DNA from: a virus
Virus record (IMG/VR): IMGVR_UViG_3300030451_002636
Location: 1 to 26,173 of that record
Length of the DNA stretch: 26,173 nucleotides
Reading direction: 5' to 3' (one strand)
Shown here: piece by piece, positions 1 through 26,173 of the stretch
Layout: each line of letters begins with the position of its first letter
Position numbering within the stretch: position 1 is the stretch's first letter
Position numbers and translations under genes: made by a program
The notes under the pieces: generated by a model
What the model was told of the DNA's origin: nothing
Database searches by the model: none
The model's input: the letters and a program-made list of their open reading frames with translations, nothing else

Positions 1-327
1 GTCAGAAATTTTTACTCTAGTTTCAAAATATAATTTTTTACCAGCTGATGTAGGTAATGCAAAAGATTCTTGTTTTGCTTGTATTGATGCACCATCGTTA
101 TCAGTAGTATTTGCTGAAGTTAAGTTTACTTCACCAGATAGAGAGTCTGCAACAACTGCTGCGCTCGCTCCTGAGTCTTTTACGATAGTCCAATTGTGTG
201 TTGCGTCTAACGCACCCTGATTAAAATCATCAAAATATGTGAATTGATCAGGCCACATAGACATCTTTAAATTTTCAAATGCAGATGCATTTGAGAATAG
301 TACTGGGCCTTTAAAATGTGTAGCCAT
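1..327 (-). CDS. Phage structural protein, C-terminally cut by window edge
   Basis: The first 109 codons of a minus-strand gene are present and its 3' end lies outside the window. The ATG at 327 follows an AAAGGAG Shine-Dalgarno sequence. The protein begins MATHFKGPVLFSNA, continues with FDDFN near residue 35 and a beta-rich stretch, and reaches KKLYFETRVKISD at the cut. This pattern resembles proteins found next to the capsid gene in marine phages, and the last part looks like a lectin-type beta-sandwich. It lies directly downstream of the major capsid gene, so a virion role is likely. The fold and function are inference; the open frame and start are seen directly. Confidence 0.75.
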   Translation of the reverse strand, partial: MATHFKGPVLFSNASAFENLKMSMWPDQFTYFDDFNQGALDATHNWTIVKDSGASAAVVADSLSGEVNLTSANTTDNDGASIQAKQESFALPTSAGKKLYFETRVKISD

Positions 328-413
328 GTTATACTCCTTTGCCTGTATAGGGCTTTCGTTACCTCGTCACTATACTGTACTGCCTAGCCAGCCTCGGTAA
401 CTGTTTACTAGGT

Positions 414-442
414 AGAGTGGGCGAACTAATTTCGCCCACTCT
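414..442. other. 12-bp stem hairpin after the capsid gene
   Basis: The arms 414-425 and 431-442 are perfectly complementary around a 5-nt loop. The hairpin starts eight bases beyond the capsid stop codon. No T-run follows on the minus strand, so it is not a canonical intrinsic terminator. It may protect the 3' end of capsid mRNA or partially attenuate transcription into the next gene. Confidence 0.6.
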
Positions 443-449
443 TAAAGAT

Positions 450-1355
450 TTACGCTCCTGGTGAAGCGAAGATACCTCTCCAGTCAGAGAATCCAAATGA
501 ATATCTCTCTCTAGCTTTGTATCTAACGTTACCAGTATCGAAGTCGCCTTCCATTGCAGTTCTGATTGGCGCTCTAACGAAATGTTTTAATCCGTTAGGT
601 GAATCAGTTTTAATGAAGAACGCATCAGTATCAGTTAGGAAGTTGTTTACCACATAACCTTGTGGAACCATTCCCATGTTTTTTAATGCGTTGATGTCAT
701 TGTCAGCTGTGCCAACTCTGCCATCAGATTTCATTAATCTTTCTGCAACAAACTGAAGTTGAACTGGAATGATCATTTTCATTCCACGAAGAGCGATTTT
801 TAAACCTCTCTCGTCTTTCATATCAGCGATATCAATTAACATCTGCTCAAGCGAAGTTTCGTTTAAGTCAGCTGCAGTAGAAAGCTCGTTCTTTTGGTTT
901 CCACTTAGCGTTGGGTGGTCAGTAGCACAAAGCTCCTTACCATCACCACCAGCAAAACTAGCATTGAACGCATTGTTCAATATGTTTGCTGCTTTGATTT
1001 GCTTAGTGTTAGCCATAGATCTTGCTAACGCTTTTGTATATCTAGTGCTGATTTTGTCGTAGAGGTTATCCTCTACAGCTTCTTCAGTTAGTGAGAAAGC
1101 TAAAGCAACAGTCTCGTGAGTGTACCTTGCAGTGAAAGTTTCTTGAGCGTCTTCGTATACAATACCTTGACCCTCAGGCTTTACAGCTGCATTGGCGAAC
1201 CCACCAAGCATTACTTCTTCTTCAAAAGCACGATCAGAATTCTCTGTATCAAAGATTTCTGTGTGCTGGTTTTCGTATCGGTCGTACTCTAACCCAAACA
1301 AGGCATTCAAACCTGGCTCGAGTTCTTTGACCAATTGCATTCTTGAAATTACCAT
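450..1355 (-). CDS. Major capsid protein
   Basis: The 301-residue product is the probable major head protein. Its N-terminus MVISRMQLVKELEPGLN, the segment YTHETVALAFSLTEEAVEDN near 78-97 and the C-terminal RERYSFGFSDWRGIFASPGA match the pattern of marine-phage capsid proteins of HK97/Mu-type fold that I recognise. The fold assignment is from family knowledge. An AAGGAG Shine-Dalgarno sequence precedes the ATG at 1355. It lies after a scaffold-like gene and a decoration-like gene, the usual capsid order. No separate prohead protease gene was recognised in this window. A hairpin follows the stop. Confidence 0.9.
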   Translation of the reverse strand: MVISRMQLVKELEPGLNALFGLEYDRYENQHTEIFDTENSDRAFEEEVMLGGFANAAVKPEGQGIVYEDAQETFTARYTHETVALAFSLTEEAVEDNLYDKISTRYTKALARSMANTKQIKAANILNNAFNASFAGGDGKELCATDHPTLSGNQKNELSTAADLNETSLEQMLIDIADMKDERGLKIALRGMKMIIPVQLQFVAERLMKSDGRVGTADNDINALKNMGMVPQGYVVNNFLTDTDAFFIKTDSPNGLKHFVRAPIRTAMEGDFDTGNVRYKARERYSFGFSDWRGIFASPGA

Positions 1356-1375
1356 TGTTCAATATCTCCTTAGGT

Positions 1376-1948
1376 TTATACGCCTGTCCCGTTATTGTAG
1401 TAAAGATGCTCGTTGAACTTCACAATAAAGTTAGCGTTCGCAGAAGCAATATCACTATTATCCGGGTCTTCAGAAATTCGGATTATTCTAAGTTGCGCAG
1501 ATCCGCCAGCAGCAGAACCAAGCGTGTTTCTAGATTGTCCGTCAACAGTAGAACCTGTGCCAGCTACGTGATCAGCGTTATCGCCGATAGCAGTTTGGCC
1601 TAAAGTTCCGTTGTCTTGAATTTCGAAAAGCATGTTTGGATCATCATAGACAAATGCCTCAATATCACCGCTGGATGGCGTAATGCTACCAGGGTAATAG
1701 TTAGAAAATGTCGGCTTTTTAGTAGTAGGATCATTATAGAAACAACCGTTGAAAACACCAACGTTAGCAACATCAGTAACAGAACTTAATTGTATTGTTC
1801 CTGCAGCAACTAACTTTACGATATCGCCTTTAAAAATTGCAGTGCCGTAGCCATCAGCAATTTTGTACTTTGACGTACCTTGTGTCATCGGAGCGCTTCC
1901 TAATCTACCCACTGGTCTCATGCCGAATGGCGCATTATTATTAGCCAT
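1376..1948 (-). CDS. Capsid decoration-like structural protein
   Basis: This 190-residue protein begins MANNNAPFGMRPVGRLGSAP, has a GDIVKLVAAGTI segment near residue 41 and a glycine/serine/alanine-rich region near 130-150. It resembles proteins encoded just upstream of the major capsid gene in many marine phages. Beta-rich composition and position suggest a head decoration or stabilising protein, but I cannot show binding to the capsid. The ATG at 1948 has an AAGGAG Shine-Dalgarno sequence. A promoter-like sequence lies immediately upstream, so this gene and the capsid gene may receive extra transcription. Confidence 0.75.
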   Translation of the reverse strand: MANNNAPFGMRPVGRLGSAPMTQGTSKYKIADGYGTAIFKGDIVKLVAAGTIQLSSVTDVANVGVFNGCFYNDPTTKKPTFSNYYPGSITPSSGDIEAFVYDDPNMLFEIQDNGTLGQTAIGDNADHVAGTGSTVDGQSRNTLGSAAGGSAQLRIIRISEDPDNSDIASANANFIVKFNEHLYYNNGTGV

Positions 1949-1972
1949 GATTATCTCCTTACATAAATTGTT

Positions 1973-2001
1973 ATAACAACACTTACCTCAAGTATTGTCA
2001 A
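1973..2001 (-). promoter_or_regulatory. Candidate internal promoter for capsid genes
   Basis: A perfect TTGACA (1996-2001, minus strand) is followed after 17 bp by TGTTAT (1973-1978). An alternative -10, TTATAA at 1971-1976, would give a 19-bp spacer. It lies in the 82-bp gap before the decoration-like gene, one of the few real gaps in this operon. The -35 is strong and the -10 only fair. Confidence 0.45.
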
Positions 2002-2030
2002 AATTTTGTAACTGAGTGTTAAAAATCTTA

Positions 2031-2495
2031 TTAGGTTTTCTTACCACCAAAAGTTACGCGAGAACTTCTCTCTTTCGAGATTGGCATGCTAGGATGTTGG
2101 TCCTTCATAGGATCGTTTGCAACAGCTTCGTCTTTGTCTTGAGTTAATTGCTCAAAATAAGCTTTACGTTGTGCAACAATCTCATCAGGAATTCTTGCTA
2201 GCATTAAACCTCCAACAGCTATGACACCTTCGTATCTACCTGAATCAATTGCAGGCCATTCCATTTCCGGATATTCATCTGCTCTCACAAATTCCCATCC
2301 TTCTCGTAGTTTAGCGGACACATTTTTTTGGTCCATCTGTCCTACTGCTTCGGCCCTAATCCAACGGTGTTTAAAACCGTTAGGTGCAGGTGGTGCATCT
2401 AGTTGTGACGGTGGAGTCCATACCTTAGGTCGTTCTCTCTTAGACCTATTTTCAGACTCGCGTGATGGTAGTTTAGTTTTTGTATTTGTATTCAT
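2031..2495 (-). CDS. Conserved phage protein, probably head-associated
   Basis: The 154-residue protein has a basic N-terminus, then RPKVWTPPSQLDAPPAPNGF near residue 23-42 and HRWIR directly after. Its middle has AKLREGWEFVRADEYPEMEW and a GGLMLARIP segment, and its end is charged and probably disordered. I recognise this architecture from marine-phage genomes, where it accompanies capsid genes, but know no biochemical function. The AAGGAG Shine-Dalgarno sequence with 7-nt spacing supports the ATG at 2495. It sits between the scaffold-like gene and the decoration-like gene, so a head-assembly role is inferred from position alone. Confidence 0.7.
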   Translation of the reverse strand: MNTNTKTKLPSRESENRSKRERPKVWTPPSQLDAPPAPNGFKHRWIRAEAVGQMDQKNVSAKLREGWEFVRADEYPEMEWPAIDSGRYEGVIAVGGLMLARIPDEIVAQRKAYFEQLTQDKDEAVANDPMKDQHPSMPISKERSSRVTFGGKKT

Positions 2496-2499
2496 ATGC

Positions 2500-3456
2500 C
2501 TACTCCTTCACGTACTTCGCATACTCTTGTAGTGGCACACCTAATTTTTTTGCTATGGCTACCTGTGACGGTGTGAGTCTCACAGTACCTTTGCGCGTTT
2601 GTGCAGGGTTACCTCTGTTAACAGAAGCAACAGCCTGACTTGGCGTTGACTTTTCTGAACTTTGTTCAAACTTGTGAGGGAATGTATCCTTCATTCTTTT
2701 GTCTATTTCACTGTAATAGTCATCAGATGACGGATCGTATCCTTCTTCCATCAGTTTACGATGAATTGAGAAAGAAGTCAAGGTCATAGGTTCATCTTCA
2801 CCAAACCACTTGTTCTTTTCAGCCCAAGCCTCTGCCTTTGGATCTGGCGGTGGTGGGGGTGCAGGTGGTTGCATTTGTTGAGGATTAGGCATTTGTGGTT
2901 GGTTAGGATTAACTCCACGTGCCTCCATTTCCTTTTTTAATCTTTCACGTTGTGCTTGTGTAGATTTTACACGTTCAGATTCTATAGCAAGTCGTGCTAA
3001 TTTTTGCTGTGATTCTACTTGAGCATCAGTATCTCCTAGTTCCACGGCAGCTTTTAATGCTTTTTTAGCTTCTGCTGTTTCAGCTTCTACACGGCTTGCA
3101 AACTCTGTTATATATCCACTGTCCAAAGTTTTTGCTCTAGTTTGTAAGTCCTTGGTTTTTTGCTGTACACCTTGGGCAAACTCTATTGCAGCTTGTTCTC
3201 TTCTTTCAGCTTCTCTTAATCTTTTTGTTAATTTATCTATCCTGGATTGAACTTTTTTACCATAGTCGTCCATTTCTTCGGTAGATGCAGTGTCTTTTAC
3301 TACGTCTTGTGGTTCTTGTTCAACATCAGGATTAATAGTTTTTGTAGAATTTTCTGGTACTGTTACATCAACACTAGGTCCGTCAGATGGCAGATCTACC
3401 ATTTTTGCTTCAGCTTCAGATTGTGCTTCTACTTTCGTTTGTGCTTCTGCAGGCAT
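2500..3456 (-). CDS. Capsid scaffold-like assembly protein
   Basis: The 318-residue product has an acidic, Ala/Glu-rich N-terminus. A long charged helical stretch follows (about 65-180, coiled-coil-like, with repeated ERLKKE-type segments), then a Pro/Gln linker near 185-205 with a run of prolines. The compact C-terminus contains RLTPSQVAIAKKLGVPLQEY. Scaffolding proteins commonly have helical bodies and short C-terminal capsid-binding domains, and this gene lies between portal and capsid. No Ser/His protease motif was seen, so I call it scaffold rather than protease. Start supported by ACAGGAGG before the ATG. Confidence 0.7.
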   Translation of the reverse strand: MPAEAQTKVEAQSEAEAKMVDLPSDGPSVDVTVPENSTKTINPDVEQEPQDVVKDTASTEEMDDYGKKVQSRIDKLTKRLREAERREQAAIEFAQGVQQKTKDLQTRAKTLDSGYITEFASRVEAETAEAKKALKAAVELGDTDAQVESQQKLARLAIESERVKSTQAQRERLKKEMEARGVNPNQPQMPNPQQMQPPAPPPPPDPKAEAWAEKNKWFGEDEPMTLTSFSIHRKLMEEGYDPSSDDYYSEIDKRMKDTFPHKFEQSSEKSTPSQAVASVNRGNPAQTRKGTVRLTPSQVAIAKKLGVPLQEYAKYVKE

Positions 3457-3467
3457 TTATCCTCCTG

Positions 3468-3974
3468 TTAAGTTCTAAATTGCAAGATATCCTCTGGGTC
3501 TTTTACCACAGCAATTATCTCGTCCTCGTTAAGTATCCTCACTTCTCCACCTTCTATCCCAAATCTAGAACCGGCGTAACGACCAAATATAATCCAATCA
3601 TTTACTTTACACCAAGGTCCGTTTGGAAACCTTTCTTTATCTGTATAACAATCTGGTCCTTGTTTAAGAACCAAACCTGTGACTGTTGTATAGCCACGTT
3701 CTTGCATTGTTTCATCTGTTAATATTACACCACCTTTTGTTTTACCTTGTCCTCTGTATGGTAAAACTAACATGCGCCAACCTGTTGGATCGGGCAACCG
3801 TTCTAATACTTTTTCTGTGGGTAAATGTTCTATGTCTTTTGTAGCATCTTCTTGTATTTTTTTAAGAAATTTATTTTCTTTTTCTTCTGCTACTTTATTA
3901 TTTTCATCAGCTTCAACAGCTAAATCTTTTTCTTCTAACGCAAATCTACGTTTTGGTAGTTCTTTCTCCGTCAT
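3468..3974 (-). CDS. GroES-type (Cpn10) co-chaperonin
   Basis: Residues about 64-160 of this 168-residue protein form a GroES-like domain. GWRMLVLPYRG is the first strand. The mobile loop GKTKGGVILTDET (about 77-89) carries the hydrophobic triplet V-I-L that in GroES docks to GroEL, and VNDWIIFGRYAG plus the closing EDEIIAVV follow. The first 60 residues are a highly charged extension absent from E. coli GroES. No GroEL is encoded here, so it probably works with host GroEL, as T4 gp31 does, to fold capsid protein. Its place just upstream of the scaffold and capsid genes fits. GAGG precedes the ATG, and it overlaps the preceding gene by 29 bp. Confidence 0.88.
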   Translation of the reverse strand: MTEKELPKRRFALEEKDLAVEADENNKVAEEKENKFLKKIQEDATKDIEHLPTEKVLERLPDPTGWRMLVLPYRGQGKTKGGVILTDETMQERGYTTVTGLVLKQGPDCYTDKERFPNGPWCKVNDWIIFGRYAGSRFGIEGGEVRILNEDEIIAVVKDPEDILQFRT

Positions 3975-4158
3975 TGTTTTCCTCGTCTTTCTGCAGGTCT
4001 TGAATCTCCTGTTCCATTATTGCATAGGCAGTAAACTGTCCTACGGTTTTGTTATATTCATCCCAACTGGGTAATCCAGTTGCAACGACTTCTTTCAACT
4101 CCTCTTTTCGCAATCTAATCTTTTTCAAGATTATGTAGATTGCCGTTTCATCTTGCAT
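3946..4158 (-). CDS. Small conserved phage protein of unknown function
   Basis: A 70-residue, mostly helical and charged protein beginning MQDETAIYIILKKIRLRKEE. Its ATG forms a TAATG overlap with the stop of the preceding gene, and its 3' end overlaps the co-chaperonin by 29 bp, so translation is probably coupled. Similar short proteins occur between portal and capsid genes of marine phages. I see no catalytic motif, signal or membrane segment. Confidence 0.65.
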   Translation of the reverse strand: MQDETAIYIILKKIRLRKEELKEVVATGLPSWDEYNKTVGQFTAYAIMEQEIQDLQKDEENNDGERTTKT

Positions 4159-4349
4159 TAAGTTCTTTTCTTTTTCTTCTTTGTAGGTTTTTTAGCCGTT
4201 TTAGCAGATTCTTTTAATGCTTTGTCTGTTACTGTGCCTTTACCTGGTCTGCTTTTGCCAGATTTTTTAGCTTTGTTCATGTAGTAATACAAACCTTTTT
4301 TAGCAATTCTGCCATCTTTTGTTTTATGATATCCTTTAGGTACACTCAT
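4158..4349 (-). CDS. Lysine-rich small phage protein
   Basis: The 63-residue protein starts MSVPKGYHKTKDGRIAKKG and has the segment YYYMNKAKKSGKSRPGKGTV. It ends in a dense run of lysines (about 50-62) and is extremely basic. It may bind nucleic acid or package DNA in the virion, but this rests only on charge. AAAGG precedes the ATG. It overlaps its upstream neighbour by 4 bp and its downstream neighbour by 1 bp. Confidence 0.65.
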   Translation of the reverse strand: MSVPKGYHKTKDGRIAKKGLYYYMNKAKKSGKSRPGKGTVTDKALKESAKTAKKPTKKKKKRT

Positions 4350-4528
4350 TTTTTACCTTTGCCTCCTTTTTTATACATCATGTTTGGCTTCATCATAGTT
4401 CTACCCATTGTTCCGCCACCCATCATTTTTTTAAGTTTGCCACCTTTCTTTTTGTAGCCCATCTTGTTTCTAACTTTAGTTGGTAACTTTGCTAGACCAG
4501 GATTTTTTTTCTTATCTACAGTTTTCAT
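4346..4528 (-). CDS. Basic Gly/Met/Lys-rich small protein
   Basis: A 60-residue low-complexity protein with KKKGGKLKKMMGGG near the middle and YKKGGKGKK at the end. The KGG motif recurs in several other proteins of this operon. AAGGGG precedes the ATG at 4528, and the stop overlaps the next start. The composition suggests a nucleic-acid- or membrane-binding peptide packed in the virion, but no function can be assigned. Confidence 0.6.
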   Translation of the reverse strand: MKTVDKKKNPGLAKLPTKVRNKMGYKKKGGKLKKMMGGGTMGRTMMKPNMMYKKGGKGKK

Positions 4529-4530
4529 AG

Positions 4531-4926
4531 TTATTTCCCCTTTTTAAAAAAATTCATTGCTACAGGTCCAGCTTTAACCCCAAAGCTTACTGAGCATGCT
4601 AAATATAAAAGATGTTTATAATAATCAGGTAAAGAATGCAAGGCTTCAAATCCTGCTTTTATGTGTGGTGTCCAACTAGGCACAAAGACTGCTACGGCTG
4701 GCGCCAATAGGCAAATTAAAATTAGTTCGTCTTTCCACGAACCTTTCATTTGATCCACAGCTGCAGCTTCCCATTTAATTTTACCTGCTGCTATGTCTTC
4801 TTGTTTCTTTTTTTCTGCCTTAATTTTTGCAATCTTGACTTCGCCATTTAACTTTTTAGTCTCTACGAAGCCTTTGATGCCATCAACGGCAACTCCTAAT
4901 AATGGTTTTGCTAATAACTGCCACAT
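4531..4926 (-). CDS. Holin-like membrane protein (GTA-type 3TM family)
   Basis: The 131-residue protein has a charged helical N-terminal half (KIAKIKAEKKKQ near 32-43), the motif GSWKDELILICLLAPAVAVF at about 62-81, and a second hydrophobic segment near 103-122. The order of helical region, WKDE, membrane segment and short loop ending in a PSW/P motif matches the gene-transfer-agent 3-TM holin family as I know it. It would permeabilise the inner membrane for endolysin release. Its position among structural genes is unusual for a lysis gene, and no endolysin was recognised in the window. Confidence 0.7.
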   Translation of the reverse strand: MWQLLAKPLLGVAVDGIKGFVETKKLNGEVKIAKIKAEKKKQEDIAAGKIKWEAAAVDQMKGSWKDELILICLLAPAVAVFVPSWTPHIKAGFEALHSLPDYYKHLLYLACSVSFGVKAGPVAMNFFKKGK

Positions 4927-4928
4927 AA

Positions 4929-5753
4929 TTATACTAACTCCGTTATACCACCACCTGGCATTCTACGCAACATTTGAGTGAATAAAAATTGATTAATAGG
5001 CGGTTGTGAAGTTCTATTTGCAATTGCTGCTGCAATTTCAGAACCAAGATTATTTTTGTTTTTAAAAGGATGTGCATATCTTAGTCTATCTAGGCCACCG
5101 CCATATCTAAAATTTCCACTACCATATCCATAACCATAACCATATCCTCGACCACCACGGCCGCCACCTCCACCACCACCTGATTGAGTTATATCAATCA
5201 AGTTGCTTTGTCGCATTATTCTGTCATAAAAACTTTGAAAAGCTGCGTACTCAGGATTTTCACCTAATCTAGCTTTTTCAATATCACTGTATGTAGGTCC
5301 TGCAACATTTCCTGCTTCAGGTCCACCCATAATAGAACCTTCCATAATCATTTTAAGAAGTTCTACAGGAATGTTAGGTCCACCTTTGTAACCAAAAAAT
5401 TTTAAAATTTTTGGATCTATTCCTTTTAATATTGCTGGATTAGCTTTGGTAAAAGCGTAACCTGTTTCACCAGGTGTTGCAGTTCCTGGTCCGTATGTTT
5501 TTTCTGGTGGGGTGTAAGTATCTTTTAAAGAATCATACAAATCTTTATTTTCTTCATACACTCCTGCATCTTCATCTGCTTTAGGGTCGTAGTATGTGGT
5601 GTTATTGTTGCTACTGCTATTACTACTACTGTTATTACCAGAATAATAAGAAGATCCGCCACTACTAGGTGGGGGTGTATATCCGCCTACAGCTCCAAAA
5701 CTAGATCCAGTTGAAGAGCCAACAGGAGGTCCGTCGTAATGTGGATTTACCAT
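4929..5753 (-). CDS. Gly/Ser/Asn-rich phage protein of unknown function
   Basis: The 274-residue protein has a Gly/Ser/Asn/Tyr-rich disordered N-terminus (about 1-60). A more ordered middle (about 85-190) includes NPAILKGIDPKILKFFGYKG, and a glycine run plus alternating Gly-Tyr repeats lie near 192-215. Its ATG forms a TAATG overlap with the preceding gene. I recognise no domain. Low-complexity glycine tracts occur in structural and internal virion proteins, so a virion role is plausible from context only. Confidence 0.65.
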   Translation of the reverse strand: MVNPHYDGPPVGSSTGSSFGAVGGYTPPPSSGGSSYYSGNNSSSNSSSNNNTTYYDPKADEDAGVYEENKDLYDSLKDTYTPPEKTYGPGTATPGETGYAFTKANPAILKGIDPKILKFFGYKGGPNIPVELLKMIMEGSIMGGPEAGNVAGPTYSDIEKARLGENPEYAAFQSFYDRIMRQSNLIDITQSGGGGGGGRGGRGYGYGYGYGSGNFRYGGGLDRLRYAHPFKNKNNLGSEIAAAIANRTSQPPINQFLFTQMLRRMPGGGITELV

Positions 5754-6874
5754 TATCTTGCTTTTATAATCCCATTCAATATTGCGTTACCAATAACATC
5801 TTCTATACTTGCACCAGTTTCATCTACTATTTGCATAACGTATTCAAAAGGTCCATCAAAATTTGGATTATCATTTACAAAATCATATTGATTATTGAAT
5901 GATATTTCTTGTTCATCGTAATTAAAATCTTCTTCTTCTAAAACATTAATATTAAGATCTGGTTCTGGTTTAATTTTTGGAACTATTTCTTCATCGGGTT
6001 CGACAACACTAGGAATGTTATCTTCTAAATTAAATGCTCCTCCTTTACCTTCATTTCTTAATTTTTCTATACTAAACTGTGGAGGTATTTCAGAATTTTG
6101 TACGTATATATCTAAAATATCTAAATTACTCATGTCAGGATCAATGTCGTTAAATTCTAACATAGGTAATGATTCATACGCTCCTATTTCCGCTAGTTCC
6201 TCATCTGTTTTTACAAACTCAGGATCTCTTTCTAATACTGGTCTGTTTCTTTGTGGTAAAAAACTTTTTATTAATTGCAAGGTAGGTAAATTTTCTATTT
6301 TTTCCATTGCATTAGAAAATGCACTTGCCATTGGAAATTCTCTTTTATAAAATTCTTTTCCAAAACCAGCTTTAGGAAAAGGATTATATGTGTTTACTCT
6401 TATTGCTGCAGGGTTTGATGTTCTATTTTCAGGAGATAATCTTTTATTTTGAAAAGTTAAATCACCAAGCATATTTCTAAGATCAGCTCTAAAACCTGCT
6501 GATTTAGATGGATCTTGGAATAAAGTTCTACCTGTTCTATACGCACCTGCAGGCAAGCCTCTTGTGTCTATCATCTCTGCACCTTGCCCACCTTTCATTT
6601 TATTCATGAGCATTTGATACATGTTACGGCTTTCGTTTTGATCTGTTGTATAAAAATCTTTGTTGCCTTGCATTGCAACTAAAGTTGGTTTTATTTTAGA
6701 AAGATTATCCCTGTTGGTATAAAACTCTGCAGGTTGTGACATAACATATTCAGGATTACCAAAAGTAGCATTAAACTCACGTGCTGCATTAACTGCAGCA
6801 CGCTGTTGATTAGCTTGGTAAGCTTGACGTCTATCGTCATCTGCCGTAAATGAACTTAATCCTAATATGCTCAT
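5753..6874 (-). CDS. Phage protein of unknown function, acidic C-terminus
   Basis: This 373-residue protein begins MSILGLSSFTADDDRRQAYQ, followed by a helical Gln/Ala-rich stretch, and has a basic middle (KAGFGKEFYKREFP near 168-181). The C-terminal third is strongly acidic, with many Asp/Glu/Asn residues near 230-350. No catalytic motif or membrane segment was seen. It is coupled at both ends by 1-bp stop/start overlaps, so it belongs to the virion operon. Function unassigned. Confidence 0.65.
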   Translation of the reverse strand: MSILGLSSFTADDDRRQAYQANQQRAAVNAAREFNATFGNPEYVMSQPAEFYTNRDNLSKIKPTLVAMQGNKDFYTTDQNESRNMYQMLMNKMKGGQGAEMIDTRGLPAGAYRTGRTLFQDPSKSAGFRADLRNMLGDLTFQNKRLSPENRTSNPAAIRVNTYNPFPKAGFGKEFYKREFPMASAFSNAMEKIENLPTLQLIKSFLPQRNRPVLERDPEFVKTDEELAEIGAYESLPMLEFNDIDPDMSNLDILDIYVQNSEIPPQFSIEKLRNEGKGGAFNLEDNIPSVVEPDEEIVPKIKPEPDLNINVLEEEDFNYDEQEISFNNQYDFVNDNPNFDGPFEYVMQIVDETGASIEDVIGNAILNGIIKAR

Positions 6875-7002
6875 TAACCGCCTATCATTGAATTAAGCAC
6901 AACAAGAACAATAACTGCAACGATACCGGCTTTAATCCAGTCTTTCATGCCCCAGTCACTCCATTCTTTTAAGTGTGCCCATAAATCTTTTAATAAATTC
7001 AT
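6874..7002 (-). CDS. 42-residue single-TM peptide
   Basis: An AGGAGG Shine-Dalgarno sequence precedes ATG at 7002. The stop overlaps the next start as TAATG. The peptide begins MNLLKDLWAHLKEWSDWGMK, an amphipathic Trp-rich helix, followed by a hydrophobic segment AGIVAVIVLVVLNSMIG (about 24-40). This form, an interfacial helix plus one membrane helix, suits an inner-membrane effector or lysis accessory protein. The function is not known. The overlap and strong ribosome site make it a convincing gene despite its size. Confidence 0.75.
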   Translation of the reverse strand: MNLLKDLWAHLKEWSDWGMKDWIKAGIVAVIVLVVLNSMIGG

Positions 7003-7010
7003 GTTACCTC

Positions 7011-7172
7011 CTATTTTTTCTTCATTTTCATCGAACCGCCTTTCTTAAGACGTTTCGTTTTCCCACCTTTTTTCATCATGTTGACTTTTTGTCCAGTGTT
7101 TTTTGCATGCATCATAGCACTTCTAACACCTGCTGATGTGTATGGAAATTGTTGGCTACCTACTTTTGGCAT
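7011..7172 (-). CDS. 53-residue very basic KGG-motif protein
   Basis: AGGAGG precedes the ATG at 7172. The protein starts MPKVGSQQFPYTSAGVRSA and its second half is lysine-rich with two KKGG motifs (near 34-37 and 43-46), ending in KMKKK. It resembles tiny basic proteins encoded near the portal gene in marine phages. DNA or membrane binding is suggested by charge only. Confidence 0.7.
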   Translation of the reverse strand: MPKVGSQQFPYTSAGVRSAMMHAKNTGQKVNMMKKGGKTKRLKKGGSMKMKKK

Positions 7173-7180
7173 GTTTCCTC

Positions 7181-7444
7181 CTAATGTATTGTGGGTTTAG
7201 CATAATCACCAAACTCCGATAAAAGTTCCTCTGTTACCATTATACTGTCAGCTGCTGCTTCAAACATTTGCACAGTGGCTTGTGGACCTAATCCTTCTAC
7301 GTACATGTTACGCGTAACTGCCATTAAAGCAGAACAAACAAGCATAAAATCTTCTGTTGTAGCTATTTCAGTTCTGGCAGCGTCTTCTATTTTTGACATT
7401 GCGTTACTGATCTTGGTCAGTTTTCTTTTCATTTTGTCTTGCAT
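7181..7444 (-). CDS. Small helical phage protein after portal
   Basis: The 87-residue product is helical and slightly acidic, with KLTKISNAMSKIEDAARTEI near 8-27 and a hydrophobic middle LVCSALMAVTRNMYVEG. It overlaps the portal 3' end by 41 bp. GCGAGG upstream of the ATG at 7444 supports that start, although the ATG four codons later is also possible. Unknown function; position suggests a head-completion or portal-associated role. Confidence 0.65.
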   Translation of the reverse strand: MQDKMKRKLTKISNAMSKIEDAARTEIATTEDFMLVCSALMAVTRNMYVEGLGPQATVQMFEAAADSIMVTEELLSEFGDYAKPTIH

Positions 7445-9944
7445 TTTGCCTCGCTATTTTTTCAGAAGATTGTTCTTTCATTGCCTCACGCGCTGAAACT
7501 ATATTTTCTCGTAAAACTGTCATGGCTTCTGTGTTTGATTGACTGTCAGCTGCTGCTTCCATTTTCATAATTTCTAAACCAGTATCAGTTTCTAATTTAT
7601 CTCTTTCAAGATCTAATTTTTCTTGATCCATTGCAATTTCTTTTGCAAGTCTAGCTTGTGTTTCCATAGCTTTTAAATCTATCTCTTGTTGTTTTAATTT
7701 AACAAGAGGATCTTTAGGCTCTTTACTCATACGTGCCTCTTCTGCTGCAGATAACTCAGCTGTTAATTTTGCTTCAATTTGTGCTTGTTTTGCTGCCATT
7801 TGATTTGTCAATTGTGCTTGTTGCTGTTGTAACTGTTGCATTGCTTGTGGATTTTGTTGTGCTTGTTGCATAGCCATTTGCATTTGTTGTATTGGTTCAG
7901 CAAATTCTTGTTGTATTTGTTCTCCAGCCATCAAAGCTATGTGCTCTGATAAGTGTGCTTGTAATGCAGAATAAACTTGTGGGTTAATTTGCACCATTCT
8001 TGTAAACATAAATTCTTGGTGTGCTGTAATATGAGCCATGTGATCTTGCATAGGAAAAGCCTTTGGAAAGTTACCTCTCATAATGCCACTATTTTCTGCT
8101 GCCGGTCCTGTAGGTGCAGGCATTTCTGGATTTGGTTTTAATATTGCATCAATGTTATCTACACCCATAGCAGAGTACATTCTTCTGTATGCTTCGCGTA
8201 AGTCATGCATTTTAGGATTAGATGTTGCTAATTGTAGCTGTTGTTGTGCAAGTGTAATACGTTGTGCCATAGAAAATATATTAGGATCTGAAATAGGTAA
8301 TATATCAACACGGTCATCAAAATCAGTTTGTTTAATCATTCTGTTACCACCGATAACTTCGTACGGATATTCTGGTGGTAAATACAATTGAAATACTCTT
8401 GCTAATAAACTAAATTCTTCTTTTTGTGCGTAGTGTAATCTTTTATGTATTGCACTCATGACTTTTGTGCCACGTTCCAATAATGCTAGTGTTGTGCCAA
8501 CAGGGTTTTGTTCGTTACCTTCACCCATTTTCATGTCTGCAATTGCAGCAAATGATTTACCTGCATCAACAGCAAAACCAAGTAATGCAAATAATGTTTG
8601 CGATGGTTCTTTAAATGGTAAAGGTAACAAAGATTCACGTATAGAATTACCAGTCACATCTACATCTCTAAATTCACCTGGTTGTATTGCTTGATCGTGA
8701 TCACGTATACGCATGCCTCTTGCTTTGAATCCTGCTGGAAGATTGGCAAGAGTACCTGCATCAATTAACTGTCGCAAAACACTTGTTGCAGTTCTTGACA
8801 ATCCACCTAGCATGTGAATTAAGCCAAATCCATAAAAGCCTAATCCGGGGAGGAATTTAAAATGTACAAAGTAAGAAATTTTTCTCATCATTGGATCATC
8901 TTGCAAATAATTTCTTCTTATTGACAAGATTGTATTAGAATATTTATCTATACTAATTATGTAAGGTAATTTTATTCCGTTAGGATCTTCAAAACCTGGT
9001 ACATCTGCATTTACATGCATTTCTAAAATTTCGTGTTCATCATCTCCGTCTGCATATTCTTTTTGCACACCATCTAAATCATCAACTTTGTCCATAACTT
9101 CAGAAGTATCAACATGGCCTGTTTGCAATTCCATGTCTTTGTAAAAACCTGTAACTTGTAACTTTCTAACTTCGTTGCCTGTCATTTTTACAACGTGTGT
9201 AATTCTTTCTGCAGTCTCTAAATCAGTTGCTAGATAATTTATTACACAATCTTCACTTGTTACAAATTTAGATACACCTCTTTGTAACATTGGATCATAG
9301 TAAACTTTTTTAAATGCAGAACCTGACAAAGGTAAATAAAATAACAATTGATCCATTTCAGGATCATATTCTTTCATCTTTGTTGTAATTTGATAGTTCA
9401 TAAATTCTTTTACACGCTCTGCTTGGTCTTGTACTTGAGGTGTAACTGCTCCAACTATTTGTGTGCGTACGGGGCCGCTTGGGGGGAGGAGTTCCTTATA
9501 AGCTTGAGCTTGAAACTGTGTTACAGATTCAGCAAGTAAAGGATGTACGACCCCTGACGCACCTTCGAATGGTTGTGTTCGGTCTTCATATTTAAAACCT
9601 AACATATCGAGTCCTTTGACATAGGTATCTTCCCAGTCTTTACGTGACTCTTTATCCATTTCGAATGCTCCCACAAGATCATTAGCAAATTTGCGGGATT
9701 CAGATTCGTCGATGTAATCAGCTAAGTTTGCATCGAACGGAATATTTGATTTGTCGATAGGTGCATTAGGATCAAAATTTACCTCCGCACCTCCGTCTGG
9801 TGTTTCTGTTAGTTCTACGTCTGATTCAAAATCTACCACTTGTTCTGGTAATTGTATTTCTTGACCTGTTGGTTCTAGATCCAAAGCGCCTTGTAATGCT
9901 TCTAAAGCTTTGTCTATGTTATTGTTTTGATTCTTTTTAGCCAT
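7404..9944 (-). CDS. Portal protein (head-to-tail connector)
   Basis: The 846-residue protein has an acidic N-terminal 75 residues, then a portal core. LPPSGPVRTQIVGAVTPQ lies near 153-170. The stretch FKKVYYDPMLQRGVSKFVTS is near 211-230, followed by CVINYLATDLETAERITHVV, a pattern typical of marine-phage portals. The C-terminal 200 residues form a long Gln/Ala-rich coiled coil, compatible with a P22-like portal barrel. It would form the dodecameric DNA gate that binds the terminase. AAGGGG precedes the ATG. It follows three large virion-like genes downstream of the terminase. Confidence in portal is high; the P22-like subtype is inference. Confidence 0.88.
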   Translation of the reverse strand: MAKKNQNNNIDKALEALQGALDLEPTGQEIQLPEQVVDFESDVELTETPDGGAEVNFDPNAPIDKSNIPFDANLADYIDESESRKFANDLVGAFEMDKESRKDWEDTYVKGLDMLGFKYEDRTQPFEGASGVVHPLLAESVTQFQAQAYKELLPPSGPVRTQIVGAVTPQVQDQAERVKEFMNYQITTKMKEYDPEMDQLLFYLPLSGSAFKKVYYDPMLQRGVSKFVTSEDCVINYLATDLETAERITHVVKMTGNEVRKLQVTGFYKDMELQTGHVDTSEVMDKVDDLDGVQKEYADGDDEHEILEMHVNADVPGFEDPNGIKLPYIISIDKYSNTILSIRRNYLQDDPMMRKISYFVHFKFLPGLGFYGFGLIHMLGGLSRTATSVLRQLIDAGTLANLPAGFKARGMRIRDHDQAIQPGEFRDVDVTGNSIRESLLPLPFKEPSQTLFALLGFAVDAGKSFAAIADMKMGEGNEQNPVGTTLALLERGTKVMSAIHKRLHYAQKEEFSLLARVFQLYLPPEYPYEVIGGNRMIKQTDFDDRVDILPISDPNIFSMAQRITLAQQQLQLATSNPKMHDLREAYRRMYSAMGVDNIDAILKPNPEMPAPTGPAAENSGIMRGNFPKAFPMQDHMAHITAHQEFMFTRMVQINPQVYSALQAHLSEHIALMAGEQIQQEFAEPIQQMQMAMQQAQQNPQAMQQLQQQQAQLTNQMAAKQAQIEAKLTAELSAAEEARMSKEPKDPLVKLKQQEIDLKAMETQARLAKEIAMDQEKLDLERDKLETDTGLEIMKMEAAADSQSNTEAMTVLRENIVSAREAMKEQSSEKIARQNARQNEKKTDQDQ

Positions 9945-9954
9945 CTATTTCCCC

Positions 9955-12477
9955 TTATAGTGGTGATACAACATCTTGCATGATGCCGTATGGTTGTGGT
10001 CCTTTTTCTGGAGGTGTAGTTTTTGTTAAACCTCCTTTTGCATAAGCAGGCAATCCTTTGCTAATTTTTTCCATTGCCTTCTTGTTGCCTTTTATCATCA
10101 GTGCTGGAACTCCGTAATACTTCATATCACCACGATATTCTCCTCTAGCACCAATTGACGTTTCAAACAAATCAGCCCCAGTTTTTGCTTTTGCCTTACG
10201 TATTGCATTGTTCAAAATGTTTCCGTACGCGAACAAATTACCTTGGTAATCTGTACTACCTGGTGACAAATTACGGTTTTTAACAGCCGGTGTTGAAAAA
10301 GCCACGCCATCGTAATTACCATCTTTTGCTACTCTCATCAAGTACTTAATAGCAAACTCCATGTAATCTTGAGAATTTTTAAATGGACCTTCAGGTACAC
10401 CAGATGTGTCTTTCGCACTTTTCTGTGCTTTTGCTTTTTCTATGTTTCTAATCTCTTCTTTTTGTTCATACAATTTAGCTAGTTTAGGAGAATTAGGATT
10501 TGTTTCTAATAGTTTTTCTATTTTTCTTTGTATTAATTCCATTTGTTGTAAATTAGCTTTGTTTAATGCTGGTGATTCTACGTCTAAACGTGGTGCATAT
10601 TTACCAGATGGAGGAATTTCTTTTCCTTGTTTTGTTGCTTCACGAACAACACGTGATATTGGTTGATGCATATCTGATTGAAATTCTTCTACAAACAATA
10701 GTCTATTACCAAATTCATCTGTCCTGTCAGACACACGCGCGTGCATGAAAGCATTATCAGTTTTAGCAGCACCAAATTGATGTGCATAAGAATATACAGG
10801 TTCGTTTTTACGTGGTCCTTTTGGTTTATAACTAAAAACAAACTCTCTGTAATTTGATCCATCAGGTAAAGTTTGTTGACCAGAATATTTAGCTCTGTCA
10901 ACAAAAGCAGCAGCTTTAAAACCTGCGCCTCTTCTACCTGTGCCAGCTAAAATTTCATTCATTAATTGTTTTATTTCAAAAGGCACCATAGCGTTGTCTG
11001 CAGGTATACCAGTTTTACTAACGTTTGGTATGCCGTAAGCTTTGTCAAACAAATTATCTAAACGTCCTAAAAACTGATCTTCTGCTTTAGTGGTTGTAAC
11101 GTCTTTTATTTGATTTTGTATAGTTGTTATAATTGGTCTTGCTTCTGCAGAAAAAACTGCTGGATCTATTTGTCTTAACCTGTCAATTGACATGTTTTGT
11201 AAAGCACCGTCAGTGCCTTGTCCTAAAACCTGGACGTCAAAATCAGGAACTGTTTCATCATATTTTTTTATTAAATCATTTTTAGATATTTTGTTTTTTA
11301 AATTTTGATTTAAGAATGGACCTAATGACGTGTCCATCATTTCTGCGTCACGTATGCCACGTGATTTAAAATAATTTAACCATTGTTGTCCTTCTAACAT
11401 TGGTGGTCCTTGTATTAATTCTTCTCTAGAACGGAAAAACATTGCCGGTGTATCTGCAGATACATCTGGTTTAGGCGTGTTGCCAACGGACAACATATTT
11501 GGATCTTCTTTGGCAAACTTCATTGCCTCATCGTATGTTTTAAAATCTTTTACCGGTAATCCTGCGTTATCAAAAACTGTAAAAGGTTTGGGATCTACCT
11601 TGCCTGTAATCTGTGGTGCAAATTCACGTAACTTATCTAAAAGTTTTGGAGCAGCTCTTTGTATTATTTTTTTACCTACGCCACCAGCTGCATAGCCATC
11701 TAATGGTGGTACGACGTCTTTCATAACTCCTCCTTTATTAAAACCGTGTATATTACCATCTCTAAATTGTTGTTCAAACATTATTTCATCCATTTCTTCT
11801 TGCATAAGTTTTTTAGCTCTTTCGTTATCAGCAAATTGTTTAGTTTTAAATATGCCACCGGAAGGCGAAAACGTATCTGCATATCTTTCAAACAAATAAC
11901 CATAGTCAGAATCATCTGGCATTGACATGTAATCATACATGTAGTCATCTGGTTTTTCATCAGCAAGTATCATTTTTTTACGTATAGCCTCTCTTGTTGC
12001 ATCGTAAACAATTGGGTCATCTTTTGCATAATCCTCTGGTCCTGTCATGTAATAGTTGTCATCAACTATTTCTGTAGCACCGGTTTTTTTGTTAACGTAT
12101 ATATGTTGGTTATTGTGATAGTCATCACGAATATCAAACTCAATATCTATATCTCCTTTTGTTTCATGGTATTTTATAAAATCTCTATCGCCGTCAGCTG
12201 TTTTAATAGACAAAGTATGTGAATCAAATTCGTTTGCAGGTGCTTTAACATATCTTACTTCTGCACCATTAGGTAACAACGATTTAAGTTTACGGTTATC
12301 AACAATACTTTTTAAAGAACCTACCATGTTTTGTATCCACGGTGCACTGTCCACGTTTACTGATGATGGTGTCACTGCTTCCATGGCTTTGCTAACAGTT
12401 TTTGGCATTGCTGCTTTACCAGCAAGCGCTGCAATGCCTTTCATAAAAGCTCTACGTGTAATGCTAGGTATTACCAT
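9955..12477 (-). CDS. Large probable virion protein with Tat-like N-terminus
   Basis: The 840-residue protein opens with SITRRAFMKGIAALAGKAAM. It fits the twin-arginine pattern (S/T-R-R-x-F-L/M-K) followed by a weakly hydrophobic stretch. A domain at about 530-610 has QQTLPDGSNYREFVF and then LLFVEEFQSDMHQ, motifs I have seen in large polyvalent phage proteins of unknown activity. GGVMKDVVPPLDGYAAGG near 247-264 is echoed at the very end by YAKGGL and MQDVVSPL. Its ATG forms TAATG with the preceding stop. It may be an injected internal protein; the Tat motif suggests contact with the host membrane. No enzyme can be named. Confidence 0.7.
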   Translation of the reverse strand: MVIPSITRRAFMKGIAALAGKAAMPKTVSKAMEAVTPSSVNVDSAPWIQNMVGSLKSIVDNRKLKSLLPNGAEVRYVKAPANEFDSHTLSIKTADGDRDFIKYHETKGDIDIEFDIRDDYHNNQHIYVNKKTGATEIVDDNYYMTGPEDYAKDDPIVYDATREAIRKKMILADEKPDDYMYDYMSMPDDSDYGYLFERYADTFSPSGGIFKTKQFADNERAKKLMQEEMDEIMFEQQFRDGNIHGFNKGGVMKDVVPPLDGYAAGGVGKKIIQRAAPKLLDKLREFAPQITGKVDPKPFTVFDNAGLPVKDFKTYDEAMKFAKEDPNMLSVGNTPKPDVSADTPAMFFRSREELIQGPPMLEGQQWLNYFKSRGIRDAEMMDTSLGPFLNQNLKNKISKNDLIKKYDETVPDFDVQVLGQGTDGALQNMSIDRLRQIDPAVFSAEARPIITTIQNQIKDVTTTKAEDQFLGRLDNLFDKAYGIPNVSKTGIPADNAMVPFEIKQLMNEILAGTGRRGAGFKAAAFVDRAKYSGQQTLPDGSNYREFVFSYKPKGPRKNEPVYSYAHQFGAAKTDNAFMHARVSDRTDEFGNRLLFVEEFQSDMHQPISRVVREATKQGKEIPPSGKYAPRLDVESPALNKANLQQMELIQRKIEKLLETNPNSPKLAKLYEQKEEIRNIEKAKAQKSAKDTSGVPEGPFKNSQDYMEFAIKYLMRVAKDGNYDGVAFSTPAVKNRNLSPGSTDYQGNLFAYGNILNNAIRKAKAKTGADLFETSIGARGEYRGDMKYYGVPALMIKGNKKAMEKISKGLPAYAKGGLTKTTPPEKGPQPYGIMQDVVSPL

Positions 12478-13901
12478 TATTCGTACACCTCTGACTTAAC
12501 GTTTCTATATCTGTATTTATCTGGTCCTAATTTTTCTAATAATTTGTTTTGTCTAATTTTCGCAGGTGATTTGCTCGGATTGGTACCTTTAAAAGATGTA
12601 TCTAAAATCATTTTTAATTCCTTGTTAGATAATTTACCTACTAAATTTTTTATAACTTTTGCTCCAAGTTTACCTATGCCACCAGCCATGTATGCAGGAA
12701 CTTTTCCTCCTTTTTTGTAACCAAAATCACTTAACAATTTTTGACCGTACAATAATTCTTGTAAACTCTTTTTATTCATACCTTGAAAAGGTAGTCGATT
12801 ACGATCTAAAGCTTTTTTCATAAAATCCATTTGAGTGTAAACATCTGGTGTACCTAAAATCATTTTTTTACCTGTGCGTGATGGTAATACAGATCTTATT
12901 CCAGCCTTATCATACAATTTAGAAAACTCTCTTATGCCAGCAGATGTTGGTTGGCCTGCTGGATTTTGAAACATTGATTGCATAATAGCTGTATCTAAAT
13001 CTAATTTAGCACGATTCAAAGGTCCTATTTCTGGTAAATAGTTTGTTAAACGGTTTACATCTGTTGTTAAAAAATCAGAAAAACCTGACCCTACATTACC
13101 TAATCTTGCGTTTTCTATGTTTAATCCTAAATCAGATTCATGACCAAAAGTCATTTTTTGTGGTATCATGCTTCTTTGGTACGAAGTCATATCAAAATTT
13201 GGATCTAATTTTTTTCTTAATCTAGCTGTTAGTTGTATGTATTGATTCATCAAATTTTCTAGTTTGTTATAATCTGATAAATGTTGTGCTGGCGAACGTG
13301 TGGTAGATATATTTTTTTGTCTAAAATATTCTATTTGTCTAGCTAGATCATCTAACTTATTTAACTGTGGTTGTATTTGCACATCATAGTCTAATAAATT
13401 TTGTCTACTAAGTATTTTTTGTTTATCTTTAGGGTTTTTTAATATTGCTGCACGTGCAAGTGATAATAAACCTTTTGTTCTTCCTGTATCGCTTCTTATA
13501 GGTTCTTTTACTGCAGCTTTTATAATACCCTCAATGCCACCTTTTTTTACCGTTGGATCATCACCTTTTAGTAAAGCTTGGGCTATTCTTCTTTGATTAA
13601 CTGGATCTAAATTTCTTCCTTTGCCTTCTTTTCTTAATTTTTTAGAAATTTTACTTTGTTTTTCTATAAATGATTTTTTCTTATAATCTCTTTGAGGATC
13701 ACCTACTCGTTTTCCTGTTTTTTGTGATACTTTATCGCCTGGTTTCATTAAACCAGCGTCTACAGATAATTCTTTTATAGCTCTTGCATTATCGCCGGTA
13801 AAATTCTTTACTCCAAGAGTTTTTCTAAGTTGATCTTTTGCTTCAGTTGTTCTGCCATCCCTGATAAATTTAAGTATGGCTTTTCGTAAAAGCGCGTTCA
13901 T
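12477..13901 (-). CDS. Basic, helical virion-associated protein of unknown function
   Basis: The 474-residue product is lysine-rich. The first 130 residues are very basic and helical (KKKSFIEKQSKISKKLRKEG near 74-93). The middle is helical with QIQPQLNKLDDLARQIEYF. Near 395-420 it has YKKGGKVPAYMAGGIGKLG, the same KGG/YxAGG signature as in the next gene downstream. It is coupled to both neighbours by TAATG overlaps. It is probably an internal or ejection-type virion protein, inferred only from size, charge and place between terminase and portal. Confidence 0.65.
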   Translation of the reverse strand: MNALLRKAILKFIRDGRTTEAKDQLRKTLGVKNFTGDNARAIKELSVDAGLMKPGDKVSQKTGKRVGDPQRDYKKKSFIEKQSKISKKLRKEGKGRNLDPVNQRRIAQALLKGDDPTVKKGGIEGIIKAAVKEPIRSDTGRTKGLLSLARAAILKNPKDKQKILSRQNLLDYDVQIQPQLNKLDDLARQIEYFRQKNISTTRSPAQHLSDYNKLENLMNQYIQLTARLRKKLDPNFDMTSYQRSMIPQKMTFGHESDLGLNIENARLGNVGSGFSDFLTTDVNRLTNYLPEIGPLNRAKLDLDTAIMQSMFQNPAGQPTSAGIREFSKLYDKAGIRSVLPSRTGKKMILGTPDVYTQMDFMKKALDRNRLPFQGMNKKSLQELLYGQKLLSDFGYKKGGKVPAYMAGGIGKLGAKVIKNLVGKLSNKELKMILDTSFKGTNPSKSPAKIRQNKLLEKLGPDKYRYRNVKSEVYE

Positions 13902-15007
13902 TATTCTTCAAATGCAAATTCAGTAATTGTAGGAACGCTAAGACCTAAAGCAGCTGCAATTTTTGGATATTTTTTTATTAAAGTTGGAGCATATTTAGCT
14001 ATACCAGCTTTTGCAAATTTAAGACCTGAAGGAAGTTTTAAAAAAGGTAATTCACCTGTTATTTCTGCAATTTCCACAGGGTTTAAATTATATGTTTGTT
14101 GTGTAAATAATGGATCAACAACAGGTATACCTTCAATGTCTTCGTACGAAGATTCTGGCATTAACATCCCTTCTGCTAAAGGTTCCACAAGGTCTTGTAA
14201 TACTCCACCACTTATGGGTTGGTATGTTGGATCATAATCATATTTTGATCCAGTTAATCTTTTAAATTCGTCACTTATATCTTTTTTCTCGCTGTAACCT
14301 AACGATTCCCACTGATCTGGTGCTGGTGGCGAAATACCCTGGCTTAATAATTGGTCATGAAACGCACCCATTTCATTTGTATAATTTATAATATCTAAAT
14401 AACCACGTGGTAAAACTCCACCTGTCATTGATTCTGTATCAAAAGGGTAAAGAATATTACTCCCTAAATTAAACAATGTGTCACCTAAAAAAGCCCCACT
14501 TCCTAAAAAAGAACGTGTTGCTTCTTTTGAAACATCAGACATGTAATCTGAAAGATTATCTGGCATACCAGTTTCTTCTCCGTAAGGATAACCATAAAAC
14601 ATTGATGTAGGAGGTTCGAGGGCCTCGAGCCCCGCATCACTCATACCAAATTTGGGATTATATTTTGCAAATTGATTTTGTCTTGCTCGGTATAAATTGT
14701 CTGCGTAATTATAAACTCTAGGATCGTAATCTAAAACACCACCAGGTCGTTCTTCTCTTAATTTTAAATCATAGTCATTTATAAAATTTATAAAGTCATC
14801 TTTTGCTACATCTAAATCACGACCAGTATTTGCATAAATCATTTGACCTGCATCAGATGCTCGAAAATCTGGACTATTAAAAAATTGTTCGCGTGCTGCC
14901 ATTTCATCACGGAAAATTCTATCAGGATAAAAACTGCTTGTTGGTTCGAAAGGAACATCCATGTAATTAAAATCCGGTGCTGGTTTGTCTCTAATCGTTA
15001 CTTCCAT
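13901..15007 (-). CDS. Phage protein of unknown function, hydrophobic-basic C-terminus
   Basis: This 368-residue protein is acidic and Tyr/Pro-rich over most of its length. It has QFFNSPDFRASDAGQMIYAN near 41-60 and repeated aromatic-proline patches. The last 60 residues change character: ELPFLKLPSGLKFAKAGIAK followed by a run of lysines and a short hydrophobic stretch. Such a tail could touch membrane. It follows the large terminase directly, sharing TAATG, and has a GGAGGAGG ribosome site. No known domain was recognised. Confidence 0.65.
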   Translation of the reverse strand: MEVTIRDKPAPDFNYMDVPFEPTSSFYPDRIFRDEMAAREQFFNSPDFRASDAGQMIYANTGRDLDVAKDDFINFINDYDLKLREERPGGVLDYDPRVYNYADNLYRARQNQFAKYNPKFGMSDAGLEALEPPTSMFYGYPYGEETGMPDNLSDYMSDVSKEATRSFLGSGAFLGDTLFNLGSNILYPFDTESMTGGVLPRGYLDIINYTNEMGAFHDQLLSQGISPPAPDQWESLGYSEKKDISDEFKRLTGSKYDYDPTYQPISGGVLQDLVEPLAEGMLMPESSYEDIEGIPVVDPLFTQQTYNLNPVEIAEITGELPFLKLPSGLKFAKAGIAKYAPTLIKKYPKIAAALGLSVPTITEFAFEE

Positions 15008-16467
15008 TAATAATAATCCCTCCTCCTGGTATTATCTGTCGGCTCGTCTTCAAAGTCATCTTCTAACGTAACATGATAACCTTGTCTATATTTCATTAAG
15101 GCTTGCGTGGTAGAATCCACGTAGTCGTCATTATCGCCAAAAGGGAATGCTGCGCATTCTTCTATGACCTCTTCGGCAAAAGTCTTTTTTGGTGCCCAAA
15201 TTGCACCAGCTTCAAAAAGCGGTGCTACACTATTAACCCTTGTATGCTTATCATTTCCTTTAGACGGTGTAAAGTTAATTACAGGTATACCCATTTTTTG
15301 TAATTCGTGTGTTAAAGGCATACCAGACGCTTTTGCTTCTATGATTACCATTTCTGGTTCCCAATACCTGTATTGTTCCATGGCCTCGCGTTTTAATTCA
15401 GGAAAATTCCAACGATCACGTTTTGCATCAAGTAGTATCAACGCTTTGCCTTTGCCGTTGTCAGGATCAAATACACCCCACGTTGTTATGGCAGAAAAAT
15501 CTGCCGTTTCTTTTTTGCTAAATGCTGTGTCGTATGATTGTATAATAAACTCTAATTGTGGTATGTCTTCTGGTTCCCATTCTTGCCACCATTCACGCTT
15601 TATAAGTGCACCTTCTTCGGATGTAGGTTGTTGCATCCATTGTGCTTGCCACTTGGTTAGAGGTATAGATGCCTTGACTGATTGTAAACCCTCCATAGAC
15701 CAAAAATTACCCCACATAGGTTTGTCGTTTATAATTGCAGGAAACTCTACTACTTCCCATTGGTCTGCCATTGAGTCTTTACCCTGGGCCTCGAGCAGTT
15801 TACCAGTAAGATCTTTTGTTGACCAACGTGTCATGACTACAACGATCGAGCCACCAGGTTGTAGACGCTGACGTGGACCAGATGTGTACCACTCGTAATG
15901 TGATTCTAAAACGGCTGGCGAGAGCGCATCCTGCTCAGAATGAGGATCGTCAATAATAAGTAAATCGGCACCACGACCAGTAATAGCCCCACCAACACCA
16001 GCAGCAAAATACTCACCCCCATGATTTGACTCCCAACGTCCAGCAGCTTTGGAGTCAGCTGCAAGTGTAACTTCTGGAAATACTTTTTCATATTCTGATG
16101 ATTCTATCATGTTTTTGGCTTTACGTCCAAAACGGATTGCTAGTTCACCTGTGTGCGTGGTTTGTATGAGCTTGGCTTTTGGATGACGGCCCATATAAAA
16201 CGCAGGAAACAGGTTAGATGCAAATTCTGACTTTGTGTGTCTTGGTGGCATATTTACAATCAAACGTTTTAGCTCACCGTTTGCAATACGATTTAGTTTT
16301 TCTGCATATATTTTGTGGTGCTTGCCTTCTACAAAATCTGGCCAAACTGTTTTTACAAATTTTAAAAAATCACCTTGTGCTTCTTCACGCTTTTTGTCCA
16401 TAGCGTTTTTAAGCAATAGTTTAAGTGTATTGGTATCTAATGATTCTAGTTTAGAAACGTTTTCCAT
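15007..16467 (-). CDS. terL: Terminase large subunit
   Basis: The DNA-packaging motor. Numbered from the ATG (486 residues), the ATPase shows a Walker A-like loop MPPRHTKSEF (about 73-82), Walker B LLIIDDPH (about 169-176) and the coupling motif MTRWS (about 212). The RNase-H-fold nuclease has YDTAFSKKETADFS (Asp near 312), VIIEAKASG (Glu near 376) and an Asp pair in DDYVDS (near 447-450). An in-frame TTG lies 27 bp upstream at 16494. I prefer the ATG at 16467 because a promoter -10 overlaps that TTG, putting the transcript start downstream of it. No clear Shine-Dalgarno precedes the ATG. First gene of the long leftward operon. Confidence 0.93.
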   Translation of the reverse strand: MENVSKLESLDTNTLKLLLKNAMDKKREEAQGDFLKFVKTVWPDFVEGKHHKIYAEKLNRIANGELKRLIVNMPPRHTKSEFASNLFPAFYMGRHPKAKLIQTTHTGELAIRFGRKAKNMIESSEYEKVFPEVTLAADSKAAGRWESNHGGEYFAAGVGGAITGRGADLLIIDDPHSEQDALSPAVLESHYEWYTSGPRQRLQPGGSIVVVMTRWSTKDLTGKLLEAQGKDSMADQWEVVEFPAIINDKPMWGNFWSMEGLQSVKASIPLTKWQAQWMQQPTSEEGALIKREWWQEWEPEDIPQLEFIIQSYDTAFSKKETADFSAITTWGVFDPDNGKGKALILLDAKRDRWNFPELKREAMEQYRYWEPEMVIIEAKASGMPLTHELQKMGIPVINFTPSKGNDKHTRVNSVAPLFEAGAIWAPKKTFAEEVIEECAAFPFGDNDDYVDSTTQALMKYRQGYHVTLEDDFEDEPTDNTRRRDYY

Positions 16468-16493
16468 TTTGTAAAAATTTTTTTGGGACTCCA

Positions 16494-16522
16494 ATTATAA
16501 CGTTTTTGTGTATGATTGTCAC
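16494..16522 (-). promoter_or_regulatory. Strong sigma70-type promoter of the morphogenesis operon
   Basis: On the minus strand GTGACA (16517-16522) and a perfect TATAAT (16494-16499) are separated by 17 bp. Transcription would start near 16487, about 20 nt before the terminase ATG. This is one of the best promoter matches in the window and the likely start of the 16-kb leftward transcript. Confidence 0.75.
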
Positions 16523-16559
16523 TCTCAGACTTGCACTTGCAACAAATACAGAGGAGGTA

Positions 16560-16650
16560 AGCGCAAAGGGGGGGTGTACCCCCGTCGGTTTGCGGTTAGT
16601 GCAGACCGGGCGGCGAGCGTAGCGAGCCGCAATAAGAGACCCGGGCACGA
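16560..16650. other. GC-rich island with short stems
   Basis: This stretch is clearly richer in G+C than the AT-rich surroundings. It holds GGGGG/CCCCC arms around TGTA (about 16567-16582), a direct repeat GCGAGC-GTA-GCGAGC bracketed by GCGGC/GCCGC, and CCCGGGC at its right edge. No credible gene was found in it, although frames stay open by composition. It sits between the terminase promoter and the first DnaA-box pair. It may be a packaging or origin structure, or an insertion from elsewhere. Confidence 0.4.
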
Positions 16651-16671
16651 GTTATCCACAGGTTATCCACA
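16640..16671 (+). repeat. 32-bp repeat copy 1 with two DnaA boxes
   Basis: TTATCCACA, the consensus DnaA box, occurs at 16652-16660 and again at 16663-16671, one helical turn apart in the same orientation. The boxes belong to a 32-bp segment that recurs at 18074-18105 with a single base difference. The gene at 16744 begins about 70 bp to the right. Confidence 0.75.
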
Positions 16672-16743
16672 GTGTTGCACAAATACAACAACAAATAATA
16701 TTTATATATGCTAGTATGTAGACAGAAAGCGAGGATATATATT

Positions 16744-17031
16744 ATGCCTAATGATTTAATAAAAACACAAAGCATTAACAATGTTAACATAACACCTATT
16801 ATGAAAGAAGTAATAGAGTATTCTAAAGACCAAGCAAGTGTTGGTGATTTAGAAGAACTAATTAGTAAAGTTCCAGCAAAAGACAGCATGGATTGGAAAC
16901 TAATTAGTGGAGTATTAATGAACTCACTTGTTGAGTGGGTTGCAGAAGATAAGGAGGAACGCATTGACCTGATTAGAAGATTACAAGGAGATGTTGGATA
17001 TATCCTTAAACGCATGGGTTTGACTATGTAA
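16744..17031 (+). CDS. 95-residue protein of unknown function
   Basis: The ATG at 16744 follows GCGAGGA, and the frame begins MPNDLIKTQSINNVNITPI. The product is helical and acidic, with VIEYSKDQASVGDLEELISK near 21-40 and a charged C-terminus EDKEERIDLIRRLQGDVG. No known domain was recognised. It is the only plus-strand gene between two large leftward blocks. It diverges from the terminase, lies beside a DnaA-box pair and has its own terminator, so it is an independent transcription unit. A role in replication or control is suggested by position only. Its promoter is not clear; a TTGCAC at 16675 lacks a good -10. Confidence 0.8.
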   Translation: MPNDLIKTQSINNVNITPIMKEVIEYSKDQASVGDLEELISKVPAKDSMDWKLISGVLMNSLVEWVAEDKEERIDLIRRLQGDVGYILKRMGLTM

Positions 17032-17058
17032 TATATATCCTTTTATAATAGTCATAAG

Positions 17059-17084
17059 AGGGCGACATCAGTCGCCCTTTTTTT
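17059..17084 (+). terminator. Rho-independent terminator
   Basis: GGGCGAC and GTCGCCC pair perfectly around the loop ATCA, with an extra A-T pair outside, and are followed by seven T residues. It lies 28 bp after the plus-strand gene's stop codon. Confidence 0.92.
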
Positions 17085-17163
17085 ATGTCCAATCGTCAGC
17101 GTCAGCAACTCTGGATGACCGGCCCGGGAACAACTTACAATATATCGTGATTAAATTTGGTTA

Positions 17164-17183
17164 GGAGTTTGCTTGGGAGTTTG
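17164..17183 (+). repeat. GGAGTTT pair 1
   Basis: Two GGAGTTTG units start 12 bp apart (17164 and 17176). This is the first of five such pairs between here and 18544. Confidence 0.6.
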
Positions 17184-17250
17184 TGAGCTTGGGGGACTAG
17201 AACGGACTTCTGGCCAACCGAGTAAGGACTAGACCCCATTACCATCTCTT

Positions 17251-17290
17251 TTGACCCAAGAGCCGAATATCTCCGTTTATCTTGGGTCAA
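17251..17290. repeat. Perfect 11-bp inverted repeat
   Basis: TTGACCCAAGA (17251-17261) and TCTTGGGTCAA (17280-17290) are exact reverse complements around an 18-bp spacer. No T-run follows, so an operator or structured RNA is more likely than a terminator. Confidence 0.6.
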
Positions 17291-17437
17291 TGTTTACTTG
17301 GCCTCTCGCCTATCGGGTCACTCCAAGTCATATGGTTAACTTTTATTTTTATCTCGGTTAATGAGTGTTAGGTTAACCTAGTTAATGTTATCTGGTGTTT
17401 ATACTCTCCAGCCCTTTCAGGTACGGAATCCGATTGA

Positions 17438-17575
17438 TTAACTAAACATACTATACATCTTTCCAAACCATGACACAATAGGTTTATTACTTTTCTTGTG
17501 GATAAGTTTCCAAGTACCTTTGTGCCACAAATATGTATATGTATAATCTTTAGTCCATTTATTCCAACGAATCAT
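17438..17575 (-). CDS. 45-residue Trp/Lys/Tyr-rich protein
   Basis: The ATG at 17575 follows AAAGGA and lies about 20 nt downstream of a strong promoter (17603-17631). The peptide begins MIRWNKWTKDYTYTYLWHKG and is basic with five tryptophans; it has no membrane segment. Promoter, short leader and ribosome site together make it a credible gene, although it resembles nothing I know. A DnaA-box match at 17497-17505 falls inside it and encodes Leu-Ile-His-Lys, so that box may be coincidental. Confidence 0.65.
   Translation of the reverse strand: MIRWNKWTKDYTYTYLWHKGTWKLIHKKSNKPIVSWFGKMYSMFS
17497..17505 (-). promoter_or_regulatory. DnaA box inside a small gene
   Basis: A perfect TTATCCACA on the minus strand. 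It lies in the coding sequence of the 45-residue protein but inside the same 1.8-kb region as five other perfect boxes. Confidence 0.45.
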
Positions 17576-17602
17576 AGTCAATCCTTTCTCTTTCTATCTC
17601 AT

Positions 17603-17631
17603 CTTATATCACGAATCCAATGTGATGACAA
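17603..17631 (-). promoter_or_regulatory. Promoter of the 45-residue gene
   Basis: TTGTCA (17626-17631) and TATAAG (17603-17608) on the minus strand each match the sigma70 consensus at five of six positions and are 17 bp apart. The predicted start leaves a leader of about 20 nt. Confidence 0.65.
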
Positions 17632-17726
17632 GTGCGAAGTAATAAAACTTACCACAGGAACTCCCGGCGCGCCCGGTGCGTGGACACCAGAGCCCATCAC
17701 CTTTTATATGGTGTAGCAAACCTTTA

Positions 17727-17744
17727 GGAGTTTGCAGGAGTTTG
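17727..17744 (+). repeat. GGAGTTT pair 2
   Basis: Two GGAGTTTG units starting 10 bp apart, just beyond the 3' end of the 29-residue membrane peptide gene. Confidence 0.6.
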
Positions 17745-17751
17745 CAGCAGC

Positions 17752-17841
17752 TCAAAAATATTGAAGCAGCAGCCACAGAGCTGCAGCACCAGCTGCCAAC
17801 TTTAAAGATCCGAGGACCAAAATTGCTAGGAAATGTAACAT
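17752..17841 (-). CDS. 29-residue hydrophobic membrane peptide
   Basis: GAAGG with 5-nt spacing precedes the ATG at 17841, and a promoter lies at 17874-17902. The peptide starts MLHFLAILVLGSLKLAAGAA and is hydrophobic nearly throughout, long enough to span a membrane once. It could be a small toxin-like or lysis-modulating membrane peptide, but that is inference from hydrophobicity. Being so short, it needs confirmation; the promoter plus ribosome site are the main support. Confidence 0.5.
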   Translation of the reverse strand: MLHFLAILVLGSLKLAAGAAALWLLLQYF

Positions 17842-17864
17842 TTTTACCTTCTACTTTCTATATC

Positions 17865-17902
17865 CTTCCTGGTCATATAGCTCCTTCAGGCCAGGAAGTC
17901 AA
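17865..17902 (-). promoter_or_regulatory. Promoter with bracketing inverted repeat
   Basis: TTGACT (17897-17902) and TATATG (17874-17879) on the minus strand are 17 bp apart. An exact 8-bp inverted repeat, CTTCCTGG (17865-17872) and CCAGGAAG (17891-17898), brackets the -10 and touches the -35, as a repressor operator would. Confidence 0.5.
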
Positions 17903-18028
17903 GAACCCGGGCATAAAAAATCGCAGAAATCCAACGAAAAATAATTTGCATCTCCCGGGAACTGGCGGGCGCCCGGTGCCTGTAGGGCTCAAATGGGCGT
18001 TTCAATTTATCTAGGTTTTTAGCCATTT

Positions 18029-18143
18029 ATGGGAGTTTCGGAGTTTGCGGTACGTCAGTCAGGGCTGCACGGGCCCGGGCGCGAGTTATCCACAGGTTAT
18101 CCACAACAAAGGTTATAGATAACCCATGGGAGTTTCGGAGTTT
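18029..18143. other. Putative origin core: 18-bp repeats flanking two DnaA boxes
   Basis: An exact 18-bp direct repeat, ATGGGAGTTTCGGAGTTT, lies at 18029-18046 and 18126-18143. Between them are a GC-rich GGGCCCGGGCGCGAG, two perfect TTATCCACA boxes (18086-18094 and 18097-18105) and the palindrome GGTTATAGATAACC (18111-18124). Segment 18074-18105 repeats 16640-16671 with one mismatch. Phased DnaA boxes flanked by iterons are typical of replication origins of phages and plasmids using host DnaA. No initiator gene was recognised in the window. Confidence 0.6.
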
Positions 18144-18351
18144 AAGCCTTCTTAAATATCCCCTCGTACATCTTGTCTAATGTACTTCTGTTATCATCGA
18201 GTATTGCCTCTTGATTCTTTCTCATTGTAGGTACAATACTATCATAATGATTTGCTATTCTATTTAACACGGTGTTGTTATCTTCTAACGCTTCGTGTAT
18301 TCTATTTAATGCATCTACTACTGCATTGTTACTATCTTCTGGTAATACCAT
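18142..18351 (-). CDS. 69-residue coiled-coil-like protein
   Basis: The frame starts MVLPEDSNNAVVDALNRIHE at 18351 after AAAGGAG and has its own strong promoter. The product is acidic and entirely helical in appearance (EALEDNNTVLNRIANHYDSI), suggesting an oligomeric coiled coil. No known family was recognised. Its stop codon overlaps the second GGAGTTT repeat of the origin-like module, so it borders that region directly. Confidence 0.75.
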   Translation of the reverse strand: MVLPEDSNNAVVDALNRIHEALEDNNTVLNRIANHYDSIVPTMRKNQEAILDDNRSTLDKMYEGIFKKA

Positions 18352-18380
18352 TTCTACTCCTTTGTTATATTTCTAATTAT

Positions 18381-18409
18381 ATTATATAATATCTGACACA
18401 CAAAAGCAA
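18381..18409 (-). promoter_or_regulatory. Promoter of the 69-residue gene
   Basis: On the minus strand TTGCTT (18404-18409) and a perfect TATAAT (18381-18386) are 17 bp apart. The predicted start gives a leader of about 23 nt containing AAAGGAG. Confidence 0.65.
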
Positions 18410-18427
18410 CCATTACAAACCATTACA

Positions 18428-18436
18428 TGTGGATAA
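18428..18436 (-). promoter_or_regulatory. Single DnaA box upstream of a promoter
   Basis: A perfect TTATCCACA on the minus strand, 19 bp upstream of the -35 of the 69-residue gene. DnaA bound here could contact polymerase, or the box may belong to the origin region. Confidence 0.55.
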
Positions 18437-18521
18437 CTTTTATCCTGTTTTTGCAGCTGCGCACCGGGCGCCGGGCGCCTGGCTGGTGTGCATCGTATTT
18501 TAGCAAAAAGGGTTTTTGGTT

Positions 18522-18932
18522 TTATGCAGGAGTTTGGGAGTTTGTCGCAAATTTGCGGAAATCTAGGTCCGTGAGCTGTCCCTCGTACAACCCGGGCACA
18601 GAAAACACGTTACTTTGGCCCAGGTCCTTGGTTTTACAGCCGTGAAACAATTTAACTTCGCCCGTGACAGGTAGCTTTACTAAGATATATGATGGTGCAC
18701 CAGCTGTGGCATGACGCATATTCCATGCAATTTGGAATGGAGATAGTACCACTTTATTACTACTATTGGCGACCTTTAACTCTACTGTAAAGAACCCTGT
18801 ATCTTTATGATAAATTAAGCAATCTGGGAAACCTGGTGTAACGTAGCTTTCTAATCTTGAAGATATGTATTCACCAGCGTCTAAGTACTTCTTGAAACTC
18901 TTCCAAAAACTTGTCTCCGTTTTTACGGTCAT
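18522..18932 (-). CDS. PD-(D/E)XK family nuclease
   Basis: The 136-residue protein fits the PD-(D/E)XK nuclease core: Glu29 in RLESY, GFPDCLIY with Asp37, VELK with Glu51 and Lys53, and Gln67 in SPFQIAW. This arrangement recalls VRR-NUC or Holliday-junction-resolvase-like nucleases, which cut branched DNA during replication or clean up DNA before packaging. The exact substrate is unknown. It overlaps the small terminase by 4 bp, so the two are co-transcribed. A GGAGTTT pair overlaps its last codons (18529-18544). Confidence 0.78.
   Translation of the reverse strand: MTVKTETSFWKSFKKYLDAGEYISSRLESYVTPGFPDCLIYHKDTGFFTVELKVANSSNKVVLSPFQIAWNMRHATAGAPSYILVKLPVTGEVKLFHGCKTKDLGQSNVFSVPGLYEGQLTDLDFRKFATNSQTPA
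18529..18544 (+). repeat. GGAGTTT pair 5
   Basis: Two GGAGTTTG units start 8 bp apart, within the final codons of the nuclease gene. Confidence 0.55.
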
Positions 18933-19489
18933 ACTTTTTCTTGTTCTTTTTTATCCTCTGATGGTACAGGCGTGATGTCTTTAAGTCCTTTGCTATCGGA
19001 TTTCTCGACTGATATGATTGTGTTGTTACCTTCTTTTTTAATTTGTCCATCTATACCTAATTCCTGTAATGCTTTTAAAACGTCTTCTCTAGACATAGAG
19101 TCAATACTACCAGTTCTGATCTCTTTTCTATCGATGTACAATCCTGCAGCTTGCCCACGCAACCGCTCAGCATTAACAGCAGCACTATAAGACTTTTCTG
19201 CCAATGACTTCTCACGTAGCCTAGCCAATTCTTGTACATGTTTATCTAATTTAACCTCATGTGTTTTTTGTAACTCTGCTCTGCGTGCCAGCACAGCTTC
19301 TACAACTTTTGGAAAGCGTTTGCCATTTAATAATTCTGATGCAGTTGTGTTTGCTCTGTCCTCTGCATATCCTGCTTGTCTTGCACATTCTGTTGGTGTT
19401 AATCTACCTTCGTTCTCTGCATATATTTTTACAAATACACGTTGTTTGTCTGTCAATCCATCATTTCTGATTGGATATCTTTTTGCCAT
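18929..19489 (-). CDS. terS: Terminase small subunit
   Basis: The 186-residue product begins MAKRYPIRNDGLTDKQRVFV. A helix-turn-helix-like segment TPTECARQAGYAEDRANTTA follows, then SELLNGKRFPKVVEAV, the pattern of small terminases of the Terminase_2 type, which select phage DNA for packaging. A coiled coil covers about 75-110. An upstream ATG at 19534 would add 15 residues, encoded partly by tandem GTGACAC repeats. I prefer 19489 because the sequence then starts like its family and the repeats become leader DNA. Both starts have weak ribosome sites. It is separated from the large subunit by the origin-like region. Confidence 0.85.
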   Translation of the reverse strand: MAKRYPIRNDGLTDKQRVFVKIYAENEGRLTPTECARQAGYAEDRANTTASELLNGKRFPKVVEAVLARRAELQKTHEVKLDKHVQELARLREKSLAEKSYSAAVNAERLRGQAAGLYIDRKEIRTGSIDSMSREDVLKALQELGIDGQIKKEGNNTIISVEKSDSKGLKDITPVPSEDKKEQEKV

Positions 19490-19491
19490 AT

Positions 19492-19686
19492 TTGTGTCAC
19501 CACTTGTGTCACCAGTTAATCTTTTATCTACCATGCTAAAACCCGCAGTATAGTTGAATTTTTACTCATTTTATTTTCTAAAAAACAAAAAAGTGCCTTG
19601 CGTCGTCTAGAGTAGTGACACATAGGTGCCACAAGATAAGTCATTGATTTATATAGCGTAATCATCATTTGTGTCACTGTGGCACC
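19492..19686. promoter_or_regulatory. Cluster of six GTGNCAC operator-like sites
   Basis: The palindromic core GTG-T/G-CAC, usually within TTGTG(T/G)CAC(C/T), occurs six times. Copies start at 19492 and 19504 (tandem, 12-bp period), about 19614 and 19625 (minus orientation), and about 19669 and 19678. The last four form two pairs arranged in opposite orientation. They lie upstream of the small terminase and downstream of the LexA-like gene, which suggests a regulator controlling packaging genes. Confidence 0.55.
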
Positions 19687-19782
19687 ACTTTTGATCCCGG
19701 TAACAAAAAAATAATTTAAAAACAGTAAATATATCACTATACATGCCACATTACAAAATATAAATTGACCGATTTCTGCCAT
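19528..19782 (-). CDS. Possible 84-residue membrane protein
   Basis: An open frame starts MAEIGQFIFCNVACIVIYLL with AAGG upstream and overlaps the LexA-like gene by 32 bp. The N-terminus would cross the membrane once (about 8-28). The rest is Cys/Arg-containing and lies over the GTGNCAC repeats, which argues against a conserved protein. It may be a real small gene or simply an open frame in a regulatory region. Confidence 0.3.
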   Translation of the reverse strand: MAEIGQFIFCNVACIVIYLLFLNYFFVTGIKSGATVTQMMITLYKSMTYLVAPMCHYSRRRKALFCFLENKMSKNSTILRVLAW

Positions 19783-19987
19783 TTCCCTTACCTATCCATC
19801 CACGCTGCACTAATTGATGTACAAACCCATGCACGTGTGATTTGGATTTTGATCCAATAAGTTGTTTTAATTCTTCATATGATGGTGCAACACCATTTTG
19901 TTTAATAAAATCTCGTATTACTTCAAATACTACTTTTTGTTTGGGTGTTAGCCCTTGTTTATCTTTTTTCTTCAAGTCCTTTGGCAT
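19751..19987 (-). CDS. LexA-type winged-helix regulator without protease domain
   Basis: The 78 residues match only the DNA-binding domain of LexA. GLTPKQKVVFEVIRDFIKQN is followed by GVAPSYEELKQLIGSKSKS (helix-turn-helix) and VHQLVQRGWIGKGNGRNRSI (wing). LexA is about 200 residues with a self-cleaving serine peptidase; that half is absent, so it cannot respond to RecA by autocleavage. It may compete with host LexA or bind its own sites, for example the GTGNCAC cluster next door. GGAG precedes the ATG at 19987. It overlaps the upstream gene by 29 bp. Confidence 0.83.
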   Translation of the reverse strand: MPKDLKKKDKQGLTPKQKVVFEVIRDFIKQNGVAPSYEELKQLIGSKSKSHVHGFVHQLVQRGWIGKGNGRNRSIYIL

Positions 19988-20354
19988 CTGGGTTACTCCA
20001 ATAATCTTTCCTTACTTCGTTTAACATTTCTGCTTCTCCCCACTCATCAATTGCTTCTTTTGTTATTGACGCTTCCAAAGTTTTCTGTATTTCTTTTTCT
20101 TCTTCTGTCAGCTCTATCCTATGTGGTCCTTTTTTACGTACATATGTATGCACTCTAGACCATGTAATAGTATATTTAGAAGCTTTTGGTCTTGTATATC
20201 CTCTTGTAGGATCTAGTGATGGAAAACTTGGGTCTGGATCTGTATCAAAATTGTCTTGTATATATTGCAATACCTCTTCGTCGTTGTCAAATTGTTTTAC
20301 AACCTTTTCTATTATCTTCTTATCTAACCATAAATTAATTTCGTATGTTTGCAT
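19959..20354 (-). CDS. Phage protein of unknown function
   Basis: The 131-residue acidic protein begins MQTYEINLWLDKKIIEKVVK. It contains SLDPTRGYTRPKASKYTITW near 46-65 and a charged helical C-terminus. No domain was recognised. It overlaps both neighbours (20 and 29 bp), so it is translated as part of the coupled minus-strand operon. Confidence 0.7.
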   Translation of the reverse strand: MQTYEINLWLDKKIIEKVVKQFDNDEEVLQYIQDNFDTDPDPSFPSLDPTRGYTRPKASKYTITWSRVHTYVRKKGPHRIELTEEEKEIQKTLEASITKEAIDEWGEAEMLNEVRKDYWSNPDAKGLEEKR

Positions 20355-20613
20355 GTGTTCCTTGTAAATACTCTATCTTTGTTACCCATCCTTTCGGTAT
20401 CGCTATTGCACCTCCACCATGATTATCATCCCGGTCCACGCACCACGATCTCATAATCACTATCTTCTCATCATTATTCACGACTAACCAACCAGTTTCC
20501 TGGCAAATGGCAAGTGGCGCTTTTAATATATCTTTTATATCAATCCAACCAGTTTCCATGTCGCGTGCGTCCTGCCACGTAACCGTTACGCGTGGTATAC
20601 TGTTAATGTCCAT
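20335..20613 (-). CDS. Small conserved-looking phage protein, beta-rich
   Basis: The 92-residue product begins MDINSIPRVTVTWQDARDME and contains GWLVVNNDEKIVIMRSW and GGAIAIPKGWVTKIEYL. It looks beta-rich and globular. Such proteins recur in marine phages near early genes, but I know no function. It is coupled to the upstream gene by a 1-bp overlap. Confidence 0.7.
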   Translation of the reverse strand: MDINSIPRVTVTWQDARDMETGWIDIKDILKAPLAICQETGWLVVNNDEKIVIMRSWCVDRDDNHGGGAIAIPKGWVTKIEYLQGTHANIRN

Positions 20614-20864
20614 TAGTTATATTTTTTATTCCAACTAGACTCTGCTTCGTCAAACATTTCTTGTATGTCATCTTCATTCTTAACAAAATCCGTGTAATTT
20701 TTTACATAATCCAACATAACCTCTAACAACATTTGATTGCTAAACTCTACGTCGTGCACTTTTACAGCTTTTATTTTAGTTAAAGTGTCATAAAAGCCTG
20801 CACCTTCGTCTATTGCCTGGCGTATTATTTTATCTATTTCCATTGCTGCTTCTATTAATTTCAT
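20613..20864 (-). CDS. Small acidic helical protein
   Basis: The 83-residue protein begins MKLIEAAMEIDKIIRQAIDE and is acidic and helical. AAGGAGG before the ATG at 20864 is the best ribosome site in this operon. No family recognised. Confidence 0.7.
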   Translation of the reverse strand: MKLIEAAMEIDKIIRQAIDEGAGFYDTLTKIKAVKVHDVEFSNQMLLEVMLDYVKNYTDFVKNEDDIQEMFDEAESSWNKKYN

Positions 20865-21055
20865 TTTTCCTCCTTTTTAGAACACAAAAAATCCAACGCT
20901 TTTTCTGCTTGTTTTATTGTATGGCTTGCACTTCTGTAGTTAGATTTACTTACCATATCTCTATAAAAATCAATTAATCTATTTAACTCTTGTCTTGCTG
21001 TTTCTACAGTCATATCTATTTCTTTCCATTTATGTTTCACAAATTTTAATTTCAT
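20861..21055 (-). CDS. Small basic helical protein
   Basis: The 64-residue product begins MKLKFVKHKWKEIDMTVETA and continues helical and basic. The ATG at 21055 forms ATGA with the stop of the preceding micro-gene, which supports it over the internal ATG at 21013. Function unknown. Confidence 0.65.
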   Translation of the reverse strand: MKLKFVKHKWKEIDMTVETARQELNRLIDFYRDMVSKSNYRSASHTIKQAEKALDFLCSKKEEK

Positions 21056-21135
21056 ATTGGTGAATTACCTATACTGTACAAACATACTAAACCCGTAGCT
21101 ATAGATAACCAAATTGCATAGTATAAATACTTCAT
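21052..21135 (-). CDS. 27-residue membrane micro-protein
   Basis: The peptide MKYLYYAIWLSIATGLVCLY... is hydrophobic and could span a membrane once. Its start forms TAATG with the upstream gene and its stop forms ATGA with the downstream gene. Precise overlaps at both ends are strong evidence for such a short frame. Role unknown. Confidence 0.6.
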   Translation of the reverse strand: MKYLYYAIWLSIATGLVCLYSIGNSPI

Positions 21136-21311
21136 TAAAAACCTGGGTACTCGGGGCACGTATCACCATCAAATGTCTGGTAATAACATACAGCGTCATT
21201 TGCGAATGTCATCTTTTCCTCATCACCATCAAACATCGCACTATAAAACGCGTCTTCTGCACGCTTTAATTCTTCTCTAGTATTAACTTCTTTTATTACT
21301 GGTTCACTCAT
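21135..21311 (-). CDS. 58-residue acidic phage protein
   Basis: The frame begins MSEPVIKEVNTREELKRAED and ends CYYQTFDGDTCPEYPGF. Composition is acidic with two cysteines near the C-terminus. The upstream gene overlaps it by 8 bp and the downstream by 1 bp. I have seen similar short proteins in marine phages but know no function. Confidence 0.65.
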   Translation of the reverse strand: MSEPVIKEVNTREELKRAEDAFYSAMFDGDEEKMTFANDAVCYYQTFDGDTCPEYPGF

Positions 21312-21453
21312 GTCTCTTATATCTCTTAATTAATATATTACGCACTCTTTCCCATTTTTTACGATCTAATATTTGTTGTGCAGTTACAGGGTGACGTAAA
21401 ACAGACTTATCTAACTCTATCTTTAATTTAATTAATCTTGCCTCTAAACTCAT
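21304..21453 (-). CDS. 49-residue basic helical protein
   Basis: Begins MSLEARLIKLKIELDKSVLR and ends with many Lys/Arg residues (KKWERVRNILIKRYKRHE). Its ATG overlaps the preceding stop as ATGA, and its 3' end overlaps the next gene by 8 bp. Nucleic-acid binding is possible from charge. Confidence 0.6.
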   Translation of the reverse strand: MSLEARLIKLKIELDKSVLRHPVTAQQILDRKKWERVRNILIKRYKRHE

Positions 21454-21548
21454 AAACCCAAAAACCAACCATAAACTTTATATACAATCCACAACGCAAT
21501 CCATATCTTAATAGGTATAAGAAAAAATGATACTAACGCCCAGATCAT
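21450..21548 (-). CDS. 32-residue membrane micro-protein
   Basis: MIWALVSFFLIPIKIWIALW followed by a second hydrophobic-aromatic part. ATGA overlaps at both the start (with the 79-residue gene) and the stop show translational coupling. It is almost wholly hydrophobic, so an inner-membrane location is likely. Confidence 0.6.
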   Translation of the reverse strand: MIWALVSFFLIPIKIWIALWIVYKVYGWFLGL

Positions 21549-21784
21549 AAACGCACCGCCATGTATTCATAATCAAAATCTGCGTGTCTTTTCTGTACCA
21601 ACGTAACTATATTGCCATCGTAAGAACTATACACATATCTCTTTAATGCATTTACACGTCTTTCATCTAACGTAGGTGCTATTTTTGCTAGCTGTGGTGC
21701 CATAATAAATCCACGGTAATATGTAATTCTATCACCACGTGCAGATTGATTAACCCAGTCCTGATATTTTCTTATACTTAACAT
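21545..21784 (-). CDS. Conserved small phage protein, first gene of leftward operon
   Basis: The 79-residue product begins MLSIRKYQDWVNQSARGDRI, has ITYYRGFIMAPQ and ends LVQKRHADFDYEYMAVRL, a pattern I recognise from marine-phage small proteins of unknown role. AAGGAG lies only two bases before the ATG at 21784, an unusually tight spacing. A TTG at 21817 in frame has no ribosome site and was not chosen. A leader hairpin ends just upstream of the ribosome site. Confidence 0.75.
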   Translation of the reverse strand: MLSIRKYQDWVNQSARGDRITYYRGFIMAPQLAKIAPTLDERRVNALKRYVYSSYDGNIVTLVQKRHADFDYEYMAVRL

Positions 21785-21794
21785 AGCTCCTTGT

Positions 21795-21851
21795 GTAAGA
21801 GCTAGGCTGAAAGGCAAAAATGTTTAATCAAAAAACACGCCTAGCCCTTAC
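21795..21851 (-). other. Leader hairpin before the first leftward gene
   Basis: GTAAGAGCTAGGC (21795-21807) pairs with GCCTAGCCCTTAC (21839-21851) with a single non-Watson-Crick position. In the minus-strand transcript the stem ends five bases before the AAGGAG/ATG, so folding could affect ribosome access. No T-run follows, so it is not a terminator. Confidence 0.55.
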
Positions 21852-22026
21852 ATAAAAAGCTTAGTGAGTAGGGGGATTCTTTGACTACCCCCAACCTTTT
21901 CGCGACAAGTCAACCTTATATAAGTTAACTACTACTTCAGTACCACCCTTGGTTACCTCAGACACTTGTCCGTACTTCCCCTCAAGCGTGCCTTACTACC
22001 TCGTTACAGTTGTTCAGCCATACTCC

Positions 22027-22061
22027 GTCAATGTTGCAACATCGACATTTAACTAATTATA
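22027..22061 (-). promoter_or_regulatory. Leftward extended -10 promoter with palindrome
   Basis: On the minus strand TGC-TATAAT (TATAAT at 22056-22061) is an extended -10 without a good -35. Just downstream, 22027-22046 is a 20-bp palindrome with one mismatched pair, centred on the perfect ATGTTGCAACAT (22031-22042). It lies at about +3 to +22, a usual operator position. Confidence 0.5.
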
Positions 22062-22096
22062 GCATATCAATGTGAACAAAAAAAGTACTTTATTTC

Positions 22097-22147
22097 GTGT
22101 CAAGTGCAATATTTTACTTGACACATTTTTTACTTGCACATTATTAG
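22097..22147 (+). promoter_or_regulatory. Rightward promoter with overlapping inverted repeat
   Basis: A perfect TTGACA (22118-22123) is followed by TTATTA (17-bp spacer) or TATTAG (18-bp). The -35 lies within the right arm of an exact inverted repeat, GTGTCAAGT (22097-22105) and ACTTGACAC (22116-22124), so a bound regulator would block it. It would drive the operon starting at 22237. Confidence 0.45.
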
Positions 22148-22191
22148 CACATAATGTACACATAAAGTTCTCAACTTCATTTCATCTCGGT

Positions 22192-22222
22192 GGACCTCCG
22201 GCACATTCGTTGCAGGGGGTCC
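22192..22222 (+). other. GC-rich leader hairpin
   Basis: Arms 22192-22203 and 22211-22222 pair at 11 of 12 positions (one G-T) around a 7-nt loop. It lies in the presumed 5' leader, 14 bases before the first start codon; there is no T-run. Confidence 0.5.
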
Positions 22223-22236
22223 CCAATTAAGGAAAC

Positions 22237-22371
22237 ATGCTAAAATACTGGAAAAAATTTTTAAAATGGTTACAATACGAACCACACAAACATTACATGA
22301 GAGGATATGGCATTTCTAGTAGCAAATCTACCACCAACGAAAGTATTTATAAAAAAAGAATACTTATATGA
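22237..22371 (+). CDS. Possible 44-residue basic protein
   Basis: ATG at 22237 has AAGGA four bases upstream. The peptide begins MLKYWKKFLKWLQYEPHKHY, an aromatic and basic helix, and its second half overlaps the next gene out of frame. The N-terminal half looks like a real protein; the C-terminal part looks random, as expected if only the first half is constrained. Confidence 0.45.
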   Translation: MLKYWKKFLKWLQYEPHKHYMRGYGISSSKSTTNESIYKKRILI

Positions 22372-22948
22372 TCATCAAAAAGGTCATGGAGAATTTGTAG
22401 AAGGTGTTTGGATTACTTGTAAGTCTATCCAGGGTAGAGCGCTTTACTTTGAAACGTATCTGCCGGAATATGGTGCTCTTTATGATAAGCTCCCTATTAG
22501 TGCTTTTGTTAGTTCCCCTGATGTTAAAAATAATCTTTCACTAGAAGAATTAGAACTGTGGGATGCATTTAGTTACAATCTTACAGTAATAGAAAAACAA
22601 TCACTTGCTGGTGTACGTTGTAAATATCTTGCGCCATCTAAAACATGGTATCACGGAGAATATTTATTTACAATTGACAACTGTCACTCGGACCACAACA
22701 CATTAAACACCAGCTACAGCGAAGTGCCAGAAGAACACAAATCATTTAACATATTAGAATTAGATAATGGTCACTATGCAGCACAACCAAACAATAGAAT
22801 CATATACTATGACAAATCACTTACACCTGCAGAAACAAAACAACCTGATTTTAAAGTGTCAACAGAATACTACTCTGTAGAAAACAAATCAAAATGGACA
22901 GCTGGTGATGACACAAATTATTTTTACAATTTAAAAGAACAGAAATGA
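22307..22948 (+). CDS. Conserved marine-phage protein of unknown function
   Basis: The 213-residue product begins MAFLVANLPPTKVFIKKEYL. It has GHGEFVEGVWITCKSIQGRA near 27-46, YLPEYGALYDKLPISAF near 52-68, EYLFTIDNCHSD, and a C-terminal PNNRIIYYDKSLTP. I recognise this protein as widespread in marine phages, but no activity is known to me. GAGGA is close to the ATG, a short spacing. It is globular, without signal or membrane segments, and is the largest gene of the rightward operon. Confidence 0.8.
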   Translation: MAFLVANLPPTKVFIKKEYLYDHQKGHGEFVEGVWITCKSIQGRALYFETYLPEYGALYDKLPISAFVSSPDVKNNLSLEELELWDAFSYNLTVIEKQSLAGVRCKYLAPSKTWYHGEYLFTIDNCHSDHNTLNTSYSEVPEEHKSFNILELDNGHYAAQPNNRIIYYDKSLTPAETKQPDFKVSTEYYSVENKSKWTAGDDTNYFYNLKEQK

Positions 22949-23169
22949 TAAAAGTATGGTTGTTATTTTTAATGATATCGAATCCTGGTCTACCATCAGT
23001 TAAAACACAATCTTTTTTGTATGCAGACGAAGATAGCTGCATGACAGCACTGACAGATTACCTAAACATTTACGAAGCTAAACCATTGGAATATAAGAAT
23101 AATATGGTGACCATGGGTTATTGTTTACCATTTGAAGCTTTTCCTATACAAGGATTAAATACATTATGA
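22945..23169 (+). CDS. Small protein with hydrophobic N-terminus
   Basis: The 74-residue product begins MIKVWLLFLMISNPGLPSVK, which could be a short signal peptide or anchor. Two cysteines follow (in EDSCMTALTDY and GYCLPFEA), suited to a disulfide if exported. The start forms ATGA with the preceding stop. Function unknown. Confidence 0.7.
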   Translation: MIKVWLLFLMISNPGLPSVKTQSFLYADEDSCMTALTDYLNIYEAKPLEYKNNMVTMGYCLPFEAFPIQGLNTL

Positions 23170-23570
23170 AAGTCTCAGATAACACCAGCGTAAGCATGCC
23201 TATGCGTAACCTGCTCTCAATATTGGGGGCCACAGCGTTAGGCGTGTGGGCATATTTTGGCGTGATTGAACGCCTAAATAATATTGAGACCCAAGGTAAA
23301 TTAATGTTAGCTGATGTTGACAAAAATACAGAATTTAGAATTAAATGGCCTCGTGGTGAAATGGGCTCCCTTCCCGCCGATAGTCAGCAGGACATGCTAA
23401 TTGAGTTCATGGCCACACAATTAGAAGCTATGCAAGAAGAAATGGAATCTATGATGAGTAATACTGTAAACATAAAAAGAGCACAGCAAGACATAGAAAA
23501 AATGATTGCTGACATAGAAAAACTTAAAGATAAAGTCAGAGAAAATGGGAGTACAAATGGAAGTTATTAG
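23166..23570 (+). CDS. Membrane-anchored coiled-coil protein
   Basis: The 134-residue product has a membrane segment near 14-32 (LLSILGATALGVWAYFGVIE), then FRIKWPRGEMGSLPADSQQD, then an acidic coiled coil to the end. I recognise this arrangement from marine phages. One TM helix plus a coiled coil resembles an inner-membrane spanin, yet the conserved WPRGEMGSLP motif is not a spanin feature, so I leave it unassigned. ATGA overlap with the previous gene. Confidence 0.75.
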   Translation: MKVSDNTSVSMPMRNLLSILGATALGVWAYFGVIERLNNIETQGKLMLADVDKNTEFRIKWPRGEMGSLPADSQQDMLIEFMATQLEAMQEEMESMMSNTVNIKRAQQDIEKMIADIEKLKDKVRENGSTNGSY

Positions 23571-23862
23571 TGTAATTTTAATGTTTGTTTTTGGTAATAT
23601 GAATGATCAAGAAAGTCAAATGACACAATACATTCCTATGGAATCATTATCATCTTGCATGAAAGAAGTAAGATTAATGAAGAAAAAGAAAACAAAATTT
23701 GTCAAAGATGCTTTTTGTGGTCCAGGCATTGTACATATAGAAGACGGAGAAGTAATTGCTTTGTATAATGAAATACCAGCTGGTGCTACATTAGTTAAAA
23801 AAGATATAGACGCAGAAGCTTTTAAAAGATGGTCACTACGTGCTAAAGCTAAGTGGGATTAG
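23557..23862 (+). CDS. Small protein with hydrophobic N-terminus and two Cys
   Basis: From the ATG at 23557 the product has 101 residues: MEVISVILMFVFGNMNDQES, then SLSSCMKEVR, a basic KKKKTKFVKDAFCGPG segment and a charged C-terminus. The upstream ATG at 23545 is in frame, but GGGAG lies at the right distance only for the second. The N-terminus may be an export signal. Function unknown. Confidence 0.7.
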   Translation: MEVISVILMFVFGNMNDQESQMTQYIPMESLSSCMKEVRLMKKKKTKFVKDAFCGPGIVHIEDGEVIALYNEIPAGATLVKKDIDAEAFKRWSLRAKAKWD

Positions 23863-24053
23863 TGGAACAAACCATAGAAAATTTTGAAGGAACTAAAAAC
23901 GTTACTATCAACGAAGGTGGTATGGGTGACGTTCAAGCAGGAATAGAATTTATATATCACATGAGAGAACATCTAGTAGATGTAGGCGTTGCAACAATTT
24001 ATTTATTTGCTTGTTACGCGTTTTATTTGTGGTTAAAAAAAGTTATAAAGTAG
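23862..24053 (+). CDS. 63-residue C-terminally anchored protein
   Basis: The preferred start is GTG at 23862, sharing TAGTG with the preceding stop. A GTG at 23853 is also in frame. The protein has an acidic polar N-terminus (TKNVTINEGGMGDVQAGIEF) and one membrane helix near the end, GVATIYLFACYAFYLWL, followed by KKVIK. It ends the rightward operon and overlaps the convergent SufE-like gene by 11 bp. Confidence 0.7.
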   Translation: MEQTIENFEGTKNVTINEGGMGDVQAGIEFIYHMREHLVDVGVATIYLFACYAFYLWLKKVIK

Positions 24054-24492
24054 CGTAATCTTTTACTTGTTTTAACATACTATATACACCATTGTTTCTA
24101 CCTGGTGTAAGTAAAGTATCTAACTTTAATTCGTTAAAATTATCCTGATCAAACTCGTTAATGTCCTGGGCGCTCGAGCCACTGTACACGTCTGCTATTA
24201 TACACACCATGCCTTTAGATATAAGTGCATTTGAATCTGCACTAAAATACATTTTATCATCAACAAAGTGCGGCACTAACCAAGTCTGTGTTTGACAACC
24301 TTTGACCTCAAACTCATCTACCTTGTAATCGTTTTTCATTGGTATAGAATTTTTACCAAACTCCATAATCCACACATACTTATCTTGATCCTCTTCTATG
24401 TTACCAAGTATTTGCACATATCTGTTTAATTTATTTTGTATTGGTCCACATTCCTGACAACAATCAGGTGTGCCACATTTATCATGCTTCAT
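24043..24492 (-). CDS. SufE-like sulfur-acceptor protein
   Basis: Residues about 20-147 of 149 follow the SufE family: KLNRYVQILGNIEED, VKGCQTQTWLVP with Cys66 at the SufE active-cysteine position, MYFSADSNALISKGM, DVYSGSSAQDINEFD and LLTPGRNNGVYSML. SufE takes sulfur from the SufS cysteine desulfurase for Fe-S cluster assembly. No SufS or SufBCD is in the window, so it would act with host enzymes. Unusual is the N-terminus with Cys6, Cys11, Cys12 and Cys15 in CGTPDCCQECG, which could bind metal. The 3' end overlaps the convergent operon by 11 bp. Confidence 0.85.
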   Translation of the reverse strand: MKHDKCGTPDCCQECGPIQNKLNRYVQILGNIEEDQDKYVWIMEFGKNSIPMKNDYKVDEFEVKGCQTQTWLVPHFVDDKMYFSADSNALISKGMVCIIADVYSGSSAQDINEFDQDNFNELKLDTLLTPGRNNGVYSMLKQVKDYATL

Positions 24493-24670
24493 GACATTCT
24501 ATAGAAAAACGATAAAACTCATTTTGTTCATGCCATGACCAGTCTTCTCTTATCTCCATACACTCCTCTTTTATCATGGGTTCGTTTAATACAATCTGAT
24601 TGCCAACGTAAACCCACTCATTACCATCAAAACCCCATAGACTAATGACTAGGACAAATAATTGGGTCAT
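24482..24670 (-). CDS. Small secreted-type protein of unknown function
   Basis: The 62-residue product begins MTQLFVLVISLWGFDGNEWV, probably a short signal or anchor, and has cysteines at about 37 and 59. It overlaps the SufE-like gene by 11 bp and the upstream micro-gene by 4 bp (ATGA). Similar short proteins occur in marine phages. Confidence 0.65.
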   Translation of the reverse strand: MTQLFVLVISLWGFDGNEWVYVGNQIVLNEPMIKEECMEIREDWSWHEQNEFYRFSIECHEA

Positions 24671-24792
24671 TTTAGTCTTTTACCCGGGTACAAACACACA
24701 GCCCACTCTCTTAAAGCCCGATACCGGGCAATTATGAGCTTTTTTATTTGGCTGAAAACCGTGGTTTTTTCACCAGGGTCCCAAACAGCCAT
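24667..24792 (-). CDS. 41-residue basic micro-protein
   Basis: Begins MAVWDPGEKTTVFSQIKKLI and ends LREWAVCLYPGKRLK. It starts 8 bp after the oxygenase stop and its own stop overlaps the next start as ATGA. The overlap and even composition make it a likely gene. It looks like one amphipathic helix; function unknown. Confidence 0.6.
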   Translation of the reverse strand: MAVWDPGEKTTVFSQIKKLIIARYRALREWAVCLYPGKRLK

Positions 24793-24799
24793 TTCTTCG

Positions 24800-25438
24800 T
24801 TATTTCTCCAATGATTCACTTTTTTCACTTCTATCAGGCATATTTATAACGTTTGATTCTTCTTTAAACTTTATTTTTGCATTAAATGCAATCGTAATAC
24901 GTTGTCTGTTACTTCTGTTTATGTCTACGTCATGTAAAAGATAAGATGGAAAGCACAATATATCACCATCACTTGGTTGATGTGCTATCATGTTAGCGTG
25001 TGGCATGTGATTAGGTATCATGCGATACATTTGTTCATGTGTTGCAAATCTAATTAAACCTGTGTTAGATCCTTGTACATAATACACACCAGATAGATCT
25101 GCATCTGCACGGTAGTGTGAATGAAATATGTTGTTGCTGCCTGTTTCGTTTACGTTTGTCCAATATGTTATACTTGCATCCATGGGTTTTTTAGGAAAGT
25201 AATGATCCATGTAAGCTGACATAATCATACCAATTGGTTTCATTAATTCTTTTTCGCATTTGTATTTAAACATGCTACGCCAACAACCAGGATTAGTTCC
25301 TATCATACCACCAGGATTGTCACCTCGTTCTTTTTCTATTTCTGTTATTAATAAATTATTTAAGTTTTCAAAATTGTTATACCTTTTGTAAAACAATCTC
25401 GTGTCTTGTACTGGTATTTTACTTATTACTTCGCTCAT
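24800..25438 (-). CDS. 2OG-Fe(II) oxygenase
   Basis: From the ATG at 25438, preceded by CGGAG at good spacing, the product has 212 residues. An upstream GTG at 25465 was rejected. Family features are WTNVNETGSNNIFHSHYR (His106, His108), DLSGVYYVQG, GDILCFPSYLLHDVDINRSN (His169) and RQRITIAFN (Arg180). They match the iron- and 2-oxoglutarate-binding elements of the 2OG-FeII_Oxy_5 family. Which of His106/His108 and the Asp residues after them bind iron is uncertain. It probably hydroxylates a protein or small molecule; the substrate is unknown. Confidence 0.85.
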   Translation of the reverse strand: MSEVISKIPVQDTRLFYKRYNNFENLNNLLITEIEKERGDNPGGMIGTNPGCWRSMFKYKCEKELMKPIGMIMSAYMDHYFPKKPMDASITYWTNVNETGSNNIFHSHYRADADLSGVYYVQGSNTGLIRFATHEQMYRMIPNHMPHANMIAHQPSDGDILCFPSYLLHDVDINRSNRQRITIAFNAKIKFKEESNVINMPDRSEKSESLEK

Positions 25439-25619
25439 ATTTCTCCGTTGCGCATTGTGGACCACATAAAAATATTATTCTATATTTTTGATCCGGATTA
25501 AATTGTTTATCCAACCAATATAAAAGTCTATCAAACCATTGTTTGCATACATAACATTTATATTGTGGTCCTTCGCGGACACAGCTTTTATTATACTCCA
25601 CATAAACCTTCACATTCAT
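25419..25619 (-). CDS. Four-cysteine zinc-ribbon-like protein
   Basis: The 66 residues contain YKCYVCKQWF (CxxC) and FLCGPQCATEKY (CxxxC) about 30 residues apart, a probable zinc site. The ATG at 25619 lacks a good ribosome site. A GTG at 25601 has GAAGG five bases upstream and would give 60 residues without losing the cysteines. It overlaps both neighbours. It may bind nucleic acid or a partner enzyme; nothing in the sequence decides. Confidence 0.7.
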   Translation of the reverse strand: MNVKVYVEYNKSCVREGPQYKCYVCKQWFDRLLYWLDKQFNPDQKYRIIFLCGPQCATEKYERSNK

Positions 25620-26173
25620 CAGCAAATTCTTCGTCAAAAGTTTCGCCAAATAAACTTTGTTGTTTTTTGGGTTCTAAAAAATTTATTTCTCCTAATGGCT
25701 TGGCTGATTTATGTAAATACAATTTAGCTTCTGAATTTTTTAAACCATTTCTAATAAGATTATCTACCTCTACAGCGTCAGCAAAATCTTCTGGATAATT
25801 CTTTTGCATGTTCTTCCATTGATCATTGTGATGATAAGGACAACCTATGCAAGATGATTTACCAGGCATAGGATGTTTCTTTACATCCCTGTACCATTGT
25901 AAACAATCCATACGTGACATGCGCATTTCTATTAATGGCCAACGTGATTCTAACCACGGCAGTCTAGCTTTTTTCATACGCATAGCTTCATCTGTAGATA
26001 TACCTATCCATTGTTCTACAATTACATCTTTAGGCACTCTATGTTTTGGTTTTACACCAAGTAATTCTCTAATCTTTTTTTGTATAGGAATAACTTTATA
26101 ATCGTGTGTGCATTGACGATAAAGCATTCCCACACGTCCACCTTGTCGTGCAGCAAACAGCGGAGGGTTTGGT
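25591..26173 (-). CDS. PAPS-reductase-like protein, N-terminus beyond window
   Basis: About 193 codons are visible and the frame stays open to the window edge. QCTHDYKVIPIQKKIRELLG and a CIGCPYHH cysteine pair resemble the PAPS reductase / adenine nucleotide alpha-hydrolase superfamily as found in phages. The ATP-binding SGGxDS loop would lie upstream of the cut and could not be checked. Members activate substrates by adenylation and may use a bound cluster or thiol. Sulfur transfer or nucleic-acid modification is possible. It heads the visible accessory block with the oxygenase and SufE-like genes. Confidence 0.75.
   Translation of the reverse strand, partial: PNPPLFAARQGGRVGMLYRQCTHDYKVIPIQKKIRELLGVKPKHRVPKDVIVEQWIGISTDEAMRMKKARLPWLESRWPLIEMRMSRMDCLQWYRDVKKHPMPGKSSCIGCPYHHNDQWKNMQKNYPEDFADAVEVDNLIRNGLKNSEAKLYLHKSAKPLGEINFLEPKKQQSLFGETFDEEFADECEGLCGV

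Follow-up and report, generated by a model that had tools for sequence, protein, structure and literature searches.

Conserved tandem DnaA boxes in the terminase gap of a marine phage lineage, a candidate DnaA-binding control locus

The window analysed here, a stretch of 26,173 nucleotides of viral DNA, carries the genes of the large and small terminase subunits (TerL and TerS) and between them a gap that is a conserved, mostly non-coding stretch in a marine phage lineage (Table 1). The coordinate 16494 given for TerL marks the frame's first TTG; translation probably begins at an internal ATG that lies downstream of the promoter-like site. This site lies in bins 16476-16525, which show 0.93 and 0.84 identity in relatives. 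The gene next to TerS matches a PHROG annotated as DNA helicase and may perhaps encode a VRR-NUC nuclease. Of the two small ORFs, the 95-aa one is without Pfam or PHROG match and the 69-aa one without PHROG match. The hairpin at 17251-17290 is present in the gaps of 43 of 62 relatives, with compensatory changes in the stem, and blocks resembling the GC-rich palindrome are also found at 17666-17682 and 17966-17982. Neither the promoter scan of the region (10 sites, 6.2 expected, sd 3.0) nor the terminator scan (2 sites, 1.9 expected) gave a count above chance, so the number of promoter sites is by itself not significant. Within the window no Rfam match at the gathering threshold and no tRNA was found.

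Table 1. Features of the terminase gap and its borders (window coordinates).
Feature	Position	Strand	Basis or remark
Terminase large subunit (TerL)	15007..16494	-	phrog_38, E 6e-107
Sigma-70-like promoter before TerL, GTGACA-17-TATAAT, 11/12	16494..16522	-	promoter scan
32-bp block copy 1: CCCGGGCACGAG + tandem boxes	16640..16671	+	repeat comparison
Proximal tandem DnaA-box pair TTATCCACA-GG-TTATCCACA	16652..16671	+	boxes at 16652, 16663
Small ORF, 95 aa	16744..17031	+	conserved bins in relatives
Intrinsic-terminator-like hairpin, 3' of small + strand ORF	17056..17081	+	z -6.6
GGAGTTT doublet 1	17164..17182	+	doublet survey of window and relatives
Conserved hairpin, 11-bp stem, 18-nt loop GCCGAATATCTCCGTTTA	17251..17290	+	bin identity 0.88
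Lone DnaA box, strand opposite to pairs	17497..17505	-	exact match
GGAGTTT doublet 2	17727..17743	+	doublet survey of window and relatives
GGAGTTT doublet 3	18032..18046	+	doublet survey of window and relatives
32-bp block copy 2: CCCGGGCGCGAG + tandem boxes	18074..18105	+	repeat comparison
Distal tandem DnaA-box pair	18086..18105	+	boxes at 18086, 18097
GGAGTTT doublet 4, adjoining distal pair on 3' side	18129..18143	+	doublet survey
Small ORF, 69 aa	18142..18351	-	ORF list
Lone DnaA box, strand opposite to pairs	18428..18436	-	exact match
GC-rich palindromic block	18459..18482		repeat comparison, families D6 and I9-I11
phrog_2165 'DNA helicase'-matching gene	18522..18932	-	PHROG match
GGAGTTT doublet 5	18529..18543	+	overlaps 3' end of gene 18522-18932
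Terminase small subunit (TerS)	18929..19534	-	phrog_51, E 5e-15

All six perfect DnaA boxes of the window lie between the TerL and TerS genes, each at the position given by the original prediction. It had called two boxes one helical turn apart, occurring twice, far from chance in AT-rich DNA, and had proposed to compute the expected number of exact boxes. In 100 dinucleotide-preserving shuffles of the window exact boxes occurred with a mean of 0.39 and at most 2. When one mismatch was allowed, the enrichment was only mild, with 16 boxes against a shuffle mean of 9.3, and at least 16 in 4 of the 100 shuffles. The signal therefore resides in the perfect boxes. The two tandem pairs, with a spacing of 11 bp (a 2-bp spacer), sit as predicted in 32-bp blocks which differ at a single base (97% identity). 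The 25-bp bin that covers the proximal pair (16651-16675) has an identity of 0.87 across 17 relatives, while the adjacent bins reach 0.68 and 0.56.

The original prediction depended on the boxes being kept in related phages, and they are strongly conserved. In 80 related viral loci, where the gap was taken as the stretch upstream of TerL, 353 exact boxes occur in 182.8 kb of gap and 23 in 605.4 kb elsewhere, an approximately 50 times higher density in the gap. At least three exact boxes were found in all 56 loci having at least 2.3 kb upstream of TerL (53 of these gaps being distinct), and the number per gap varies from 3 to 12. Exact boxes outnumber those with one mismatch in the gaps (353 versus 108), whereas the opposite is seen in TerL and downstream of it (19 versus 194). 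When 300 letter-permuted 9-mers were counted in the same gaps, the mean was 2.2 and the maximum 37. Same-strand neighbours less than 60 bp apart are spaced by 11 bp in 72 of 91 cases, with GG as spacer in 68 of the 72, and the relatives that keep the exact consensus span 76-100% TerL identity.

The pairs are part of a composite module, in which a CCCGGGC-type block is followed by two same-strand boxes with GG spacer and then by AT-rich DNA or a GGAGTTT doublet. These modules, their limitation to one lineage and their location in the terminase gap go beyond the original prediction. Flanks were counted for 77 pairs in window orientation with full and distinct flanks (54 proximal, 23 distal). CCCGG[GCT]C lies directly 5' of 53 of the 54 proximal pairs, each of the 23 distal pairs of relatives is preceded by the GC block and followed by a GGAGTTT doublet, and the 3' flank is AT-richer than the 5' flank in every proximal and distal pair. 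Three distinct opposite-strand pairs, in L152, L153 and L176, were kept apart from these counts; in them the GC-rich DNA lies 3' of the boxes. The gaps of the relatives contain 344 GGAGTTT doublets, 199 of them with an 8-bp period, whereas outside the gaps only 11 copies on that strand, making 2 doublets, were found. The proximal module is kept in the relative G010 although a PurM-like gene intervenes before TerL.

By TerL homology (57-67% identity to four public sister-phage genomes) and by the portal, capsid and replication genes common to the clade members G010, G162 and G163, the clade belongs to the HTVC023P-type pelagiphage group. The exact box is absent from all four sister genomes, two of which come from SAR11 cultures. 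HTVC027P and HTVC023P, which originate from HTCC1062, resemble the clade in TerL (66% and 57%), in the kind of replication genes and in having short repeats in the TerS-TerL gap. However, their genomes have no exact box and their gaps, rich in other short words, no GGAGTTT, AAACTCC or CCCGGG. Such a box pair is absent from all 147 genomes of one SAR11 family, and no exact box occurs in L216, a SAR11 single-cell contig with 66% TerL identity. The host was also sought via genome contigs; a single close TerL was found (88%, L211), in a Planctomycetaceae MAG which contains a second contig of the clade, and because of binning this MAG is worthless as host evidence. The relative G010 has a primase of AEP type, a helicase resembling UvrD, and PolA. 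Among seven replication-region and nearby proteins compared with Pfam and PHROGs no DnaB-type helicase was found, and no Rep-type initiator was seen among the proteins scanned.

Among the matches listed, helically phased DnaA-box pairs are also present in viral contigs unrelated to the clade, and terminase genes are often close by; for two box scans and a reversed-letter control the comparison covered spacing, coding context and distance to genes. For 78 non-clade clusters among the matches listed, 19 TerL frames, treated as independent, lie within 2 kb of a pair (245 kb) and 11 beyond (490 kb), counts which may lean towards enrichment because the TerL profile was partly seeded with six terminases near pairs from a hand-picked sample of 12 loci. 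A seeding-free PHROG count of ORFs of at least 300 aa near and far from box pairs, with 103 ORFs near control pairs set aside, found phrog_2 13 times among 61 near ORFs and 5 times among 85 far ORFs (Fisher p 0.009); the near and far counts were 8 and 4 for phrog_38 and 8 and 6 for phrog_979, again among the matches listed.

We tentatively read the TerS-TerL gap as a DnaA-binding control locus of the lineage, most likely an oriC-like replication start, and hold this reading with slightly less than even confidence. Through the gap, host DnaA probably starts or times the phage DNA programme. Host DnaA would load onto the tandem boxes beside the GC-rich block and would then melt the AT-rich 3' side, while the GGAGTTT doublets may be bound by a phage factor as an iteron-like second input. 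A phage origin that recruits host DnaA had been predicted, and of the readings considered it fits the anatomy best (same-strand tandem boxes, GC-rich 5', AT-rich 3'). The GC skew, proposed as a check, gave no support: no switch at the gap was seen in G010, G162, G163 or the four public genomes, a weak test for phages, and the skew tracks gene direction. DnaA-trios do not help either. Trio-like runs occur in a fraction of 0.19 of the 54 proximal flanks and 0.20 in shuffles; the strict form is found in 5 of 54 against about 1%, and the window's own pairs have a run of two at most. A promising subset, relatives in which TTACTACTATTA follows the pair, was dropped as support since over all distinct proximal flanks the rate equals that of shuffles. 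Also counted against an origin are the sister phages HTVC027P and HTVC023P, which share the replication genes yet have no exact box, the distance of about 11-14 kb to the replication genes in three relatives, the variable box number and the three opposite-strand pairs.

A somewhat unlikely alternative is that the proximal pair, between the leftward TerL operon and the rightward small ORF, belongs to DnaA-controlled promoters, one or both being activated or repressed so that transcription is timed to the host replication state. A TATAAT or TATACT hexamer begins 15-19 nt past the second box in 11 of the 54 distinct proximal pairs; the box thus occupies the place of the -35 element, and an ATG lies downstream of these hexamers. 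The conserved promoter-like site before TerL is about 130 bp away, and in lambda DnaA protects box-like sequences close to the pO promoter, as described in PMC3985674. However, the hexamer is missing from 43 of the 54 proximal pairs and from each of the 23 distal ones, those of the window included, so a fixed box-to-promoter distance was not found in all members. On inspection, a terminator-like hairpin instead of promoter and gene follows the proximal module in L163, L172 and L191, and the promoter scan does not exceed chance. We regard it as less probable still that perfect boxes on many phage copies act as a sink, halting host initiation by titration of DnaA. Such a DnaA-titrating region had also been predicted. 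The perfect consensus at variable box number would suit it, as would the titration by plasmid-borne boxes in E. coli described in PMC5835720, but it has no need for the 11-bp pairing, the 5' CCCGGGC block or the fixed genome place, all of which are conserved.

That boxes and doublets form part of a packaging start or of a replication-to-packaging switch is very unlikely. The position between TerS and TerL would suit it, as would the excess of TerL near box pairs of other viral contigs among the matches listed and the short words in the sister-phage gap, but G010, G162 and G163, which are possibly fragments, have no direct terminal repeat of at least 20 bases. A broader idea is also unlikely: many unrelated aquatic phages would independently have placed helically phased perfect-box pairs by their terminase genes, and this lineage would have built from them a composite element that has a phage-specific doublet code and a covarying hairpin, at which host DnaA would read the host replication state and set a replication/packaging switch. 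That the boxes are a product of chance or a functionless repeat that spreads passively is scarcely credible. Short repeats of other sequence do occupy the same gap in sister phages, but the exact consensus is kept over a wide range of TerL identity and no permuted 9-mer comes near the count of the real box.

To our knowledge, lytic phages that encode a primase, a helicase and a polymerase of their own are usually assumed to start replication independently of DnaA. A lineage-wide conserved DnaA-box locus in such phages would couple the phage programme to the host replication initiator. It would also make phage origins traceable by sequence among marine viruses that are uncultured, with the sister phages without boxes as a natural comparison.

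DnaA- and iteron-dependent origins of plasmids and prophage-plasmids, of the P1 oriR type, combine DnaA boxes, short direct repeats and AT-rich DNA, and the gap likewise has its boxes beside short direct repeats and AT-rich DNA. However, P1-type iterons are about 20 bp long, whereas the gap has 7-bp doublets with an 8-bp period, and no Rep-type initiator is among the scanned proteins. Lambda, another phage for comparison, encodes O and P proteins. As described in PMC3985674, its pO region resembles the gap in that host DnaA sites lie in phage DNA close to signals for replication and transcription, but there two sites resemble boxes, whereas here perfect tandem pairs lie in a terminase gap. Clustering of boxes is shared with datA-like titration loci (as described in PMC5835720), from which the gap differs by its place in a phage, its fixed pair geometry and its composite modules. 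Compared with the basal unwinding system of bacterial oriC, as PMC8287927 and PMC6669920 describe it, the gap lies in a phage genome between terminase genes, has a 5' GC block and GGAGTTT doublets, and shows no enrichment of DnaA-trios (three or more NAN, 3'-GAT-5' preferred) beside the boxes. The likeness is in the arrangement itself. Tandem boxes, the commonest predicted layout of that system (57%), may be up to 3 bp apart (PMC8287927), as they are in both window pairs, and AT-rich DNA on one side of the boxes is shared as well, lying 3' of the boxes at all 54 proximal and all 23 distal pairs, the three opposite-strand pairs excepted.

An exact-match recount confirmed all six positions of the perfect DnaA box (TTATCCACA) and the one-base difference between the two 32-bp blocks (16640-16671 and 18074-18105) named in the original prediction. 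The six exact boxes compare with 0.39 expected and a maximum of 2 among 100 shuffles. When one mismatch is allowed, the enrichment in the window is mild (16 vs 9.3; at least 16 in 4 of 100 shuffles). The window spans an entire virus record of 26,173 bases, for which no completeness is given. All six boxes lie between the TerL and TerS genes, in a mostly non-coding stretch upstream of TerL (the gap) that also contains two small ORFs and a third gene.

Features in and around the TerL-TerS gap of the window
Feature	Position	Strand	Remark
TerL gene	15007-16494	minus	PHROGs
TerS gene	18929-19534	minus	PHROGs
Perfect DnaA boxes	16652, 16663, 18086, 18097	plus	proximal pair 16652-16671, distal pair 18086-18105
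Perfect DnaA boxes	17497, 18428	minus	
GGAGTTT copies	17164-18543	one strand	doublet period 8-12 bp in the window
CCCGGG palindromes, six	16640, 17123, 17906, 17954, 18074, 18591		within 2 kb, AT-rich genome
Hairpin	17251-17290		present in 43/62 relatives' gaps

With bases 1-25000 as query, a DNA search at near identity gave a single match of 104 bases. The closest TerL proteins of public phages are those of 023Pt_psg01 (67%), Pelagibacter phage HTVC027P (66%), DSL-LC04 (60%) and Pelagibacter phage HTVC023P (57%). As relatives we used the best 80 of 158 confirmed by a TerL search of viral_contigs. In these best 80 of 158, the DNA upstream of TerL (2.9 kb at most per locus, 182.8 kb in all) holds 353 exact boxes vs 23 in the remaining 605.4 kb of these loci, and at least three occur in each of the 56 loci (53 distinct gaps) with at least 2300 bp upstream of TerL. 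The boxes on which the prediction was built are thus conserved in relatives. Exact and one-mismatch boxes stand at 353 : 108 in the gap and at 19 : 194 in TerL and downstream, and the maximum count for 300 permuted control 9-mers was 37. The most frequent one-mismatch form, ATATCCACA, has 29 copies, 21 of them at the second position of a pair. Open frames of at least 100 codons cover 89 of the 353 gap boxes. When the window is aligned with 17 relatives, identity is 0.87 at the proximal pair vs 0.68 and 0.56 in its flanks. The gap holds 9/10 boxes of a 69.8-kb contig and 7/12 of a 61.7-kb contig, but only 3/7 of the 54.4-kb contig G010.

Same-strand neighbours less than 60 bp apart are spaced by 11 bp in 72 of 91 cases, any other distance occurring at most 6 times, and 68 of these 72 pairs have a GG spacer. 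For 54 distinct proximal pairs in window orientation, with TTATCCACA or ATATCCACA as second box, CCCGG[GCT]C lies directly 5' in 53, and the 3' side is richer in AT than the 5' side in all 54. Each of the 23 distinct distal pairs is preceded by a GC-rich block and followed on the 3' side by DNA of higher AT and by a GGAGTTT doublet. Contrary to this layout, three distinct opposite-strand pairs (L152, L153, L176) have GC-rich DNA 3' and lack the 5' GC block. Counted outward from TerL, the strand order begins + - + in 25 and + - - in 17 of 56 gaps. The proximal box or pair usually lies about 200 bp from TerL, but about 750-830 bp away in a subgroup (L146, L147, L167-L169, L174, L180-L182, L186, L191, L192, L202); in G010 a PurM-like gene (41484-42281) is situated directly upstream of TerL.

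GGAGTTT doublets average 5.7 per gap (56 gaps) and lie on a single gap strand; 199 of the 344 have a period of 8 bp. Outside the gaps (605 kb), that strand has 11 GGAGTTT copies forming 2 doublets, and the other strand 65 copies. One doublet form, searched against viral_contigs, was found in 105 stretches; all 116 examined loci carrying it, earlier-found relatives included, match a window protein and have a DnaA box no more than 1.5 kb away. CCCGGG occurs 2-11 times in the 2.9 kb upstream of TerL in relatives; the window has one copy besides the six tabulated. The hairpin, confined to loci of the box-bearing clade among those examined, gave no Rfam match at the gathering threshold. Its loop GCCGAATAACTCCGTTTA is nearly invariant, the window having T in place of one A, and its stem shows compensatory changes (GACCC/GGGTC, GAGGC/GCCTC, GGGGC/GCCCC).

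The exact box is absent throughout four public genomes with 57-67% TerL. In genome_contigs 14 of 17 loci were inspected (L225-L227 left out): one with 88% TerL has 7 boxes, and 13 with 57-67% TerL have zero in the stretches examined, of which loci L212, L213, L218, L223 and L224 span less than 1.3 kb upstream. The sister-phage gaps are rich in other short words, a different set per phage and often palindromic (e.g., AAGCTTGA, GGGCCCACC, GCTGCAGC); that of HTVC023P has chiefly AT-rich words and AAACGTTT. Among 147 genomes, of completeness not given, that belong to the same family as one Pelagibacteraceae single-cell genome, none has a pair of TTATCCACA 2-4 nt apart. In that single-cell genome the box is scattered over 9 sites vs 17 for the reversed control. 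Therefore, either the clade infects bacteria outside SAR11, or its pairs are not copies of the host's own origin.

The pair-bearing 22-mer was found in at least 120 viral stretches. When pairs of any kind are taken, the first 120 stretches among the matches listed hold 171 pairs, of which 151 have spacers of 2-4, 11-13 or 20-25 nt, i.e., one, two or about three helical turns; with reversed letters as control, multiples of three account for 117 of 147 spacers. Pairs within open frames of at least 100 codons number 57/171 vs 113/147 in the control, again among the matches listed. Helical phasing persists when the clade is removed (55 DNA clusters). In 78 non-clade clusters TerL was found 19 times within 2 kb of a pair (245 kb) vs 11 times beyond (490 kb; p 0.0008), a count that may be biased as the TerL profile was partly seeded from near-pair terminases; control pairs gave 3 in 253 kb. 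Counted by PHROG, without such seeding, phrog_2 is present in 13/61 near vs 5/85 far ORFs. Proviruses or host DNA may be present among these IMG/VR contigs. In L001-L120 and L245-L353 (viral_contigs), tandem TTATCCACA pairs of unrelated contigs are helically phased, with terminase genes nearby above expectation among the matches listed.

Judged from sequence, an origin-like role of the gap is our leading, if tentative, reading, to which we give slightly less than an even chance. GC skew tracks gene direction and shows no switch at the gap. G010 encodes an AEP-type primase, a UvrD-like helicase and PolA (Pfam and PHROGs), no DnaB-type helicase was detected among its 7 proteins scanned against both databases, and the box-free sister phages HTVC027P and HTVC023P have a replication gene set of the same kind. 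According to one study, host polymerase and primase genes go up during infection by HTVC027P, which does not encode an RNA polymerase (PMC12753301).

A serious, if less probable, rival is that the pairs control a promoter: 11 of 54 proximal pairs have a hexamer resembling a -10 element beyond the second box, at the spacing expected of a promoter. However, none of the 23 distal pairs has one there, and L163, L172 and L191 show a terminator-like hairpin after the pair instead. Titration of DnaA by the boxes, the other function originally proposed, appears improbable, and a packaging-linked role of the gap would be more improbable still.

DnaA sites are described for lambda (PMC3985674) and an origin was predicted with Ori-Finder for a Pseudomonas phage (PMC11512268), as far as excerpts of these papers go. 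Full-text literature searches, limited to the passages they returned, gave no description of DnaA boxes in this phage group, and by word search 'DnaA' is absent from the main text of two papers on HTVC023P-type phages (PMC9599517, PMC11066056). Compared with the bacterial basal unwinding system, as outlined in the available portions of its descriptions (PMC8287927, PMC6669920), the trio part is unmatched, trio-like runs in the phages being at shuffle level, whereas the box part is matched by the anatomy of the phage pairs.

Follow-up and report, generated by a model that had tools for sequence, protein, structure and literature searches.

A conserved array of tandem site pairs at the head of terS co-varies with a stand-alone LexA-type protein in marine phages

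Introduction

The cosB site of phage lambda lies beside terS and consists of three elements with an IHF site between the first two, in the order R3-IHF-R2-R1 (R3-I1-R2-R1), the middle element R2 being inverted; its reader, the lambda TerS gpNu1, binds through a winged-helix domain (PMC9026076). The Rpp proteins of PICIs pair with lambda TerS and switch cosB specificity (PMC6739421). For many pac phages, specific DNA binding by TerS is hard to demonstrate (PMC9611059). In the LexA repressor of E. coli, A42 is a base-contacting residue (contact list in PMC3091678). Phages not rarely carry stand-alone LexA-type domains.

Here we describe an array of short sites at the head of terS in a viral sequence of 26,173 nucleotides (IMG/VR record IMGVR_UViG_3300030451_002636; the whole stretch is called the window below), and a neighbouring gene for a LexA-type protein of 78 residues. 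The literature searched, which left most subscription papers outside its reach, held no account of such a protein or array.

Results

The array and its neighbours in the window

The window contains 12 copies of GTGNCAC, a number reached in none of 100 shuffles (shuffle mean 3.9). Six of the 12 lie within 192 bp (19494-19685), where about 0.03 would be expected, and all the copies that an earlier note on this sequence had listed are present (Table 1). The remaining six are close to chance level, and a GTGNCAC regulon spanning the window was discarded on that ground. The array is composed of three tandem pairs, with sites 8 bp apart in pair A, 11 bp in pair B and 12 bp in pair C. Judged from the centre base, pair B is oriented opposite to A and C. 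The earlier division into two tandem and four opposed sites has to be redrawn: all three pairs are tandem, and it is pair B as a whole that is inverted relative to the other two. The start of terS is placed at 19534, because most of the variation over the N-terminal peptide MVDxR is synonymous and falls on third positions. With this start pair C covers terS codons 7-15 and is not intergenic, so that the location formerly given to all six sites, between the LexA-like gene and terS, holds for pairs A and B.

Table 1. Features of the array locus and other annotated regions of the window (offsets are relative to the terS start)
Feature	Position	Strand	Remarks
Terminase large subunit (TerL)	15007-16494	-	PHROG 38, 6e-107
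DnaA-box cluster	16652-18436		candidate replication origin
Terminase small subunit (TerS), 201 aa	18929-19534	-	Pfam Terminase_2 5.5e-9; PHROG 51
Site C2, GTGTCAC	19494-19500	+	+34; within terS codons
Site C1, GTGTCAC	19506-19512	+	+22; within terS codons
84-aa ORF	19528-19782	-	overlaps the array
Conserved TCTAGACGACGC element	19600-19611	-	adjoins pair B; missing from one GGTATT lineage
Site B2	19615-19621	-	-87; inverted
Site B1	19626-19632	-	-98; inverted relative to pairs A and C
IHF-consensus match AATCAATGACTTA	19637-19649	-	between pairs A and B
Site A2, GTGTCAC	19671-19677	+	-143
Site A1, GTGGCAC	19679-19685	+	-151
Conserved ACCGGGA element	19695-19701	-	about 10 bp upstream of pair A; in both word lineages
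Stand-alone LexA-type winged-helix protein, 78 aa	19751-19987	-	proposed array reader (Pfam, AF2, co-variation)
2OG-Fe(II) oxygenase	24800-25465	-	Pfam 1.5e-16

The neighbouring protein is of the LexA type, as the earlier note had it. It matches Pfam LexA_DNA_bind at 8e-12 and the PDB sequences 1lea and 3jso, and its AF2 model (pLDDT 85.6) has a predicted fold close to that of LexA in 3jso and 3jsp (TM 0.83-0.84). The C-terminal autoprotease/dimerisation domain is absent, the ORF ending at residue 78, directly after the wing.

Conservation of the array and replacement of its word

Eighty relatives were gathered via TerS for a comparison of offsets. All six offsets of Table 1 are kept wherever the DNA is present, except in a few genomes with degenerate sites and in L078 and L079, which bears out the expectation that the motif would be conserved upstream of terS. 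In every one of the 43 scored genomes A2 and B1 are 45 bp apart, and many relatives have a seventh site at about -215, at the end of the LexA-like gene. A scan with the pattern of pair A returned many unrelated contigs among the matches listed.

The two exceptional genomes have GTGNCAC at none of these offsets. Instead, GGTATT (AATACC on the other strand) occupies all three pair positions, and over pair C their terS encodes IANTIANTK where GTGNCAC phages have SGATSGATN. L078 also has eleven copies of AAACTCCC downstream of terS (3657-4882). Further scans brought the collection to 103 distinct LexA-like/TerS pairs; the word is GGTATT in 57 of them and GTGNCAC in 46. With the words aligned in register, spacing is nearly equal in the two lineages (A2-B1 43-45 bp). 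GGTATT is not palindromic, and the genomes that retain all pairs display the orientations A--, B++, C-- without exception (22/22). GGTATT genomes possess an additional direct pair, GGTATTGGCAAGGTATTATG, that runs up to the start codon of the LexA-like gene, as well as one more site at the end of that gene; in GTGNCAC records the B-type pair, and with it the array, is found once per record (11/11).

Of 43 GTGNCAC relatives, 29 have a perfect IHF consensus, and the GGTATT lineage lacks the consensus. The 84-aa ORF that overlaps the array is open in 43/43 scored GTGNCAC genomes, against 5/47 GGTATT genomes, and the other two frames of the region contain several stops; its coding status is uncertain because third codon positions are not more variable. 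Openness in so few GGTATT genomes also means that the overlapping ORF does not account for the array geometry, and it was rejected as the cause of the rigid spacing.

Pelagiphages of the HTVC023P type (L137-L216) have a conserved array of their own upstream of a distant TerS. It shares with the window family pairs 8 and 11 bp apart, a distance of 43-45 bp between them and the position upstream of terS, and differs in having a third word (CTAGGAAA/CTGGGAAA/CTAAGAAA) in nearly always one orientation. The two arrays may be homologous. A profile search of the whole genome of HTVC023P, a cultured pelagiphage, detected no LexA-like ORF, and a Pfam search of ten of its neighbour proteins gave no convincing HTH reader. 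The feature common to both arrays is therefore terS. An RNA hairpin was considered as the function of the array, since the inverted pairs A and B could pair with each other; it is at odds with pair C and with the HTVC023P words, which mostly run in the same direction.

Co-variation of the word with the LexA-like protein

Distribution of the two words requires a single change on the tree of the LexA-like protein (branch SH-aLRT 99), against four on the TerS tree and seven on that of an overlapping 131-aa gene. A split of the words into single clades is rejected for the 131-aa gene by the AU test (p=1e-53) and is not rejected for TerS (p=0.30), which leaves the TerS tree unable to settle the matter by itself. 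The TerS clade in which both words occur (44 GTGNCAC and 5 GGTATT genomes) provides a sharper test set. Within this mixed clade none of the 126 TerS columns separates the words, against 12 columns of the LexA-like protein, which correspond to E. coli LexA positions 11, 12, 35, 47, 51, 55, 57, 58, 61, 63, 65 and 67; the wing accounts for half of these. Across all 103 pairs, the position equivalent to E. coli LexA 42 predicts the word at 97% (H vs N). This difference between the two proteins in the mixed clade makes it very probable, as far as sequence comparison can tell, that the array is read by the 78-aa LexA-like protein rather than by TerS. This conclusion is limited by the fact that the main change of word happened just once on the LexA-like tree, and by the physical linkage between the array and the gene.

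Contig ends in the array zone

Left ends of contigs accumulate in the array zone in the GTGNCAC group (8 vs about 1.7 expected, p=4e-4, with zone edges chosen post hoc) and in the HTVC023P group (8 vs 1.3 expected, p=6e-5). In GTGNCAC genomes these ends are scattered from -127 to +27, and right ends show no matching enrichment in the zone, so that a two-sided fixed end is not seen. The pile-up favours a packaging site at a suggestive level, because the GGTATT group lacks it, the GTGNCAC and GGTATT lineages pooled give p=0.03, and the limits of the zone were set with the data in view; it is small, and may reflect assembly breakage in AT-rich DNA.

Discussion

The array may well be a packaging-initiation site, similar to pac or cosB, that is served by a separate reader protein. 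With the adjacent LexA-like protein bound to the six sites, the three pairs would make up a nucleoprotein site of fixed layout where terS begins. The LexA-like domain would dock on pair A and, across a bend (IHF-like in the GTGNCAC lineage), on pair B, and also on pair C, and would pass the DNA to TerS and TerL for the first cut; packaging would run in the direction of terS, terL and the head genes. On this model the recognition of DNA falls to a small, separate winged-helix protein instead of TerS. While the array, its geometry and the co-variation of word and protein are observed, the binding, the contact with TerS and the role in packaging are what we infer from them.

The order and orientation of the array (A-IHF-B-C) match those of lambda cosB, with the IHF consensus confined to the GTGNCAC lineage. 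Both sites comprise three elements by terS, with an IHF site (here a consensus match) between the first two and the middle element inverted, and a winged-helix reader domain is common to lambda and to the arrangement proposed here. Unlike in lambda, the elements of the array are tandem pairs, the last of them lies within terS codons, the word tracks a separate LexA-like protein, and no cosN has been identified at the array. Compared with headful pac sites, the location in or near terS fits, and the contig-end pile-up is one-sided, weak and present in two of three groups. In its construction the array resembles a cosB or pac site whose reader is an outside protein, and it can be called a putative member of either class at most. 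The PICI Rpp proteins offer a parallel, since in both cases the specificity of packaging would depend on a small winged-helix protein distinct from TerS that acts at a site beside its own gene; the Rpp proteins differ in resembling MerR and TerS, in having a dimerisation half and in being encoded by satellites, whereas the protein described here is of the LexA type and encoded by the phage. It is conceivable, with somewhat less confidence than we place in the packaging site as such, that packaging recognition has shifted from TerS to a stand-alone LexA-type domain, and that natural change of domain and array together alters specificity while TerS stays unchanged.

A tentative alternative is that the LexA-like protein is an ordinary phage transcription regulator and the array an operator with multiple sites, through which the protein represses terS and the downstream genes or sets their timing, with self-regulation in the GGTATT lineage and a repression loop as the source of the rigid spacing. 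Co-variation of the word with the protein is equally expected of an operator, the stand-alone LexA-type proteins of other phages are annotated as regulators, and the extra GGTATT pair at the LexA-like start codon looks like autoregulation; the site at the gene end also points to regulation. Promoter-like matches, however, are not above shuffles (35 vs 24; 37 vs 42), with no position common to both lineages, and an operator leaves the lambda cosB order unexplained. The placement of pair C within terS codons also speaks against it, as does HTVC023P, with its terS array of similar geometry and no detectable LexA-like gene. In layout and in linkage to terS, the likeness to a packaging-initiation site is no weaker than that to an operator.

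The comparison with bacterial LexA bears on the same question. The fold of the DNA-binding domain is common to both proteins (TM 0.83), and the recognition helix and wing hold several of the word-separating positions of the phage protein. In contrast to bacterial LexA, the phage protein is without the protease/dimerisation half, its putative sites are GTGNCAC or GGTATT in tandem pairs, and the GTGNCAC lineage has one array per record and no sign of an SOS regulon. SOS LexA acts on a dyad operator upstream of several DNA-repair genes; what is found here is tandem pairs, once per record in 11/11 GTGNCAC records. The array does not qualify as a conventional set of LexA (SOS) operators, and the phage protein lies outside the SOS LexA family. 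The operator for the LexA-like protein that the earlier note had proposed thus stands in part: the domain is of the LexA type, the sites are conserved and they co-vary with this protein and not with TerS, but the protease half and a spaced dyad are missing, there is one GTGNCAC array per record, and no promoter stands out.

Binding of the array by TerS, on the model of lambda or SPP1, with the LexA-like gene as a linked passenger, is improbable. The array does remain at terS across lineages, with or without the LexA-like gene, and a single switch on the TerS tree is compatible with the AU test. TerS also has a predicted HTH of its own, in a DNA-binding domain resembling that of SF6 TerS 4zc3 (prob 1.00 and TMt 0.88, but E 0.38). 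Against this reading stand the columns of the mixed clade, where TerS contributes none of the separating positions, and the HTH residues of the L078 TerS, all of which occur in GTGNCAC phages too.

The array could also be taken for a replication origin whose iterons the LexA-like protein reads. The iteron-like tandem words, the IHF-like site, the AT-rich surroundings and the weak similarity of the protein to replication-initiator families would agree with an origin, but this reading is very unlikely because a better candidate, a cluster of six perfect DnaA boxes TTATCCACA (0.39 expected), sits between terS and terL, while GC skew has no turn at the array and the LexA-like protein has no second domain.

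The boxes of this candidate origin lie in and around the noncoding stretch between the two terminase genes; two pairs 11 bp apart fall within near-identical repeats of 32 nt, and GGAGTTT words are repeated there as well. In other phages (L106-L115) a LexA-like gene is located directly ahead of terL, and three of them (L108, L109 and L113) have four perfect DnaA boxes upstream of a different terS. These boxes were rejected as a further array word, since the same boxes cluster elsewhere in the window family and are likely to mark an origin.

The array is carried by a large group of marine phages; the cultured phages closest to them infect SAR11, bacteria that are abundant in the sea. With more than 100 natural combinations of a LexA-type domain and a site array, divided between two clearly distinct words, the group offers ready material for testing how this fold recognises DNA. 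If the array is a packaging site, these phages split DNA recognition from TerS, and the fixed array would give a direct handle on where and how packaging starts.
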